Of a stretch of DNA of 64,000 nt, positions 1-64,000 are shown piece by piece. The stretch is from assembly GCF_021568905.1 (NCBI RefSeq), contig NZ_JAKGSB010000002.1:186001-250000 (forward strand), in the 5' to 3' direction. This stretch comes from Zavarzinia marina (GTDB taxonomy: Bacteria > Pseudomonadota > Alphaproteobacteria > Zavarziniales > Zavarziniaceae). Position numbers and translations under genes: made by a program. Under the pieces are notes generated by a model that was not told the origin of the DNA, made no database searches, and worked only from the letters and a program-made list of their open reading frames with translations. Each line of letters begins with the position of its first letter. Positions within the stretch are counted from its first letter, which is position 1.

Positions 1-770
1 GCCACGAAGATGCCAGCACGGCATTCACCGTCGATGTCGGGCGGCGACAGGAAGGTTACCGCCCCCCCGCGATGGACCATGAATTTCATCATCTGGACCG
101 AATTGGTCTCGAAACGAGGCCGCAGCACGACCTGCGAGCGGGCGCAGGCTTCGTCCACGATCTTGCGGATTGTGAGCGACGGATCGGAAAGCACCAGCGC
201 GTGCCCCTCCAGGTCCGACAGGCGAACGAGCGGTTTCTGGGCGAGCGGGTGGCCGGCGGCGGCAACGACGACGAGCGCGGTCTCGAACACCTCGACGATG
301 CGATGCTTGGCGCCCGGCACCAAGTTGTAGCCCAGTCCGAAATCGACTTCGCCGTCCTCGACGGCGGTGACGATCTCCCGCGCCGTCAGACTGCGGATCT
401 CGAAACGAACCCCCGGAAATTCCGCCATGAAATCGCTGCACATGTTGCTCATCAGGCCGCTGGCGAGCCCGTTCATGGTGGCGATGCGAACCGTGCCGCG
501 ACCGATGCCGCCGAGTTCCTTGATGCGGAAGTGCGTCCGCTCGTGGTCGCGAAGCGTTCGCCGGATATGGGTGATCAGGATCTCACCCGCCGCCGTCAAG
601 CGGAGCCGGCGGGGCAGACGCTCGAACAGCGGCGTCCCCATCTCGGCCTCCAATTCGATGATCTGGCGATTGATCGAGGATGAAGCGACGTGCAGTTTCT
701 CGGCCGCGCGGCGGATGGAACCGCTCCGTACCACCTCGTCCAGATATTTCAGCATCCTCGAATGCAGCAT
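1..770 (-). CDS. LysR-type transcriptional regulator (3' end cut by window edge)
   Basis: About 256 residues are readable and the C-terminus lies beyond the left edge. The start ATG at 770 is fixed by an in-frame TGA five codons upstream; a second ATG at 755 is possible. Residues about 15-35 form the winged helix-turn-helix (SIRRAAEKLHVASSSINRQI) typical of LysR proteins. From about residue 90 a periplasmic-binding-protein-like effector domain follows (RGTVRIATMNGLASG, then a VDFGLGY segment). It lies 56 bp downstream of the ABC permease on the same strand, so it probably regulates that transporter and perhaps the divergent oxygenase. Family assignment is firm; the effector is unknown. Confidence 0.9.
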   Translation of the reverse strand, partial: MLHSRMLKYLDEVVRSGSIRRAAEKLHVASSSINRQIIELEAEMGTPLFERLPRRLRLTAAGEILITHIRRTLRDHERTHFRIKELGGIGRGTVRIATMNGLASGLMSNMCSDFMAEFPGVRFEIRSLTAREIVTAVEDGEVDFGLGYNLVPGAKHRIVEVFETALVVVAAAGHPLAQKPLVRLSDLEGHALVLSDPSLTIRKIVDEACARSQVVLRPRFETNSVQMMKFMVHRGGAVTFLSPPDIDGECRAGIFV

Positions 771-826
771 CGCCAGCCCCGATCAGCCCTTGTTGTGCCG
801 GGCGGCGGCATTCTTGGCAAGACGGA

Positions 827-1624
827 TCATCCCTTCACGCGGGACCACGGCGCCAGGACCCGCTGCACGAGATCGATCAGGCGGAAGAAGCCGAGACTCA
901 GGGTCACCATCAGGGCGAGCCCGGCGAAAGCGGCATCCATCCTGAGGTTGGACGTGGAGAAGCTGATGTAGTAGCCGAGACCCTTGTCCGCCGTGACGAA
1001 TTCCGCCACCACGGCGCCGATCAAGGACAGGGTGGTGCAGATGCGCAGCGCCGAGAAGACGTGCGGCATCGCATACGGCAGACGGATGTGCCAGATCTCG
1101 CGAGAGCGACCGGCACGAAGCGAGCGCGACAGTTCGATCAGTTCGGGCGGCGTGGCCATCAGGCCCGTGGTCGTGGAAACGACGATCGGGAAGAAGGTGA
1201 TCAGGAAGGCGATCAGCACGCGGGGCAGGTCCCCGGCCCCAAGGCTGACGACGATGATCGGCGCGATCGCGACGACAGGCATCGACTGGACGACGACCAG
1301 CAACGGGTAGAGGGAACGCGACATCGACCGCGAAGTCGCGAGGGCGACCGCCAGGGGAACGGACACCAGGATCGCCAGGACGTAGCCCATCAATGCGACC
1401 CGCAGCGTGGCCCAGACGTGTTTAGCCCATTGGCCGACGTCGACCGAAACCATGGACGACAAGATGGCGCTGGGCGCGGGCAGCAGGAAAGCCGGGATCG
1501 AGAACACGCGGACCACGGCTTCCCAGAACAATACCAGGACGACGAAGGTGAGCACGGGCATCGCGGCATCGAACCAGCGCAGCAGAAAGACCGCCGGGCG
1601 CGGCCGGGCGTCGGTGCGGGACAT
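827..1624 (-). CDS. ABC transporter permease, NitT/TauT (SsuC/TauC) type
   Basis: A 265-residue inner-membrane permease with about six hydrophobic helices. The binding-protein-dependent transport signature is around residues 170-200 (ELSRSLRAGRSREIWHIRLP), where the loop contacts the ATPase. The chosen ATG at 1624 is only 4 bp after the ATPase stop, so the two are translationally coupled; a longer reading frame upstream overlaps the ATPase gene and is unlikely. Proteins of this family import nitrate, taurine, alkanesulfonates or pyrimidine precursors, and the substrate cannot be read from the sequence. No substrate-binding protein is visible in the window for this system; it may lie left of the LysR gene. 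Confidence 0.92.
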   Translation of the reverse strand: MSRTDARPRPAVFLLRWFDAAMPVLTFVVLVLFWEAVVRVFSIPAFLLPAPSAILSSMVSVDVGQWAKHVWATLRVALMGYVLAILVSVPLAVALATSRSMSRSLYPLLVVVQSMPVVAIAPIIVVSLGAGDLPRVLIAFLITFFPIVVSTTTGLMATPPELIELSRSLRAGRSREIWHIRLPYAMPHVFSALRICTTLSLIGAVVAEFVTADKGLGYYISFSTSNLRMDAAFAGLALMVTLSLGFFRLIDLVQRVLAPWSRVKG

Positions 1625-1628
1625 GGCG

Positions 1629-2423
1629 TCAGACCTTCGGCTTGATGGTGAAGAGTTGGTCGCGAATGTGATTCGCGAGGGCGCTGAACCGATGCGCGGA
1701 GAAAGTGTCGATGGTTCGCGGGCGCGGCAGGTCGACATTGATGATCTCGCGCACGCGGCCGGGTCGCGGCGCCATGACGATGATGCGGTCGGACAGCAGC
1801 ACGGCCTCCGGAATCGAATGGGTGATGAAGATCACGGTCTTCGGGCGTTCCTGCCAGATCCGCAGCAACTCGAAACTCATCTCGTCGCGGGTCAGCGCGT
1901 CGAGGGCCGAGAAAGGCTCGTCCATCAGGAGAATGTCGGGATCGAGCAGCAGGGCGCGGGCGATTGCGACGCGCTGCTGCATGCCGCCCGAGAGTTCGTC
2001 CGGGCGGCGGGCGGCGAAATCGGCGAGGCCGATCATCTCCAGCAGCTCGTCCGCACGCCGGCGGTCGTCTTTACCCACGTAACCATACTTGTGGCGCATG
2101 GGGAAAGTAACGTTGTCGCGGACATTGTACCAGGGAAGCAGATTCGGCTTCTGAAATACAATGCCGACGCCGTCCGGCGGCTCGGTCACGGACTGGCCGA
2201 AAACCGAAACGCTGCCCTTGCTGGGGCGCAGCAGGCCCGAAATCTGCCGCAGCAGGGTGGATTTGCCGCAACCCGATGGGCCCAGCACCGCCAGGAACTC
2301 GTTGCGGGCGACCGTGAAATCGAGCCCTTCCAGGGCGGTGACGGGACTGCCGTGACGGACCGGAAAGACTTGGCTGACGCCGTCGAAGCGTATGACGGGT
2401 TGGGTGGCTGGCGCTGGGGGCAT
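1629..2423 (-). CDS. ABC transporter ATP-binding protein, NitT/TauT type
   Basis: A 264-residue nucleotide-binding subunit. Walker A ([11 protein letters not shown]), Q-loop ([10 protein letters not shown]), ABC signature ([12 protein letters not shown]), Walker B with D-loop ([12 protein letters not shown]) and the switch histidine (FITHS) are all intact. The start at 2423 is preferred because an AGGAGCAAGAAGG Shine-Dalgarno tract sits just before it; an ATG at 2453 is in frame but overlaps that tract. It is the first gene of an ATPase-permease-LysR operon on the minus strand, divergent from the oxygenase gene at 2671. It energises uptake by the neighbouring permease. Confidence 0.93.
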
Positions 2424-2578
2424 CGACCTTCTTGCTCCTCGATGAGCGGACATGCGTCGACTGTAGCCGCGCCTCCAGACGCAACAAGCGCCAACAATCG
2501 CCAAGTGCGATGCCTTTTTTGCAACATGCGGGCGAAGCCACGGCGTTGCGCCACGGGCAACATCAATGCCCAAAATAG

Positions 2579-2596
2579 ATGCTGGAACCGCAGCAT
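2579..2596. promoter_or_regulatory. Inverted repeat, candidate LysR operator
   Basis: ATGCTG-N6-CAGCAT is a perfect 6-bp inverted repeat in the 247-bp divergent region between the ABC operon and the oxygenase. It contains a T-N11-A core (2580/2592), the layout of LysR-type boxes. A LysR gene lies at the end of the transporter operon. The assignment is an inference from position and symmetry. Confidence 0.4.
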
Positions 2597-2670
2597 GATC
2601 CGACGTTACCTCGACGACACGTGAGCCGCGGGCACGGTGCCGGGGCGGACAATCTTCCCAGGAGATTCCC

Positions 2671-3657
2671 ATGACGTCCCACGAATACGGTCTCGCCGAA
2701 CTGAACAAGGAAAAGACCATCGGCGGTGTCGGCGTCACCGTCGCACGGCAGGTGCCGCGCATCGACCTCGGCGACTTCGAGTACCGCAAGGCCGAGATCG
2801 CCGATGCGCTTTGGGCGGCGGCGACCGAGGTCGGCTTCTTTCAACTGATCAACCACGGCATTCCACAGGAACAGATCGACACCGTCTTCGCCTTGGCGGA
2901 GCGCTATTTCGCCTTGCCCCGCGACGCGAAGATGCGCCACGCCCTGCGGAAGGGCACAAATGCCGGCTGGGAATACATGGCCCAGATCCGCCCCTCCACC
3001 GGCACCGCCGACTGCAAGGAATCCTACCAGATCACGCTGACCGCCATGGAAGGCCTGTGGCCCACGGGCGAGGAACTGGCGGGCTTCAAGGCGGCCATGC
3101 TGCATTTCGAGCGCGCCAATTGGGCGCTCGCGATGCGGGTGCTGTCGTGTTTCGCGCTGAAGCTCGGCTTCGCGGAGGATTTCTTCACCGAAATGCACGA
3201 TCCTCTGTCGGCGGACTACCAGAGCACCCTGCGCCTGCTGCACTACCTGCCCATGGACAATGCCAAGCCGGCCGATTTCGAGGGCTGGCGCGCCGGCGCC
3301 CACACGGATTTCGACTGTCTGACCCTGCTGCATCAGCGCCCCGGACAGGGCGGACTGCAGCTCTGCCCCGGCAAGGAAGGCACCGGCGACATCGCCTGGA
3401 CCGACGTCGAGCCACTGCCCGGCGTCATCACCTGCAACATCGGCGACATGCTGATGCGCTGGAGCGACGACAGGCTCCTGTCCACCCTGCACAGGGTTCG
3501 CATGCCGCGCTCGGACGAGTATCTGGGCCCGCGCTATTCCCTGCCGTTCTTCGCCCAGGCCAACCGCAACGCGATCATCGAGGGGCCTGCCGGCAAATAC
3601 GCCCCGATTTCGGCCCACGACTACCTTCAGCAGCGCGTGGCCGCCAACAAGCTGTGA
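2671..3657 (+). CDS. 2-oxoglutarate/Fe(II)-dependent oxygenase, isopenicillin N synthase-like
   Basis: A 328-residue soluble oxygenase. Residues about 27-90 form the N-terminal non-haem dioxygenase domain (VPRIDLGDF ... GFFQLINHGIP). The C-terminal double-stranded beta-helix carries the iron ligands His211 and Asp213 (AHTDFD) and His274 (STLHRV), and the co-substrate-binding Arg288-x-Ser290. The length and order match the isopenicillin N synthase/flavone synthase superfamily. A strong AGGAGATTCCC ribosome site precedes the ATG. It is divergent from a NitT/TauT-type importer, which suggests oxidative breakdown of the imported compound, as TauD does for taurine, although this protein belongs to a different subfamily from TauD. 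The substrate is unknown. Confidence 0.9.
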   Translation: MTSHEYGLAELNKEKTIGGVGVTVARQVPRIDLGDFEYRKAEIADALWAAATEVGFFQLINHGIPQEQIDTVFALAERYFALPRDAKMRHALRKGTNAGWEYMAQIRPSTGTADCKESYQITLTAMEGLWPTGEELAGFKAAMLHFERANWALAMRVLSCFALKLGFAEDFFTEMHDPLSADYQSTLRLLHYLPMDNAKPADFEGWRAGAHTDFDCLTLLHQRPGQGGLQLCPGKEGTGDIAWTDVEPLPGVITCNIGDMLMRWSDDRLLSTLHRVRMPRSDEYLGPRYSLPFFAQANRNAIIEGPAGKYAPISAHDYLQQRVAANKL

Positions 3658-3662
3658 CGCAT

Positions 3663-3685
3663 CCCCGGCGCGACGAGCGCCGGGG
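3663..3685 (+). terminator. GC-rich hairpin after the oxygenase gene
   Basis: CCCCGGCG and CGCCGGGG form a perfect 8-bp stem with a 7-nt loop just after the stop codon. There is no clear U-tract afterwards, so it may stabilise the 3' end or act as a weak terminator. It resembles the other dispersed CCCGG palindromes in the window. Confidence 0.4.
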
Positions 3686-3794
3686 CCATTCGCTTTGCCG
3701 TTCGCTAAACTGAACATATGCGCGACGATATCTGTGCGGCGGCGCACAAGGGGGATCGTTTTCCACATGTGAACGCTTAAAAAAGGGCCGCGCC

Positions 3795-4751
3795 ATGGAA
3801 GAGGTCTTCGTCAGGACCAATCTGATCAAGCCCGACCGCCTGCATGGCCTCAGCGCCCGATCGGACCTGAGGGGCTGGCTGCAGCTCGGCGGGCATTTCG
3901 CGGCGATCGGGGCAAGCGGCTGGCTGCTCCACCTGACACTCGGCACCTGGGCGGCGGTGCCGGTCTTCATCGTCCACGGCATCCTCCTGAATTTCCTCTA
4001 TGCCGGGCAGCACGAGTTCAGCCACTGGACCGTGTTCAAGACAAGGCCGCTGAACGAGATCTTCGGGCGGATCATCGGCTTCCTGATGATCTACCCCCGC
4101 GATTTCGACCTGGTCCAGCACACCGCCCATCACCGCCATACCCAGGACTGGGCGAAGGACGGTGAGCTGGTGCGGGCACGCTATACGCTGTTCTCCTACC
4201 TGATGTGGTTCTTCGGGCCGTCCTATTGGTATGCCCGGATCACCCGCATCCTGCGCATGGCCGCCGGCCGCGTGACCGAGCCCTATGTGCCGGAGACCCG
4301 GCGCACCGACCTGATCCTGGAGGCGCGGCTCCATCTTCTGGGCTATCTGCTGATCGCCGCCGCCTCGGTCGCGTTCCAGAGCTGGGCCGCCGTCACCTAT
4401 TGGCTGGCGCCCCTGCTGCTGACCAAATGCGTGCACCAGATGCAGAACACGATCGAGCATCTGGGCCTGTCCCACGAACAGAACATCCTGGTGAACACGC
4501 GGACGACGCGCACCAACGCCCTGATGCGCCTGATCTGCTGGAACATGCAGTATCACACCGCCCATCACGCCTTCCCCGGCGTGCCGTTCCACCGCCTGCC
4601 GCAACTGCACCGCGAAATCTTCGACGGCAACGGCATCGCCCCCAACAGCATGACCTATCTCGGCTTCCAGCGCCGCCTGTGGCTGGCGCTGGCCGCCCGG
4701 CCCGGCGGCGAGGCGGCCTATGGCGACGACACCGTCTGGGTCCGCGACTGA
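3795..4751 (+). CDS. Membrane-bound fatty acid desaturase family protein
   Basis: A 318-residue di-iron membrane enzyme. Three histidine clusters are in the usual order: His73-x3-His77 (QHEFSHW), His109-x2-HHRH115, and His254-x2-HH258 (YHTAHH), with further histidines at PFHRLPQLH. Four to five hydrophobic segments flank the clusters. The family inserts double bonds or hydroxyl groups into acyl or isoprenoid chains at the inner membrane using oxygen; the substrate is not evident. It is a single gene with a 137-bp leader and a poor ribosome site. No carotenoid or lipid biosynthesis gene sits next to it. Confidence 0.85.
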   Translation: MEEVFVRTNLIKPDRLHGLSARSDLRGWLQLGGHFAAIGASGWLLHLTLGTWAAVPVFIVHGILLNFLYAGQHEFSHWTVFKTRPLNEIFGRIIGFLMIYPRDFDLVQHTAHHRHTQDWAKDGELVRARYTLFSYLMWFFGPSYWYARITRILRMAAGRVTEPYVPETRRTDLILEARLHLLGYLLIAAASVAFQSWAAVTYWLAPLLLTKCVHQMQNTIEHLGLSHEQNILVNTRTTRTNALMRLICWNMQYHTAHHAFPGVPFHRLPQLHREIFDGNGIAPNSMTYLGFQRRLWLALAARPGGEAAYGDDTVWVRD

Positions 4752-4772
4752 TACGGCCGATCGCGCCCCGGC

Positions 4773-4789
4773 CATAGATTTCATCTATG
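4773..4789. promoter_or_regulatory. Inverted repeat CATAGAT-TTC-ATCTATG
   Basis: A perfect 7-bp inverted repeat with a 3-bp centre lies 161 bp upstream of the polyamine-type binding-protein gene. It is not GC-rich and has no U-tract, so an operator is as likely as a terminator for the desaturase gene. Confidence 0.4.
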
Positions 4790-4821
4790 CCCTCCATCGA
4801 CACATCGCACCTATTGCACCG

Positions 4822-4845
4822 CACAAATCGACTTCATGATTTGTG
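4822..4845. promoter_or_regulatory. Inverted repeat CACAAATC-N8-GATTTGTG, candidate operator
   Basis: A perfect 8-bp inverted repeat with an 8-bp spacer, so the half-sites are centred 16 bp apart. It lies about 105 bp upstream of the polyamine-type transport operon. The AT-rich, well-separated arms suit a dimeric repressor such as a GntR or TetR protein. No candidate regulator gene is adjacent, so the binding protein is unknown. Confidence 0.5.
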
Positions 4846-4949
4846 ATCGTTCCAATCCACGGAGGCTTCGGCCCGCAGGCACAAACCCCCATGGCGCCCG
4901 ATCCGCGCGCGCATATCGTCCCGTTTCAGCTTTTCGAAGGAAGATCGTC

Positions 4950-6086
4950 ATGAGCAGCAATGGTGAAATCATCCGTGTCCGCCGCTACTTCGAAATGAAC
5001 CGACGCGACATGCTGCGCGGGGCCGCGGCCGTCGGCGCGGCCGGCATGCTCGGCCTCGGCGGCATGGGCAAGGCGCGGGCCGCGACCGACATCAATTTCG
5101 TCGGCTGGGAAGGCTATGACAGCTTCCTCGTCGGCGGCGGCTTCGACGAAGCCAAGGGCTATACCTTCCAGAAGACCCTGATCTCCTCGACCGACGAGAT
5201 CATCACCAAGCTGCGCCTGGATTCGAGCGCGGTCGACGTCTGCACGCCCTATTTCGTCAATGACGACTTCCTGGCGGAGGAAGGGCTGCTCGCCCCGCTC
5301 GACCTCGCGCAGATCCCCAACTTCGAGAAGATCCACCCGACCATCAAGCAGTATGCCGAAAGCAACATGAGCCAGGACGGCACCTGGTACGCCTGTCCCT
5401 TCACCTATGGCTCGCTGTGCATGGTCTATGATTCGAAGGAGATCCCGGCGCCGACCTCCTGGGCCGACCTGATGAAGCCCGAATACAAGGGCAAGGCGGC
5501 GATCACCGCCGATTATCAGGGCAATATCTTCGCCATGGCCCGCGTGCTGGGCATCGCCAACCCGCACCGCATGACCCGCGACGAACTGGCCAAGACCACG
5601 GAACTGATGATCGACCTGAAGAAGAACCACCTGAAGGCGATCGCGCCGAGTTACGGCGACCTGATCAACATGTACGTCAACAAGGAGATCGTCATCTCGC
5701 AGGGGTGGGAGCCGCTCTCCGCCTGGATCGGCGATGGCGAGACGGTGAAGATCGCCTATCCGAAGGAAGGCAGCTTCGGCTTCATCGAAGGCTACGGCAT
5801 CGGCAAGGGTTCGTCCAAATCGGCCGACGCCTATGCCCTGATCGACAATGCCCTGTCGCTCCAGGGCCAGCTCGCCGGCGCCGACCTCAATTCGATGCCC
5901 GTCGTCACCGCCGAAGCGATGGAGAAGGCCGGCCCAGCCAGCAAGGCGATCTACGACTACAATGATCTTGAAGGTTACTTCAACGGCAAGACCCTGATCA
6001 TGCAGATGTATCCGCTGGACGAGGAAGGCGATCTGGCGATCTGGGACGATTACCAGGAAGCCTGGGAAAAGGTGCTGAAGGCCTGA
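4950..6086 (+). CDS. Extracellular solute-binding protein, spermidine/putrescine (PotD) family
   Basis: A 378-residue periplasmic binding protein. The N-terminus has a twin-arginine-type signal (NRRDMLRGAAAVGAAG, cleavage near KARA-ATD), so export in folded form is likely. The mature part shows PotD-like segments (INFVGWEGYDSF near its start, and QGWEPLSAW later). The ATG at 4950 has a good AAGGAAG ribosome site; an upstream in-frame ATG at 4836 gives a non-signal-like extension. It heads a six-gene operon with an ATPase and two permeases. The ligand is probably a polyamine or similar cation, but family members also bind amino acid derivatives. Confidence 0.9.
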   Translation: MSSNGEIIRVRRYFEMNRRDMLRGAAAVGAAGMLGLGGMGKARAATDINFVGWEGYDSFLVGGGFDEAKGYTFQKTLISSTDEIITKLRLDSSAVDVCTPYFVNDDFLAEEGLLAPLDLAQIPNFEKIHPTIKQYAESNMSQDGTWYACPFTYGSLCMVYDSKEIPAPTSWADLMKPEYKGKAAITADYQGNIFAMARVLGIANPHRMTRDELAKTTELMIDLKKNHLKAIAPSYGDLINMYVNKEIVISQGWEPLSAWIGDGETVKIAYPKEGSFGFIEGYGIGKGSSKSADAYALIDNALSLQGQLAGADLNSMPVVTAEAMEKAGPASKAIYDYNDLEGYFNGKTLIMQMYPLDEEGDLAIWDDYQEAWEKVLKA

Positions 6087-6115
6087 CCGTTCAAGCCCCC
6101 CGACTATCCAGAACC

Positions 6116-7156
6116 ATGAGCGGTCCCCTCCTTCGCCTCGACACTATCTCGAAGACCTATCGCGACGTGACCGCGGTGCACCCGCTCGACCTCGAGGTCG
6201 GGCGGGGCGACTTCCTCGCCCTGCTCGGCCCGTCGGGCTGTGGCAAGACCACCCTGCTGCGCATGATCGGCGGCTTTCTGCCGCCGACCACGGGCCGGGT
6301 GGAGATCGAGGGGCGGGACGTCACCGCCCTCGGCCCCGAGAAGCGCAACACCAACATGGTGTTCCAGGGCTATGGCCTGTTCCCCCATATGACCGTGGCG
6401 CAGAACATCGGCTATGGCCCGAAGATCGCCGGGCGCGACCCGGAACAGATCGATCTCGACGTCGTCCGCATGCTGAACCTCGTCCACCTGAACGCGGTGG
6501 CGGACCGCCTGCCCGCCGCACTTTCCGGCGGCCAGCAGCAGCGCGTGGCGCTGGCCCGCGCCCTCGTCATGCGGCCTGCCATCCTCCTCCTCGACGAGCC
6601 GCTGGCCGCCCTCGACCTCAAGCTCAGAAAGGCGATGCAGGACGAATTGAAGGCCCTGCACAAGGCGATCGGCGGCACCTTCATCTTCGTCACCCACGAC
6701 CAGGGGGAGGCGATCGACCTCGCCAACCGGATCGTGATCATGGAGGCGGGACGGATCGTCCAGCAGGGCACGCCGGAAGACGTCTACCGCAGGCCGGCCA
6801 GCCGTTTCGTCGCCTCCTTCGTCGGCGACGCCAACATGCTGCCCGCGAGGCGCGTGGGCGCCGAGGTGGCGATCGGCGGCGGCCGCCTGCCGGCGCCGGG
6901 CGTGGACGGCGACGTGCTGGTGGTCATAAGGCCCGACGACGTGACCCTGGACGCTACCTGTCCCATCGGCCTCGACGGCACGCTCGCCGAATGCCGCTTC
7001 ATGGGCCCCTATCAGCGCCTGACCGTGACCCTGGCCGATGGCACTCAGGTGATCGTGCATCGCCCGTCGGGCGCCGATGCCGCGCCCCTGCCCGGGGTCG
7101 GCGATGCCGTCCGCCTGGGCCTGCCGCCGGCCGCCTGCAGCGTGGTGGCGCCGTGA
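6116..7156 (+). CDS. ABC transporter ATP-binding protein, PotA type
   Basis: A 346-residue ATPase. Walker A (GPSGCGKTTLL), Q-loop (VFQGYGLFPHM), signature ([12 protein letters not shown]), Walker B (AILLLDEPLAALD) and switch region (FVTHDQ) lie in residues 30-210. After residue 240 a TOBE-type regulatory/substrate domain follows (DVLVVIRPDDVTL). The length fits PotA and other spermidine/iron/molybdate ATPases. It starts 29 bp after the binding-protein gene and its stop overlaps the next start by 4 bp, so the operon is tightly coupled. Confidence 0.93.
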   Translation: MSGPLLRLDTISKTYRDVTAVHPLDLEVGRGDFLALLGPSGCGKTTLLRMIGGFLPPTTGRVEIEGRDVTALGPEKRNTNMVFQGYGLFPHMTVAQNIGYGPKIAGRDPEQIDLDVVRMLNLVHLNAVADRLPAALSGGQQQRVALARALVMRPAILLLDEPLAALDLKLRKAMQDELKALHKAIGGTFIFVTHDQGEAIDLANRIVIMEAGRIVQQGTPEDVYRRPASRFVASFVGDANMLPARRVGAEVAIGGGRLPAPGVDGDVLVVIRPDDVTLDATCPIGLDGTLAECRFMGPYQRLTVTLADGTQVIVHRPSGADAAPLPGVGDAVRLGLPPAACSVVAP

Positions 7157-8004
7157 CGGCGGATCGAAAGCGCATAATGGGGCTGACGCCGGCCTTCGCG
7201 GTCTTCGGCGTCTTTTTCGCACTGCCCATGGCCTATCTGCTGGTGGTGACCTTCTGGCGCATCCGGCGCTATCGCCTGACGCCGGATTTCACCTTCGCCA
7301 ATTACCAGAACGTCTATGGCGACTATCTTCATGCGCTGGTCTTCACCATCGTCATCGCCTTCGTGATCGCCTGCATCACCACCCTGCTTGCCTTCGCCAT
7401 CGCCTATCTGATCCGTTTCCGCTCCGGCCTGTTCGGGCAGGTCATCCTGCTCTCGGCGCTGGCCACATTATTCGGCGGCTATCTGGTGAAGATCTACGCC
7501 TGGAAGGCCATGCTGGGTGCCCAGGGCAGCGTCAACCTGCTGCTCATCACCCTCGGCCTGATCGACCAGCCGATCGAATGGCTGCTGTACAGCCCGACCG
7601 CCGTCATCCTGACCCTGGTTCATTTCATGCTGCCCTTCGCCCTGCTGCCGATCCTGGCCGGGCTGCGCGGCATTTCGGAGGCGCCGCTGGAAGCCGCGCG
7701 CGACCTGGGCGCTGGGCCCTGGCGCATCACCAAGGACATCGTTCTCCCACAGTGCCGCACCAGCCTCTTCGCCGCCTTCACCCTGTCGTTCCTGATCCCG
7801 GCCGGCGACTATGTCACGCCCCGCCTGGTGGGCGGCACCGAGACCTTCATGGTCGGCAATTTCATCGAGAATCTGTTCATCGGCCGCATGAACGCCCCCA
7901 TGGGCGCGGCGCTGGCCTTTTCGACGCTGCTTGCCTGCGCCCTCGTCCTCCTTTTCGTGAACTGGCTGCTGAAGCGCGTCTTCACGCCCAAATGGGGGCA
8001 TTGA
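7153..8004 (+). CDS. ABC transporter permease, PotB type
   Basis: A 283-residue inner-membrane permease with six predicted helices, starting at residue 12 (AFAVFGVFFALPMAYLLVV). The coupling loop (EAPLEAARDLGAGPWRITKD) with its EAA motif is near residue 180. I chose GTG at 7153 because it overlaps the upstream stop as GTGA, which is common in such operons; ATG at 7177 is the alternative. It forms the channel together with the next gene product. Confidence 0.9.
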   Translation: MTADRKRIMGLTPAFAVFGVFFALPMAYLLVVTFWRIRRYRLTPDFTFANYQNVYGDYLHALVFTIVIAFVIACITTLLAFAIAYLIRFRSGLFGQVILLSALATLFGGYLVKIYAWKAMLGAQGSVNLLLITLGLIDQPIEWLLYSPTAVILTLVHFMLPFALLPILAGLRGISEAPLEAARDLGAGPWRITKDIVLPQCRTSLFAAFTLSFLIPAGDYVTPRLVGGTETFMVGNFIENLFIGRMNAPMGAALAFSTLLACALVLLFVNWLLKRVFTPKWGH

Positions 8005-8005
8005 G

Positions 8006-8782
8006 ATGCCGGGGCGCGGCAATCTGCTGTGGACCGGCTTCGGCGTTCTGGCGCTGGTGTTCCTGCTCTCGCCGCTGGCCCTCGTGGTGTTCTTCTCCTT
8101 CGCGGAAAATCAGAACGCCACCTTCCCGGCGGGCGGCGCCACCCTGCACTGGTACGGCGTGCTGTTCGACGATCCGGATTTCTGGAAGGCGCTCGGCAAC
8201 AGCGCCATCGTCACACTGACCGTCGGCCTCGTCTCCATGGTCGTCGGCACGGCGGCGGCGATGACCCTGGCACGGACGCGCCCCGCGCTGGCCAATGCCC
8301 TGATCGGCGTGATCACCCTGCCGATCATGCTGCCGCCCCTCGTTCTCGCGCTGGCGCTCGCCACAGGCTATTCGTCGCTCGGCCTGCCGCTCGGCCTCGG
8401 CACCGTGATCCCCAGCCATGTGGTCTTCACCCAGCCCTTCGTGATCCTGGTGGTCCATGCCCAGATGGCCAGCTTCAACATGGCCGTGGTCGACAGTGCC
8501 CGCGATCTCGGCGCCGGGCCGTGGACCATCTTCCGCACCGTGATCCTGCCCATCATCCGGCCGACCCTGATCGGCGCCACCCTGATGGCCATGGCCGTCT
8601 CGCTGGACGATTTCATCATCACCTATTTCACCATCGGCGGCGGCATGACCCTGCCGACCATGATCTGGGGCATGCTGCGAAAGGCGCTGGACCCCAGCAT
8701 CAACGCCCTCGGCGCCCTGGTCCTGGTCGCCACCGTCGGCACCAGTCTGATCGCCCTGCGCCTGACCCGTTACCGAGGCTGA
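8006..8782 (+). CDS. ABC transporter permease, PotC type
   Basis: A 258-residue permease with six hydrophobic helices. Its EAA-like coupling loop is VDSARDLGAGPWTIFRTVILP near residue 165, as in PotC. ATG lies one base after the upstream stop. With the PotB-like gene it completes the transmembrane pore of the polyamine-type importer. The conserved SLDDFIITYF stretch after the coupling loop is characteristic of PotC-type subunits. Confidence 0.92.
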   Translation: MPGRGNLLWTGFGVLALVFLLSPLALVVFFSFAENQNATFPAGGATLHWYGVLFDDPDFWKALGNSAIVTLTVGLVSMVVGTAAAMTLARTRPALANALIGVITLPIMLPPLVLALALATGYSSLGLPLGLGTVIPSHVVFTQPFVILVVHAQMASFNMAVVDSARDLGAGPWTIFRTVILPIIRPTLIGATLMAMAVSLDDFIITYFTIGGGMTLPTMIWGMLRKALDPSINALGALVLVATVGTSLIALRLTRYRG

Positions 8783-8787
8783 GAGAG

Positions 8788-9564
8788 ATGAGCGCCTTCG
8801 ACTTCACCGGCCGCCATGTCGTGATCACCGGCGCGAGCATGGGCATCGGCTTTGCCGTCGCCCGCGCCTTCGCCGCGGCCGGCGCCGCCCTGACCATCCT
8901 GGCCGAGACGGAGGCGATCGAGGCGGCGGCGACGGCGCTGGTCGATGATTTCGGCCGCCCCGTCCGCGCCCTTCGCTGCGACATCGCCGACCGTGCCGCC
9001 GTCCATGACGCCATCGGCGCCCTGCCGGCGATCGACGTGCTGATCAACAACGCGGGCTATCAGCCGATGACGCCGCTGATCGGGGCGACGGACGCCAGCG
9101 ACGCCGATTTCGAGCGCTGCATCGCGGTCAATGTGCTCGGCACCTATCACGTCACGCGGGCCGCCCTGCCCCTAATGTCGCGGGGCGGGCGGATCATCGT
9201 CACCTCCTCGATCTGGGGCAAGACCGGGGCCGCCGGCTTTTCCGGCTATGCCGCCTCGAAACATGCGGTCGCCGGCTTCATGCGTTCGCTCGCCATGGAG
9301 CTGGGCCCGCTCGGCATCACGGTCAATGCCGTCTGCCCCGGCTGGGTCACGACCGAGGGCGCCATGTGGACCATCCGTGCGGAGGCGGCGGATCTGGGCA
9401 TGCCCGTGTCCGACCTGATCGCCCGCTATCTGGGCGACCAGCCGATCCCGGGCATGATGCCGCCCGACGCGGTGGCGCCGACCTATCTCTTCCTCGCGTC
9501 CGACGGCGCCGGCGACATCACCGGTCAGGCCTTCAACGTCGATCGCGGCAGTTTCATCGGCTGA
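8788..9564 (+). CDS. Short-chain dehydrogenase/reductase (SDR)
   Basis: A 258-residue classical SDR. The nucleotide-binding glycine motif TGASMGIG is at residues 14-21, NNAG follows near residue 88, the catalytic serine in VTSSIWG, and Tyr-x3-Lys in GYAASKHA. The acidic residue after beta-2 (LAETEA) points to NAD(H) rather than NADP(H). The C-terminal loop (ITGQAFNVDRG) is also typical. The start is 5 bp after the permease stop with a GAGAGAG ribosome site, so it is expressed with the transporter. It probably oxidises an alcohol or amino alcohol derived from the imported compound; the substrate is an inference. Confidence 0.92.
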   Translation: MSAFDFTGRHVVITGASMGIGFAVARAFAAAGAALTILAETEAIEAAATALVDDFGRPVRALRCDIADRAAVHDAIGALPAIDVLINNAGYQPMTPLIGATDASDADFERCIAVNVLGTYHVTRAALPLMSRGGRIIVTSSIWGKTGAAGFSGYAASKHAVAGFMRSLAMELGPLGITVNAVCPGWVTTEGAMWTIRAEAADLGMPVSDLIARYLGDQPIPGMMPPDAVAPTYLFLASDGAGDITGQAFNVDRGSFIG

Positions 9565-9574
9565 GGAGTTTCAG

Positions 9575-10471
9575 ATGATCGAGAACCCCGTGCCCTGGCC
9601 GAATGGCGCGCGCTGCGCCGTCGCCTATACCTTCGACATCGACACCGATGCCGGCCTGCATCTCGATCATCGGGACAAGGCGCCGGATCTCGTCACCACC
9701 AATTCCTGGCTGCGCTACGACGAGATCGCGGTGCCCCGCATCCTGCGCCTCTATCGCGACATGGGCCTGAAGCAGACCTTCTTCTATCCGGCCTGGTGCA
9801 TGGAGACCTACCCCCATCTGGTCGAGGCGATCCTGAAGGACGGTCACGAGATCGCCCACCACGGCTATATCCACGAGAATTACAATCAGATGCCCTTCGA
9901 CCAGCAGGAGGCATTCTTCGCCCGCGCGGTCGAGACCATCGAACGCATGACGGGCCGGAAGCCGCGCGGCTTCCGCGCGCCGATCTATAATTTCTCGCGC
10001 CATACCGCCGCCCTCCTGGTCAAATACGGCTTTCTCTATGACGCCACCCTGATGTCCGACGACGTGCCCCATATGGTCGACGCCGAGGGCGGCAGCTTCG
10101 TCGAAATCCCGTCGCACTGGTCGCTGGACGATTGGCCGCAATATGTCCACGAACCGAACTTCGCCTATATGATGACCGTGCGCGCCCCGGCCGAGGCGAC
10201 GGCCGTCTATATGGCGGATTTCGAGAGTGCGTGGCGCCACGGCGGCCTCTGGGTCGCTGTCTGGCATCCCTGGGTCAGCGGCCGTCCGGCCCGCATGGAT
10301 GCGATCGCCGCCATGATCGAGACCATGCGGGAAAAGGGCGACGTCTGGTTCGCCACCATGGAAGAGATCGCCGCCCATCTGAAGAAGGTGACGGCCGACG
10401 GCAGCTACAGCCCGCGCCGGGTGCGCCTGCCCTATTACGAGAACGGATTGCCCGCCAGCTACCTGCCCTGA
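9575..10471 (+). CDS. Polysaccharide deacetylase-fold amidohydrolase (PuuE/HpPgdA-like)
   Basis: A 298-residue NodB-fold hydrolase without a signal peptide. The motif-1 region is FDIDTDAGLH and the metal-binding His pair is DGHEIAHHGYIHE (residues about 88-100). GFRAPIYNFS (about 132-141) supplies the arginine/proline loop. Cytoplasmic members of this branch include the allantoinase PuuE and Helicobacter HpPgdA, which act on C-N bonds rather than long chitin. It is the last gene of the polyamine-type transport operon, 10 bp after the SDR, so it probably hydrolyses the imported or oxidised compound. The exact reaction is unknown. Confidence 0.87.
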   Translation: MIENPVPWPNGARCAVAYTFDIDTDAGLHLDHRDKAPDLVTTNSWLRYDEIAVPRILRLYRDMGLKQTFFYPAWCMETYPHLVEAILKDGHEIAHHGYIHENYNQMPFDQQEAFFARAVETIERMTGRKPRGFRAPIYNFSRHTAALLVKYGFLYDATLMSDDVPHMVDAEGGSFVEIPSHWSLDDWPQYVHEPNFAYMMTVRAPAEATAVYMADFESAWRHGGLWVAVWHPWVSGRPARMDAIAAMIETMREKGDVWFATMEEIAAHLKKVTADGSYSPRRVRLPYYENGLPASYLP

Positions 10472-10481
10472 GGTTCAAACG

Positions 10482-10514
10482 GTAACATTCTCCGTTGCGG
10501 GCGCGGAATGTTAC
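10482..10514. promoter_or_regulatory. Inverted repeat GTAACATTC-N15-GAATGTTAC
   Basis: A perfect 9-bp inverted repeat with a 15-bp spacer lies between the deacetylase stop and the PstB-like gene, 57 bp before that start codon. The arms are AT-rich and half-site centres are about 24 bp apart, which favours a dimer operator over a terminator. No regulator gene lies beside it. Confidence 0.5.
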
Positions 10515-10571
10515 AATTCAAAGTATGATCCGGCTCAATGACAGGGCGGGCGGAGCTGCGATCATGGGCCC

Positions 10572-11387
10572 ATGAACGCGATCGGACATGCCCCCACCAA
10601 ATTCGGCGACGCCCATCACCACGATGGCCTGCCGGTGAAACTCTCCGTGCGTGACGTCGATGCCTGGTATGGCGACAAGCAGGCGCTCTACGGCATCACG
10701 CTCGACATCCATGACCGGGAGACGACGGCCTTCATCGGCCCTTCCGGCTGCGGCAAGTCCACCTTGCTGCGCAGCTTCAACCGCATCAACGAAACCATCC
10801 CGGGCTTTCGCCTGACCGGCGAGATCGACCTCGACGGCAAGACCATCTTCGATCCCGAGATCGAGATCGACCGTTTCCGCGCCCGCTTCGGCTGGGTCGC
10901 CCAGGCACCCAATCCCTTCCCCTGGTCGATCCACGAGAATGTCGCCTATGGCGCCCGCATCCACGGTCTGGTCTTCGGCCATGCCGAGACCGAAGCCCAT
11001 GTCGAGCGCTGCCTCAAGCGCGCCAATCTGTGGGACGAGGTGAAGGACATCCTGCACGATCCCGGCACCAGCCTGTCGGGCGGCCAGCAGCAGCGCCTGT
11101 GCATCGCCCGCGCGCTGTCGACCGAGCCGGACGTCATCCTGATGGACGAGCCCTGTTCCGCCCTCGATCCCATCGCCACCGCCCATGTCGAGGAATTGAT
11201 GGAGGACCTGCGAAAGCATGTCGCCATCGTCATCATCACCCACAACCTGCAGCAGGCGGCGCGGGTGGCCCAGCGCACGGCCTATTTCCACCTCGGCGAG
11301 CTGATCGAGGTGGGCGATACGGAAGACATCTTCATCCGCCCGAAGACCGAGCTTTGCGCCGCCTATGTCACGGGGCGTTTCGGCTGA
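10572..11387 (+). CDS. Phosphate-type ABC transporter ATP-binding protein (PstB-like), orphan
   Basis: A 271-residue ATPase whose motifs match PstB closely: Walker A ([11 protein letters not shown]), the PstB-specific stretch [16 protein letters not shown], signature [15 protein letters not shown], and [20 protein letters not shown]. The Q-loop reads VAQ where PstB usually has VFQ; the glutamine itself is kept. The N-terminus has a histidine-rich lead-in (DAHHHDG) that is not family-typical. No pstS, pstC, pstA or phoU gene is near, so it either serves permeases encoded elsewhere or has another partner. Its stop TGA abuts the convergent rmuC stop in the hexamer TGATCA. Confidence 0.85.
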
Positions 11388-12737
11388 TCAGTCGCCGTCC
11401 GGCTCGATCGCCACTTCGACCATGGCGGGGGGCAGCGACTTGCTGGGTTTCACGCCCAGGGTTTTCAGCATCTCGGCCTGGCGGATGACGTTGCCCTTGT
11501 TGGTGCTGAGCTTCGCATAGGCGTCATCGTAGCTCTTCTGCGCCGAGCGGATACCGTTGCCGACCTTCTCGAGATCGGCGACGAAGCCGGCGAGACGGTC
11601 GTAGAGTTCGCCGCCGCGCCGGGCGATTTCCTGGGCATTGCGGCTCTGCGCTTCCTGGCGCCACAGATGGGCGACGGTGCGCACCACGAACAGCAGGGTC
11701 GAGGGGCTGACCAGCAGCACGCTCTTGTCCCAGGCCTCCATGAAAAGGTCGCGCTCGTGGGTGACCGCCAGCATGAAGGCGGGTTCGATCGGCACGAACA
11801 TCAGGACAAAGTCGAGGGATTTCAGGCCATAGAGATCCTGATAGTTCCGCGCCGACAGACCCTTGATGTGGTTGCGCACGGACTCGATGTGGCGCCGCGC
11901 CGCCGCTGCCCGCGCGTCCTCGCTCTCGGCCAGCGCGAATTCCTCGTAGGCGAGGAGAGAAACCTTGGCATCGACCACCAGGTTGCGCCCCTCGGGCAGC
12001 CGGATCACCACGTCGGGCTGGGCGCGGCTGCCGTCCTCCCGCGTGTGGCTTTCCTGGACATCGTATTCATGGCCCTTGCGCAGGCCGGACTGTTCCAGCA
12101 CCCGTTCCAGGATCAGCTCGCCCCAATTGCCCTGTGTCTTGCTGGATCCCTTGAGGGCCTGGGTCAGGTTCTTCGCCTCCTTGCTCAGGGACTGGTTCAA
12201 TTCCATGAGCTGGCGTACCTGTTCGGCCAGCGCGCTGCGATCCTTGCCCTCCTGCACGTAGACCTGCTCGACCTTGCCCTGGAATTCGTTGATGCGCAGC
12301 TTCAGGGGTTCCAGCAATTGCCCGAGGTTGGTCTGGTTCTGGTCGGTGAATTTCTTCGATTTCTCTTCCAGGATGTCGTTCGCCAGGGTCTTGAACTGGT
12401 TCGACAGGCTCTCCCGCGCCTCGCTCAGCAGGGCCAGCTTCTCCTGGGCCTGGGCCCGTTCGGCTTCGAGCCGGGCCTTCAGGTCGGCCAGCGCCGCCTT
12501 GTCGATCGCGGTTTGCGCCTGATGCTCGCGCAAGATCTCGCCGGTGCTGGCGAGATCCGCCAGCAGACCCGCCTTTTCGTCTGACAGGGCCCGTACCCGC
12601 TCGTCCAGGGTGGCGCGCTCGACCGCGCCCGCCGCCGCCGCCCGCGCCACGCCACCGCGCAGCGCCAGCCACGCCAGCAGGGCGCCGACCACGCCGCCGA
12701 TCGCCAGCCCCAACAGGATCGTCATATCACCTGGCAT
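11388..12737 (-). CDS. rmuC: DNA recombination protein RmuC
   Basis: A 449-residue protein. An N-terminal membrane helix (residues 5-27) is followed by a long coiled coil (about 35-150, rich in Glu, Ala, Leu and Arg) and then the RmuC nuclease-like domain (about 165-400; GSSKTQGNWGELILERVLEQSG and QPDVVIRLPEGRNLVVDAKVSL). The DAK motif is the conserved PD-(D/E)xK-like core. RmuC limits recombination at short inverted repeats, by genetics in E. coli. Start ATG is at 12737; ATG at 12725, behind an AGGTGAT, is equally possible. No operon partner is visible. Confidence 0.93.
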   Translation of the reverse strand: MPGDMTILLGLAIGGVVGALLAWLALRGGVARAAAAGAVERATLDERVRALSDEKAGLLADLASTGEILREHQAQTAIDKAALADLKARLEAERAQAQEKLALLSEARESLSNQFKTLANDILEEKSKKFTDQNQTNLGQLLEPLKLRINEFQGKVEQVYVQEGKDRSALAEQVRQLMELNQSLSKEAKNLTQALKGSSKTQGNWGELILERVLEQSGLRKGHEYDVQESHTREDGSRAQPDVVIRLPEGRNLVVDAKVSLLAYEEFALAESEDARAAAARRHIESVRNHIKGLSARNYQDLYGLKSLDFVLMFVPIEPAFMLAVTHERDLFMEAWDKSVLLVSPSTLLFVVRTVAHLWRQEAQSRNAQEIARRGGELYDRLAGFVADLEKVGNGIRSAQKSYDDAYAKLSTNKGNVIRQAEMLKTLGVKPSKSLPPAMVEVAIEPDGD

Positions 12738-12770
12738 TGCCTGTCTTCCCTAAGCCCGCCCCCCAGACTC

Positions 12771-12844
12771 GTCATCCCGGCGAAGGCCGGGATCTCCATC
12801 CGCTTCGAGCACTTTCGTCGAAGGGCCCCGGCCTACGCCGGGGC
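12771..12844. repeat. Two dispersed palindromic repeats (types A and B)
   Basis: Type A: ATCCCGGC-GAAG-GCCGGGAT at 12774-12793, preceded by GTC. Type B: GCCCCGGC-CTAC-GCCGGGGC at 12825-12844, followed by GACGCGTATG, which is repeated again at 12859-12868. Both are 8-bp stems with 4-nt loops and recur elsewhere in the window (A at 48532-48551, B at 36008-36027). They fill most of the 256-bp gap between rmuC and the permease gene. Confidence 0.75.
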
Positions 12845-12993
12845 GACGCGTATGGGACGACGCGTATGAGAGGCGCATCGCGCGATTCCGATTCCCCCGA
12901 GTCTAGCCCAGCCCCCCGCCCCCTGCATGAATTCCTCGCCTCGGGGCGGGCCGAGAGGTCAGGATGGTGAGGCTTTCGAATCGGGAAGGGATC

Positions 12994-14685
12994 ATGAGCG
13001 ACAGCGAGACGGCGCCGCCGGCCAAGGGCCTGGGGGTCTATTGGGAACGGCGCACGATCGTCATGCTGGCGCTGGGCTTTTCCGCCGGCCTGCCCAATCT
13101 GCTGGTGTTCGACACCTTGTCCGCCTGGCTCCGGGACGACGGCGTCTCGCTGTCGGTGATCGGCTTCTTCTCCCTGGCGACATTGGCCTATTCCGCCAAG
13201 TTCCTGTGGGCGCCGCTGGTCGATCGCTTCGACGTGCCGCTGCTGACGCGCCTGGTCGGGCATCGGCGCTCGTGGATGCTGGTGGCCCAGGTCGCCGTCT
13301 TCGCCGGGCTCTTGCTGATCGCCGGCGGCTCGCCCGCCGGCAATCTGGCGCTGACCGCCGCCTTCGCCGTCTTCGTCGGCTTTTCGGGCGCCACCCAGGA
13401 CATCGTGATCGACGCCTGGCGCATCGAGGCGGTGGACGACAGCCGTCAGGGCGCCATGGCCGCCGCCTATCAATGGGGCTATCGGATCGCCGGCCTCGTC
13501 GCCGGCGGCGCCTCCCTGGCGCTGGCCGAATGGGTGAACTGGAATTTCTCCTATGCCGCCATGGCCTTCCTGATGGCCGTCGGCATGGGCGCCGTGCTGC
13601 TGGCCCCGGCCGAAAAGGCCCGCCCCGTCCTCGCCCGGCGGCCCGGCCCGCCGCCGCGGCCCCTGGCGGAAGCGGCGGAATGGGGCGGACGGGCGCTGGT
13701 CCTGGCGATCGCGGCCCTGATCCTGGGCGCCGGGCTGTCGGGCAATCCCTTCACCCTGACGTGGCTGACGCTATCCGACGACGCGCTGGGCCTCGTGCCC
13801 CTGTGGCGGCAGGCGCCGGAGGGGGCTTTCCTGCAATTCGGCGCGGTCATCCTGGGGCTGTTGCTGCTGGTCGCCGCCTGCTGGCCGCTGCCCGGCCGGC
13901 GCACGCGCCCGGGGCTGGCGCTGGTCCAGGCCTTCGGCGCCCCGCTCGGCGCCTTCTTTCGCAGTTTCGGCGCGCTGGCGGTGCCGATCCTGGCCCTGAT
14001 CTGCGTCTATCGCCTGTCGGATTTCGTGCTGAACATCATGAACCCCTTCTACCTCGACCTCGGCTTTTCCAAGACCGAGGTGGCGGAGGTGCGAAAGCTC
14101 TTCGGCATGATCATGACCATGGCCGGGGTCTTTCTGGGGGGCTGGGCGGTGGCGCGGCTGGGCCTGTTGCGGGCCTTGATGATCGGCGCCTTCGCCGGCC
14201 CCGTCTCCAACCTCGCCTTCGCCTGGCTGGCCATGGAAGGGCCCTGGCTGCCGGCCCTCTTCGTCGCCATCGGCATCGACAATCTGGCGTCCGGCTTCTC
14301 GGGCACCTGCCTGATCGCCTATATGTCGGGCCTGACCTCGGCCGGTTTCACGGCCACCCAATATGCCTTGTTCTCGTCGCTCTATGCCCTGCCGGGCAAG
14401 CTGATCGCGTCCCAGTCGGGGCGCATCGTCGAGGGTGCGGCGCGGGCGGCGGCGGACGGCGGCGGCATGCCCGCCCTGTTCCTGCCCCTGTTCGACCGCC
14501 TGCCACCCCAGGCCTTCGCCGAGGGTGCGGCCAAAGTGGGGACATCGGCAGCGGCCCTCGGTGCTGGATATGTAACATTCTTCCTGTATTCGGTGGTGAT
14601 TGGACTCGTCGCCATCGCGCTCTGTGTCCTTGTGACCCGCCGCCAGGGTGCCGCGCATCATGGACGGACGTCCAAGGCCGTTTGA
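12994..14685 (+). CDS. AmpG-like muropeptide MFS permease
   Basis: A 563-residue membrane protein with at least 12-14 hydrophobic helices, longer than E. coli AmpG (about 490). The N-terminal pattern GFSAGLPNLLVFDTLSAWLRDDG, the LWAPLVDRF segment and HRRSWM loop are AmpG hallmarks, as are SGATQDIVIDAWRIE and FLGGWAVARLG. AmpG carries anhydro-muropeptides into the cytoplasm for wall recycling. ATG at 12994 has a GGGAAGGG ribosome site; an ATG at 12964 is weaker. No ampD, nagZ or beta-lactamase gene is near. I leave the symbol blank because the distance from characterised AmpG is not measurable here. Confidence 0.85.
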   Translation: MSDSETAPPAKGLGVYWERRTIVMLALGFSAGLPNLLVFDTLSAWLRDDGVSLSVIGFFSLATLAYSAKFLWAPLVDRFDVPLLTRLVGHRRSWMLVAQVAVFAGLLLIAGGSPAGNLALTAAFAVFVGFSGATQDIVIDAWRIEAVDDSRQGAMAAAYQWGYRIAGLVAGGASLALAEWVNWNFSYAAMAFLMAVGMGAVLLAPAEKARPVLARRPGPPPRPLAEAAEWGGRALVLAIAALILGAGLSGNPFTLTWLTLSDDALGLVPLWRQAPEGAFLQFGAVILGLLLLVAACWPLPGRRTRPGLALVQAFGAPLGAFFRSFGALAVPILALICVYRLSDFVLNIMNPFYLDLGFSKTEVAEVRKLFGMIMTMAGVFLGGWAVARLGLLRALMIGAFAGPVSNLAFAWLAMEGPWLPALFVAIGIDNLASGFSGTCLIAYMSGLTSAGFTATQYALFSSLYALPGKLIASQSGRIVEGAARAAADGGGMPALFLPLFDRLPPQAFAEGAAKVGTSAAALGAGYVTFFLYSVVIGLVAIALCVLVTRRQGAAHHGRTSKAV

Positions 14686-14847
14686 CCGGGACCGGTGGCG
14701 AGGGATAAGGTAAACCCGTGTTCGACATGGCGCCCGGCCAGGGGACGCGGTCCGCAAGGGCACATGTCGGGGACGAAATGCGGCCGTCCGGAAGACGCCC
14801 GACCGATAGGGGACGTCGTACCGGGGTGCACATGAAATAGGACGATC

Positions 14848-15693
14848 GTGGCCCTGAACAACGTGAAGACCGAGGACGCCTTGGACGAGGTGGCGCCTGC
14901 CCGACGCTCGGTCAATGTCGCCGACCTCGAAGTGCGCCTCGCCAAGGACGCGGCGGAACTGCTGGCCGCGCAACGCCTGCGCTATCGTGTCTTCTACGAC
15001 GAGATGGGCGCGACGCCGACACCCGAACTGGCGGCGGAACGGCGTGATTTCGACCGCTTCGATCCGATCTGCGACCATCTTCTGGTGCTGGACCACGGGG
15101 TCGCGGCCGGCGAGCCGGCGGTGGTCGGCACCTATCGTCTGCTGCGCGAGGACGTGGCGCGCGAGCACGGCGGCTTCTATTCCGCCAGCGAATTCGATCT
15201 CTCGGTCCTGGAGCGCCAGCGCCGGGCGGACGACAATTTCCTGGAACTCGGCCGCTCCTGCGTCGCCCCGGAATATCGCACCAATGCGGTCATCCAGCTT
15301 CTGTGGCGCGCCATCGCCGGCTATATCGTCGAGCACCGGATCAGCCTGATGTTCGGCTGCGGCAGCCTGCACGGCACCGACCCGGATGCCCTGGCGGTGC
15401 CGCTGTCCTATCTGCACCACAACCACATGGCCCCGCCGGAGCGGCGCGTGCGCGCCTTGCCGGAACGCTTCGTCTCGATGGACCGGCTGCCCAAGACGGC
15501 GATCAGCCCGCGCGATGGGCTCCGCACCCTGCCGCCCCTGATCAAGGGCTATCTGCGGCTCGGCGGCTATGTCGGCGAGGGGGCGGTGATCGATCCCGAA
15601 TTCAAGACCGTCGACTGCTTCATCATGGTGCCCTGCGACACCCTGACGGAGCGCTATATGGCACGCTACAACAAGGACGACGCGGGCGCCTGA
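14848..15693 (+). CDS. olsB: L-ornithine N-alpha-acyltransferase, OlsB-like (GNAT)
   Basis: A 281-residue GNAT-fold enzyme that resembles OlsB/hemolysin-type acyltransferases. Recognisable stretches are LAAQRLRYRVFYDEMGA (about 44-60), the DHLLVLD strand, VVGTYRLL, and FLELGRSCVAPEYR (about 135-148). OlsB transfers a 3-hydroxyacyl chain from ACP to ornithine, the first step of ornithine lipid synthesis, a phosphate-free membrane lipid. The GTG start at 14848 follows an AGGA. The second enzyme, OlsA, is not adjacent. The protein ends well beyond the core GNAT domain with an LPPLIKGYLRLGGYVGEGAVID tail, as expected. Confidence 0.85.
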   Translation: MALNNVKTEDALDEVAPARRSVNVADLEVRLAKDAAELLAAQRLRYRVFYDEMGATPTPELAAERRDFDRFDPICDHLLVLDHGVAAGEPAVVGTYRLLREDVAREHGGFYSASEFDLSVLERQRRADDNFLELGRSCVAPEYRTNAVIQLLWRAIAGYIVEHRISLMFGCGSLHGTDPDALAVPLSYLHHNHMAPPERRVRALPERFVSMDRLPKTAISPRDGLRTLPPLIKGYLRLGGYVGEGAVIDPEFKTVDCFIMVPCDTLTERYMARYNKDDAGA

Positions 15694-15723
15694 TCTTGCT
15701 CCCGTGATCCGCGCAAAGAAAAA

Positions 15724-15751
15724 GGGCGGCGGTGCCGAAGCACCACCGCCC
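15724..15751 (-). terminator. Rho-independent terminator of sodB
   Basis: On the minus strand GGGCGGTGGTGC and GCACCGCCGCCC pair across the loop TTCG, giving a C(UUCG)G tetraloop, then TTTTTCTTT. A 12-bp stem (one G-U) with a strong U-tract ends sodB transcripts. In the other direction the stem could end the olsB transcript, with only a weak U-run. Confidence 0.88.
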
Positions 15752-15770
15752 TCTTCGTTTCGGCCTTCGA

Positions 15771-16394
15771 TCAGGCGCCGGCGTCGAGGGTGGTGACCTC
15801 TTCCATGCGCTTCTCGACGAAGCTCCAGTCGACCAGGCTGTCGATGAAGGTCTCGGCGAAACCCTTACGGTTGTTGCGGTAGTCGATGTAATAGGCGTGC
15901 TCCCAGACGTCCATGACGGCGAGCGCGTCCTTGCCGGCGGTCAGCGGGGTCTCGGCATTGCCGGTGGTGGTGATGGCCAGCTTGTCGCCGTCCTTCACCA
16001 GCCACACCCAGCCCGAGCCGAACTGGCCCAGCGCCGCGGTCGTCCAGGCGCTCTTGAAGCCGGCGAAATCACCGAAGGAAGCGTCGATCAGCGACGACAG
16101 GGCCGCCGACGGCTTGGTCGAGCCCGGCACCGAGAGCGACAGCCAGTAGAGGGTGTGGTTGTAGTGCTGGCCGGCATTGTTGAAGAGCTTCTTGCCCGCC
16201 GGATCGGCGGCCGCGATCTTCACCACTTCCTCGACGGTCTTGCCCTGCAGGGCCGGGGTCGCCGCCACGATCTCGTTCGCGACGGTGATATAGGCCTGAT
16301 GGTGCTTGCCATGATGGTACGAGAAGCTCTCGGCCGACAGGGCGGGGGCGAGGGCGCTCGGATCGAATTTCAGTTCGGGAAGCTTGAAGGCCAT
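15771..16394 (-). CDS. sodB: Superoxide dismutase, Fe type
   Basis: A 207-residue cytoplasmic enzyme that converts superoxide to hydrogen peroxide and oxygen. Metal ligands are His27 (YHHGKHHQAY), His80 (NHTLYW), Asp162 and His166 (DVWEHAYYIDY). Gln76 in the NNAGQ segment before His80 is in the N-terminal part, the arrangement that favours iron over manganese. The loop AGQHYNHTLYW differs from the more usual AAQ-WNH-FYW. A monocistronic gene with its own UUCG terminator and a 150-bp upstream region shared with the flavoenzyme gene behind it on the same strand. Confidence 0.95.
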   Translation of the reverse strand: MAFKLPELKFDPSALAPALSAESFSYHHGKHHQAYITVANEIVAATPALQGKTVEEVVKIAAADPAGKKLFNNAGQHYNHTLYWLSLSVPGSTKPSAALSSLIDASFGDFAGFKSAWTTAALGQFGSGWVWLVKDGDKLAITTTGNAETPLTAGKDALAVMDVWEHAYYIDYRNNRKGFAETFIDSLVDWSFVEKRMEEVTTLDAGA

Positions 16395-16544
16395 ATCGCA
16401 ATCCTCAGGTGGTTGTGGTCCCCACGGGTGTCCGCGGATCGCGGCCGGCGGCGAATTGGAATCCTTCGCCGCTCGTCCGCAAGTGACTGATCATCCCCGC
16501 CAATCACATAGGACCTGCCACCGCCCGATGCCAGTCTTTTATTA

Positions 16545-17678
16545 TCACTGAAGCCATCCGGCGAGCGCATCCTCGGCCAGCGCGAAACCCGTGGACATGC
16601 CGGTACCGCTGGTCACCATGACCGCGCGCACGCCGGGCGCCGCGTCCTCGATCAGGGCCGCCGCCGTCGCCGAATGGGGATAGACGCCGAGCCAGCGTTC
16701 GACGACCCGGTCGCTGTGAAGGCGAAGGGCCCGGCGCGCGTGGCCGATCATGAGTTCGTCGACCGCGTCGGGGGCGAAGGGATCGGGCGTCGCCGCGTAA
16801 TGATGCGAATCGCCGACCACCAGGGAGCCGTCGGCGGATTGCACCACGATCAGATGGATGCCGTTCTCGAGGCTCGGCCCCTCTTCCGCCGCCAGCACCG
16901 CCTTCAGGTCCGCCGCCGCCGGCAGTTCCGAGAAGCCGAGATACCGCCCCAGCGACATGTCGTTCATGATCGAACCGGGCAACACCCAGCCGGCGCCCTG
17001 GGGCGCGAGGCGCAGCATGTGCAGCTTGCAGAGGTCGAGGCCGCGCTTCGCCCAGACCTCGGGATAGAGGCTCAGCAGGTCGCCGCCCGGGCAGACCACG
17101 GCCTGCCCCGCCTCGACGGTGCCGGACGTGGTCTTCACGCGCGGCAGCTCGATCTCCTTGACCAGGGTGTTGCGCAGGAAGGTGACGCCCTTCTCCCGCT
17201 CCAGCCAGGCGGCGAGCAGGGGAATGGCGTGGCGCGGCTCCACCCGCATCTCGTGCGGGCTCCACAGGCAGGCGGCGGCGTCCTCGTGACGCAGCAAGGG
17301 CAGACGCTCCGCCATCCGCGCCGGCGTCAGCATCTCGCAGCCCGGGCCCATTTCGGGATGGGCGACGAAGGCTTCGACCACGGCGGCGGCTTCCGGACGA
17401 TGGGCGATCACGGCGGTGCCCCGGTGGATCACCGGGATGCCGGCCCTGGGCGCCACCTCGGCCCAGATGTCGCGGCTGCGCCGGGCGCGGTTCCAGACCG
17501 TGCCGACCTGCTGGCCGGTCACGGTGACGAAGCCGAAATTGCGGATCGAGGCACTGTTGGCCTGGGCGTCCCGGTCGATGACCACCACGCGCTTGCCCGC
17601 CCGCGTGGCCGCCAGGGCATGGGCGAGGCCGACGATGCCGGCACCGACGACGGCGAGATCAAAAGGACCGGACGACAT
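16545..17678 (-). CDS. FAD-dependent oxidoreductase, D-amino-acid oxidase (DAO) fold
   Basis: A 377-residue flavoprotein. The N-terminal dinucleotide-binding motif is AVVGAGIVGLAHALAATRAG, followed by VVVIDRD, and the C-terminal FAD loop is VTSGTGMSTGFALAED. The overall pattern (SIRNFGFVTVTGQQ, LGVYPHS) is like the TIGR03364 subgroup, which is often found beside phosphonate degradation genes; this is from memory and not a search result. No phosphonate gene occurs in the window. It probably oxidises a secondary or primary amine to an imine with hydrogen peroxide formation. The substrate is unknown. Confidence 0.8.
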   Translation of the reverse strand: MSSGPFDLAVVGAGIVGLAHALAATRAGKRVVVIDRDAQANSASIRNFGFVTVTGQQVGTVWNRARRSRDIWAEVAPRAGIPVIHRGTAVIAHRPEAAAVVEAFVAHPEMGPGCEMLTPARMAERLPLLRHEDAAACLWSPHEMRVEPRHAIPLLAAWLEREKGVTFLRNTLVKEIELPRVKTTSGTVEAGQAVVCPGGDLLSLYPEVWAKRGLDLCKLHMLRLAPQGAGWVLPGSIMNDMSLGRYLGFSELPAAADLKAVLAAEEGPSLENGIHLIVVQSADGSLVVGDSHHYAATPDPFAPDAVDELMIGHARRALRLHSDRVVERWLGVYPHSATAAALIEDAAPGVRAVMVTSGTGMSTGFALAEDALAGWLQ

Positions 17679-17851
17679 TTGAGGGCTCCCTCGGCGACAC
17701 GCGATAGGCTAACGTCCGGATCGGTCACTTCCATGACGGAACCGGGCCCAGGCACGGCGGCATGCGGGCGATAGGGCGATCCGGGGGGATTCGCCGCGCC
17801 GCACCGCCACCACCCGGCGGGCGACCGACTTATGCTCCCGGGGGGAACGAG

Positions 17852-18757
17852 ATGTCCATGTTGAAACAGGGGCCGGGCGCCGTTTTGCGGCGTGTCGGCA
17901 TCGGCGCCGCGGTCTTCTTCGGCGCCGTCGTCGTGATGTCGAGTTGGTACACGATCGACGAGGGCGAAGTCGGCGTTGTACTGCGGAACGGCGCGGTCCA
18001 TGACGTCGCCGGCCCCGGCCTTCATTTCAAGATGCCGATCGTCGACGACGTCGTCGCCCTCTCCACCCGCACGGAAAAGCTGGAACTGGCGCAGGTCGCC
18101 GCCTATTCCCAGGATATCCAGGCGGCGGAGATGTATATGTCCGTCAACTACCGGATCAATGCCGGCCAGGCCCCGGACATCTATGCCCGCCTCGGCGTGA
18201 ATTACGCCGACCGCGTGCTGGTGCCGGCCCTCCTCGACCGCACCAAGGCGGTGTTCGGGCGCTACAACGCCCCGACCATCGTCGGCGAACGCTCGCGCCT
18301 CGTCGCCGAGATCACCGAGAGCCTGCGCGAGGCGGTGGCGGACGAAGGCATTCTGGTCAGCAGCGTGCAGATCGAGAACATCGATTTCTCGGATGCCTTC
18401 GAACAGGCGATCGAGCAGCGCATGCAGGCCGAGGTCGAGGTGACGCGACTGCGCCAGAACCTGGAACGCGAGAAGGTCCAGGCCGAAATCCGCCGCACCG
18501 CCGCCCAGGGCCAGGCGGATTCGACCGTGGTCCAGGCCCGCGCCGAAGCGGACGCCCGCGCCCTTCAGGCCCGCGCCGAAGCCGAGGCGATCCGCCTGCG
18601 CGGCGAGGCGGAGGCTTCCGCGATCCGCGCCAAGGGCATCGCCATGAAGGAGAACCCGGCCCTGATCGACATGATCCGCGCCGAACGATGGAACGGCCAA
18701 TTGCCCCAGACCATGGTCCCCGGCACCGCCGTTCCCTTCGTCGACATCGGACAGTAA
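17852..18757 (+). CDS. SPFH/prohibitin-family membrane protein
   Basis: A 301-residue protein with one N-terminal transmembrane helix (about residues 12-34), then the SPFH domain (WYTIDEGEVGVVLRNGAVHDVAGPGLHFKMP, VNYRI) and a C-terminal coiled coil of about 100 residues rich in Ala, Glu and Arg (EREKVQAEIRRTAAQGQAD). It resembles HflK/HflC and prohibitins, which form ring scaffolds in the inner membrane and modulate FtsH. It is shorter than HflK, and no hflX, hflC or protease gene adjoins it. ATG at 17852 follows a GGGGGAACGAG ribosome site. Confidence 0.87.
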   Translation: MSMLKQGPGAVLRRVGIGAAVFFGAVVVMSSWYTIDEGEVGVVLRNGAVHDVAGPGLHFKMPIVDDVVALSTRTEKLELAQVAAYSQDIQAAEMYMSVNYRINAGQAPDIYARLGVNYADRVLVPALLDRTKAVFGRYNAPTIVGERSRLVAEITESLREAVADEGILVSSVQIENIDFSDAFEQAIEQRMQAEVEVTRLRQNLEREKVQAEIRRTAAQGQADSTVVQARAEADARALQARAEAEAIRLRGEAEASAIRAKGIAMKENPALIDMIRAERWNGQLPQTMVPGTAVPFVDIGQ

Positions 18758-18762
18758 GGGGA

Positions 18763-18863
18763 TTTCCCCTCACCCCCGCCCTCTCCCCGCAAGCGGGGCG
18801 AGGGAGTTCGTTCAGTGCTCTGTCAGCCCCCTCGCCCCCCTGGGGAGAGGGTTGGGGTGAGGA
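18763..18863. repeat. Dispersed repeat type C pair (CTCACCCC...CTCTCCCC)
   Basis: Two oppositely oriented copies of a pyrimidine-rich element: CCCTCACCCCCGCCCTCTCC (18767-18786) with an internal hairpin CCCCGC-AA-GCGGGG, and its partner ending GGGGAGAGGGTTGGGGTGAGG at 18842-18862. Together they can fold into one long stem between the convergent SPFH and macroglobulin genes. A third copy is at 29090-29130. Likely a non-autonomous repeat that also ends transcription. Confidence 0.7.
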
Positions 18864-18875
18864 GCTGAACCCGCC

Positions 18876-21800
18876 CTATTTCACCGGCAATACAGTCACC
18901 GTGCCCATGGCATCGCGGCCGCGATACTCGGGGCGGTACATATCCTCCGCCACCACCGCCGGCACGCGATAGGTGCCGGGGGTCACGGCGCGGACGATAT
19001 AGGCGATGGCGAATTTCTGGCGGCCCGAGGTGTTGAAGGCCGCGACGAAGCGATCGTCCAGGGCCTCGGAATAATCGGGCACCGTCATCTCCGGCAGCCA
19101 GCCGATCTCCTCCGCCGTGGCCGAACCGGCGAGGCGGGGGTTCTCGATCTCGAAGCCGGCGGGCAGCAGGTCGATGACCATGAGCTGGTTGTCCTGGCCG
19201 GACGTCGTCTCGCCGGTCACCACCGCCACCATCATGGTGCCCTGGGGCACGGCCTTGGGATCGATCGCCTTGCCGTCCAGGGTGAAGAAGCGGCGGCCGA
19301 CGGTCATGCCGTTGCCTTCCGCCGGCATGTCCCTGTTGGGCACGCCGATGACCGTGCCGGTGTACCAGACCGAGCCCTCGCCCTTGTTGTCCAGGCGAAC
19401 GCCCTTGGCCACCGTCGCAACGTCGGGCCGGATCGAATAGGCGGTGCTGCGCGGCGGGATCGCCTCGCCGCCGACCGCGACCGTCATCTTGTTGCCGCCG
19501 TCGGCGAGCGCCCGCGCCGCCAGCAGCAGCCAGGCGCTTTCCTGGGTCGAGAGCCAGCGCTGGCCCGCCACCATGTCGGTCACCTTGGCCGCCAGGGCTT
19601 CGGCGTCGATGCCCGGCACCCTGGCTTCCATGGCGAGGGTGGCGATGGCGGCGAGATCGCGCACGCGGCTGCCGTAGTCGCGGCCGACGTTGCGCCGCTC
19701 CTGGGCCGCCAGCGCGCGATCGAAGGCTTCCGCCGCCCGACCGCCGTCGCCCATGAGGGCGAGCGCCGCGCCGACCTGCGCCATGGCGAGCGGCGTCGGC
19801 AGGTCGAGGCCGACGGCGTCATGCATGTAACGGGTCGCGCCCAATTCGCCGACCCCTGCCGCCGCCAGGACATAGAGCGAATAGGCGCGCGAGGCCAGCG
19901 CGTCCGGCCCGTCGTCGCGCCGGTTCTCGCCATGGCGCTTCAGCCAGGCGAGGCCGCGGCGATAGGCGAATTCCGGCACCTTCACGTCTTCCGCCCGGGC
20001 CCTCGTCAGGAAGTCCATGGCATAGGCGGTGAGCCAGGGCTCCGGCTGGCCGGCATAGCTCCAGAGGGCGAAGGAACCATCGCCCCGCTGCATTTCGAGC
20101 ATGCGGCCGATCGCCTTCTGGACGCGCGCGGTCATGTCCGGCTCGTCCTTCTGTTCCCAGAGGCGTGCCACCTCGCCGACATAGAGCAGCGGCAGGGCGC
20201 GGCTCGTGGTCTGCTCCAGGCAGCCATAGGGATAGCGGTCGAGGGTCCGCAGCAGGCCCGCGACGTCGACATTCGGCCGGGGGCTGAGGCTGAGCAGCAG
20301 TTCCGGCGTGCCGGGCACATAGGACGCGAGCGCCTTCGGCCCGACGGACAGCCCCTCGCCCGGCTTCAATTGGCGCACCAGCCGGTCGACCGAGGGAAGT
20401 TGCGGCGCACGGGTGCCGAGGCCGATCTCGCGCTCGAGCCGGAAATCGCCCGGCCCTTCCACGGTCAGGGCGAGCTTGCCGAGGCCGGCGCCGACCGCCT
20501 TGATCGGCAGCGTGACCGTGCCGGTCGCGCCGAGGGCGAGGTCGAGCCTGGCGGGCTTGCCGCCGTCGACGGTCACCACGTCGTCGCCGGCGGCGGTGAC
20601 CGTATAGGTTCCGGGCGTGCCGCCGACGTTGGAGAGCGTGACGGTGAGGCGCGAACTATCGCCGACCGCGAGGAAGCGTGCCGTCGACGACAGCACCACG
20701 ACCGGGTCGCGCACGGTGAGGCCGCGGTCGGCGGCGCCGACCTGACGCGCGTTCCAGGCGATGGCCATCAGGCGCAGGCGGCCGTTGTAATCCGGCACGT
20801 CGAGATCGATCGTGCCCTTGCCGTCCTGATCGAGGGCGACGATGCCCGAGAACAGGGACACCATCTTGATGTCGGAGGGCGGCGCGCCGCGCCGGCCGAG
20901 CGCATCGCCGTCGCCGCCTTCGCGCAGTGCACCGGGCTTGCCCAGCTTGGCGTTCAGGAGCTTGCCGTAGGCATCGCGGATGTCGAGGCCGAGACGGCGC
21001 TTGCCGAAGAGTTGGGCGACCGGGTCCGGGGTTTCGAAATCGGTCAGTTGCAGGATGCCCTCGTCCACCGCCGCGACGGTGACGAAGGTGGGGGCGGCGC
21101 CGGCGATACCCTTGATCTCGATCGGGATCGAGACTTTCTGGCGCGGCGTCACCACATCGGGCCCGGCGATCGCGACGTCGAGCCTTCGCGCGGCGGGATC
21201 GATGCCGAGCCAGGCGAGGCCGATGGCCCGGCCCGGGCCCCGCGCCGTATCCCCCTCGCCCGGCGCCTCGCCCGGACGGAAGGCGGTGGCGAGGACATAG
21301 GCGCCCGCGCCCCAGGCTTCGGACACGGGCACATCGATGTCCAGCCCTTCGGCCGGCAGGGCGATGCTGCGGGTTTCGAGCACGCGGTCGGTCGCGATGG
21401 TCAGCAGCAATTCGCCGGCGAAGGGCGCCTGGATGCGCATATGGGCATTTTCGCCCGGAACATAGAGGTCCTTGTCGGCGGTCACCGTCATCTTGTCGGG
21501 GGTGTCGCCGATGGTCGGCGCGACGAACCAGCCGGCCTGGAAGCGCAGCGAACTCGCGGCGCCGGTGGCGGCGTCCGTCACCTCGATCCGATAGCGGCCA
21601 TAGTCGACCGCGGGGGCCTCCAGCATGGCCGGCGCCTTGCCCGTGACGTCCAGCGTGCCGGAGGACATCAGGCGGTCGCGCACCACGACTTCATAGGCCC
21701 AGCGCCCGTCGCGATAATACCACTGGTAATTCCAGTCTTCCTTGATCAGGGACCAGCGCAGATCGCGCGCGGGCCGGGTCTTGCCGTTGCGGTCCAGGGT

Positions 21801-24083
21801 GATCACCTGGAACGAGGGCGTGCCGTTCTCGGCGAGGCGCGCATCCTCGAAGCCGGACTTCAGGCCGATCCAGAGCGGGCGGTTGCGCACCGGCATTTCG
21901 AGACGCCGGGCGATCGGGCGGCCGCTGCTCTCGTAGACGTCGGCGCGGATGACGGCGGCCAGCGGCTGCACCGTGTCCGGCAGGTCGGTCACGGTGATCT
22001 CATAGGCGGCATGGCCCTTGGCGTCGGTCGTCACCTCGTCGACGTTGACGCGCTTCGCCGCCACCGTCTCGTCGACGAGGCCGAAGCTGTAGTCGGCATG
22101 ATCGGGAAAGGGTTCGTCGGTCGCCCCGATCACCACCTGGAGGGAAGAGCGCAGATCCGCCGCCGGCGCGCCGAACAGATATTGCGCATCGATGGTCAGG
22201 TCGAGCTTGCGGCCCGGCTCGATCGTCTCGGCACTGGTGGCGACCGTCGTCTCGACCGAGGCGGGCACCACGTCCTCGACCAGCACGGAAAGGCCGCCGA
22301 TCGCCGGGCGGTCGGGATCCGTATGCCACGACAGGGTCCAGGTGCCGGTCCGGGCCGAGGCGCCGATCGCCCAATCGATCTGATAGCCGCCGGCCCCGCC
22401 AGGCGTGAGGGCGCGGCGCTCGACCTCGACACCGTCCGGACGGCGGATGGTCAGGGTCAGCGGCAGGCCGTCGACGGCATTGCCCGCATCGTCGCGCAGC
22501 AGGGCCATGACGTGCGCCGTCTCGCCCGGGCGGTAGACGCCGCGTTCGGCATAGGCGACGACGTCGAGGGGGCCGGGCTGCATGCGGCCCGAAACGCCCC
22601 GGTCGGACAGATCGAAGGCGGGGCCCGAGAGGTCCAGCAGGGTGAAATCGCCGCCGCCCGCAAACGCCATGACCGCCGTCGGCTGGCGTCCGCCCTCGCC
22701 CCGCATCAGGCCGGGATCGAAGCGCAGCCGGCCCTGTTCGTCGGTGGCGAGGCGGGCCAGTTCGTCGTTGTTCCGCGCATAGAGGCCGACCTCGATCCCC
22801 GGCATGGGCTTGCCGGTCGAAAGCGAGCGGGCGACGACGGTCAGGCCGTCGTTGCCGGCGAAGGTGGTCAGGCCGACGTCGGTGACGACGACCCATTGGG
22901 TCGCCATGTCTTCCCAGCCCTCGATCTCGCCGGTGGCGGGGACGGCGGTCAGGACATAGATGCCGGGCTCGGCGGTCTTGCGCATCTGTTCGATGTCGAT
23001 CGCGGTGACGACGCGCTTGTTGCGCTCGTTCTCGATCGAAACCTCGCCCTTCCAGACCAGTTCGCCGGTCGTATCCTCGATGTCGCGCGTACCCCAGTTC
23101 GACAGGGCGTACATCAGGTTGCCATAGGTCATCATGGGCACGATGTTGCGGTCGTCGACCCGGTAGAGGGCGAGCGCCGCCTTGTCCAGATTGACCGACT
23201 GCAGGGGAATGCCGGTGGCGCCGACCTTGGGCAGGATATAGGCGTCCTGGGTGAAGCCCAGGCTCTCCGGCCGGTCGCCGATCGAGACCGCGCCCTCCTC
23301 GACCCGGTCGAGGCGGGTGCCGGAGGCGGCGGGCAGGCCCTTGGCGACCATGATGTCATAGGCCTGGCCGAAGCGCGCGCCTTCGACACAGAGCGTATTG
23401 CCCTTCATGACATAGGCGGCGTCGAAGGACGGCGTCACCTCGACGTAATCCTCGAACCGGGTGCCGGCGGCGAGATCGCCGTAGAATTCGAGGCAGATCG
23501 AAGGCTGGTCGGCATTGTCCTGGGCATAGGCGCCGATCACGCGAAAGCGCGTCGCTTCCTCGAGCTGGGCCACGCGCTCCAGAAGATCGGGGCTGGACTT
23601 GATTTCCACCGCCTTGCGATAGGCGTCGAGGGCGGCTTCGGGATCGCCGTTCCGTTCCAGCGCCGTGCCCAGGATGTCGAGGGCCGCCACGCGCGTCTCG
23701 GGCGTCGTCGCCTTGTCGAAGGCGCGGAAGGCGGCGCCGGTGGCGCGCCAATAGTTGGAATTGCGCAGCTGCACTTCGGCCAGTGCCGACCAGGTCGCGC
23801 CGTCGTCGGCGCCATAGGCGATCGCGCTTTCATAGAGATTGGCGGCCTGCCACCAGCGCTGGCGTTCCGCCGCGACCTTGGCCGCGTCCAGCGCCTTCTT
23901 GGCGTCGGCGGCGTTTCGGGCGGCATCCCGGTTCTCGCGCAGCACGTCGGCGCGATACGAATCCGCGCGGCTCGACAATTCGCCGAAATCGGTGGCCGAT
24001 GCCGCCGCTGTCACCCCGAACGCCGCGCCCGTCAGGGCCAATGCACACAGCAGATTGCGAAACGTCGAGGCGACGCGCGTCAT
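18876..24083 (-). CDS. Bacterial alpha-2-macroglobulin family protein with thioester
   Basis: A 1735-residue secreted protease-trapping protein. Residues 1-30 form a Sec signal peptide (LLCALALTGAAFGVTAAASA); no convincing lipobox is present, so it is probably soluble in the periplasm, unlike lipoprotein YfhM of E. coli. Residues about 45-170 look like TPR-type helices (WWQAANLYESAIAYGADD). Repeated macroglobulin beta domains follow, including the MG2-like FDLSDRGVSGR and VYRPGETAHVMALLRDD. The thioester motif is Cys1288-Leu-Glu-Gln1291 (YPYGCLEQTTSRALPLL), inside an alpha/alpha barrel domain. The usual partner gene pbpC is not adjacent. Such proteins are thought to trap proteases that breach the outer membrane. 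Confidence 0.93.
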   Translation of the reverse strand: MTRVASTFRNLLCALALTGAAFGVTAAASATDFGELSSRADSYRADVLRENRDAARNAADAKKALDAAKVAAERQRWWQAANLYESAIAYGADDGATWSALAEVQLRNSNYWRATGAAFRAFDKATTPETRVAALDILGTALERNGDPEAALDAYRKAVEIKSSPDLLERVAQLEEATRFRVIGAYAQDNADQPSICLEFYGDLAAGTRFEDYVEVTPSFDAAYVMKGNTLCVEGARFGQAYDIMVAKGLPAASGTRLDRVEEGAVSIGDRPESLGFTQDAYILPKVGATGIPLQSVNLDKAALALYRVDDRNIVPMMTYGNLMYALSNWGTRDIEDTTGELVWKGEVSIENERNKRVVTAIDIEQMRKTAEPGIYVLTAVPATGEIEGWEDMATQWVVVTDVGLTTFAGNDGLTVVARSLSTGKPMPGIEVGLYARNNDELARLATDEQGRLRFDPGLMRGEGGRQPTAVMAFAGGGDFTLLDLSGPAFDLSDRGVSGRMQPGPLDVVAYAERGVYRPGETAHVMALLRDDAGNAVDGLPLTLTIRRPDGVEVERRALTPGGAGGYQIDWAIGASARTGTWTLSWHTDPDRPAIGGLSVLVEDVVPASVETTVATSAETIEPGRKLDLTIDAQYLFGAPAADLRSSLQVVIGATDEPFPDHADYSFGLVDETVAAKRVNVDEVTTDAKGHAAYEITVTDLPDTVQPLAAVIRADVYESSGRPIARRLEMPVRNRPLWIGLKSGFEDARLAENGTPSFQVITLDRNGKTRPARDLRWSLIKEDWNYQWYYRDGRWAYEVVVRDRLMSSGTLDVTGKAPAMLEAPAVDYGRYRIEVTDAATGAASSLRFQAGWFVAPTIGDTPDKMTVTADKDLYVPGENAHMRIQAPFAGELLLTIATDRVLETRSIALPAEGLDIDVPVSEAWGAGAYVLATAFRPGEAPGEGDTARGPGRAIGLAWLGIDPAARRLDVAIAGPDVVTPRQKVSIPIEIKGIAGAAPTFVTVAAVDEGILQLTDFETPDPVAQLFGKRRLGLDIRDAYGKLLNAKLGKPGALREGGDGDALGRRGAPPSDIKMVSLFSGIVALDQDGKGTIDLDVPDYNGRLRLMAIAWNARQVGAADRGLTVRDPVVVLSSTARFLAVGDSSRLTVTLSNVGGTPGTYTVTAAGDDVVTVDGGKPARLDLALGATGTVTLPIKAVGAGLGKLALTVEGPGDFRLEREIGLGTRAPQLPSVDRLVRQLKPGEGLSVGPKALASYVPGTPELLLSLSPRPNVDVAGLLRTLDRYPYGCLEQTTSRALPLLYVGEVARLWEQKDEPDMTARVQKAIGRMLEMQRGDGSFALWSYAGQPEPWLTAYAMDFLTRARAEDVKVPEFAYRRGLAWLKRHGENRRDDGPDALASRAYSLYVLAAAGVGELGATRYMHDAVGLDLPTPLAMAQVGAALALMGDGGRAAEAFDRALAAQERRNVGRDYGSRVRDLAAIATLAMEARVPGIDAEALAAKVTDMVAGQRWLSTQESAWLLLAARALADGGNKMTVAVGGEAIPPRSTAYSIRPDVATVAKGVRLDNKGEGSVWYTGTVIGVPNRDMPAEGNGMTVGRRFFTLDGKAIDPKAVPQGTMMVAVVTGETTSGQDNQLMVIDLLPAGFEIENPRLAGSATAEEIGWLPEMTVPDYSEALDDRFVAAFNTSGRQKFAIAYIVRAVTPGTYRVPAVVAEDMYRPEYRGRDAMGTVTVLPVK

Positions 24084-24260
24084 GATTCGACCCCCCTCAG
24101 ATGCCGGCCGATCCTACACCAGGGCCCCGGACTTGCCGATACGATCACGGACATATTCGAGGGTATGATCGCAGGTTTGTCCGGGGCGGCGCGTGACGTG
24201 GATCACAGGCCTCGGGGCGGAGCCTGACCCGACAATATGGCGAGGTGAAGACGCGGCCCC

Positions 24261-24326
24261 GAAACCCCAGGTCTCGAAACCTCAGGTCTCGAAACCTCAG
24301 GTCCCGAAACAGAAACCTCAGGCCCC
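24261..24326. repeat. 15-bp tandem repeat array
   Basis: Consecutive units GAAACCTCAGGTCTC at 24261, 24276 and 24291 (one or two substitutions), then a 6-bp GAAACA insertion and a fourth unit at 24312. Each unit holds the near-palindrome ACCTCAGGT. The array lies just 3' of the acyl-CoA ligase stop, in the 250-bp gap before the macroglobulin gene. Function unknown. Confidence 0.8.
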
Positions 24327-24333
24327 CAAGACC

Positions 24334-25875
24334 TCAGGCGATGCGCCGCGTCTCGCCCTGCCAGTAGCGGTCCTTGAGGAGACGCTTGTAGAGCTTGCCG
24401 GTCGGATGGCGCGGCAGTTCGGCCTCGAAGTCCACCGTCTTCGGGCATTTGACGTGGGAGAGATGCGTGCGGCAGAAGGCGATCAGTTCGGCTTCCAGGT
24501 CGGGCCCGGCGTCGCGCATGTCGGCGGGCTGGACCACGGCCTTCACCTGTTCGCCCCATTCGGGATCGGGCACGCCGAACACCGCGACGTCGGCCACCTT
24601 GGGATGGGTGATCAGCAGATTCTCGGCTTCCTGGGGATAGATGTTCACCCCGCCCGAAATGATCATATTGGCCTTGCGGTCGGTCAGATAGAGATAGCCG
24701 TCCGCGTCCAGATAGCCGATGTCGCCGAGGGTGGACCAGCCCTTGTCGTTGCGGCTGCTCTCCGTCTTGGCGCTGTCGTTGTGATATTCGAACTGCGGCC
24801 CGTCGGAGAAGAAGATGGCGCCCGGCTCATAGGGCGGCAGTTCGTTGCCGTCGTCGTCCAGGATATGGGGCACGCCCAGCATGGCCCGGCCGACCGAACC
24901 CTTGTGTTCCAGCCATTCCGCGCTGGTGATGGCGCAGAAGCCGTTGCCTTCCGTGCCGGCGTAATATTCGTGGATCACCGGGCCCCACCAGTCGATCATC
25001 TGTTCCTTGACCGGGATCGGACAGGGCGCCGCCGCGTGGATCGCGCATCGCAGCGACGAGACGTCGTATCGGCTACGGATCGCGGGATCGAGCTTCAGCA
25101 GGCGCACGAACATGGTCGGCACCACCTGGGTGTGGGTGACGCGGTATTTCTCGATCAGGGCCAGATAGTGCTCGGGCTCGAAGTGCTCCATCACGATCAC
25201 GGTGGCGCCGAAGCGCATCATGGTCAGTGAGAAGCGCAAGGGGGCGGCGTGATAGAGCGGCGCGGGCGAGAGATAGACCGTCTCGGCATTCGGCTGATAG
25301 AGCGCGGCGTTCAGCATGTAGAGGGTGCCGGGCTGACCGTATTCCTCTTCCGGCAGGGGCACCTTCACGCCCTTGGGCCGGCCCGTGGTGCCCGACGAAT
25401 AGAGCATGTCGGCGCCGTTGGAGGGATCGGCGATCATGGTCGCGGGCTTGCCCGCCACCGCGTCCTCGTAAGACTCGAAGCCGGCGGCGGTGCCGTCCAT
25501 CATCAGCCGGGTCGAAAGCGCCGGCGCTTGCCCCGCCACCCGGGTCGCGAGATCGGCCATGTATTTGGACGTAACCAGCAGCCTGGCGCCGCAGTCGTTG
25601 ACGATATAGGCCGCCTCCGCCGCCGTCAGACGGGTCGAGATCGCGGTATAATAGAGACCGGCCCGGAGCGCCGCCCATGTCACCTCGAAGAAGCGGGGAT
25701 GATTCTCCATGATGATGGCGATGCCGTCGCCCCGCTTCAGGCCGAGATCGCGGAACAGATGAGCACAGGCATTGGCCCGCGCCTCCAGCTCGGCATAGGT
25801 GACGGCGATGCCGCTGCCGGCCATGCGATAGGCGATCTTGTCGGGCGTATTCTGGGCGTGGATTCCCGGATGCAT
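24334..25875 (-). CDS. AMP-dependent acyl-CoA ligase
   Basis: A 513-residue adenylate-forming ligase. P-loop-like motif YSSGTTGRPKGVK is at about residues 163-175; EYYAGTEGNG matches the A5 motif; STLGDIGYLDADGYLYLTDRKANMI includes the A7/A8 hinge; and PRHPTGKLYKRLL holds the A10 catalytic lysine. It activates a fatty or aromatic acid with ATP and CoA; the specificity is not evident. The start has a GGGGAGAGAGAC ribosome site. It is a single gene; a small protein gene starts divergently 107 bp away. It is distinct from the AlkK-like ligase at 34366. Confidence 0.9.
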   Translation of the reverse strand: MHPGIHAQNTPDKIAYRMAGSGIAVTYAELEARANACAHLFRDLGLKRGDGIAIIMENHPRFFEVTWAALRAGLYYTAISTRLTAAEAAYIVNDCGARLLVTSKYMADLATRVAGQAPALSTRLMMDGTAAGFESYEDAVAGKPATMIADPSNGADMLYSSGTTGRPKGVKVPLPEEEYGQPGTLYMLNAALYQPNAETVYLSPAPLYHAAPLRFSLTMMRFGATVIVMEHFEPEHYLALIEKYRVTHTQVVPTMFVRLLKLDPAIRSRYDVSSLRCAIHAAAPCPIPVKEQMIDWWGPVIHEYYAGTEGNGFCAITSAEWLEHKGSVGRAMLGVPHILDDDGNELPPYEPGAIFFSDGPQFEYHNDSAKTESSRNDKGWSTLGDIGYLDADGYLYLTDRKANMIISGGVNIYPQEAENLLITHPKVADVAVFGVPDPEWGEQVKAVVQPADMRDAGPDLEAELIAFCRTHLSHVKCPKTVDFEAELPRHPTGKLYKRLLKDRYWQGETRRIA

Positions 25876-25982
25876 GTCTCTCTCCCCTTGCGCCGCCGGT
25901 TTGCCCGGCGATGTCGCTTTTCGTTATGATGCGGGAAAGCCTAACCCGAAGCTGACGCCTTCGTCATCTTGATCGACATGCG

Positions 25983-26126
25983 ATGACCGACAAACCCGCC
26001 CCCCGAAAGACCGAAGCCGACCTGAAGGCGGAAAGACTGGCCCAGGCGCTGCGCGACAACCTGAAACGCCGCAAGGCCCAGGCCCGCGGCCGCGAGGCGG
26101 AAAAGGCGCCGGACGGCGAGGATTGA
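25983..26126 (+). CDS. Small conserved alphaproteobacterial-type protein, 47 residues
   Basis: A 47-codon frame from ATG 25983 to TGA 26126 encoding a highly charged peptide (28% Lys/Arg) with the helix RLAQALRDNLKRRKAQARG. From memory, near-identical small proteins recur in alphaproteobacterial genomes as uncharacterised genes; this needs a search. It ends 2 bp before the convergent sensor kinase stop. It has no signal peptide or membrane segment, and the basic amphipathic helix could bind RNA or DNA. The ribosome site is poor. I do not assign a function. Confidence 0.7.
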   Translation: MTDKPAPRKTEADLKAERLAQALRDNLKRRKAQARGREAEKAPDGED

Positions 26127-26128
26127 AG

Positions 26129-27490
26129 TCAGGCCGCCCCGGGGGCCAGGGGCAGGCGCAGCACGACTCGGGCGCCGCCCCCCGGCCGATCGCCGACTTC
26201 CAGGCCGCCGCCGAGGCCGGCGGCGATTTCCCGGGCGATCGCGAGGCCGAGGCCGGCACCGCCGCCGTTCCGGGTGCGCGCCGCATCGGCCTGCTGGAAC
26301 GGCGTGCCGATCGCGGCGCGCATGTCGAGCGGGATGCCCGGCCCCCGGTCTTCCACCGCCAGCACGGCGAAGGGGCCTTCCACGGTCAGCGAAAGCTCGG
26401 CGGAGCCGCCGTATTTGAGAGCATTGTCGACCAGATTGCCGAGAGCGCGGGCGATCGCCGCCTCGCTGCCGACGACGGCGAGCGGGCCTGCCGGCATGGT
26501 ACCGGCCGTCACCGCGGCGCCGAGGGCCGCGCGCTCCTCGACCTCGTGGGTCAGGATGCGGGCGACGTCCGAACGGGCACCGCGATCGGCGCCGAAGCTG
26601 ACGCGGGCGAAGGTCAGGCTGTCCTCGACCAGTTGGTGCATGTGATCGAGATTGCGCACCCAGCCTTCGCGATCGGAATCGTCGGGCAGCATTTCGGCGC
26701 GCAGCCGCAGCCGCGTCAGATAGGTGCGCAGGTCGTGCGCCATGGCCCCCAGCACGAAGGCGCGGTTTCGCATCAGGTCCGCGAGCCGCATCTGCATGTC
26801 GTTGAAGGCGCGGATCAGCACCCGGACCTCCGACGCACCGGCCTCCTTCACCGGGCGCGGCTCGGGATCGCGGCCGAAGGCCTGCACGGCCCCGGCGAGG
26901 CGGCGCAGCGGCCGGGATTCCCGTGTGAACAGGACCACCGCGAGCAGGGCGACGGTGAAGCCGATGATGCCGGCGAAGAAGCCCGGCTGAAGGCCGAACA
27001 GCCGGGTCATCAGTTCGCCGTCCGCCACCGCCTTCAGATAGCGCCCGTCGGCAAGGCCCACGGTGACGACCACCCGGTTGGCCATGAACCGGCCGAGGAT
27101 GCGGCGGCGCGGCGCCGATCCGTCCCGCGACGGCTGATACTGGATGGAGACGAGGCGCGGCGGGTCGAGCGGCGGCAGGCTCTCGCGGATCAGGGCCTCG
27201 ATCGGCCGCCGGGGCTGGCGTTCGTCGCGGATCGCGCCATGGCCGTCGGCGACCGTGACCAGGAGATCGGGTCCGTTGAAGGCGCGCAGCAGGACCGGCA
27301 GTTCCTCGGGCGAGGCCTTCTCGACCAGGGCCACCATGGCCGTCGCCTGATCGGCGAGCGGCGAGCTCAGCCGCGCGTCGAAGGCCTGGTCCCGGCGCCA
27401 CAGATAGATCGCGGTGGTGACGAGTTGCACCAGCACCAGCGCCGCCAGCAGGATCAGGATCAGCCGCCCGACGATGCCCACGCGCGCCAT
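26129..27490 (-). CDS. Sensor histidine kinase of a two-component system
   Basis: A 453-residue membrane kinase. Transmembrane helices are at about residues 8-28 and 170-192, with a periplasmic sensor of about 140 residues between. A HAMP-like region follows (TRESRPLRRLAGAVQAFG). The H-box is LGAMAHDLRTYLTRLR with His252; the N-box NLVDNALKYGG and glycine boxes DRGPGIP and GAGLGLAIA are intact. It overlaps the response regulator stop by one base (TGATG), so the pair is translationally coupled. The closest general type is the EnvZ/RstB class; the signal is unknown. Confidence 0.92.
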   Translation of the reverse strand: MARVGIVGRLILILLAALVLVQLVTTAIYLWRRDQAFDARLSSPLADQATAMVALVEKASPEELPVLLRAFNGPDLLVTVADGHGAIRDERQPRRPIEALIRESLPPLDPPRLVSIQYQPSRDGSAPRRRILGRFMANRVVVTVGLADGRYLKAVADGELMTRLFGLQPGFFAGIIGFTVALLAVVLFTRESRPLRRLAGAVQAFGRDPEPRPVKEAGASEVRVLIRAFNDMQMRLADLMRNRAFVLGAMAHDLRTYLTRLRLRAEMLPDDSDREGWVRNLDHMHQLVEDSLTFARVSFGADRGARSDVARILTHEVEERAALGAAVTAGTMPAGPLAVVGSEAAIARALGNLVDNALKYGGSAELSLTVEGPFAVLAVEDRGPGIPLDMRAAIGTPFQQADAARTRNGGGAGLGLAIAREIAAGLGGGLEVGDRPGGGARVVLRLPLAPGAA

Positions 27491-28206
27491 CACGGCCCGA
27501 TGCCCTCGATGTCGGCGGACAGGATGTAGCCGCCGTTGCGGACCGTGGTGATGCCCTGGGCGGCGCGCGCATCGGCCGCTTCGAGCTTGCGGCGCAGGCG
27601 CGAGATGCCGACGTCGATGGTGCGGTCGAAGGGATCGGCGCTGCGCCCCCGGGTCCAGTCCAGCAATTGGTCGCGGCTGAGCACCCGGCGCGGATGCTCG
27701 ACCAGACAGGCGAGAAGGTCGAATTCGGCCGAGGTCAGGGCGACCCGCTCCCCGGCGGCGGTCTCGACCATGCGCCCGTCGAGATCGACCACGAGATCGA
27801 ACAGGCGCAGCCGCCGCGTCGCCTGCGCCGCCGCCTGACGCTCGCCCCGGCGCAGCACGGCCCTGATGCGCGCCAGCAGTTCGCGCGGGTTGAAGGGTTT
27901 CGGCAGATAGTCGTCGGCCCCGATCTCGAGGCCGATGATGCGGTCCACGTCCTCGCCCTTCGCCGTCAGCATGACGATCGGGAACGGCACCTGCCCGGCG
28001 AGGCGGCGGCAGATCGAAAGCCCGTCCTCGCCCGGCAGCATGAGGTCGAGGACCATGAGCGCCGGCACCATGCGCGCCAGGATCATGTCCATGGCGCGGG
28101 CGTCCGCCGCCCCTTCGACCGCGAAACCCTCGCGGCGCAGGAAATGGGAGAGAAGGTCGCGGATCTCGGCGTCGTCCTCGACCAGGAGGATGGTCTTCAT
28201 CGTCAT
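27490..28206 (-). CDS. OmpR-family response regulator
   Basis: A 238-residue cytoplasmic regulator. The receiver domain has Asp11-Asp12, phosphoacceptor Asp54 (VLDLMLPGEDG), Thr in VMLTAKGE and Lys in YLPKPFNPREL. A winged helix follows (LTSAEFDLLACLVEHPRRVLSRDQLL, then DVGISRLRRKLE). The ATG at 28206 is the first in the receiver domain; the longer frame upstream has no sensible domain. The gene is first in an operon with the kinase and divergent from two small secreted protein genes. Tandem 10-bp repeats upstream (28246-28265) look like its own binding site. Confidence 0.93.
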   Translation of the reverse strand: MTMKTILLVEDDAEIRDLLSHFLRREGFAVEGAADARAMDMILARMVPALMVLDLMLPGEDGLSICRRLAGQVPFPIVMLTAKGEDVDRIIGLEIGADDYLPKPFNPRELLARIRAVLRRGERQAAAQATRRLRLFDLVVDLDGRMVETAAGERVALTSAEFDLLACLVEHPRRVLSRDQLLDWTRGRSADPFDRTIDVGISRLRRKLEAADARAAQGITTVRNGGYILSADIEGIGP

Positions 28207-28245
28207 GGCGCGATTGTCCGCCAACCCCGGCCGGGCGCAAGGGCG

Positions 28246-28265
28246 GTAACAAATCGTTACAAATC
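28246..28265. promoter_or_regulatory. Tandem 10-bp repeats, candidate OmpR-family binding site
   Basis: GTAACAAATC is followed directly by GTTACAAATC, two head-to-tail 10-bp half-sites that differ at one base. OmpR-family dimers bind direct repeats at one-turn spacing. The site lies 40 bp from the regulator start and 111 bp from the secreted protein gene, so it could control both. Confidence 0.6.
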
Positions 28266-28375
28266 CGCCCTCGCCCGAAACATCCGGGCAAAGCGCCGGC
28301 CCCAAGATCGCCCTCGTTCCCGATGGGGAAACGGATTTCGCCCGATCAGGAAATGATTTTCGAAGGAGAGCGATC

Positions 28376-28783
28376 ATGAACAAGCCCCTGCAGATCACCC
28401 TGGCCGCCCTGGCCACCACGCTTGCCCTGGCCGGCGCCGCGGCCGAGAGCTTCGCCCGCGACCGCAGTGTTTCCGGCACCGGGGCCGGCGGCCGCTCCTA
28501 TTCCCGCAGCCTCGACAGCGGCTGCCTGAACGGCACCTGCGGCCGCAGCCGCGAAGGCACCACCCGGGGCGGCAATTCCTGGTATTCGAACCGCGGCGTC
28601 AGCAACAATGGCGACGGTACCTATTCGGCCAGCCGCAGCGCGGCCGGCCCGCGCGGCGCCACCGTGAACGGCACCGGCACCACCGACGGCAACGGCACCT
28701 GGTCCTACTCCGGCACGGCGACCGGCCCGAACGGCGGCGCCGTCGAGGTCGACAAGAGCGTCACCGTCACCCCCGCCAACTGA
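28376..28783 (+). CDS. Small secreted Gly/Ser/Thr-rich protein
   Basis: A 135-residue protein with a clear Sec signal (residues 1-28, LAALATTLALAGAAAESFA). The mature part is rich in Gly, Ser, Thr and Asn with repeated motifs of the kind GDGTYSASRSAAGPRG and GNGTWSYSGTATGPNG, which suggest a short beta-repeat. Two cysteines (CLNGTC) could form a disulfide. A GAAGGAGAG ribosome site precedes the ATG. It is divergent from a two-component system and 26 bp upstream of a cysteine-rich secreted protein, so a regulated envelope pair is plausible. I do not recognise a named family. Confidence 0.8.
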   Translation: MNKPLQITLAALATTLALAGAAAESFARDRSVSGTGAGGRSYSRSLDSGCLNGTCGRSREGTTRGGNSWYSNRGVSNNGDGTYSASRSAAGPRGATVNGTGTTDGNGTWSYSGTATGPNGGAVEVDKSVTVTPAN

Positions 28784-28809
28784 TCCGAATAGCCCGAAGG
28801 AAAAGCCCC

Positions 28810-29070
28810 ATGTTCCGCAAGCTCGCCTTGATCACCGTCGTCCTGGCCGCCGCCGTTCCCGCCCTCGCCCCCGCCGCCATGGCCCAGGGCGGGCCGATCG
28901 CCCAGAAGGTGCGCGCCGCCTGCACCAACGACGTCCAGACCCTGTGCCCCGACGTGCAGCCCGGCGGCGGCCGCATCCTGCAATGCCTGAAGGAGAAGCA
29001 GTCGCAGGTCTCGCCCGACTGCATCGCCGCCCTCGAGGAAGCCAAGGCCGCGCGCGCGGCCCAGCAGTAA
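28810..29070 (+). CDS. Small periplasmic cysteine-rich repeat protein
   Basis: An 86-residue protein with a signal peptide (residues 1-25, ending AAMA). The mature part carries one cysteine-rich repeat: VRAACTNDVQTLCPDVQPGG, then LQCLKEKQSQVSPDC. The spacing CxxDxxxLC...G....CL......S..C is that of the PF00839 (Golgi apparatus protein 1-type) repeat found in bacterial secreted proteins. It likely holds two disulfides in the periplasm. It is cotranscribed with the preceding secreted gene (26-bp gap with an AAGGAAAAG ribosome site). Confidence 0.82.
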   Translation: MFRKLALITVVLAAAVPALAPAAMAQGGPIAQKVRAACTNDVQTLCPDVQPGGGRILQCLKEKQSQVSPDCIAALEEAKAARAAQQ

Positions 29071-29089
29071 GCGGCGGGATCTCGACTCC

Positions 29090-29130
29090 CCCCTCACCCC
29101 AACCCCTCTCCCCGAGCGGGGGGAGGGGGT
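29090..29130. repeat. Dispersed repeat type C copy
   Basis: Third copy of the CCCTCACCCCAACCCCTCTC element, with the internal hairpin CTCCCC-GAGC-GGGGGAG. It fills the gap before the fatty acid hydroxylase gene and lies only 21 bp from its start, so it would be transcribed in the leader. Confidence 0.7.
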
Positions 29131-29151
29131 ATCGCATCAGGACGAGGACCG

Positions 29152-29988
29152 ATGGAAGCGCTGTTGCAATCGCCCCTGGCCGGCACCGGCCCGCGCCTGG
29201 TGCCGCTCCTGATCCTGATCGGTCTCGTGACGATCGAGGCCGGCCTCTCCTGGTATCGCGGGCGGGCCGCCTACGACCTCGGCGAGACGGCGGCGACCGG
29301 CGTGATCATGGCCGGCCAGCGCCTGATCGGGCTGATCGCCGCGCCCCTCGTACTGGTGCCCCTGTTCGCCGCCGCCGAGCTTCGCCCGTTCGAAATCGAT
29401 CCGGCGACACCGCTCGGTCTTGCCGCGCTCTTTCTCGGTGTCGAGTTCTGCTACTACTGGCATCACCGCGCGATGCACCGTGTCCGCCTGCTGTGGGCGA
29501 CCCACGGCGTCCACCATTCGGCGACGAGGCTGAACCTCACCGCCGCCTTTCGGCTGGGCTGGGGCGGGCAGTTGACGGGCGGCTTCCTGTTCTATCTGCC
29601 GCTGGTGCTGATCGGCTTTCCGCCGTTCGCGGTGCTGGCGATGCTGGCGGCCAATCTCTTCTACCAATTGTTCCTGCACACGGCCTGGATGCCGCGCCTC
29701 GGCCCCCTGGAGGCGGTCATGAACACGCCGCGCCACCACCATGTCCACCATGCGGTGAACGACGTCTGCATCGACCGCAATTTCGGCGGCGTGACCATCG
29801 TCTTCGACCGAATGTTCGGCACCTTCCAGCCCGTCCCGGCAGAGGAACTGCGCTACGGCCGGGTGGATGGCGCGCCGACCCGCAATCCCTTCCGGGTGGC
29901 GCTGGGCGGCTGGATCGATCTCGGCCGGCGCCTCGGCACAGCCCGCAGCCTGAAATCGGGGCTCGCCGCCGTCTTCGGCCGCCCCTGA
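29152..29988 (+). CDS. Fatty acid hydroxylase/sterol desaturase family membrane protein
   Basis: A 278-residue di-iron membrane protein with about four hydrophobic helices. Histidine clusters typical of the FA_hydroxylase superfamily are WHHRAMHRVRLLWATHGVHHS (residues about 103-123) and TPRHHHVHHAVND (about 191-203). Such enzymes hydroxylate lipids or sterol-like molecules using oxygen. The substrate cannot be read. It is followed by a strong terminator, so it is the end of a transcription unit that may start at the secreted protein genes. Confidence 0.88.
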   Translation: MEALLQSPLAGTGPRLVPLLILIGLVTIEAGLSWYRGRAAYDLGETAATGVIMAGQRLIGLIAAPLVLVPLFAAAELRPFEIDPATPLGLAALFLGVEFCYYWHHRAMHRVRLLWATHGVHHSATRLNLTAAFRLGWGGQLTGGFLFYLPLVLIGFPPFAVLAMLAANLFYQLFLHTAWMPRLGPLEAVMNTPRHHHVHHAVNDVCIDRNFGGVTIVFDRMFGTFQPVPAEELRYGRVDGAPTRNPFRVALGGWIDLGRRLGTARSLKSGLAAVFGRP

Positions 29989-30082
29989 CTCCCATCCGGC
30001 CCCGGCACTTCCCCCCGCCGCCGGCCGGTCCCGATCCGGGGCCTGGCTTCCGCCACTCCCCAGCGCCGCCGGATCGAACCTC

Positions 30083-30120
30083 GGCGCGGCCGGATGTGTC
30101 CCTCCGGCCGCGCCATCCTT
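30083..30120 (+). terminator. Rho-independent terminator after the hydroxylase gene
   Basis: GGCGCGGCCGG (30083-30093) and CCGGCCGCGCC (30104-30114) form a perfect 11-bp stem with a 10-nt loop, followed by ATCCTTTT. It lies between convergent genes. On the other strand the stem lacks a U-run. Confidence 0.8.
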
Positions 30121-30158
30121 TTAAAGCTCTTGGCCGGGACGACGCGGGGGGCGACGGT

Positions 30159-32069
30159 TCAGGCCGCGCCCTTCTCCGTCTTGGCGTAGCCGACCGTGCG
30201 CAGCGAATCCGTGATCTCGTCGAGGATCATGGGATCGTCGATGGTCGCCGGCATCGACCATTTCTCGCCGTCGGCGATCTTGCGCATGGTGCCGCGCAGG
30301 ATCTTGCCCGAGCGGGTCTTCGGCAGGCGCTTGACGACGGTCACGGTCTTGAAGGCGGCGACCGGGCCGATCTTCTCGCGCACCAGCTTCACCAGTTCCT
30401 TCTCGATCTCTTCGTCCGGGCGGTTGACGCCGGCCTTGAGGACGACGAAGCCGACCGGCACCTGACCCTTCAGGGCATCGGCCGCGCCGATGACCGCGCA
30501 TTCGGCGACGTCGGGGTGATAGGCCAGCACTTCCTCCATGCCGCCGGTCGAAAGCCTATGACCGGCGACATTGATGATGTCGTCGGTCCGGCTCATGACG
30601 AAGAGATAGCCGTCCTCGTCGATATAGCCGGCGTCGCCGGTCTTGTAGTAGCCGGGGAAATCCGAGAGGTAGGAGCGGATATAACCCTCGTCGTTGTGCC
30701 ACAGCGTCGGCAGGGCGCCGGGGGCGAGCGGCAATTTCACGACGATGGAACCGATGTCGCCCCGCTTCACCTCGTTGTTCTCGTTGTCGAGGACGCGGAT
30801 GTCGTAACCGGGCACGGCGCAGGTGGGCGAGCCGTATTTCACCGGCAGCAGCTCGACGCCGACCATGTTGGCGGCCATGGGCCAGCCCGATTCGGTCTGC
30901 CACCAATGGTCGATCACCGGGACCTTCACCATGCGCTCCGCCCATTGCACGGTGTCCGGGTCCGCGCGCTCGCCCGCCAGGAACAGGGTGCGCAGGCCCG
31001 AGATGTCGTAGGTCTCGAGGAACTTGCCCTCCGGATCTTCCTTCTTGATGGCGCGGAAGGCCGTCGGGGCGCAGAACAGCACCTTGCAGTCGTATTCGGC
31101 GATCATGCGCCAGAAGGCGCCGGCGTCGGGCGTGCCGACCGGCTTTCCCTCGTAGAGGATGGTGGTCGCGCCGATCAGCAAGGGGCCATAGGTAATATAG
31201 GAATGGCCGACGACCCAGCCGACGTCGGAGGCCGCCCAGAACACTTCGCCGGGCGCGACGCCGTAGATGTTCTTCATCGACCAGGCGAGCGCCACCATGT
31301 GCCCGGCATTGTCGCGCACCACGCCCTTCGGCACGCCCGTGGTGCCGGAGGTGTAGAGGACATAGAGCGGATCGGTGGAGGCGACGGGCACGCAGTCGGC
31401 CGGCGCCGCGGCCCCGACCACCTGAGCCCAGTCGAAGTCGCGGCCCGCGACCAGGGGGGCTTCCAGCATCGGGCGCTGCAGGACGAAGGTGAAGTCCGGC
31501 TTGTTGGTGGCGAGGTCGATCGCCTCGTCCAGCAGCGGCTTATAGGCGACGGTGCGCCCCGGCTCCACGCCGCAGGAGGCGGTGAGGATCGCCTTCGGCT
31601 TGGCGTCGTTGATGCGGGTCGCCAGCTCCTTGGCGGCGAAGCCGCCGAAGACGACGGAATGGATGGCGCCGAGACGGGCACAGGCCAGCATGGCCATCAC
31701 CGCCTCGGGCACCATGGGCATGTAGATGATGACCCGGTCGCCCTTCTCGACACCCTTTTCGGCCATGGCACCGGCCAGAAGGGCGACCGCGTCGCGCATC
31801 TCGCGATAGGTGAAGCGCGCCTTCACGCCGGTCACCGGGCTGTCGTAGATCAGGGCGTCCTGATCGCCGCGCCCGGCCTCGACGTGGCGGTCCAGGCAGT
31901 TCCAGGCCGTGTTCACCGTGCCACCGGGGAACCAGCGATAGAGCGGCGCGGCGCTGTCGTCGAGGACCTGGGCCGCCGGCTCGATCCAGTCGATCGCCTG
32001 GGCCGCCTCGTTCCAGAAGCCCTGCGGATCCGCCTGCCAGCGTGCATACATTTCGGAATAGGCGCCCAC
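30159..32069 (-). CDS. prpE: Propionyl-CoA synthetase
   Basis: A 636-residue acyl-CoA synthetase of the acetyl/propionyl-CoA family. Motifs in order: the N-terminal ACAS segment (YARWQADPQGFW), YTSGTTGVPKGVVRD, WWQTESGWPMA, YYKTGDAGYIDEDGYLFVMSRTDD, and LPKTRSGKILRGTMRK with the catalytic lysine that is regulated by acetylation in relatives. The short length and VVRDNAGH after the P-loop separate it from acetyl-CoA synthetase. It activates propionate from odd-chain fatty acid breakdown. The gene stands alone, with no prpBCD or mutase genes near. A sirtuin that could deacylate its lysine is encoded at 47758. Confidence 0.92.
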   Translation of the reverse strand: MGAYSEMYARWQADPQGFWNEAAQAIDWIEPAAQVLDDSAAPLYRWFPGGTVNTAWNCLDRHVEAGRGDQDALIYDSPVTGVKARFTYREMRDAVALLAGAMAEKGVEKGDRVIIYMPMVPEAVMAMLACARLGAIHSVVFGGFAAKELATRINDAKPKAILTASCGVEPGRTVAYKPLLDEAIDLATNKPDFTFVLQRPMLEAPLVAGRDFDWAQVVGAAAPADCVPVASTDPLYVLYTSGTTGVPKGVVRDNAGHMVALAWSMKNIYGVAPGEVFWAASDVGWVVGHSYITYGPLLIGATTILYEGKPVGTPDAGAFWRMIAEYDCKVLFCAPTAFRAIKKEDPEGKFLETYDISGLRTLFLAGERADPDTVQWAERMVKVPVIDHWWQTESGWPMAANMVGVELLPVKYGSPTCAVPGYDIRVLDNENNEVKRGDIGSIVVKLPLAPGALPTLWHNDEGYIRSYLSDFPGYYKTGDAGYIDEDGYLFVMSRTDDIINVAGHRLSTGGMEEVLAYHPDVAECAVIGAADALKGQVPVGFVVLKAGVNRPDEEIEKELVKLVREKIGPVAAFKTVTVVKRLPKTRSGKILRGTMRKIADGEKWSMPATIDDPMILDEITDSLRTVGYAKTEKGAA

Positions 32070-32298
32070 GGTCGTGTCCTCCCCGTTCGGCTGATTTTTC
32101 TCTATGGCGCGGATTCAGCAAAATGCGGGCGTGGATTTCAACGTCCAATCCGCCGATGCCCGTCACACTTTGGTCGCAAGTGCCGGCCCGACCGGGCTTT
32201 TCGCCAGCGTCATTTCGTCTTCTGCGGGCATCGGGCGGATTAGAACGATGCGCTGCGCCGCGTTCATGCTATGCTGCGCGGAGTAACCATACCCTCCG

Positions 32299-33600
32299 AT
32301 GACTCTCGACCTTACGATCCTCGTCCTGCTCGTCGCGCTCAACGGCTTCCTCGTCATGGCCGAACTGGCCATCGTGGCGGCCAAGCGGGCCCGATTGAAG
32401 CGGGCGGCGGATGCCGGCAGCGCGGCTGCCCGCACCGCGCTCGACCTTGCCGGCGACCCCGGCAAGTTCCTCTCCACCGTCCAGATCGGCATCACGGCGA
32501 TCGGCACGCTGTCCGGCGCCTTCGGCGGCCAGGCGCTGGCCGGGCCGCTGTCGGAATTCCTGGCCGGCTTTCCCTCGGTGGCGCCCTATGCCGACACGAT
32601 GGCGATCGCGATCATCGTCGCCGGCCTGACCTATGTGACGCTGATCCTGGGCGAACTGGTGCCGAAGCGCCTGGCGCTGGCCAGGGCGGAATCCGTCGCC
32701 CTCTTCGTCTCGCGGCCGCTGCGCTTCCTGTCGGTGGTCGCGGCGCCGGCCGTCGCGCTGATCAATTTCTCGACCAACATGGTCCTGAAGATCCTGCCCC
32801 AGGGCTCGAAGGAACCCGAGGTGACGGACGAGGAAGTGCGCGTCCTGATGCAGGAAGGCGCCGCCGCCGGCCATTTCCAGGAGGCGGAGCGCGCCATCGT
32901 CGAAATGACGCTGCGTCTGGGCGACCGCTATGTCGACGCCCTGATGACGCCGCGCCCGCAGATCGAATGGCTGGACGTCACCGACCCGCCGGAAGAGACC
33001 TGGCGCAAGATCACCGAGAGCCATTATTCCCGCTTCCCGGTGAAGAAGGGCACGACCAAGACCGTGCTCGGCTTCGTCCAGGTGAAGGATCTCTTCGCGC
33101 AGGCCCAGGTGCGGCAGGGCAAGGCGCCGGATCTCGACGCCGCGATCCACACCGCCCTCTATATCCCCGAGACGACGCCCGCCCTGAAGGCGCTGGAGGC
33201 GTTTCGCCTGAACGGCAGCCCGATCGCCCTGATCGTCGACGAATATGGCGACATCCAGGGCCTCGTCACCCTGACCGACCTTCTCGAAGCCCTGATCGGC
33301 GAACTCGAGGAAGCGGACACGCCCGAGGACGAGCGTTCGGTCGTGCAGCGCGACGACGGCTCCTTCCTGATCGACGGCGGCTATTCCCTCGACCGGCTGT
33401 GGGACCTTCTCGGCATGCCTGAGGCGTATGACGAGGATGCGGACTACAACACGCTGGGCGGCTTGATGATGCACCGCCTGAAGCGTATCCCCTCGGCGGG
33501 GGACAAGTTCGACCTCGGCCCCTATCGCTTCGAGGTCATGGACATGGACGGCAGGCGGGTGGACAAGGTGCTGGTCGGTCCCGTGGAGACCGAGGCCTGA
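32299..33600 (+). CDS. HlyC/CorC family transporter (CNNM domain, CBS pair, CorC domain)
   Basis: A 433-residue membrane protein. Residues 1-190 are the CNNM (DUF21) membrane domain with 3-4 helices (ILVLLVALNGFLVMAELAIV, LSTVQIGITAIGTL). CBS repeats follow (MTPRPQIEWLDV, IDEYGDIQGLVTLTDLLEAL), then a C-terminal CorC_HlyC domain (YNTLGGLMMHRLKRIPSAGDKF). Relatives export magnesium or cobalt. It is 38 bp upstream of a TerC-family gene, so the pair probably manages divalent metals. ATG at 32299 is the likely start. Confidence 0.92.
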   Translation: MTLDLTILVLLVALNGFLVMAELAIVAAKRARLKRAADAGSAAARTALDLAGDPGKFLSTVQIGITAIGTLSGAFGGQALAGPLSEFLAGFPSVAPYADTMAIAIIVAGLTYVTLILGELVPKRLALARAESVALFVSRPLRFLSVVAAPAVALINFSTNMVLKILPQGSKEPEVTDEEVRVLMQEGAAAGHFQEAERAIVEMTLRLGDRYVDALMTPRPQIEWLDVTDPPEETWRKITESHYSRFPVKKGTTKTVLGFVQVKDLFAQAQVRQGKAPDLDAAIHTALYIPETTPALKALEAFRLNGSPIALIVDEYGDIQGLVTLTDLLEALIGELEEADTPEDERSVVQRDDGSFLIDGGYSLDRLWDLLGMPEAYDEDADYNTLGGLMMHRLKRIPSAGDKFDLGPYRFEVMDMDGRRVDKVLVGPVETEA

Positions 33601-33638
33601 CGCAGGCCGGCCCCGTGCCGCCGTATCGAGGAGTCATC

Positions 33639-34265
33639 GTGGACTGGAATCTGCTGACCGAACAATTGGTCGCCTTCGGCGGCATCGTCCTGGTCGATCT
33701 GGTGATGGCCGGCGACAATGCCATCGTGATCGGCATCGCCGCTTCGGCCGTGGCGCCCGAGATGCGGCGCAAGGTGATCTTCTGGGGCCTCGTCGGCGCC
33801 ATGGTCATGCGCATCGGCTTCGCGGCGGTCACCACCGAGTTGATGGGCCTGATCGGACTGACCCTGGCCGGCGGCCTGCTGCTGCTCTGGGTCTCGTGGA
33901 AGATGTGGCGCGAGATCGAGGCCCAGCGCAAGGCGAAGCGCGGCGAGGACGCGGAGGAGGAATTCCTGCCGGGCGAGAAGGCGCCGACCACCTTTCGGGG
34001 CGCCGTCGGCCAGATCATCCTGGCCGATGTCTCCATGTCGCTCGACAATGTTCTCGCCGTCGCCGGCATAGCCAAGGAGCATCTCTGGGTGCTGGCGGCG
34101 GGCCTCATCCTGTCCATCGCGCTGATGGGCGCGGCCGCCACCCTGGTGGCCCAGCTTCTCAAGCGTTACCACTGGATCGCCTATGTCGGTCTGGCGGTCG
34201 TTACCTATGTCGCGCTGGACATGATCTATCGGGGGACGGTACAGGTCGTCGAGGCCGCCACATAA
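33639..34265 (+). CDS. TerC-family membrane protein (YjbE/YkoY type)
   Basis: A 208-residue integral membrane protein with about six to seven helices. The paired acidic motifs DLVMAGDNAIVIG and ADVSMSLDNVLAVAG are diagnostic for TerC. Bacillus homologues export manganese and help metallate secreted enzymes. I chose GTG at 33639 because GAGGAG sits six bases before it; an upstream GTG at 33615 lacks this. No yybP-ykoY manganese riboswitch is visible in the 38 bp before it or in the 229-bp leader of the preceding CorC gene. It is cotranscribed with that gene. Confidence 0.9.
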   Translation: MDWNLLTEQLVAFGGIVLVDLVMAGDNAIVIGIAASAVAPEMRRKVIFWGLVGAMVMRIGFAAVTTELMGLIGLTLAGGLLLLWVSWKMWREIEAQRKAKRGEDAEEEFLPGEKAPTTFRGAVGQIILADVSMSLDNVLAVAGIAKEHLWVLAAGLILSIALMGAAATLVAQLLKRYHWIAYVGLAVVTYVALDMIYRGTVQVVEAAT

Positions 34266-34365
34266 CAACGACAACGCCGAACCCCGGCGGCCGCCAAACA
34301 CCGCGTCGAGAGGGCCAGTTCTCGAAACCGCCAATAAGCCTCGCCAAGGGGGCACGTAGAAGACG

Positions 34366-35991
34366 ATGACGAATCCTTACGAAACCGACCTCGACAAGAA
34401 TCCCGCCAACTACGTTCCCCTGACGCCCATCGGCTTTCTGGAACGTTCGGCGGCGATCTATCCGAACCGGACCGCCATCATCCATGGCGACCGCCGCATC
34501 TCCTATGCCGATGCCTATGCCCGCGCCCGGCGCCTCGCCTCGGCGCTGGCGGCGAAGGGGGTCGGCCTCGGCGATACGGTCTCGGTCATGGCGCCGAACA
34601 TCCCGCCGGTGCTGGACGCCCATTTCGGCGTGCCCATGCTGGGCGCGATCCTGAACACGCTGAACATCCGCCTCGATGCCGCGACCATCGCCTTCACCCT
34701 GGATCATGCCGAGACCAAGGTGCTGATCACCGACCGCGAATTCGCCCATGTGATCAAGCCGGCGCTCGAGATGTGCAAGGTGAAGCCGCTCGTCATCGAC
34801 ATCGACGATCCGGTCTATACCGGCAAGGGGGACCGCCTCGGCGACATCGAATACGAGGACTTCATCGCCGCCGGCGACCCGGACTTCGCCTGGACGGGTC
34901 CGGACGACGAGTGGCGCGCCATCAGCCTGAACTACACCTCGGGCACGACGGGCAATCCCAAGGGCGTCGTCTATCACCACCGTGGCGCCTATCTGAACGC
35001 AGTCGACAACATCGTCTCGGCCGGCATGACCGGTTCGTCGGTCTATCTCTGGACCCTGCCGATGTTCCACTGCAACGGCTGGTGCTTCACCTGGTCGCTG
35101 GCGGTCGTCGGCGGCACCCATGTCTGCCTGCGCCGGGTCGAGGCCGGCGCCATCTATTCGGCGATCGCCGAGCACAAGGTGACCCACCTCTGCGGCGCGC
35201 CCATCGTCATGGGCATGCTGATCAACGCCGCCGCCGACCTGAAGAAGCCGCTGCCCAACAAGGTCGAACTCTTCACCGCCGCCGCCCCGCCGCCCGCCGC
35301 CGTCATCGCGGCAATGGAAGCGAACGGCTTCAAGATCACCCATCTCTACGGCCTGACCGAGACCTATGGTCCCTCGACGCTCTGCGCCTGGAACGAGGAT
35401 TGGGACGCGCTCCCCGCCGACAAGCAGGCCGAGCTGAAGGCGCGCCAGGGCGTGAAATCGCCCATGCTGGCCGGCCTCGACGTCATGGATCCCGCGACCA
35501 TGGAACCGGTGCCGCGCGACGGCAAGACCATGGGCGAGGTCATGTTCCGCGGCAATCTGGTCATGAAGGGCTACCTGAAGAACCCCAAGGCCTCGCAGGA
35601 AGCCTTCGCCGGCGGCTGGTTCCATTCGGGCGACCTGGGCGTCATCCATCCCGACGGCTACATCCAGCTTCGCGACCGCTCGAAGGACATCATCATCTCG
35701 GGCGGCGAGAACATCTCGACCATCGAGGTGGAGGACGTCCTCTACAAGCACCCGAAGATCCTGGAAGCCGCCGTCGTCGCCCGCCCGGACGAGAAATGGG
35801 GCGAAACGCCCTGCGCCTTCATCAGCCTGAAGGCGGGCGAGAGCCTGACCGAGGCGGAGGTGATCGCCTTCTGCAAGGACAATCTGGCGGGTTACAAGGT
35901 GCCGCGCACGGTGGTGTTCGAGGAACTGCCCAAGACCTCCACCGGCAAGGTCCAGAAATTCATCCTGCGCGACCGCGCCAAGGCACTGTAA
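34366..35991 (+). CDS. Medium-chain acyl-CoA ligase, AlkK/DmdB-like
   Basis: A 541-residue adenylate-forming ligase. Motifs are LNYTSGTTGNPKGVVYHHRG, the family-typical LPMFHCNGWCFTW, HLYGLTETYGPST, WFHSGDLGVIHPDGYIQLRDRSKDII and LPKTSTGKVQKFILR with the catalytic lysine. The MFHCNGW sequence links it to AlkK (medium-chain fatty acids from alkane oxidation) and DmdB (methylmercaptopropionate). It converges on the AlkB fusion gene with a shared terminator, which favours the fatty acid role: alkane to alcohol to acid to acyl-CoA. Specificity remains an inference. Confidence 0.9.
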   Translation: MTNPYETDLDKNPANYVPLTPIGFLERSAAIYPNRTAIIHGDRRISYADAYARARRLASALAAKGVGLGDTVSVMAPNIPPVLDAHFGVPMLGAILNTLNIRLDAATIAFTLDHAETKVLITDREFAHVIKPALEMCKVKPLVIDIDDPVYTGKGDRLGDIEYEDFIAAGDPDFAWTGPDDEWRAISLNYTSGTTGNPKGVVYHHRGAYLNAVDNIVSAGMTGSSVYLWTLPMFHCNGWCFTWSLAVVGGTHVCLRRVEAGAIYSAIAEHKVTHLCGAPIVMGMLINAAADLKKPLPNKVELFTAAAPPPAAVIAAMEANGFKITHLYGLTETYGPSTLCAWNEDWDALPADKQAELKARQGVKSPMLAGLDVMDPATMEPVPRDGKTMGEVMFRGNLVMKGYLKNPKASQEAFAGGWFHSGDLGVIHPDGYIQLRDRSKDIIISGGENISTIEVEDVLYKHPKILEAAVVARPDEKWGETPCAFISLKAGESLTEAEVIAFCKDNLAGYKVPRTVVFEELPKTSTGKVQKFILRDRAKAL

Positions 35992-36007
35992 TCAAACACA
36001 TTGCATC

Positions 36008-36027
36008 GCCCCGGCCTGCGCCGGGGC
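36008..36027. repeat. Dispersed palindrome type B copy
   Basis: GCCCCGGC-CTGC-GCCGGGGC followed by GACGCGTA, matching the copy at 12825-12844 in stem and flank. It lies between the ligase stop and the bidirectional terminator. Confidence 0.75.
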
Positions 36028-36041
36028 GACGCGTAAGGCGA

Positions 36042-36079
36042 AAAGGCCGGGCGGATCATCTCCGCCCGGCCTTTCTTTT
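36042..36079. terminator. Bidirectional rho-independent terminator
   Basis: AAAGGCCGGGCGGA (36042-36055) and TCCGCCCGGCCTTT (36061-36074) form a perfect 14-bp stem with a 5-nt loop, with CTTTTG on the right and GCGAAAA on the left. It serves both convergent genes, the acyl-CoA ligase and the AlkB fusion. Confidence 0.9.
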
Positions 36080-36081
36080 GA

Positions 36082-38355
36082 TCAAGCTGCCTGTTTCAGG
36101 GCGGGTTCGGCCGGGGCGTCGGTGAATTCCGTCTCGAAGGCCGCGATGCCGCTCTTCTCGTTGGCGCGGGCTGCCAGCCGGCGTTCGCCGGGGGACGCAT
36201 AGTGGCGGTCCCAGTCGATGACCTTGGGGGTCATCAGGCGGTGCCAGAGGGGCGGCACCATGGCGACCAGGATCGTGGTCAGATAGCCGCTGATCATCTG
36301 GGGCGCCTCGGGGAAGGGCTTCAGGTCCTGATAGGGCACCTCGCCCTGGGCGTGATGGTGCGAGTGGCGGGTCAGGTTGAACATGGACCAGGACGAGATG
36401 CGCTTGGTGGTGTTCCAGGAATGGCGCGGCTGCACCGGGGTCGCGGGATCGCGGACGATGCCGTAGTGCTCCATGTAATTGACGATCTCGAGCAGCGCCT
36501 TGCCCCAGAGCGCGCAGGCGATGAAGAAGCCCGCCGCGACCGGCCCGCCGATGGCGAAGGCGAGAGCGACCAGGGCGACACTCATCATATGGCCGCGCAG
36601 GAAGGCATTGTGCCACGACCAGACCGCATGACCCCGGCGCTGCAGGCGGCGCTTCTCGATCTTCCAGGCGCTCAGATTGCCCTTCAGGGTCGAGGCCAGG
36701 ATGTGATGATAGACGTTGCGGCCGCGCGGCGCCGTCGCCGGGTCATGGGCGGTCGAGACATAGCGGTGATGGCCGTAGACATGCTCGATGGCGAAGGAGG
36801 TATCGAAGGAGAAGGCGAGCAGCCAGCGCCCGAAGAACATGGAGACCCGGTCCCAGGTCCGATGGGTCAGCTCGTGAGCCGTGATCGTGCCGATCATGCC
36901 GATCATCAGGCCGGTCAGCACGAAGGCCGAGACATGATGGCCGATGGCCGTGGCATCGCGCGCCGCGATGGCGTCGTAACCCGTCAGGCCCGCGATGAGC
37001 GCGCCGAAGCCGAGCGGATCGCCCGGGCTGACGCTCCAGACCGCGGCGAAGACGATGAGGCCGAGCAGCGGCAGGGCCAGCCACAATTGCACCGTCAGGA
37101 TCGCCGGGCGGCTGAAATGCGGGGTCGACTTGTCGTCGCCCGAAAAACCGTCGCCGACCAGATAGAGCGCGAGGATGCCGAGAAGTCCGATGGTGGTATA
37201 GGCGCCGCCCGCGAGGATGGTCGCCGCCGCCGCCAGGCCGACGCCGTGGAACAGGAAGAATTTCAGATAGTCGAAGACGCCGGCCACCTTCTGACCGCCA
37301 GCCGCGACCTTGGCCCCCGCGCCTTTGCCCCCTGCCCCCTTGGCGAGATCGGCCCGGGTCAGGAAGCGGTCGGCGTGGATCTGGGCGCCGCCGACGCCGC
37401 GCTCGCGCAGCAGGGCCTCCGCCGCGTCGATCATGCCCGGCGGGCCGCAGAGATAGGCGTCCGCCCCGGTGTCGAGACCGTCGAGCAGATGATCGGTGAC
37501 GAGGCCCCGGGCACCGGCCCAGCCGTCATCCGGCTTGCCGTCGGAGAGCACCGGCACGAAGCGGAAGGGCGCCTGCCAGGAAGCGCGCAGCGCCTCAATC
37601 TCCGCCATGGCATAGAGGTCGCGGGCTTCGCGGGCGCCGAACAGCAGGGTCACCGGCCGGGTCCGGTCGGTCGCGCCGGCGCCGCGCAGCAGGGCCAGGA
37701 TCGGCGCGAGACCGGAACCGCCCGCGATCAGCAGCAGGGGCGTGATGCCGGGCCGCAGGAAGAAGTCGCCGCCCGGGCCCTCGACCGTCAGGGTCTCGCC
37801 CACCACGTCGCGGTCGTTGGCGAGGGTCGAGAAGGCGCCGCCCGGCACCTTGCGCACGAAGAATTCGACGGTGCCGTCGGCCTGGGGCGGCGTGGCGAAG
37901 GAATAGCTGCGGGTCGTATCCGGCAGGGCGTCGAAGGTGACGTCGGCGAATTGCCCGGCGCGATAGGCGATGGGCGCGTCCAGGCGGATGGTCAGGCGGG
38001 TGATGTCATGGGTCAGGCGCCGCTGGTCCACCACTTCGCCCCGGCGGGTCTGACGCTCGCCCTGGACCGGCAGGTCGACGGCGAGGCGCAGATCCGATTT
38101 CGGCACGCTCTGGCAGGCCAGGATATAGCCGTCGTCCAGTTCCTGGTCCGAGAGGATATAGGTCGCCTCGGTCAGTTCGCGGACCTTGCCGCCTTCCAGC
38201 TTGCATTTGCAGGTGGCGCAGCCGCCGACCCGGCAGCTGTAGGGGAAATCGATCCCCTGGCGCAGCGCGGCCTGAAGGATCGTCTCCTTCGGCGCGACCT
38301 CGATCATGCGGTCGTTGACCGCGACCTGGAATGCTTCACCCGTCTCCCGTTGCAT
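36082..38355 (-). CDS. Single-chain alkane monooxygenase: [2Fe-2S] ferredoxin, reductase and AlkB fused
   Basis: A 757-residue fusion. Residues about 8-95 are a plant-type ferredoxin with Cys41, Cys46, Cys49 and Cys81. Residues about 105-330 are an FAD/NAD(P)H reductase (Arg149-Ser-Tyr-Ser152 for FAD; GGSGLAP 212-218 and YLCGPPG near 301 for the nicotinamide). A Gly/Ala/Lys linker (about 338-356) leads to the AlkB domain with 6 or so helices and all histidine boxes: HELTH 494-498, EHVYGHH 524-530, NYMEHYG 626-632 and LTRHSHHH 661-668. AlkB hydroxylates terminal alkane carbons. Usual partners rubredoxin and rubredoxin reductase are replaced here in cis. Divergent from an AraC regulator. Confidence 0.95.
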   Translation of the reverse strand: MQRETGEAFQVAVNDRMIEVAPKETILQAALRQGIDFPYSCRVGGCATCKCKLEGGKVRELTEATYILSDQELDDGYILACQSVPKSDLRLAVDLPVQGERQTRRGEVVDQRRLTHDITRLTIRLDAPIAYRAGQFADVTFDALPDTTRSYSFATPPQADGTVEFFVRKVPGGAFSTLANDRDVVGETLTVEGPGGDFFLRPGITPLLLIAGGSGLAPILALLRGAGATDRTRPVTLLFGAREARDLYAMAEIEALRASWQAPFRFVPVLSDGKPDDGWAGARGLVTDHLLDGLDTGADAYLCGPPGMIDAAEALLRERGVGGAQIHADRFLTRADLAKGAGGKGAGAKVAAGGQKVAGVFDYLKFFLFHGVGLAAAATILAGGAYTTIGLLGILALYLVGDGFSGDDKSTPHFSRPAILTVQLWLALPLLGLIVFAAVWSVSPGDPLGFGALIAGLTGYDAIAARDATAIGHHVSAFVLTGLMIGMIGTITAHELTHRTWDRVSMFFGRWLLAFSFDTSFAIEHVYGHHRYVSTAHDPATAPRGRNVYHHILASTLKGNLSAWKIEKRRLQRRGHAVWSWHNAFLRGHMMSVALVALAFAIGGPVAAGFFIACALWGKALLEIVNYMEHYGIVRDPATPVQPRHSWNTTKRISSWSMFNLTRHSHHHAQGEVPYQDLKPFPEAPQMISGYLTTILVAMVPPLWHRLMTPKVIDWDRHYASPGERRLAARANEKSGIAAFETEFTDAPAEPALKQAA

Positions 38356-38430
38356 GGTCCTGGCCTCCCATCGGCGTGTTTTCGATGCTTCAGGGAATAC
38401 GCCGGTGCCGCCAGGGCCGGGAGGGGCGGC

Positions 38431-38459
38431 ATTGACAACAGGGGGTCATTTATTGACAA
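38431..38459. promoter_or_regulatory. 21-bp-spaced direct repeats, candidate AraC operator
   Basis: ATTGACAA occurs at 38431-38438 and 38452-38459, two helical turns apart on one face of DNA. AraC-family proteins, which carry two HTH motifs per subunit, bind direct repeats of this kind. The site is in the 113-bp divergent region between the AlkB fusion and the AraC gene. Confidence 0.6.
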
Positions 38460-38468
38460 AGTGACGCC

Positions 38469-39491
38469 ATGACCCCCGAACGCCTGCCGCTCGCCGCCAA
38501 TTACCTGCGCCAGATCGCCGAGCAGGTCGCGGCCTGCGGCATCGATACGGCCCGCTGGCTGGCGCCTTCGGGCCTGAGCCCGGACCAATTGGCCGACCCC
38601 GCCTTGGAGGTGCCGCTCAGCCAGTTCAAGGGCCTGGTGCGCGACGGCATCGCCATCACCGGCGAAAAGGCCCTGGGCCTGCTGGTCGGCGACCGGCTGA
38701 CGGCGACGACCCACGGCATGCTCGGCTATGCCGCCCTGAACAGCGGCAGCCTGCGCCAGGCGATCGAACTGACCCGCCATTACCTCCCGGTGCGCACCTC
38801 GCTGGTCACGCTCCGGGTGGAGGAGCGGGGCGGCTTCATGCGCGTGATCTTCGAAACCCCGGTCGAATTGGGCGACATCGCCCAGCCGGTGCTGGAAGCC
38901 GTGGTGCTCACCATCCGCAACATGCTGGAGACCGCCAGCATGGGGGCTGCCGGCGTCACCATGGTCGGCTTTCCCTTCCCGGTCCCCGACTATGCCGGCC
39001 TCGCCCACGCCCTGTTCCGCATGGACGTCGAATACGAACGGGATTGGGCCGGTTTCGCCCTGCCCCTCGACGTGGTGGACGCGCCGCTGCGCATGGCCGA
39101 TCCCGCCGCCTTCGAGGATGCCCGCCAGATCTGCCAGCGCGAATTGGAGAAGCTGACGCGGGCGGAGACCCTGTCGGCGCGGGTGCGCCGCCTGCTGCTC
39201 GACAAGCAGGGCGCCTATCCGACCCTGGAGATCGTGGCGCGCCTGTTCAACATGACGCCCCGCACCCTGCACCGCCGTCTCGTCGACGAGGGCACGAGCT
39301 TTCGCGACATCGTGGAAGACGTGCGCCATACCCTGGCCATCGAGCACCTGAAGGCCGCCCATATGAGCATCGAGGAAATCGCCTATACCATCGGCTATGG
39401 CGAACCGGCCAACTTCCGCCGCGCCTTCAAACGCTGGGAAGGCGTCGCCCCTGCCGTCTATCGCGACAGGCTGCGAACTGAAGCTGGCTGA
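38469..39491 (+). CDS. AraC-family transcriptional regulator
   Basis: A 340-residue regulator. Residues about 5-190 form the arabinose-binding-like sensing domain of the PF12625 type seen in OruR-like and AlkS-unrelated fatty-acid regulators. The C-terminal 100 residues hold the two HTH motifs (PTLEIVARLFNMTPRTLHRRL and MSIEEIAYTIGYGEPANFRRAFKRW). It is divergent from the AlkB fusion gene, so it probably activates alkane or fatty acid oxidation. Its stop abuts the convergent MlrC stop as TGATCA. The effector is unknown. Confidence 0.9.
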   Translation: MTPERLPLAANYLRQIAEQVAACGIDTARWLAPSGLSPDQLADPALEVPLSQFKGLVRDGIAITGEKALGLLVGDRLTATTHGMLGYAALNSGSLRQAIELTRHYLPVRTSLVTLRVEERGGFMRVIFETPVELGDIAQPVLEAVVLTIRNMLETASMGAAGVTMVGFPFPVPDYAGLAHALFRMDVEYERDWAGFALPLDVVDAPLRMADPAAFEDARQICQRELEKLTRAETLSARVRRLLLDKQGAYPTLEIVARLFNMTPRTLHRRLVDEGTSFRDIVEDVRHTLAIEHLKAAHMSIEEIAYTIGYGEPANFRRAFKRWEGVAPAVYRDRLRTEAG

Positions 39492-40976
39492 TCAGCCGTT
39501 CACCCGGTCGAACGGGTGGAGCGGGTGGCGCAGCGCGCGGTAGTCGAGCTTCGAATTGTCCGAGGTGGTCACGCCTTCGCCGTCGAGGGTGATGGTGGCG
39601 CGGGCCAGGGGCGCGAAACCGGCGCGGTAGTGGATGCGCGACTTCAGGAGGAGATAGCGTTTCGCCTCCGGCTCGATCCCGACCGAGGTGAAGACGCCCC
39701 GGTCCCAGGGCTCGTGATGATGCGAGGTGATCACCACGTCGACCCTGCCGTCGTCGATGGACAGCACCGCCGTCGGCCCCATCTCGACCGTGACGCCGGT
39801 GTACATGGGCCCGCGCACCACGAAGCGCCCGTCGGTCACCGCCTTCACCCGGCCGGTGAGGCGAAGCGGCCGACCCCTCAGGCCGATCGCCGGCATGTCC
39901 GTCCGCCCGCCGAGATCGAGGGTGACCTCGACGCCCGGGCCCGCCGCCACCATCCGGCGCACCGCCTCCGGATCCCAGATCGCGCCGACGGCGACGTCCT
40001 TCAGGCCTTTCTCGATCACGGCGGCGAGAACGCCCATGACGTCCTGGGTGCCGCCCGAACCGCAATTGTCGGCATGATCGAGCAGGATCACCGGCCCGCC
40101 CAGATCGCCGAGGGCCGCCGCCCGCTCGAGGGCCGTCTCCAGGGCTTCATGGGCATAGAGGAAGTCGTCGCGCCGATCCGCCGCCAGCCGGGCGAGCGCG
40201 TCCGCCGCCGCCTGGGCCGCGACCGGATCGCCGTCGCCGACCACCACCGCCGCCATGCCGGCATGCGCGACATCGGCCATGGGAAAGCCGCCGAACACGG
40301 TCGCCGCCGGCATGCCCCCGGCTTCGAGCGCACGGGCCGCGTCGATCATGCTCTTCATCGGTTCGTCGTCGGTGCCCATGCGCAGCGTCTGGGCCAGCAC
40401 GGGAATGGGGGCGAAGCCCATGACCGGCTTCACCTTGCCGTCGATCATGTCGAACAGCACGCGGGCGATGCGCTCGCCCTGTTCCGCCATGTCGACATGG
40501 GGATAGGTCTTGTAGCCGATCAGGGCATCGCAATTCTCGACCATGGCTTCGGTCAGATTGCAGTGCAGGTCGCAGGTGACGGCGATCGGCACATCGGGGG
40601 CCACGGCGCGCAGACGGCGCAGCAATTCCCCCTCCCCGTCCGGGACGTGTTCGGCCACCATGGCGCCATGCAGGTCGAGGAGGACGGCGTCGCAACCCGC
40701 CGCCACGGCCTCGACGATCGCGGTCGCCAGGCGCTCGTAGGCGTCGCTGGTGACGATGCCGCCGGGCATCGCCTCCGCCGCGACGGGGGTGACCACCTCG
40801 GCGCCGCGTTCCCGGCACAGGCGCAGATAGGCGCCCATGGGCATGGCGGTATCGGCATAGGCGCGCTCCGCCGCCGGCCCGAAATGAAGGCCCCAAGCCT
40901 CGAAGCGGGCGAGGTCGGTGACGATGGGCGAGAATGTGTTGGTCTCGTGCTTCATCATCGCGACCACCACCTTCAT
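39492..40976 (-). CDS. M81-family metallopeptidase, MlrC-like
   Basis: A 494-residue cytoplasmic zinc peptidase. The N-terminus KVVVAMMKHETNTFSP is typical, and metal-ligand regions are LLDLHGAMV, DLHCNLTEAM and LDHADNCGSGGTQD. The family includes MlrC, which cleaves linear microcystin peptides, but most relatives act on unknown cyclic or modified peptides. There is no mlrA, mlrB or mlrD in the window, so the microcystin role is not supported. It is preceded by no operon partner; the divergent side is empty for 43 bp before the DUF1254 gene stop. Confidence 0.9.
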   Translation of the reverse strand: MKVVVAMMKHETNTFSPIVTDLARFEAWGLHFGPAAERAYADTAMPMGAYLRLCRERGAEVVTPVAAEAMPGGIVTSDAYERLATAIVEAVAAGCDAVLLDLHGAMVAEHVPDGEGELLRRLRAVAPDVPIAVTCDLHCNLTEAMVENCDALIGYKTYPHVDMAEQGERIARVLFDMIDGKVKPVMGFAPIPVLAQTLRMGTDDEPMKSMIDAARALEAGGMPAATVFGGFPMADVAHAGMAAVVVGDGDPVAAQAAADALARLAADRRDDFLYAHEALETALERAAALGDLGGPVILLDHADNCGSGGTQDVMGVLAAVIEKGLKDVAVGAIWDPEAVRRMVAAGPGVEVTLDLGGRTDMPAIGLRGRPLRLTGRVKAVTDGRFVVRGPMYTGVTVEMGPTAVLSIDDGRVDVVITSHHHEPWDRGVFTSVGIEPEAKRYLLLKSRIHYRAGFAPLARATITLDGEGVTTSDNSKLDYRALRHPLHPFDRVNG

Positions 40977-41019
40977 GACCGGGCTCCTTTCCCTTGCCCG
41001 TCCAGTCTAGGGCATTCGG

Positions 41020-41565
41020 TCAGCCGGCGGAATCCCGGGCGAGCGGGCGGCAGACGAGGGTCCGCCGGGCCGTCTCCGCCGCTTCCGCCAGCGCCGGCGT
41101 CGCCGCCAGCCCGCGCAGGAGGAGGAGCCCCGTCGTGGTCGGCAGGGTGACCAGATGGGCATCGTCGGGCAGCGCGGGCGCCGCCGTGTCCTCCCCCGCG
41201 ATCACCAGGTGGATCGGCCCCGTGCCCGTGGTCGCATTGCTGATCACGGCGACATTGTCGGTGATGGCATCGAAGACCGAGAGCGAGAAATAGGAGGCCG
41301 GCGGCGTCGCCGTCACCTCGACCGGCCCCGCCGAAAGGTCGAGCGCGCAGATCGAATAGCGGATGTCGGGCGACGGCAGCACGACGGTGCGCGCCTTGTC
41401 GTCGATCGGTGGCGGATGATAGGCGCGGTTGTAACCCGCCGCCGCCTCGGCAACGCCGCCGATGACCAGGGCCATGATGCCCCGGGGCACGGCCCAGATG
41501 GCGCCGACATGGGTGACGGCGGCGATCGCCAGCACGATCAGGGCGGTGCGGAAAAACCGGCTCAT
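41020..41565 (-). CDS. DUF1254-domain membrane-anchored protein
   Basis: A 181-residue protein with an N-terminal helix (about 5-28) and a beta-rich domain. The segment IRYSICALDLSAGPVEVTAT ... YFSLSVFDAITDNVAVI matches DUF1254, which is normally fused to DUF1214. Here the two domains are separate overlapping genes, and the DUF1254 gene is the second. The function is unknown; the N-terminal helix suggests an extracytoplasmic domain anchored to the inner membrane. Confidence 0.78.
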   Translation of the reverse strand: MSRFFRTALIVLAIAAVTHVGAIWAVPRGIMALVIGGVAEAAAGYNRAYHPPPIDDKARTVVLPSPDIRYSICALDLSAGPVEVTATPPASYFSLSVFDAITDNVAVISNATTGTGPIHLVIAGEDTAAPALPDDAHLVTLPTTTGLLLLRGLAATPALAEAAETARRTLVCRPLARDSAG

Positions 41566-42137
41566 GAGCAGGCCTCCCGCTTGATGGACGGCAATCGGGC
41601 GGTGGCGGGATCGGCCGCGACCGTGCCCTCGGGGTTATAGAGGCGGAGGAAGAGGAACAGCCGGTCCGCCGACCCCGTCGGCAGCCAGTCGCCCTCGACC
41701 GGCGTCCGCGACAGGGTCAGGTTGAAATCGCCGCCGGCATCGCGGGTCACGGTCTGATCGTTCACCGACCAGCGGTTCTGGTCGTTCGGGATCAGGTAAT
41801 GGTCGCCGGCATAGAGGGTGATCGACCACCAGCGCGCGGGCATGTCGCGCCCGGTCAGGACATAGCGGCAGTCGCCGCGCAGCACCTCGCCCGTATCGTC
41901 CCGTTCGGCCATGAAATAGATCGTCTCGGTCCGGCTGAGGGCCAGCAGGGCCCCGACCGCGACCATCGCCCGCGTATAGAGATCACGGCCGGTGCCGCCC
42001 GCATCGGTCGGCGTCCGCCACGGCCCGACATGGATCGCGGTCTGATCCAGCGCGAGGCGAAGTGCTGCATAGGCCGAACCGAGGCCGAGCCCCAGCCCGA
42101 GCAGGAGGATCACCATCCCCCGCAACAAGCGCCGCAT
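41562..42137 (-). CDS. DUF1214-domain membrane-anchored protein
   Basis: A 191-residue protein with an N-terminal helix (about 5-27) and the DUF1214 signature WWSITLYAGDHYLIPNDQNRW and GDFNLTLSRTP...LFLFLRLYNPEG. Its stop overlaps the DUF1254 start by 4 bp (ATGA). In most bacteria the domains occur as DUF1254-DUF1214 in one chain; here the order of genes is reversed. The function is unknown. The first gene of a two-gene operon with an 89-bp gap to the YbbP stop. Confidence 0.8.
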   Translation of the reverse strand: MRRLLRGMVILLLGLGLGLGSAYAALRLALDQTAIHVGPWRTPTDAGGTGRDLYTRAMVAVGALLALSRTETIYFMAERDDTGEVLRGDCRYVLTGRDMPARWWSITLYAGDHYLIPNDQNRWSVNDQTVTRDAGGDFNLTLSRTPVEGDWLPTGSADRLFLFLRLYNPEGTVAADPATARLPSIKREACS

Positions 42138-42226
42138 GTTCTCCCTCCCCCGTCATATTCGTTGGCGGCATGGTCGGTCGCGGCCCGATGGAGGACAAGT
42201 GCCCGTTCCGGGCACCGGGGCGAGGC

Positions 42227-44761
42227 TCAGTCCAGACTGCGCAGCACCGCCGCCGGGCGCCCGGCCAGCGCGCCCCAGGTCCCGGCGAGGCCGAGCGCCA
42301 CGGTCAGCACCACGCCGGCCGAAGCCGCCAGCACCGCCGTCACGGGGTCGAAGACGAAGGGCGAGCGCATCAGGCCGACGATGACGCCGTAACCCGCCGC
42401 CGTGCCGGCGCCAAGCGCGATGACGCCGGTGGCGAGCCCGAGCACGGCATATTCGACGACGAAGGCGCCGAGCACCTGGGCCCTTGATGCCCCGAGCGTC
42501 TTCAGGATGACGGCGTCATAGAGCCGCTGGCGATGGCCGGCGGCGAGCGAGCCCGCCAGCACCAGGAGGCCGGCGACCAGGGTGACCGACGCGGTCACCT
42601 GCACCGCGAGGCCGAGTTGGCCGAGCAGGCTGTCGACCATCTCCAAGGCGTCCTTCATGCGGATGACGGAGACATTGGCGAAACGGTCGGTCACGGCGCG
42701 GAACACCTTGGGTTCCGCCTCCGGCGTCGCGCGGACGGTGGCGAGATAGCCGTGGGGCGCCGCCTCCAGCATGCCGGGGGAGAACACCAGGGCGAAATTG
42801 ATGGTCAGCGTCGTATAGTCGATGTCGCGGAGGCTGGCGATCCTCGCCTCGATGTCGCGGCCGAGCAGATTGATGGTGATCGTGTCGCCGACCGCAAGGT
42901 CCATGGCATCCGCCAGTCGTGCGTCGAAGGAGACGAGGGGCGGCCCGCGATAGTCGGCCGGCCACCATTCGCCCGCGACGAGGCGCGTGCCTTCGGGCGG
43001 CAGGGGCGCATAGGTGACGCCCCGGTCGCCCCGGAGTGCCCAGCGCCCGTCCGGCTTCACCGGATAATCCTCCGCCGGGATGCCCTTGATGGCGGCGATC
43101 CGCCCGCGCATGGCGGGCACGACCTTGAGGTCGGAGGCGCCGTCGACGCCATCCACGGTGGCGACGAAATCACCGTATTGGTCGCGCTGGATGTCGACGA
43201 AGAAGAAGGACGGCGCGGCACTCGGCAGGCGCTCCGCAACCTGGTTGCCGAGGTTGAACTGCACCAGCGCGACACCGACCAGCAGCGTCAGCCCGAGCCC
43301 GAGGGAGAGCACGACCGAGCCGGTCGCCGCCCCCGGCCGGTGCAGATTGGCGATCGCGAGGCGCGGTCCCGGCCGGCGCGGCCGGGGCAGGCGCGCGGCC
43401 ACGAGGGCGACCAGCCAGCCGGCCAAGCGAAGCGCCACGAAGACCAGCAGCGTGCCGACGATGAAATAGAGCCCGAAGGAAATCTCGTCGGCCGAGAACA
43501 GCGCGAGGGCGGCGAGCGCCAGCACCAGCAGCCCGGTCGCCACCAGGTAGCGCGGCCGGGGCCAGACCCGGTCGGGCGCCACCAGATCGCGGAACAGATG
43601 GGCCGCCGGCACTTCGCGAGCCCGCGCCAGGGGCCAGAGCGCGAAGAGTGCTGCGACGATCAGGCCGAAGACGGCGGCGCGCACCAGCGGCGCCAGATAG
43701 ACGCCCATCGCCGCCGGCACCGGCAGGGCCGCGCCGATGACGCCGCCGAGCGCGATCGGCAGCACGGCGCCGAGTGCCAGACCGAGCAGGATGCCGACCA
43801 CCGCGACCGCCATCACCTGAAGCATGAAGACGGAGAAGACGAGGCCGGCAGGCGCGCCGATCGACTTCAGGATGGCGATGGTCCGCGTCTTGGTCGCCAT
43901 ATGGGCACGAACGGCACTGCCGACGCCGACCCCGCCGACCACCAGGGCGGTCAGGCCGACCAGGGTCAGGAACTGGCCGATGCGATCGACGAATTGCCGC
44001 GTCCCGGGCGCGGCATTGGCGCGGTTGCGGATGCGCCAGCCGGCTTCGGGATATTGTGCCTCGACCGCGGCGACGACCGGGCGGAAACTGGCCCCGGGGG
44101 CGAGCTTCAGGTGATAGCCGGTCTGGATCTGGCTGCCGGTCTGGACGAGGCCGGTGGCGGCGAGATCGTCGAGCGCGATCATCACCCGGGGCCCCAGGCC
44201 GAAGGCGCCGGAGCCGACGTCCGGCTCGCTCTCGATGACGGCGGTGACGACGAAGCGCGCATTGCCGATGGCGAGGACGTCGCCGACCTTGGCGTCGATC
44301 CGTGCCAGCAGTTCGGGCGCGACGGCGGCGCCTGGCAGGCCGTCCCTTCCGGCGAAGGCATCGGCGGGCGCGAGGGCGGGGGCGAGATCGAGGCTGCCGT
44401 AGAGCGGATAGGCGCCGTCGACCGCCTTCAGTTCGACCAGGGTGCGGCCCTGCCCCCCGCCTTCCAGCCTGGCCATGGCGCGCATCTGGCGCTGTTCCGA
44501 CAGGGTCTCGCCCTGCCCGGCGAGGAAGGCGCGTTCGTCGGCCGTCGCCTCGCGCTGGATCAGGCGGAATTCGAGATCGCCGCCCAGCAGGGCCTGTCCG
44601 TTCTCGGCAAGGCCCCGGTTGATCGCCGCCCCCAGATTGCCGATGCCGGCAATGGCGCCGACACCCAGCACCAGACAGGCGAGGAAGATGCGAAAGCCGC
44701 CGATGCCGGAACGCAATTCGCGCCGGGCGAGCGTCAGGACGAGACGGAACTGGCCGTTCAT
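42227..44761 (-). CDS. ybbP: FtsX-like ABC permease, YbbP type
   Basis: An 844-residue membrane protein with about ten helices and two FtsX repeats (VVGGVGVGSAVRAHMATKTRTIAILKSIGAP and the later QRLYDAVILKTLGASRAQVLGAF). Large soluble domains lie between them, as in MacB-type mechanotransmission permeases. In E. coli the ybbA-ybbP pair is divergent from tesA, as here. Start ATG 44761 overlaps the ATPase stop by one base. It works with the ATPase to move a lipid or hydrophobic compound across the envelope; the substrate is unknown. Confidence 0.9.
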   Translation of the reverse strand: MNGQFRLVLTLARRELRSGIGGFRIFLACLVLGVGAIAGIGNLGAAINRGLAENGQALLGGDLEFRLIQREATADERAFLAGQGETLSEQRQMRAMARLEGGGQGRTLVELKAVDGAYPLYGSLDLAPALAPADAFAGRDGLPGAAVAPELLARIDAKVGDVLAIGNARFVVTAVIESEPDVGSGAFGLGPRVMIALDDLAATGLVQTGSQIQTGYHLKLAPGASFRPVVAAVEAQYPEAGWRIRNRANAAPGTRQFVDRIGQFLTLVGLTALVVGGVGVGSAVRAHMATKTRTIAILKSIGAPAGLVFSVFMLQVMAVAVVGILLGLALGAVLPIALGGVIGAALPVPAAMGVYLAPLVRAAVFGLIVAALFALWPLARAREVPAAHLFRDLVAPDRVWPRPRYLVATGLLVLALAALALFSADEISFGLYFIVGTLLVFVALRLAGWLVALVAARLPRPRRPGPRLAIANLHRPGAATGSVVLSLGLGLTLLVGVALVQFNLGNQVAERLPSAAPSFFFVDIQRDQYGDFVATVDGVDGASDLKVVPAMRGRIAAIKGIPAEDYPVKPDGRWALRGDRGVTYAPLPPEGTRLVAGEWWPADYRGPPLVSFDARLADAMDLAVGDTITINLLGRDIEARIASLRDIDYTTLTINFALVFSPGMLEAAPHGYLATVRATPEAEPKVFRAVTDRFANVSVIRMKDALEMVDSLLGQLGLAVQVTASVTLVAGLLVLAGSLAAGHRQRLYDAVILKTLGASRAQVLGAFVVEYAVLGLATGVIALGAGTAAGYGVIVGLMRSPFVFDPVTAVLAASAGVVLTVALGLAGTWGALAGRPAAVLRSLD

Positions 44762-45483
44762 CAGGCGCGTTCGTCGGCGACGACGCGGCCGTCGGCAAGG
44801 CGGATGCGCCGCCCGCACATGTCGGCGAGGCCGGCGTCGTGGGTGACCAGCACCAGGGTGGCGCCCTGACGGCGGCCCAGGTCGAACAGCATGTCGATGA
44901 TGGTGGCCCCGGTCTTGCCGTCCAGATTGCCCGTCGGCTCGTCGGCGAAGAGGATGCGGGGATTGCCGATGAGAGCCCTGGCGAGGGCGACGCGCTGCTG
45001 TTCCCCGCCCGACAATTGGGCCGGATAATGGTCCAGCCGATGGCCGAGACCGACATGGTCCAATTCCGCCTCCGCCCGTTCGCGCGCGTCGGCGGCGCCG
45101 GCCAGTTCCAGCGGCAGGGCGGCGTTTTCGAGCGCGGTCATGGTCGGGATCAGGTGGAAAGACTGGAACACGATCCCCACATTGTCGCGACGGAAGCGCG
45201 CCAAGCGGTCCTCGTCCAGCGCATGGAGCGCCTGGCCGGCGACCGTGACCGTGCCGGAGGTCGGTTTCTCGAGGCCGGCCATGACCGACAGCAGGGTCGA
45301 TTTCCCGGAGCCCGAGGGACCGATCAGGCCGACGGTCTCGCCGGGGTCGACGGCGAGGTCGATGCCCCTCAGGATGTCGACCGGCCCGGCGGCGCTGCCG
45401 AGGGTGAGACGGACGGCGTCGAGCTTGATTTCGGGATCGGCCAAGGATGGAACCTGTGCGAACGAAGAACGGACTTTGGTCAT
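44761..45483 (-). CDS. ybbA: ABC transporter ATP-binding protein, YbbA type
   Basis: A 240-residue ATPase of the MacB/LolD class. Walker A ([11 protein letters not shown]), Q-loop (VFQSFHLIP), signature ([15 protein letters not shown]) and Walker B with D-loop ([13 protein letters not shown]) are intact. ATG at 45483 gives a family-typical N-terminus, although its 5' end overlaps the divergent tesA gene by 37 bp; a TTG about 14 codons later is a weaker alternative. It is followed immediately by ybbP. Confidence 0.9.
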
Positions 45484-46112
45484 ATGGCCTGCGGGCCCTG
45501 GTTTTCAACCTGATGCTGATCCTCGGCGTCGCGGGCCCGGCCGTCGCGGAGGCGGCGCCGAAGCGGATTCTCGCCCTCGGCGATTCACTGACCCATGGCT
45601 ATGGCCTGCCGGACGGCGAGATCTTTCCGGTTCAGTTGGAGAACGCCCTGGCCGAAAACGGCGTCGAGGCCGAGGTGATCAACGCCGGCGTCTCGGGCGA
45701 CACCTCGGCCGGCGGCCTCGCTCGGCTGGACTGGGCGCTGGGCGATCCGGCCGCGCCACCCGACCTCGTCATCGTCGAACTGGGCGCCAATGATGCGCTC
45801 CGCGCCCTCGACCCCGCCGCGACCGAAGCCAATCTCGACCAGATCCTGACCCGGCTCGACGAAAAGGGCATTCCGGCGCTGCTGACCGGCATGTACGCGC
45901 CCCCCAACCTGGGGCCCGAATATGGCGCCGCCTTCAACGCGATCTATCCGCGACTTGCGGAAAAGCATCAGGTGCCGTTCTATCCCTTCTTCCTCGATGG
46001 CGTCGCGGCCGAGCCCGATCTGAATCAGGCCGACGGCATGCACCCCAATGGTGCCGGCGTCGCCATCATCGCCGACCGGATCGCCCCCCTGGTGATCGAC
46101 GCCCTGCAGTAG
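45447..46112 (+). CDS. tesA: Periplasmic arylesterase/thioesterase, SGNH hydrolase (TesA)
   Basis: A 221-residue SGNH esterase with a signal peptide (residues about 1-36, ending AEAA). Catalytic blocks are LGDSLTHGYG with Ser47, the GANDAL block, and DGMHPN with the Asp-x2-His dyad. TesA is a multifunctional acyl-CoA thioesterase, protease and lysophospholipase. Divergence from ybbA-ybbP is conserved in many proteobacteria, which supports the assignment. The first 37 bp lie inside ybbA in the other direction. Confidence 0.92.
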   Translation: MEPVRTKNGLWSYGLRALVFNLMLILGVAGPAVAEAAPKRILALGDSLTHGYGLPDGEIFPVQLENALAENGVEAEVINAGVSGDTSAGGLARLDWALGDPAAPPDLVIVELGANDALRALDPAATEANLDQILTRLDEKGIPALLTGMYAPPNLGPEYGAAFNAIYPRLAEKHQVPFYPFFLDGVAAEPDLNQADGMHPNGAGVAIIADRIAPLVIDALQ

Positions 46113-46123
46113 AGGGATTACCC

Positions 46124-47164
46124 ATGAAGTATCGCCGTCTCGGCCGCACCGATCTCGACGTCAGCGTGATCTGCCTCGGCACCATGACCTGGGGCAAGCA
46201 GAACACCGAGGCCGAAGCCCACGAACAGCTCGACTATGCCCTCGACCAGGGCGTGAACTTCATCGACACCGCCGAAATGTATCCCGTCCCGCCCGAGGCC
46301 GAAACCCAGGGACGGACCGAGGCCTATATCGGCACCTGGCTGAAGGCGCGCGGCAATCGCGACAAGGTGATCCTGGCGACCAAGGTGGCGGGCCGCGACG
46401 GCCCCGGCGCCCATATCCGCAAGCCGACGACGCGTCTGAACAAGGTCCAGATCGAGCAGGCGGTCGACGACAGCCTGAAGCGCCTGAACACGGACTATGT
46501 CGACCTCTATCAGGTCCATTGGCCGGAACGCATCACCAATGCCTTCGGCATGGCGGAATACAAGCATTTCGAGCAGGACGACCTGATCCCCATCGCCGAG
46601 ACGCTGGACGCGCTGGCCGGCCTCGTGAAGGCGGGCAAGGTCCGCTACCTGGGCCTGTCCAACGAGAGCCCCTGGGGCGTCATGAGCTATCTGGCCGCGG
46701 CCGAGAAACTGGGCCTGCCCCGCGTCGTCTCGGTGCAGAACGCCTATAACCTCGTCAATCGCCTGTTCGAGATCGGCAATGCCGAGATCGCGCACCGCGA
46801 AGGGGTGGAGCTTCTCGCCTATTCGCCGCTCGCCATGGGTCTTCTCTCCGGCAAATATTTCGGCGGCGCGCGGCCGGAAGGCGCGCGCCTCACCCTGTTC
46901 TCGCGTTTCGTGCGCTATGCGACGCCGGGCGCCCAGACGGCGGCCGACGCCTATGTGACGCTGGCGCGCGAGCACGGGCTGGACCCGGCGCAGATGGCGC
47001 TGGCCTATGTCAATACGCGTCCCTTCCTCGGTGCCAACATCATCGGCGCGACGACGATGGATCAGTTGAAGATGGACATCGCCTCGATCGACGTCGAACT
47101 GTCGGAGCCGGTACTGAAAGGCATCGAAGCGATCCACCGCGCCGGCCCCAACCCCTGTCCCTGA
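46124..47164 (+). CDS. Aldo/keto reductase, Tas-like
   Basis: A 346-residue (beta/alpha)8 oxidoreductase. The catalytic tetrad is visible as NFIDTAEMY (Asp and Tyr), ILATKVAG (Lys) and YQVHWPE (His). The insertions after TAEMY (PVPPEAETQGRTEAYIG) and the region around RITNAFG match the Tas subgroup. These enzymes use NADPH to reduce carbonyl compounds. It lies 11 bp after tesA, so the two are probably cotranscribed. The substrate is unknown. Confidence 0.9.
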   Translation: MKYRRLGRTDLDVSVICLGTMTWGKQNTEAEAHEQLDYALDQGVNFIDTAEMYPVPPEAETQGRTEAYIGTWLKARGNRDKVILATKVAGRDGPGAHIRKPTTRLNKVQIEQAVDDSLKRLNTDYVDLYQVHWPERITNAFGMAEYKHFEQDDLIPIAETLDALAGLVKAGKVRYLGLSNESPWGVMSYLAAAEKLGLPRVVSVQNAYNLVNRLFEIGNAEIAHREGVELLAYSPLAMGLLSGKYFGGARPEGARLTLFSRFVRYATPGAQTAADAYVTLAREHGLDPAQMALAYVNTRPFLGANIIGATTMDQLKMDIASIDVELSEPVLKGIEAIHRAGPNPCP

Positions 47165-47204
47165 GGACGCGGGCGTCATCCCGGCGCAGAGCAAGGTCAT
47201 CCGC

Positions 47205-47753
47205 ATGGTCCGCCTCTTCGTCGCCCTGCCCCTGCCGGCGATGCTGCGCCAGAGCCTGGCGCTGCTGGCAGGCGGCATTCCGGGCGCCAGATGGACGCCG
47301 GTCGAGAATTTCCATATCACCCTGAAGTTCATCGGCGATGTCGAGGAACATGTGGCGGACGACGTCGTGGCGGCTCTGGACGGCATTCATGCCGATGCCT
47401 TCGATGTCGCGGTCAAGGGCGTCGGCACCTTCGACGGGCGGCGCGGCGCGCGCCTGCTCTATGCCGCCGTGCCCCCGGTCGCGGGCCTGGCGGACCTGGC
47501 GGGCCGGGTCGAATCGGCGCTGCGCCGGGTGCCGGGGCTGGAGGTCGAGAACCGGCGATTCGTGCCCCATGTCACGCTCGCGCGTCTCAAGGCGCCCGAC
47601 GTCCAGCGCCTCGGCGCCTTCATCGAACGGAACGGCACCCTGTCGTACCCGGCCTGGCGCGCCGATCATTTCGCGCTCTATTCCAGCGTGACCGGCAACG
47701 AGCATTCGGTCTATACGCTCGAGGAACGTTTCGATCTGGACGAAGGGGATTGA
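47205..47753 (+). CDS. thpR: RNA 2',3'-cyclic phosphodiesterase ThpR
   Basis: A 182-residue 2H phosphoesterase. The two catalytic HxTx motifs are FHITLKFIG (about residues 33-41) and PHVTLARLK (about 122-130). ThpR (LigT) hydrolyses cyclic phosphates at RNA ends and can reverse 2'-5' ligation. The ATG at 47205 starts the typical MVRLFVALPLP strand. It is 4 bp from the cobB-like gene. Confidence 0.92.
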   Translation: MVRLFVALPLPAMLRQSLALLAGGIPGARWTPVENFHITLKFIGDVEEHVADDVVAALDGIHADAFDVAVKGVGTFDGRRGARLLYAAVPPVAGLADLAGRVESALRRVPGLEVENRRFVPHVTLARLKAPDVQRLGAFIERNGTLSYPAWRADHFALYSSVTGNEHSVYTLEERFDLDEGD

Positions 47754-47757
47754 TGCC

Positions 47758-48462
47758 ATGGGTTACGGCCATATCGTCATCCTGACCGGCGCCGGCATTT
47801 CGGCCGAATCCGGCCTCGGCACCTTCAGGGACAAGGACGGGCTCTGGACCCGCTACAATCTCGAGGACGTGGCGACGCCGGAGGGCTTCGCCCGCAACCC
47901 CGTCTTCGTCCACGAATTCTACAACGCGCGGCGCGCCAACCTGCGCGACGCCCGGCCCAATGCCGCCCATGAGGCGCTGGCCCGTCTGGAGACCGCCTGG
48001 CCGGGCGACGTGCTGATCGTCACCCAGAACGTCGACGATCTTCACGAACAGGCGGGCAGCCGCAACGTCATCCACATGCACGGCGAACTCTCCCGCATCC
48101 GCTGCGGCGCCTGCGAGACCGTGAGCGAGCATCGCCACGATCTCTTCGTCGACTCGGAATGCGCCGATTGCGGCGTCGCCGGCACGCTCCGCCCCCATGT
48201 CGTGTGGTTCGGCGAAATGCCCCTGCGGATGGAGGAGATCTTCACCGCCCTCGACGAATGCGATCTCTTCGTCTCGATCGGCACCTCGGGCACGGTCTAT
48301 CCGGCGGCGGGTTTCGTCGCCCATGTCCGGCGTTTCGGCCATGCCCGCACGGTCGAATTGAATCTCGACCCGTCGGAGGGCCATTCCCTCTTCGCCGAAA
48401 CCCGCTACGGCCCCGCCAGCGAGCTCGTGCCCGCCTTCGTCGATGAGTTGTTGAAGGCGTGA
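47758..48462 (+). CDS. cobB: NAD-dependent protein deacylase, class III sirtuin (CobB-like)
   Basis: A 234-residue sirtuin. The NAD motif GAGISAESGLGTFR is at residues 11-24, TQNVDDLHEQAG at 89-100, and the catalytic His108 in HMHGEL. The zinc site is Cys116, Cys119, Cys135 and Cys138. A Tyr55-x2-Arg58 pair (FYNARR) marks class III enzymes that also remove succinyl and malonyl groups. A likely target is the acyl-CoA synthetases, such as PrpE at 30159, whose catalytic lysine is acylated in relatives. This link is established for the families but not seen here directly. Confidence 0.94.
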   Translation: MGYGHIVILTGAGISAESGLGTFRDKDGLWTRYNLEDVATPEGFARNPVFVHEFYNARRANLRDARPNAAHEALARLETAWPGDVLIVTQNVDDLHEQAGSRNVIHMHGELSRIRCGACETVSEHRHDLFVDSECADCGVAGTLRPHVVWFGEMPLRMEEIFTALDECDLFVSIGTSGTVYPAAGFVAHVRRFGHARTVELNLDPSEGHSLFAETRYGPASELVPAFVDELLKA

Positions 48463-48474
48463 AATAAAATCACT

Positions 48475-48560
48475 CGTCGTCCCGGCGCAGGCCGGGACCT
48501 CCCACCGGAAAAGGCGCGCTTCGCCCACGAGATCCCGGCCTTCGCCGGGATGACGATGAC
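48475..48560. repeat. Composite of two type A palindromes, inverted
   Basis: TCGTCCCGGC...GGCCGGGAC at 48477-48498 and ATCCCGGC-CTTC-GCCGGGAT at 48532-48551 lie in opposite orientation, so the whole block could fold into a larger hairpin. It sits between the convergent cobB-like and zincin genes and could end transcription from both. Confidence 0.7.
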
Positions 48561-48573
48561 TTGAATCGCCCCC

Positions 48574-48975
48574 CTATTCCAGGGCGTCCATGTCGTCGTC
48601 GGAAAAGCCGAAGTGATGGCCGATCTCGTGGATCAGCACCTCGCGCACCAGATCGCCCAGCGCCCCGCCGGTCTCGCACCATTCGTCGAGGATCGGGCGG
48701 CGGTAGAGGTGGATCATGTCGGGCAGGCCGCCCGAATCGATGACCGACTTGTCCTTCAGCGGCACCCCGCGATAGAGCCCGGTCAGGGTGAAGGGATCCT
48801 CGATGCCCATGTGGCTCAGGGTTTCCTCGTCGGCGAATTCCTCGGCGCGAATCACCACGTCCCTGATCTTGTCCCGGAGGTTCTCGGGGATCTCGGCGAG
48901 GGCCTGGAGGGCCAGGGCTTCGATGTCGTCGAGGCTCGGCGCGACGAGCCTGTCGAGAAATTTCGCATGGGTCAT
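48574..48975 (-). CDS. Minimal zincin-like metallopeptidase
   Basis: A 133-residue cytoplasmic protein. The C-terminal zinc motif [15 protein letters not shown] fits HExxHxxGxxD. The family (PF06262, zincin-like) is small and acidic, with the segment [19 protein letters not shown] upstream. The start ATG 48975 was chosen because the upstream frame shows no family sequence. Its target is unknown. It is divergent from the pterin dehydratase gene over 109 bp. Confidence 0.88.
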
Positions 48976-49009
48976 CGGGCGTGACGTTAGCGCCTTGCGG
49001 CGCGCTGTC

Positions 49010-49025
49010 CAGTCCCGTAGGACTG
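49010..49025. promoter_or_regulatory. Inverted repeat CAGTCC-CGTA-GGACTG
   Basis: A perfect 6-bp inverted repeat in the divergent region between the zincin and pterin dehydratase genes. The position would suit an operator; there is no other support. Confidence 0.3.
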
Positions 49026-49084
49026 AAATATTCTTGAAAAGGGGCCCGGGAACAGGGCCCGCGCCGGGGCCGAGAGGGAACGTC

Positions 49085-49387
49085 ATGCGCGAGAAACTGA
49101 CCGAAGACGCAAGGGCCGCCGCCCTCGCCAGCCTGCCGCTGTGGCACATGGCGGAGGTGCGCGACGCGATCGAACGCCGGCTGGTGTTCCGCGACTTCAA
49201 CCAGGCCTTCGCCTTCATGACCCGCGTCGCCCTGGTGGCCGAACAGATGGATCACCACCCCGAATGGTTCAACGTCTACAAGACCGTGGACGTCCTGCTG
49301 TCGACCCATGACGCCGGCGGCCTTTCGGAACTCGACATCGCCATGGCCCGCAAGATCGACGCCTTCGCCGCCGAATTCGGGCTCTGA
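49085..49387 (+). CDS. phhB: Pterin-4a-carbinolamine dehydratase
   Basis: A 100-residue enzyme that dehydrates 4a-hydroxytetrahydrobiopterin, normally made by aromatic amino acid hydroxylases. The motif [23 protein letters not shown] includes the catalytic His-His-Pro and the closing His. Length is typical. No phenylalanine hydroxylase gene is adjacent. It is followed 5 bp later by the duplicated membrane protein gene. Confidence 0.93.
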
Positions 49388-49392
49388 CCGCG

Positions 49393-50505
49393 ATGGCGAA
49401 ACCGCCCGGCCCGCCGCCGTTCTTCATCTCGCAATGGTCGCCCAGCATCCTCGCCTTCTTCGCGCTCGGCGTTCTTCTGCTGATGTTCGGGCCGGCCCTC
49501 ATCGGCCTCGCTGCCAACGGCGTCATGCCGGAGGACAGCGGCTTCCTCTTCACCTCGGCGCTGATCGCGATCATCGCCTTCCTGGCGCTGACCGTGATCC
49601 GGTCGCGCAAGGGGATCGAGGTCAATGCCGACGGCAGTATCGCCGTCTGGAAGAAATCCGCCTTCGGCACGCGGCGGACCGATCTGATCCCGGCGGGCGA
49701 CGCCGTCGCCGTCACGGCGCGCCGGGTCGTCGTGCGCCGGTCGTCGTCGTCCCGGCACGGCGGTTCAGGCGGTTCCTCCACCTACTACAAGACTTATCTG
49801 GCGGTGCCGGGCAACCGGCATCGCCTTCTGCTCGACACCGCGCACAGCCTGCGCGCCCAGCGCGCCATGGGCGAAGCCTGGGGCCGCGCCCTCGGCCTGC
49901 CGGTCGAGACCATGGACGATACCGGTTCCATAGTCGGCGCGCGCGCGCCGGAACATCTGGACAGCAGCTATCGCGACATGGTCCTCGGCGGTCACATCGA
50001 AAGCGATGCGCCGGCGATTCGTCCGCCGCAGTGGCGCGAGACAATCTACAGCGACCGCCTGGTGCTGGCCCGCGAGATGCCGGAAATTCCACCTGCCATC
50101 GGCCTCGGCGCCTTTCTGATCGGCCTGTTGAGCGCCGGGGTCTGCATCTATCTGGTCGTGAAAGACGGTTTCGGCGATTCGACGGCCTTTCTGCTGTTCG
50201 GCGCCGCCGTCTCGCTGATGGTCACTTTCGCCCTGACCGTGCTGGTCCGGTCGCGCATGGGCACGAAGCGCCTCGGCATCGTCGTGGATCGCACCGGGAT
50301 CACCCTGGGCGAGGCCGGCGAGAACGACGCCGTCGCCCCGCGCCACCGCCTGCCCTGGGCGCGCATCGAGGAGATCCACGCCAAGGACCGCCGCCTGATG
50401 TTCCTCGGCGACGATCTCGACATTTCGATCGGGCTGCTGCTCGGCGCGGACGAGATCCACTTCCTGAAGGCGGCGATCACGCGTTCGACCAAGGCGATGG
50501 GGTGA
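49393..50505 (+). CDS. Membrane protein with duplicated two-helix and PH-like module
   Basis: A 370-residue protein I do not recognise by name. Residues about 19-36 and 50-67 form two helices, followed by a soluble domain that begins LTVIRSRKGIEVNADGSIAV. A second helix pair at about 235-253 and 262-280 is followed by LTVLVRSRMGTKRLGIVVDRTGITL. The second soluble domain (about 285-370) ends with a helix-like AAITRSTKAMG. The two halves look like a tandem duplication of a two-helix plus beta-rich (PH-like) module. A Ser/Arg/Gly stretch (RRSSSSRHGGSGGSS) marks an inserted loop in the first copy. The convergent ecfG stop abuts it as TGATCA. Confidence 0.8.
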   Translation: MAKPPGPPPFFISQWSPSILAFFALGVLLLMFGPALIGLAANGVMPEDSGFLFTSALIAIIAFLALTVIRSRKGIEVNADGSIAVWKKSAFGTRRTDLIPAGDAVAVTARRVVVRRSSSSRHGGSGGSSTYYKTYLAVPGNRHRLLLDTAHSLRAQRAMGEAWGRALGLPVETMDDTGSIVGARAPEHLDSSYRDMVLGGHIESDAPAIRPPQWRETIYSDRLVLAREMPEIPPAIGLGAFLIGLLSAGVCIYLVVKDGFGDSTAFLLFGAAVSLMVTFALTVLVRSRMGTKRLGIVVDRTGITLGEAGENDAVAPRHRLPWARIEEIHAKDRRLMFLGDDLDISIGLLLGADEIHFLKAAITRSTKAMG

Positions 50506-51114
50506 TCAGTTCCGCTTCGGCCCGCCGAGGGTCAGGAAGGCGGCCATTTCGGCCGGCAGCGGCGCATCCGTATCCTTGAGTCGCGAGCCCAGTTTGTCGC
50601 CGCCCAGAATGCGAGTGAGCTGGGTGCGCGCGCGGGAAACGCGGCTCTTGATGGTGCCGACGGCGCAATTGCAGATTTCCGCCGCCTCCTCGTAGGAAAC
50701 GCCGGAGGCACCGACCAGGATCAGCACTTCGCGCTGTTCCTCGGTCAGACGCCAGAAGGCGCGGCGGAAATCGTCGAATTCGAGGCCGGCTTCCTGGGTC
50801 GGGCCGGCGGCGTGCTGGTTCTCGGTCACCTCGTCCAAGGGGTCCATCTTCACCCGCGCCTTCCGCCCCTCGTTGTAGAAGAGGTTGCGCAGGATGGTGA
50901 ACATCCAGGCCTTGAAATTGGTGCCGGGCTGGAACTGATGGGCCGCCGTCAGGGCGCGCACCACCGCGTCCTGCACCAGGTCGTCCGCCCGTTCGCGATT
51001 GCCGGTCAGGAAGCGGGCGAAGGCGCGCAGATGCGGCATTACCGCGATCACCTCGGCGCGTATGTCGAACTTCACGGGCGTTTCCGCGCCGTTGCCGCCG
51101 CGCGCCTCGGTCAA
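50506..51114 (-). CDS. ecfG: EcfG-family general stress response sigma factor
   Basis: A 202-residue ECF sigma factor. Region 2 is FARFLTGNRERADDLVQDAVVRAL and FKAWMFTILRNLFYNEGRKARVK; region 4 is LTEEQREVLILVGASGVSYEEAAEICNCAVGTIKSRVSRARTQL. The start is uncertain: TTG at 51114 overlaps the nepR stop as TTGA, while GTG at 51075 gives 189 residues. It directs RNA polymerase to GGAAC...CGTT promoters of the alphaproteobacterial general stress response. It is held inactive by NepR until phosphorylated PhyR sequesters NepR. Confidence 0.94.
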   Translation of the reverse strand: MTEARGGNGAETPVKFDIRAEVIAVMPHLRAFARFLTGNRERADDLVQDAVVRALTAAHQFQPGTNFKAWMFTILRNLFYNEGRKARVKMDPLDEVTENQHAAGPTQEAGLEFDDFRRAFWRLTEEQREVLILVGASGVSYEEAAEICNCAVGTIKSRVSRARTQLTRILGGDKLGSRLKDTDAPLPAEMAAFLTLGGPKRN

Positions 51115-51305
51115 GACCGCCCCCCGCCCTTGCCCGAGTCGCCCCCCTCGCCGCCGACGTCGATCTTGTCGAGCAGGTCGAGGAGATCCTGCGGCAGGGG
51201 CTCCGCCGCGACGTCGTCGTACAACTTGCGCAGCTTGTCGTCGACCCATTGCTCGGGAACGGGCTTGCCGGCTTTCGATTTCGGGGACTTGGGCTTATCG
51301 GGCAT
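51111..51305 (-). CDS. nepR: NepR anti-sigma factor
   Basis: A 64-residue protein. The core WVDDKLRKLYDDVAAEPLPQDLLDLLDKID matches the two-helix NepR motif that binds EcfG or PhyR. Flanks are disordered: Lys/Pro/Ser-rich before it and Gly-rich after. It is the first gene of the nepR-ecfG pair and its stop overlaps the ecfG TTG. NepR blocks EcfG and is released when PhyR is phosphorylated. Confidence 0.93.
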   Translation of the reverse strand: MPDKPKSPKSKAGKPVPEQWVDDKLRKLYDDVAAEPLPQDLLDLLDKIDVGGEGGDSGKGGGRS

Positions 51306-51328
51306 GGCACTTCGAGGCTAGCGACCTT

Positions 51329-51360
51329 GGAACCAACGGGGAAGGGGCCGCATTGGTTCC
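51329..51360. promoter_or_regulatory. Divergent overlapping EcfG-type promoters between nepR and phyR
   Basis: On the minus strand GGAAC (51356-51360) is followed by 17 bp and CGTT (51335-51338), the general stress response consensus, reading into nepR. On the plus strand GGAAC (51329-51333) is followed by 17 bp and CATT (51351-51354), one mismatch, reading into phyR. The block is an inverted repeat (GGAACCAA-N16-TTGGTTCC). Confidence 0.8.
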
Positions 51361-51431
51361 CAAGCATATTTGTGGCACGGTTCGGCCGGGACGGGCCGGA
51401 GCCTTGTCGGCCGTCCGAGAGGAAAGACAAG

Positions 51432-52202
51432 ATGACCGACCTGAAGCAGGAAATCGCCCGAATCCTGCCGTTCCTGCGTCGCTATGCCCGCGCCCTGACC
51501 GGCGCCCAGGCGACGGGCGACGCCCTGATCCGCGAGGCTCTGCAGGCGCTGGCCGGCGGCGGCGCGCGCCTGGATCCGGCGCGCGACCTCAAACCCCAGC
51601 TCTATGCCCTGGTCCATGCCGCCGCCGACGGGCTTTCGACCGAGACCGCGCCCGAAGACGACAGCGGCTTCAAGGCCCGCCTCGGCGCCCTGCCGGCGGC
51701 CCCGCGCCGCGCCCTTCTCCTTTCGGTGCTGGAAGGCCTGAGCCGGGCCGAGACCGCGACCATCCTCGGCACCGATGTCGACACCGTCGGCGCCTGGCTG
51801 GCGCAAGCCCATGACGAGCTCGCCGCCCAGCCGAGCGCCCGCGTCCTGGTGATCGAGGACGAACCGATCATCGCGCTCCACATCACCGAGATCGTGCGGG
51901 ACGCCGGCCACGAGGTGATCGGCAATGCGACCCGGAAGAGCGAGGCGGTGGCGCTGGCGACCGAGCATCGGCCCGACCTGGTGCTGGCCGACATCCAGCT
52001 CGACGACGGTTCGACCGGGATCGAGGCGGCGCAGGAGATCCTGGAATCCCTGGACGTGCCGGTGGTCTTCGTCACCGCCTTTCCCGAACGCCTGCTGACG
52101 GGCGAGCGCATGGAGCCGACCTATCTGGTCGCCAAGCCGTTCGATCCCGAAACCCTGGTGGTTACCATGGCGCAAGCCCTGTTCCACCATCCGGGCCGCT
52201 GA
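51432..52202 (+). CDS. phyR: PhyR general stress response regulator
   Basis: A 256-residue response regulator with an inverted arrangement: residues about 1-125 mimic an ECF sigma factor (LPFLRRYARALTGAQATGD; LLSVLEGLSRAETATILGTD) and residues about 133-250 form the receiver (VLVIEDEPIIALH, phosphoacceptor Asp187 in VLADIQL, VTAFPE, KPFDPE). Phosphorylated PhyR binds NepR and frees EcfG. The sigma-like part lacks key DNA-contacting residues, so it is not a sigma factor. GAGGAAAGACAAG precedes the ATG. Divergent from nepR; a sensor kinase follows 19 bp later. Confidence 0.95.
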   Translation: MTDLKQEIARILPFLRRYARALTGAQATGDALIREALQALAGGGARLDPARDLKPQLYALVHAAADGLSTETAPEDDSGFKARLGALPAAPRRALLLSVLEGLSRAETATILGTDVDTVGAWLAQAHDELAAQPSARVLVIEDEPIIALHITEIVRDAGHEVIGNATRKSEAVALATEHRPDLVLADIQLDDGSTGIEAAQEILESLDVPVVFVTAFPERLLTGERMEPTYLVAKPFDPETLVVTMAQALFHHPGR

Positions 52203-52221
52203 CGCGGCATCGGCGAAAACC

Positions 52222-53931
52222 GTGTCCGGCCTGCTGCGTCTCCTCGATCCCCTGCGTTCCCGCCTCATCGTCCTTATGCTGTTCGTTCTGGCGGCACCGG
52301 CGGCGGGCGGGGCCTTGGTGGCGCGCCAGGCCTATGACGAACAGACGCGCCGGGCCGAGACCCAGGTCCATCAGTTCGCCAGCCTCGCCGCCGCCCACGA
52401 ACGCGATTTCTTCCTCGACACCTGGCGCCTGCTGGTCGGCCTGACCACCGACATTTCGCTGCCCTCGGCCGGGACCCGCTGCCCGCGGGTCTTCACCGCC
52501 TTTCTCGAGATCTACCCGGAATACGGCAGCCTTGCGATGGTCGCGCCGGACGGCCGCCAGGTCTGTTCCACCGATCTGCCGCCGTCCCGCGAGCTGATCA
52601 GCTACGCCGATGCGCCGTGGTTCAAGCGCCTGACCCTGCTGCAGGACTTCACCCTGTCCGACCAGGTGGCGGCCCCCGGGGACGGCGCGCCGGCACTGGT
52701 CGCCGCCATGCCCATGATCGACGCGAAGGGGGATATCGAAGGCGTGGTCGCCGCCTGGATCAAGCTCGACCGGCTGGAGCGCGTGGCCCGCGACACCGGC
52801 CTGCCGGCGGAAGGCGTGATCTACGTCCTGGATCGTCAGGGCGAGGTGCTGACACGGCGCACCGGCGGCGTCGCCGGCGATGGCGGCCTGCCCGCGCCCG
52901 AAATCGTGACCCAGGTGGTGAACGACGAAGTGCTGGAATTCCGCGCCGACGACCGCGACGGCAACGAGCGCGCCTATTCCGTCGTCGTGCTGCAGGGCGG
53001 CGCCATCCATGTGCTGTTCGGCCTGCCCGTCGCCTCCACCTTCGGCTGGATCGACCGCGATCTGACCTCGCGCCTCGCGATGATCGGCGTGACCCTGCTG
53101 GCGGCCGCCCTCGCCGCCGCCATCGGTGGCCATTTCCTGGTCACGCGCTGGGTGCGCCGCCTGCGCGGACTTGCCGCCGAATTCACGGCGGGCCATCTGG
53201 ATCATCGGGTCAACCTGTCGGGCGCCCCCGCCGAACTGCGGGAGCTGGGCGACGGTTTCGCCACCCTGGGACGCCGCGTCGCGACCCGCGAGGCGGAGTT
53301 GAAGCGCAACATCGGCGAGAGGGATCTGCTGATCCGCGAGATCCACCACCGGGTGAAGAACAATCTCCAGACCGTGCTTTCGATGCTGTCGCTGCACCTC
53401 AGGAAGGCCGGCGCGCCGGCCGCGCGGGACGCCCTGTCGGATGTCGAGAAACGGGTGCGCGCGCTCGCCCTCGTGCAGCGCCATCTCTATCTCGACGATG
53501 CCCGCAGCCTGGTGGACGTCAGCGCCCTGCTGACCGAACTGGCCCGCAGCCTCGCGGGCGAGGCCCCCGACGTCCATCTGACCGTCGCCCTGCCGCCGCT
53601 CGCGATCGAGCAGGACCGGGCGACGCCGCTCGCCCTTCTGGTCACGGAATGGATCGGCAACGCGCTCGCCCATGCATTCGGGCCCGGGGGCGGCACGATA
53701 CGTCTCGACGGCACCGTCGCCGGCGAGACGGTCACCGTGACGGTCGCGGACGACGGCCGGGGCTTCGATCCCGACGCGGCCTCCGGCCTCGGCCTCGCCC
53801 TGGTGCCGGGGCTGGTCAAGCAGATGGACGCGGCCAGCACACTCGATACCGCGCCGGGCCGCGGCACCGCCTGGGCCGTCACCTTCCGCCTCGCCCCGCC
53901 GGCCGCCCCGCCGCTGGAGGCGGGGGCGTAG
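52222..53931 (+). CDS. HWE/HisKA_2-type sensor histidine kinase, probable PhyR kinase
   Basis: A 569-residue membrane kinase. Helices are at about residues 13-33 and 284-306, enclosing a periplasmic Cache-like sensor of about 250 residues. HAMP follows (VRRLRGLAAEFTAGHLDHRVN), then EIHHRVKNNLQTVLSMLSLHL with the phosphoacceptor His376 of the HisKA_2 class, and a divergent ATPase (EWIGNALAHAFGPGGGTIRLDG, VADDGRGFDPD, GLGLALVPGLVKQM). HisKA_2/HWE kinases are the PhyR partners in several alphaproteobacteria. The GTG start at 52222 is 19 bp after phyR. The signal is unknown; a periplasmic sensor suggests an external cue. Confidence 0.93.
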   Translation: MSGLLRLLDPLRSRLIVLMLFVLAAPAAGGALVARQAYDEQTRRAETQVHQFASLAAAHERDFFLDTWRLLVGLTTDISLPSAGTRCPRVFTAFLEIYPEYGSLAMVAPDGRQVCSTDLPPSRELISYADAPWFKRLTLLQDFTLSDQVAAPGDGAPALVAAMPMIDAKGDIEGVVAAWIKLDRLERVARDTGLPAEGVIYVLDRQGEVLTRRTGGVAGDGGLPAPEIVTQVVNDEVLEFRADDRDGNERAYSVVVLQGGAIHVLFGLPVASTFGWIDRDLTSRLAMIGVTLLAAALAAAIGGHFLVTRWVRRLRGLAAEFTAGHLDHRVNLSGAPAELRELGDGFATLGRRVATREAELKRNIGERDLLIREIHHRVKNNLQTVLSMLSLHLRKAGAPAARDALSDVEKRVRALALVQRHLYLDDARSLVDVSALLTELARSLAGEAPDVHLTVALPPLAIEQDRATPLALLVTEWIGNALAHAFGPGGGTIRLDGTVAGETVTVTVADDGRGFDPDAASGLGLALVPGLVKQMDAASTLDTAPGRGTAWAVTFRLAPPAAPPLEAGA

Positions 53932-53961
53932 TCACGCCCGTCGCGCGCCGCGTCCTTCGCC

Positions 53962-54873
53962 CTATTCCCTGCGCTTCGGGAACAGGAAGGACAGCCGCCG
54001 GCTGAGGATGCGGAAGTTGAGCGGCGGCACCAGATGCACCAGTTCGCCATCCAGGGCGACCCGTATGCGGTGGCGCTTCGATGCGACGGTGACGGAGCGG
54101 CAGGCGGCGAAGCGGATCGCCGGGGCCGTCTCCCAATGGCCGGCGGCGACGGCGGTGGCGAGGCGCAGCAGGGACAGCGGCCCCTTGGTCTCGGCGACAT
54201 AGACCGCCAGTTCGCCGTCGGCCAGGCTGGCCCGGGACGGCACCGGACCGGCGCCATCGACGAATCGATTGTTCGCGACGACCAGAAGCGGTGTCCGGAT
54301 CTGCGCCGTCTCGCCCGAATCGGTGGCCAGCACCACCTCGACCTCCAGCTCGTGGCGGCGGAACAGGGCGCGCCAGGCGGCCCGCACCATGGCCGGCCAT
54401 TTGCGCAGACCCCGGCGCCGGCGCGCCCGTTCCCGGTCCAGGATCATCCAGGGATAGAAGCCGAGCACGGCGCTGTGCAGGAAGCGGACGTTGTTGACCA
54501 TGGCGACGTCGACCGGCGCCACGGTACCCCGCGCCAGCGCCTTGGCCGCCGCCGCCGGGTCCAGCGGCAGGCCGATGTCGCGCGCCGTCAGGTTCATGGT
54601 GCCGAGGGGCAGGACGCCCAGCACCATGGGCGTGTCGCGGACCTGGTTGACGGCGCCGTGCAGGGTGCCGTCGCCCCCCCCGATCACCAGGGCATCGGGC
54701 CGCGCGGTGATGGCCTTGCCGAGGGCGAGACGCATGTCCTGCGGCTTGGCGGTGACCAGATTGATCGTGTGCCCGGCGTGGGCGAAAGCGGCGCGGATAT
54801 CGCTGGCGATGGCGCCGGGCTCCCGATCGGCCAAGGTGCCGGCTTTTTCGTTCAGCAGGACCATGATACGCAT
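53962..54873 (-). CDS. Diacylglycerol kinase-like lipid kinase (YegS/BmrU type)
   Basis: A 303-residue lipid kinase. The catalytic motif GGGDGTLHGAVNQV is at about residues 59-72, followed by LPLGTMNLTARDIGLP where the family usually has LGTANDFAR. The C-terminal beta domain (LDGELVHLVPPLNFRIL) is typical. It would phosphorylate diacylglycerol, phosphatidylglycerol or a sphingoid-like lipid. ATG at 54873 follows AAGGAAGCTAC. Divergent from the methyltransferase gene. Confidence 0.87.
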   Translation of the reverse strand: MRIMVLLNEKAGTLADREPGAIASDIRAAFAHAGHTINLVTAKPQDMRLALGKAITARPDALVIGGGDGTLHGAVNQVRDTPMVLGVLPLGTMNLTARDIGLPLDPAAAAKALARGTVAPVDVAMVNNVRFLHSAVLGFYPWMILDRERARRRRGLRKWPAMVRAAWRALFRRHELEVEVVLATDSGETAQIRTPLLVVANNRFVDGAGPVPSRASLADGELAVYVAETKGPLSLLRLATAVAAGHWETAPAIRFAACRSVTVASKRHRIRVALDGELVHLVPPLNFRILSRRLSFLFPKRRE

Positions 54874-54967
54874 GTAGCTTCCTTGGAACGGGTCGACCGC
54901 GACGGACAGGTGCGTGGTCGGTCTGGCACTGGAACGGTCTGGCGCATGGTCGGCAAGGGATGTCCGC

Positions 54968-55753
54968 ATGGCAAGTTGGGATCCGGGACAATATGCCAGA
55001 TTCGCCGGCCCCCGGCTGCGCCCGGCGGCCGATCTCGTCGCGCGCCTGCCGGACCGCGCCTTTCGCGCCGGCCTCGATCTCGGCTGCGGCGGGGGCCAGC
55101 TGACGGCGCTGCTCGCCGCGCGCTTCCCGGGCCTCGCCCTGACCGGCGTCGACAATTCGCCCGACATGCTGGCGGTCGCCGCGAAGAAGATGCCCGAAGC
55201 CGTGTTTCGCGCGGGCGACATCGGCGATGTCGCCCTCGGCGCCGGGTTCGACCTCATCGCCTCCAATGCCGCGTTCCATTGGCTGGAGAACCATCGCGAC
55301 ATCCTGGCCGACCTGATGGCGGGGCTGCCGGCGGACGGCGTGCTGGCGGTGCAGATGCCGCGCAACCACGCCGCCCCGTCCCACACCCTGCTGGCCGAGA
55401 CCGTGGCCGAGCCGCGCTTCGCCGCCCGCCTTTCCGGCGTGCAGGGCATCCGCCCGGTCGAAGCCGCCGAAACCTATGCGAGCCTGCTGCTGGATGCCGG
55501 GGCGGGGGAGGTGGATGCCTGGGAGACGACCTATATCCATGCCCTGGCACCGGCGCCCGGCTCCCACCCCGTGCTGGAATGGGTGAAGGGCACGGCGCTG
55601 CGCCCCTATCTCGATGCGCTCGACGAGGATGCGGCGGCGGATTTCACCGCCGCCTTCCGCGAGAAGCTCGCCGCCGCCTACCCGGTCAGGGCCGACGGCG
55701 GCGTGCTGTTCCCGTTCCGGCGGGTGTTCTTCGTCGCCACCCGCCGGCCCTGA
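54968..55753 (+). CDS. tam: Trans-aconitate 2-methyltransferase-like SAM methyltransferase
   Basis: A 261-residue class I methyltransferase. SAM motifs are GLDLGCGGGQLT (about 37-48), TGVDNSPDML, FRAGDIGD and FDLIASNAAFHWLENH. The N-terminus WDPGQYARFAGPRLRPAADLVARLP and overall length are very like Tam, which methylates trans-aconitate to protect aconitase. ATG at 54968 has AAGGGATG before it. The gene stands alone between convergent and divergent neighbours. Confidence 0.88.
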   Translation: MASWDPGQYARFAGPRLRPAADLVARLPDRAFRAGLDLGCGGGQLTALLAARFPGLALTGVDNSPDMLAVAAKKMPEAVFRAGDIGDVALGAGFDLIASNAAFHWLENHRDILADLMAGLPADGVLAVQMPRNHAAPSHTLLAETVAEPRFAARLSGVQGIRPVEAAETYASLLLDAGAGEVDAWETTYIHALAPAPGSHPVLEWVKGTALRPYLDALDEDAAADFTAAFREKLAAAYPVRADGGVLFPFRRVFFVATRRP

Positions 55754-55774
55754 CCCGGGCGCCCGGATCGCGCC

Positions 55775-57193
55775 TTACGGCCGCGACCAGATCTCCGTGT
55801 CGATCTCGCCCTTCAGTTCGGGCATTTCGTCGGCCACGAAATGGGGCACCTCGCCGCGCTTGCGCTTGGCCAGATAATCCTTCACCAGCCGCGCCACCAG
55901 ACCCGACAGCAGCACGATCGCGACCAGATTGATCGTCGCCATCAGGCCCATGGAGGCATCCGCCGCGTTGAACACGGTGGAAACGCTCTCATAGGCGCCC
56001 CACAGCACCATGCCCAGCACGGCGACCCGCAGGATCGTCTTGCCGGCGGTGCTGTCGACCCCGAGATAGACCAGGGCGTTCTCGGCATAGGAGTAGTTGC
56101 CGATGATCGAGGTGAAGGCGAAGAAGAAGATCGCCACGGCGATGAAATAGGCGCCGAAGCTGCCGACATGGGTTTCCATCGCCGCCTGGGTGAGCTGGGT
56201 GCCGGTCAGGCCCGAGCCCGGTTCCAGCTGGCCCGACAGCAGGATCACGATCGCCGTCGCGGTACAGATCAGCAGGGTGTCGATGAAGACGCCGAGCGCC
56301 TGCACGAAGCCCTGGCTGACCGGATGGTGCGGATCGGGTGTCGCGACGGCGGCGATGTTGGGTGCGGAACCCATGCCCGCCTCGTTGGAGAACAGGCCGC
56401 GCTTCACGCCGTTCAGCAGCGCCGCCATGATGCCGCCGGTGACGCCGCCCGCCGCCTGTTCGAAGCCGAAGGCGGAGGAGACGATGGTGCCGATGACGCC
56501 AGGCACTTCGCCGATGTTCATGATCAGGGCGATGAGCGCGACGGCGAGATAGCCGAGCGCCATGAAGGGCACCACCACTTCCGCCACCCGGGCGATCACG
56601 GATATGCCGCCGAAGATGATCACGCCGGTCAGCGCCGCGGTGACCACGCCGCTGACCACCTTGTCGACGCCGAAGGCGCCCTGGACGGCATCGGCGATCG
56701 AATTCGCCTGAACGGCGTTGAACACCAGTCCGAAGGAGAGGATCAGGCAGATCGAGAACAGCACCGCCGCCCAGGGCGCGCCCAGGCCGCGTGCGATGTA
56801 GAAGGCCGGGCCGCCCCGGTAGTTGCCGTTGTGGTCCCTGACCTTGTAGAGCTGGGCCAGCGTGCTTTCGGCCAGCGCCGTCGCCATGCCGAGGGCGGCG
56901 ACCACCCACATCCAGAAGATCGCCCCCGGGCCGCCGAGATAGAGCGCCACCGCGACACCGGCGATGTTACCCGTCCCGACCCGCGACGCGAGACTTGTGC
57001 ACAGCGCCTGAAAGGGCGAAATGCCCGCATGGTCCCCCGCGCGCGAGCCGCGCACCGCCTTGATCATCTCGGGAAAATGCAGAAGCTGCACCAGCTTCAG
57101 CCGGATCGTGAAATAGATGCCGACGGCCAGCAGGCCGTAGATCAGCACATAGCCCCAGAAGACCGTATTCAGAAAGTCGATCACCGTATCCAT
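55775..57193 (-). CDS. Alanine/glycine:cation symporter (AGCS family)
   Basis: A 472-residue transporter with about ten helices. Family-specific stretches are PFQALCTSLASRVGTGNIAGVAVALYLGGPGAIFWMW, RGGPAFYIARGLG, GVKRGLFSNEAGMGSAPNIAA and GAYESVSTVFNAADASMGLMATINL. The family imports alanine or glycine with sodium. ATG at 57193 was chosen over GTG at 57205 for spacing from the AAGGGG. The 95-bp leader shows no glycine riboswitch. Confidence 0.93.
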   Translation of the reverse strand: MDTVIDFLNTVFWGYVLIYGLLAVGIYFTIRLKLVQLLHFPEMIKAVRGSRAGDHAGISPFQALCTSLASRVGTGNIAGVAVALYLGGPGAIFWMWVVAALGMATALAESTLAQLYKVRDHNGNYRGGPAFYIARGLGAPWAAVLFSICLILSFGLVFNAVQANSIADAVQGAFGVDKVVSGVVTAALTGVIIFGGISVIARVAEVVVPFMALGYLAVALIALIMNIGEVPGVIGTIVSSAFGFEQAAGGVTGGIMAALLNGVKRGLFSNEAGMGSAPNIAAVATPDPHHPVSQGFVQALGVFIDTLLICTATAIVILLSGQLEPGSGLTGTQLTQAAMETHVGSFGAYFIAVAIFFFAFTSIIGNYSYAENALVYLGVDSTAGKTILRVAVLGMVLWGAYESVSTVFNAADASMGLMATINLVAIVLLSGLVARLVKDYLAKRKRGEVPHFVADEMPELKGEIDTEIWSRP

Positions 57194-57288
57194 GCTGCCC
57201 CACACCCCTTGTTGTGCCTACACGAAACGGTAACACGCGAAGGATGCGGGTAAAGCACGAATGCGAATGCTTTCTTGAATGAGTCTTG

Positions 57289-58293
57289 TTACTCGGCGGC
57301 GGCATCCCCCGGCCGCTTGTCGTGGCGGACCACGGCCCTGGGCAGGCGCGCGGTGATCACCGCTTCCGCTTCCTCGACCGTGCGGCGCAGGATCTCGGCC
57401 GCCGGCAGGATCTCGTGGATGGCGCCCGAGCCCTGGCCTGCGGCGAGGCAGGCGCGTTTGGCGTCGATACCGTCGGTCACGCCCATCAGGGTCAGATTGG
57501 CGCCCGCCTGGGCCGAGATCATGGCCTGCATGGGGAAGGGCTGGATCTGGTCCGTCTTGCCGTCCCATTCGGTCGTATAGTCATTGCGGATGGCGCGCAG
57601 CGTCTTGCCGGTGAAGCAGCGGGTGATCACCGTATCCTCGTCGCGGGCGGCGACGATCGCCTCCTTGTAACCCTGGGCGGCATTGGCCTCGGTCGAGGCG
57701 ATGAAGCGCGTGCCCATCCAGACCCCGACCGCCCCGAAGGCGAGCGCGGCGGCGAGGCCGCGGCCGTCGACGATGGAACCGGCCGCGACCACCGGGATGT
57801 CCAGCGCGTCGACCATCTGCGGGATCAGCGCCATGCCCGCCACCTTGCCGGTATGGCCGCCGCCTTCCGTCCCTTGCGCGATCACGGCGTCGCAGCCCGC
57901 CGCCTGGGCCTTGCGGCCATGGTTCACCGTGCCGCAGACGGCCATGACCTTCAGGCCCGCGCCCTTCAGCCTCTCCATGATCGGGGCCGGCACGCCGAGA
58001 CCGGCGACGAAGGCGGAAGCACCTTCCTCGATGATGATGTCGACGGCGGCGGTCAGGGTTTCCGGCAGGGCGGTCAGCAGGTCGACGGCGAAGGGCTTCG
58101 CCGTCAGGGACCGCACCTTGCGCATTTCCTCGCGGATCTTCTCGGGCGGCAGCGCCGCCATGCCGAGACAGCCATAGCCGCCCGCCTCGGAAACGGCGGC
58201 GCAGACCTCGGCGAAGGCAACGCCGCCCATGCCGGCGAGCATGACCGGATGCTCGATGCCGAGCAGGTCGCAGAGCTTTGTGTGCAGGCCCAT
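57289..58293 (-). CDS. Nitronate monooxygenase (2-nitropropane dioxygenase family)
   Basis: A 334-residue FMN-dependent TIM-barrel enzyme. Characteristic elements are LGIEHPVMLAGMGGVA, VSEAGGYGCLGMAALPPE, AVCGTVNHGRKAQAAGCDAVIAQGTEGGGHTG and VVAAGSIVDGRGLAAALAFGAVGVWMGTRFIAS. Such enzymes oxidise alkyl nitronates or act on enoyl-CoA analogues. The ATG at 58293 has a GGGGGAGGAGAGAC ribosome site. It is 84 bp downstream of the TetR gene on the same strand and could be controlled by it. Confidence 0.9.
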   Translation of the reverse strand: MGLHTKLCDLLGIEHPVMLAGMGGVAFAEVCAAVSEAGGYGCLGMAALPPEKIREEMRKVRSLTAKPFAVDLLTALPETLTAAVDIIIEEGASAFVAGLGVPAPIMERLKGAGLKVMAVCGTVNHGRKAQAAGCDAVIAQGTEGGGHTGKVAGMALIPQMVDALDIPVVAAGSIVDGRGLAAALAFGAVGVWMGTRFIASTEANAAQGYKEAIVAARDEDTVITRCFTGKTLRAIRNDYTTEWDGKTDQIQPFPMQAMISAQAGANLTLMGVTDGIDAKRACLAAGQGSGAIHEILPAAEILRRTVEEAEAVITARLPRAVVRHDKRPGDAAAE

Positions 58294-58377
58294 GTCTCTC
58301 CTCCCCCGGTTTCGGGTCATTGTTTTCGTTGTTGCGGCAAGTGTCGCTGCCAGCGGGGTCTCAGGGCAAGCCGGACC

Positions 58378-58989
58378 TCAGGGCAAGGCCGCGATTTCCA
58401 TGGTGACATAGTGATGGACCATGCGCGCCAGCCCCGCGCCCAGCTCGGCGAAGCTGAAGGCCGGGTTTTCGTCCGACAGATGCTGGACGACGATATAGAC
58501 GCTGGCATGGATCAGCAGATGGCTCATCACCGCGAGGTCGGGCAGGCGCGCCATCTGCGGATGACGCAGCACATATTGCAGCAAGAGGTCCATCAGCACG
58601 TCCCGCACCGGACCGAAGTCGAAGGCCTGGCTGTTGGCGAAGGTCGCGCGCACGAAGCGCAGGTAGCGTTCGTCGTCGCGGCGCAGGACCGCCTCGATAC
58701 CCTCGATCAGATGACGCACCGCATCGGCGATCTCCATCCGAACGAGGGTCTGGATCTGGGGCCGGACGAAGCCCACCACCTCGGCGACGAAGTGGCGGTT
58801 CATCGCCTTGTAGATCGCTTCCTTATTGTCGAAATATTCGTAGATCGAGCCGACGCCGAGGCCCGCGACATCGGCGATGCGCCGCGTCGTCGTCGCCTGC
58901 AGGCCGTGCCGGGCAACGCAGATGAAGCCCGCCTCGATGATCGTCTCCACCGTCGCCTTGGCGCGCTGCTGTGTCGGTCGTCTTGCCAT
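58378..58989 (-). CDS. TetR-family transcriptional repressor
   Basis: A 203-residue repressor. The N-terminal HTH (TVETIIEAGFICVARHGLQATTTRRIADVAGLGVGSIYEYFDNKEAIYKAM) is canonical; the C-terminal ligand domain is helical and not diagnostic. It is divergent from the metal-dependent hydrolase gene, with an inverted repeat at 59005-59024 between them, and upstream of the nitronate monooxygenase. The inducer is unknown. Confidence 0.92.
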   Translation of the reverse strand: MARRPTQQRAKATVETIIEAGFICVARHGLQATTTRRIADVAGLGVGSIYEYFDNKEAIYKAMNRHFVAEVVGFVRPQIQTLVRMEIADAVRHLIEGIEAVLRRDDERYLRFVRATFANSQAFDFGPVRDVLMDLLLQYVLRHPQMARLPDLAVMSHLLIHASVYIVVQHLSDENPAFSFAELGAGLARMVHHYVTMEIAALP

Positions 58990-59004
58990 GGAAACCCGAA
59001 TTGT

Positions 59005-59024
59005 ATCCGAACAATAGGTCGGAT
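59005..59024. promoter_or_regulatory. Inverted repeat ATCCGA-N8-TCGGAT, candidate TetR operator
   Basis: A perfect 6-bp inverted repeat of 20 bp total lies 15 bp from the TetR start and 47 bp before the divergent gene. Size and position suit a TetR dimer site that controls both. Confidence 0.6.
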
Positions 59025-59070
59025 TATGTTCGAGGACATGGGAGTTCCGGTCAAGCGGGAGGAGTAAGCC

Positions 59071-59943
59071 ATGTCCATCGTCCCCGACAGCGCCAATGTC
59101 GGCGTGCCGCCGCGCAACATGGTGTTCGACCATGACGCCGGCCGCGCGCGTCTGCCCTTCTTCGAGGGCAACGTCCTGACCAATGCCATGTTCGTCGTCT
59201 TCTCCGGCGTCTTTCCGGACGGCGAGCGCTTCTTCCTCGACAGTGTCCGCGCCTTTCGCAAGGAGATCGAGGATCCGACCCTGAAGGCGCGGGTCTCCGG
59301 CTTCATCGGGCAGGAAGCGCTTCATGGGCGCGAGCACGAGCGGCTGAACAGGCTCTTCGCCGAACGCGGCCTCGCCGTCGCCGTGCCGGAGCGCCTGATC
59401 CGCTCGGCGCTGGCGGTCCTGAAGCGCGCGCCGAAGCGCCAGCAACTGGCGGCCACCATCTTCATGGAACATTTCACCGCGGCGCTGGCCGAACAATGGC
59501 TGACCGACGCGCGCTTCCACGCCACGACGGAGCCGGAGGCGATGAAACTCTGGCTGTGGCACGCGGTCGAGGAGCTGGAGCACAAGTCCGTCGCCTATGA
59601 CGTCTTCGAGGCGATCGGCGGCACGCGGGCGGAACGGGCCCAGGGCGCGGCCCTGACCCTCGGCGTGGTGATCCCGGCCGTGCTGGCCGCCTGGGCGGTG
59701 GTGTTCCTGCGCGAGGCGCGCATCCGCGACCTGCGGGATCACGCGCGCGGCATGGGCCTGCTGTTCGGCCGGGGCGGTTTCCTGACCGGCGTCGTCCGGC
59801 AATTGCCGTCGTTCCTGCGCCCGCGCTTCCACCCGGCCGATCACGACACCAGGGCGCTGGAAGCCGAATGGCACGAGAAGCTGTTCGGCGACGCCGGCCT
59901 GTTGAACGCGGAATTCCGCAACAAGGCCGCGCTGGCGGCCTGA
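59071..59943 (+). CDS. Predicted metal-dependent hydrolase (PF10118 family)
   Basis: A 290-residue protein with a ferritin-like helical core. Glu/His pairs are visible at GQEALHGREHERLN (about 83-96), FMEHFTAALAEQW (about 132-144) and VEELEHKSVAYDVFE (about 168-182), consistent with a di-metal site. A hydrophobic helix near 190-215 (GVVIPAVLAAWAVVFLR) suggests membrane association. The family has been called a metal-dependent hydrolase, but the reaction is not known. GGGAGGAG precedes the ATG. Divergent from the TetR gene. Confidence 0.85.
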   Translation: MSIVPDSANVGVPPRNMVFDHDAGRARLPFFEGNVLTNAMFVVFSGVFPDGERFFLDSVRAFRKEIEDPTLKARVSGFIGQEALHGREHERLNRLFAERGLAVAVPERLIRSALAVLKRAPKRQQLAATIFMEHFTAALAEQWLTDARFHATTEPEAMKLWLWHAVEELEHKSVAYDVFEAIGGTRAERAQGAALTLGVVIPAVLAAWAVVFLREARIRDLRDHARGMGLLFGRGGFLTGVVRQLPSFLRPRFHPADHDTRALEAEWHEKLFGDAGLLNAEFRNKAALAA

Positions 59944-59963
59944 CCGCCGCCCCGGACCGGCGA

Positions 59964-60737
59964 TCAGTCGCCGGTCCAGACGGGCTTGCGCTTCTCCGCG
60001 AAGGCGCGCGGCCCCTCGCGGAAATTCTTCGACATGAACAGGCGCCCGACTTCCGGGTAATTGCCCATCATCGCCGCTTCCAGCCCCGGCTGCTCCAGGC
60101 CGCGCATCGCGCTTTCCTTGGTCGCGCGGATCGAGGACGGCGCGCATTCCAGGATCATCTCGGCCCAGCGCCGGGCGCCCGCCAGGGCCTCGCCCTCGGG
60201 CACCACCTCGTTCACGAAGCCGAGGTCCTTGCCTTCCGCCGCCGGCACCCGGCGCCCGGTCAGCAGCATGCCCATGGCCGCCTTCTGGCCGATCTGGCGC
60301 GGCAGGCGGTGCATGCCGCCGGCGAGCGCGGCGAGACCCACGCGCGGCTCCGGCAGGGCGAAGACGGCATTTTCCGAGGCGACGATCAGATCGCAGGCGA
60401 GCGCGATTTCGAAACCGCCGCCCATGGCGAAGCCGTTGACGGCGGCGATCACCGGCTTCGTCAGGTCGAAGCGGTTGGTCAACCCGCCGAAACCGCTGGG
60501 CGGGATCTCGATCGCGCCGCCCTTGGCCTGGAACACCAGGTCGTTGCCGGTCGAAAAGGCCCGGTCCCCGGCGCCGGTGATGATCGCGACCCAGAGATCG
60601 GGATCGGCGGCGAAGGCGTCGAAGGCGTCATGCAGTTCGAAATTGGCCGGCGGGTGCAGGGCATTCATCGCCGCCGGCCGGTTGATGGTCACGGTCAGCA
60701 GATGGCCGTCGCGCTCGATCGTGCAGAACTCGCCCAT
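59964..60737 (-). CDS. Enoyl-CoA hydratase/isomerase family protein
   Basis: A 257-residue crotonase. The oxyanion-hole segments are AFSTGNDLV (about 62-70) and VNGFAMGGGFEIALACD (about 98-114). The catalytic-type glutamate lies in LPEPRVGL; overall it resembles CaiD/carnitinyl-CoA dehydratase-like proteins. It hydrates enoyl-CoA thioesters. ATG at 60737 has an AGGGGAGG ribosome site that is buried in a hairpin (60740-60770); an ATG at 60800 is in frame but less likely. It lies 88 bp downstream of phzF. Confidence 0.9.
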   Translation of the reverse strand: MGEFCTIERDGHLLTVTINRPAAMNALHPPANFELHDAFDAFAADPDLWVAIITGAGDRAFSTGNDLVFQAKGGAIEIPPSGFGGLTNRFDLTKPVIAAVNGFAMGGGFEIALACDLIVASENAVFALPEPRVGLAALAGGMHRLPRQIGQKAAMGMLLTGRRVPAAEGKDLGFVNEVVPEGEALAGARRWAEMILECAPSSIRATKESAMRGLEQPGLEAAMMGNYPEVGRLFMSKNFREGPRAFAEKRKPVWTGD

Positions 60738-60739
60738 GA

Positions 60740-60770
60740 CATCCTCCCCTTTATGGTTGAGGGGAGGATG
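60740..60770 (-). promoter_or_regulatory. Hairpin that sequesters the Shine-Dalgarno of the enoyl-CoA hydratase gene
   Basis: In the mRNA, CAUCCUCCCCU pairs with AGGGGAGGAUG across a 9-nt loop (CAACCAUAA), a perfect 11-bp stem. The right arm contains the ribosome site and ends 2 nt before AUG. No U-run follows, so it is not a terminator. It would need melting, a bound factor or a translating ribosome to open. Confidence 0.65.
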
Positions 60771-60825
60771 CACGGTCGGCGCCGCGCCCACAATGGGCAC
60801 GCGGAACCCCCAAGGTGACGCGGCG

Positions 60826-61614
60826 TCAGATGTGGATGCGGCCTTCGAGGTAGAGCCGGCACCGGCCGGAAATGGTCACGCGCGGCCCCTGATCCTCGAC
60901 CGTGAGGAAGCCGCCCCGAGCCGAAATCTGCCGCGCCTCCATCACCGGCTTGCCCAGGCGCGCGGCCCAGAACGGGGTCAGGCTGCAATGGGCGGCGCCG
61001 GTTACCGGGTCTTCGTCGATGCCGATGCCGGGAGCGAAGAAGCGAGAGACGAAATCGACATCGTCCCCCGGCGCGGTCGCGATCACTTCGCCGACGGCAG
61101 CCAGCGCCCGGAAATTCGGGGCCAGGGCCGCCACCTCCGCCGCCGTCGGGAAGACGGCCATCAGGAAGCCGCCGGTGCGCCAGCATTCGGCCGGCGCGGC
61201 GCCGAGGGCGGCCGAGAGAGCCGCCGGGATCTCGATCCGCTCGTGGCCCCGGGCGGGAAAATCCAGGCTCAGGACATCCCCCGACTTTGTCACCGCCAGA
61301 AGGCCGGAGGCCGAATCGAATGTCACCGCCGGAAGGTGCGGCGCCATGATTGTCATGATGACAAATGCGCTGGCCAGGGTGGCATGGCCGCACAGCGGTA
61401 CTTCCACCGTGGGGGTGAACCAGCGCAGACGATAGTGGCCCTCGCCATTGCCGGGCACGAAGAAGGCCGTCTCCGGCAGATTGTTCGCGGCCGCGATCGC
61501 CTGCAGGGTCGCATCGGGCGGAAACTCGTCCATCGGCACGACGGCCGCCGGATTGCCCCGGAAGGGCAGGCCGGCGCCGAACGCCTCGACCTCGAAAATG
61601 TCGAGAATGGTCAT
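60826..61614 (-). CDS. PhzF-family isomerase/epimerase
   Basis: A 262-residue protein of the PhzF fold. The catalytic glutamate is in NNLPETAFFV (about residue 44), followed by YRLRWFTPTVEVPLCGHATLASAFV, and the C-terminal half repeats the fold (GIDEDPVTGAAHCSLTPFW). It is homologous to PhzF of phenazine biosynthesis and to diaminopimelate epimerase, but no other phz gene is present. It starts 5 bp after the DUF1127 stop. The substrate is unknown. Confidence 0.9.
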   Translation of the reverse strand: MTILDIFEVEAFGAGLPFRGNPAAVVPMDEFPPDATLQAIAAANNLPETAFFVPGNGEGHYRLRWFTPTVEVPLCGHATLASAFVIMTIMAPHLPAVTFDSASGLLAVTKSGDVLSLDFPARGHERIEIPAALSAALGAAPAECWRTGGFLMAVFPTAAEVAALAPNFRALAAVGEVIATAPGDDVDFVSRFFAPGIGIDEDPVTGAAHCSLTPFWAARLGKPVMEARQISARGGFLTVEDQGPRVTISGRCRLYLEGRIHI

Positions 61615-61619
61615 GGGAA

Positions 61620-61862
61620 TCAGCCCTTCCAGAAGGGTTTGGTCGCCTCGCCCTCGATATCGGCCCGCGACAGGCCGATGTCCTGGAGCATGCGGTCGTC
61701 CATCATCCTCAGATGGTTCCGCTCCATGACGCGGCTCTGCCAGGTCAGGAGCAGAGTCACAGCGCGGGCAGCGAGCGTCCACACGGTCACGCGGCCAACG
61801 GTCTTGCCCTGTTCGGCGGGACGCGGCAGGGCGGGGGAGTTTGTCTCGATACACTCGGTCAT
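61620..61862 (-). CDS. DUF1127-domain small protein
   Basis: An 80-residue protein. The C-terminal DUF1127 motif is HLRMMDDRMLQDIGLSRADIE (about residues 49-69), preceded by a hydrophobic helix (VTVWTLAARAVTLLLTW). Small DUF1127 proteins are abundant in alphaproteobacteria, where some bind RNA and affect RNA turnover or stress. The ATG at 61862 has a very strong GAGGAGGCAATC site. First gene of an operon with phzF, divergent from the MocR gene. Confidence 0.9.
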   Translation of the reverse strand: MTECIETNSPALPRPAEQGKTVGRVTVWTLAARAVTLLLTWQSRVMERNHLRMMDDRMLQDIGLSRADIEGEATKPFWKG

Positions 61863-61892
61863 GATTGCCTCCTCACATCGGGCATTGTCTCT

Positions 61893-61942
61893 ATATCTTG
61901 ACAGAACAATCGTGACAAGATATTTATTGTCCCCATGACAAT
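61893..61942. promoter_or_regulatory. Divergent promoter with inverted repeats, candidate MocR operator
   Basis: ATATCTTG-N15-CAAGATAT (61893-61923) and ATTGTC-N5-GACAAT (61926-61942, over the MocR start codon). The TTGTC/GACAA half-site also occurs at 61885-61889, 61914-61918 and others. MocR proteins usually bind repeated half-sites in such divergent regions. Confidence 0.55.
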
Positions 61943-63401
61943 TACCGCCACCACCGTTCCCAGCCTCACCCCGCAGATCCGTCGCGGGGCCGATGCCTGG
62001 GCCCCGAATCTGGCCGGCCACGACGGCCCGCTCTATCTGGCGATTGCGGACTCATTGGCTTCGGCCATCGCCGACGGCACCCTGCCGTCGGGCACGCGCC
62101 TGCCCACCCATCGCGATCTCGCGGTCCGCCTGGGCGTCACCATCGGCACCGTCACGCGGGCCTATGCCGAGGCGGCGCGCCGGGGCCTGACCGACGGCAC
62201 GGTCGGGCGCGGCACCTTCGTGCGCGGGCTGGAACTGGCCGTGCCGGGCAGTGGCGGACTCGTCGGCATCGACCACGAGCGGGCGACCCCGGGGGCCGGG
62301 GCCGGCGTCATCAATCTCTCGGTCAACCGACCGGCCATGGGCCCGCAGGTGGAGGCCCTGAAGGCGGCGCTGGCCGAACTTTCGGCATCGGACGATCTGG
62401 CGACCGTCATGGGCTATCAATTCCCGGCCGGCGCCCCCGCTCATCGTGCCGCCGGCACCGAATGGCTGAAACGCGCAGGCGTCCAGGTCACGCCGGACCG
62501 GGTGCTGGTGACCACCGGCTGCCAGAACGCCCAGACCATCGCCCTGATGACGGTGGCCCGGCCGGGCGACATCCTGCTGACCGAAGCCCTCGCCTATCCC
62601 GGCCTGACGTCGCTGGCCCGGCGCCTCGGCCTGACCCTCGAACCCGTGGCGCTGGACGAGTCGGGCATGCGCCCCGACGCGCTGGAGGCGGCGTGCCGGG
62701 GCGGCGGCCGGCGCTTCGTCTATCTGACGCCGACGATCCAGAATCCGACCGGCTCGGTCATGCCGGAGGACCGGCGCCGCGCCATCGCCGAGGTCGCCGA
62801 ACGCTGCGACGCCATCCTGATCGAGGACGACGTCCATGGCTTCCTCGCCGCGCCGCAGGTGCCCATCGCCATGCTGGCACCGGAGCGCACGATCTTCGTC
62901 ACCTCGGTCTCCAAGGCCCTGATGCCGGGCCTGCGCACCGGCTATATGGCGATGCCCCGCCGCATGATGGTGGCCGCGACCGAAACCCTGCGCGCCACGA
63001 CCCTGATGGCCCCGCCCCTGATGGCGGAAATCGTGGCGCGCTGGCTGGCCGACGGCACGGCCGAGGCCCTGACCCGCTGGCAGGTGCAGGAAGCGGCCCG
63101 CCGCAACGAGATCGCCGAACGCATCCTCGACCTGCCGGGACCGGCGGACGGTCGCGTGCGCTCCTTCCATCTGTGGCTGAAGCTGGAGAACGGCCGCCGC
63201 GCCACCGACGTGGTGGAGGCGGCCCGCGCCCAGGGCGTCCATGTCGCGACCGGCGCCGCCTTCGCGGTCGGCCGCGGCCCGGCGCCCGAAGCGATCCGCA
63301 TCAGCCTGTCGGCCGCCGCCGACCATGGCGAACTGGCCGCCGGCCTGAGCCGGCTGGCCGAGGCGCTCCGCTTCTGCCCGGACGAACCGGCGCTGATCTG
63401 A
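61935..63401 (+). CDS. MocR/PdxR-type GntR regulator with aminotransferase domain
   Basis: A 488-residue fusion. Residues about 30-100 are a GntR winged helix (YLAIADSLASAIADGTLPSG, RDLAVRLGVTIGTVTRAYAEA); residues about 125-480 form a fold-type-I aminotransferase with VTTGCQNAQTIAL and TPTIQNPTGSVMP. The PLP lysine is in VTSVSKALMPGLRTGYM. MocR regulators sense pyridoxal phosphate or amino compounds. Divergent from the DUF1127-phzF operon. The ATG lies within a palindrome, so autoregulation is likely. Confidence 0.92.
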   Translation: MTITATTVPSLTPQIRRGADAWAPNLAGHDGPLYLAIADSLASAIADGTLPSGTRLPTHRDLAVRLGVTIGTVTRAYAEAARRGLTDGTVGRGTFVRGLELAVPGSGGLVGIDHERATPGAGAGVINLSVNRPAMGPQVEALKAALAELSASDDLATVMGYQFPAGAPAHRAAGTEWLKRAGVQVTPDRVLVTTGCQNAQTIALMTVARPGDILLTEALAYPGLTSLARRLGLTLEPVALDESGMRPDALEAACRGGGRRFVYLTPTIQNPTGSVMPEDRRRAIAEVAERCDAILIEDDVHGFLAAPQVPIAMLAPERTIFVTSVSKALMPGLRTGYMAMPRRMMVAATETLRATTLMAPPLMAEIVARWLADGTAEALTRWQVQEAARRNEIAERILDLPGPADGRVRSFHLWLKLENGRRATDVVEAARAQGVHVATGAAFAVGRGPAPEAIRISLSAAADHGELAAGLSRLAEALRFCPDEPALI

Positions 63402-63473
63402 GGCGGCGGTCTGGCACGTTGCCCCCCTTCACGCTAAGGTAGAGGCACCGTTGTCATCCTGGGGCCCGCCGCC

Positions 63474-64000
63474 ATGACCGTTCTGCTCCGCAGCTTCGCA
63501 TTCGGCCTGCTGCTGGCGGCCTCCACCGCGGCCTCAGCCCTGCGGGCCGAGACCGTCGGCCCCCTCGCCGGGCGCATTTGGGGCACGGGTGATGCCGTGA
63601 CGGTCGTCCTGATCCATGGTGATGTTTCGTCCGGTGGTCCCGCCGACTATCTGTATCCCATGGCCGAACTGCTGGCGGCCGCGCATCCGGATGCGCGGGT
63701 CGTCGCCCTGCTGCGCCCCGGCTACGAGGATTCCGACGGCCGGAAGAGCGAGGGCAGCAACAACGGCCGCCGCGATCATTACACCGAAACGAACAATGAC
63801 CTGCTGGCGGCCGCGCTGAAGGCGGCCAGGGGTGCCAGCCGCCGGCTGGTCGTGATGGGTCATTCCGGCGGTTCGGCCCAATTGGGCGCCGTGATCGGCC
63901 GCCACCCCGGGATCGTCGATTCGGCGATCCTGGTGTCCTGCCCCTGCGATCTGCGGCGATGGCGGAAGGATCGCAACCGCAAGGTCTGGAGCAACAGCCA
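63474..64000 (+). CDS. Secreted alpha/beta hydrolase (3' end cut by window edge)
   Basis: About 175 residues are readable; no stop occurs before the right edge. Residues about 1-25 form a signal peptide (FAFGLLLAASTAASALRA). The fold shows the oxyanion region VVLIHGDVSSGG, and the nucleophile motif GHSGGS with its serine at about residue 130. It is a periplasmic or secreted esterase, lipase or peptidase; the C-terminal acid and histidine are off the window. ATG at 63474 is the first in frame. Confidence 0.8.
   Translation, partial: MTVLLRSFAFGLLLAASTAASALRAETVGPLAGRIWGTGDAVTVVLIHGDVSSGGPADYLYPMAELLAAAHPDARVVALLRPGYEDSDGRKSEGSNNGRRDHYTETNNDLLAAALKAARGASRRLVVMGHSGGSAQLGAVIGRHPGIVDSAILVSCPCDLRRWRKDRNRKVWSNS

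Follow-up and report, generated by a model that had tools for sequence, protein, structure and literature searches.

A 32-bp inverted repeat with putative interleaved, divergent EcfG-type promoters between phyR and nepR-ecfG in Zavarzinia

Results

The locus under study lies in a 64,000-nucleotide stretch of the Zavarzinia marina contig NZ_JAKGSB010000002.1 (hereafter the window), to which all coordinates refer unless another sequence is named. On the plus strand, phyR (51432-52202) encodes the anti-anti-sigma response regulator PhyR (256 aa), identified by Pfam and NCBIfam searches through PF22029, PF22233, a receiver domain and a score above the cut-off of the NCBIfam PhyR model. The minus strand carries nepR (51111-51305), encoding a 64-aa anti-sigma factor (PF18557, E 4.8e-10), and ecfG (50506-51075), assigned to an ECF sigma factor by its Sigma70_r2 and r4_2 domains and by its synteny with phyR in relatives; its start codon is likely the GTG at 51075. 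Downstream of phyR, Pfam identified a dCache-HisKA_2/HWE sensor kinase (52222-53931, plus strand). The divergence of phyR from nepR-ecfG, with an HWE/HisKA_2 kinase nearby, identifies a PhyR-NepR-EcfG locus. A search for RNA families in 51100-51600 found none.

Between the divergent genes, an inverted repeat, GGAACCAA-N16-TTGGTTCC, occupies positions 51329-51360, exactly where the original prediction had placed it and with the motifs that it had read on both strands. The plus strand of this interval reads GGAACC AACG GGGAAGGGGCCG CATT GGTTCC. Toward nepR, the minus strand presents GGAAC (51360-51356)-N17-CGTT (51338-51335), which conforms to an EcfG-type promoter defined as GGAAC, a spacer of 16-17 bp and CGTT or GGTT. 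Toward phyR, the plus strand presents GGAAC (51329-51333)-N17-CATT (51351-51354), which departs from the same definition by one mismatch in the -10 box. The four promoter elements have no bases in common, and each -10 abuts the -35 of the opposite promoter: the phyR -35 GGAACC (51329-51334) is followed by the nepR-ecfG -10 (51335-51338, minus strand), and the phyR -10 (51351-51354) by the nepR-ecfG -35 GGAACC (51355-51360, minus strand). A 12-bp core at 51339-51350 is common to both 17-bp spacers. From the -10-to-start distance of ECF promoters, transcription is predicted to start at 51360-51363 toward phyR, and a start region at 51326-51330 is likewise predicted toward nepR.

This arrangement did not arise by chance. 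The inverted repeat is unique within the window, whose shuffles give an expectation of 0.14 sites with up to 3 mismatches, and when the 126-bp intergenic region was dinucleotide-shuffled 200,000 times, both promoters appeared at the observed offset only twice. Taken alone, GGAAC-N16-18-CGTT shows no enrichment in this GC-rich genome, with 48 genome-wide matches against 46 for a reversed control. We therefore rejected genome-wide counts of this motif as proof of a regulon: strong matches lie mostly within genes, and strict-motif matches, mostly in coding sequence, do not demonstrate an EcfG regulon. The weight of the analysis thus rests on location, pairing and conservation rather than on the single motif.

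An alignment among relatives, which the original prediction had called for, covered six Zavarzinia species (G000-G005) and a genome of the sister genus (G006). GGAACC-AAC...C(A/G)TT-GGTTCC is retained in all six species, and each promoter has a 17-bp spacer; the core varies in sequence but not in length. The phyR -35 GGAACC is invariant in the six species and in the sister genus, in which the -35 toward nepR has degenerated to GAAAGC. Five species carry CATT toward phyR and CGTT toward nepR; in G002 (locus L014) the strengths are reversed, with CGTT on the phyR side and TGTT on the nepR side. Relative strength thus evolves while the genus retains both promoters. The proposal that a weaker phyR -10 biases the site toward nepR-ecfG stands for the five species, but it is reversed in G002 and does not generalize to the 38 distinct overlap loci described below. 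Among 385 sampled genomes, the strict Zavarzinia pattern had no match outside the genus.

Two further conserved blocks flank the repeat. The sequence TTTGTGGCAC (51369-51378) is invariant in all Zavarzinia species and begins 8 bp past the nepR-side -35, corresponding to roughly +9 to +18 for phyR and to around -43 to -52 for nepR; given its position relative to both predicted starts, a factor bound there could favor one direction. On the other flank, in the early nepR leader, 51317-51326 reads GCTAGCGACC, a conserved block that takes the form GCTANCGGCC in most relatives.

At a separate site, six Zavarzinia genomes retain a GGAAC-N17-YGTT promoter upstream of a glycosyltransferase gene, which suggests that the genus uses the motif. 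In G000, this site (L115:2042-2069, corresponding to G000:C9:140541-140568) forms a palindromic GGAACG-N16-CGTTCC between the glycosyltransferase gene and a divergent gene for a small Cys-containing protein, both named by eye. We rejected it as a second bidirectional promoter, as its orthologs retain the glycosyltransferase-side motif only and its symmetry is probably fortuitous; judged from these alignments, it is likely a conserved directional EcfG target toward the glycosyltransferase.

Promoter geometry was then compared over 120 phyR loci. Paired promoters were offset by 31 bp in 26 loci and by 32 bp in 14, and a few loci showed 26, 27 or 30 bp; offsets of 28-29 bp, at which CGTT would clash with GTTCC, were absent. 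Separate back-to-back promoters, with offsets of -9 to -33, were typical of Rhizobiales-type loci, unlike the Zavarzinia arrangement. Among 38 distinct overlap loci, 32 had two spacers of equal length, 16/16 or 17/17 (Fisher p 1e-5 for 16 versus 17, uncorrected for relatedness); such covariation is expected, since one indel in the common core alters both spacers. Both -10 boxes were CGTT in 17 of these loci, the phyR side was the weaker in 8 and the nepR side in 6. Where a single promoter was recognizable among the 120 loci, it stood on the nepR side in 30 cases and on the phyR side in 3, which indicates that the coupling is dispensable. As the phyR promoter is the one usually missing, these sequences suggest that nepR-ecfG autoregulation may be the less dispensable half.

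In the scan of phyR loci, Rhodobacterales showed the same interleaved geometry, as in GGAACCGAACG-N-CGTTCGGTTCC. Its near-palindromic pattern occurred in exactly one copy in 36 of 101 Rhodobacterales genomes, and a palindromic pattern in exactly one copy in 11 of the 16 phyR genomes with such geometry, control matches being zero in both searches. Forty of the 42 fetched copies from outside Zavarzinia sit between phyR and ecfG, and NepR was identified by Pfam in the 8 overlap loci checked. One of the two exceptions, L129, is a match of the class-wide scan that lies within coding sequence, away from phyR; that scan, run with the Rhodobacterales-type pattern, gave 2 matches in 372 genomes. The other, L156:1501-1533 in a Rhodobacterales genome, is a near-symmetric GGAACCCAAC...GTTTGGTTCC located not at phyR but about 100 bp upstream of a gene that appears, by eye, to encode a GntR-type regulator.

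In addition, 30 Rhodobacterales phyR loci were picked by PhyR similarity, blind to the promoter. A 31-32 bp overlap was present in 19 (18 detected by script and L183 by eye), a 26-bp overlap in 2, a nepR-side promoter only in 8 and neither promoter in 1. Recurrence inside Rhodobacterales is largely shared descent, so that these counts are not independent. In the PhyR tree, overlap loci form two sets, Zavarzinia and a Rhodobacterales-Rubrimonas group, with lineages of other layouts in between, a distribution that may reflect either convergence or intervening loss. Three Sphingomonas-type loci (L042, L046 and L008) show a related near-symmetric overlap upstream of phyR, GAAACCAA-N-TTGGTTCC (TTGGTTTCC in L042), which differs by a tighter 26-bp offset and one degenerate -35 and which the strict rule scores as nepR-side-only.

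Discussion

The locus, the motif and its divergent autoregulation are already known. In other alphaproteobacteria, the phyR and nepR-ecfG operons are both EcfG-driven, from divergent promoters of the form GAAC-N16,17-C/GGTT (PMC4814048, PMC8103513), and these systems share with the Zavarzinia locus the genes, their orientation, the sigma-factor motif and positive autoregulation. The papers describe two promoters and make no mention of one footprint. Within the open-access literature searched, we found no description of overlapping phyR/nepR promoters in one footprint, nor of their locus specificity and spread.

The nearest experimental precedent comes from E. coli, whose bidirectional promoters, like those of Salmonella, are pseudo-symmetric DNA that lets polymerase bind either way; those share a symmetric sigma-70 -10 and have starts 7-25 bp apart, with a mode of 18 (PMC12825309, PMC10268837). 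The Zavarzinia element differs in that its -10s are distinct, each -35 adjoins the -10 of the opposite strand, and the reader is likely an ECF sigma factor. It falls outside the Warman/Grainger definition of reciprocally overlapping -10s and starts 7-25 bp apart (PMC10268837), its -10s being 12 bp apart and its predicted starts about 30-37 bp apart. The geometry would nevertheless require a bidirectional promoter in the broad sense of mutually exclusive polymerase orientations: with two EcfG-type promoters in the same 32 bp there should be no room for two holoenzymes, in agreement with the original prediction that both could not be occupied at once.

Our favored reading, which we regard as probable, is that the 32-bp element is a bidirectional EcfG promoter at which a holoenzyme on one side blocks the other, so that the output of PhyR is coupled to that of NepR-EcfG. 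EcfG-RNA polymerase would bind in either orientation, one at a time, transcribing phyR rightward or nepR-ecfG leftward, and a polymerase on one promoter would cover the other, so that initiations would be partitioned. Because the same polymerase would read both sides and spacer changes affect both promoters, synthesis of PhyR and of NepR-EcfG should increase in parallel as EcfG becomes more active, and the ratio between them would depend chiefly on the two -10 boxes; when EcfG activity is high, both products would be limited by steric exclusion. We infer that each side acts as an EcfG promoter in this organism, that the two exclude each other in vivo and that setting the ratio is of benefit. 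The earlier wording needs amending on two points. "Competition for EcfG" is imprecise, as one DNA site is held in common and read both ways by the same holoenzyme, and "switch" is too strong for a site with the same sigma factor on both sides, where initiations would be partitioned with no toggle.

Both promoters could instead be real and their overlap an inherited compact layout with no regulatory consequence, firing being too rare for collisions. For five bidirectional promoters of E. coli, Warman et al. found no measurable competition as long as activity was basal, whereas raised activity brought competition and less noise (PMC12825309); as competition appeared only at raised activity, this explanation stays live, and other alphaproteobacteria use separate back-to-back EcfG promoters at the same locus. 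Three observations nonetheless make it the less likely account: Rhodobacterales keep the overlap although the core and the offsets (26, 31, 32) have turned over, loci with the overlap occupy two distinct regions of the PhyR tree, and near-consensus elements on both sides favor high occupancy under stress.

It is improbable that the nepR-ecfG promoter alone works, the phyR half being a weak or decaying remnant and phyR being driven from elsewhere. The CATT on the phyR side fits such a decay, as does the observation that, where relatives have lost one side, it is nearly always that of phyR (30 loci against 3). However, the phyR -35 is invariant in Zavarzinia, where five species share CATT as the -10 and the sixth has CGTT, the half that decayed in the sister genus is that of nepR, and CATT is a working, though weaker, -10 than CGTT in in-vitro transcription with Sphingopyxis EcfG1 and EcfG2 (PMC7083833). 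Least credible, to the point of being very improbable, is that the repeat serves a dimeric transcription factor as its operator rather than being a promoter pair. The perfect 8-bp arms and the near-perfect palindromes of many Rhodobacterales would suit an operator, but GGAACC and CGTT explain every conserved base of the arms, the distance between half-sites varies over 26-32 bp while the -35 to -10 spacing is constant at 16-17, and in other orders this locus carries both motifs without overlap.

A bidirectional EcfG promoter at this site bears on the open question of how partner-switch circuits proportion sigma, anti-sigma and anti-anti-sigma factors under positive feedback. Tentatively, and with more doubt than confidence, interleaved ECF promoters may form a widespread class, present in two separate alphaproteobacterial clades, in which a ratio-setting partition element at a single site would fix the PhyR:NepR-EcfG ratio across stress levels and, through steric exclusion, limit positive feedback as well as noise between cells. 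The notion of bidirectional promoters would thereby reach beyond the symmetric -10 of sigma-70 and take in interleaved ECF elements, and natural variants are available for comparison, with both sides at consensus, either side weaker, or separate promoters. If true, a conserved promoter that yields opposing products from one exclusive site would be a simple answer to the question of proportion, testable by point mutations.
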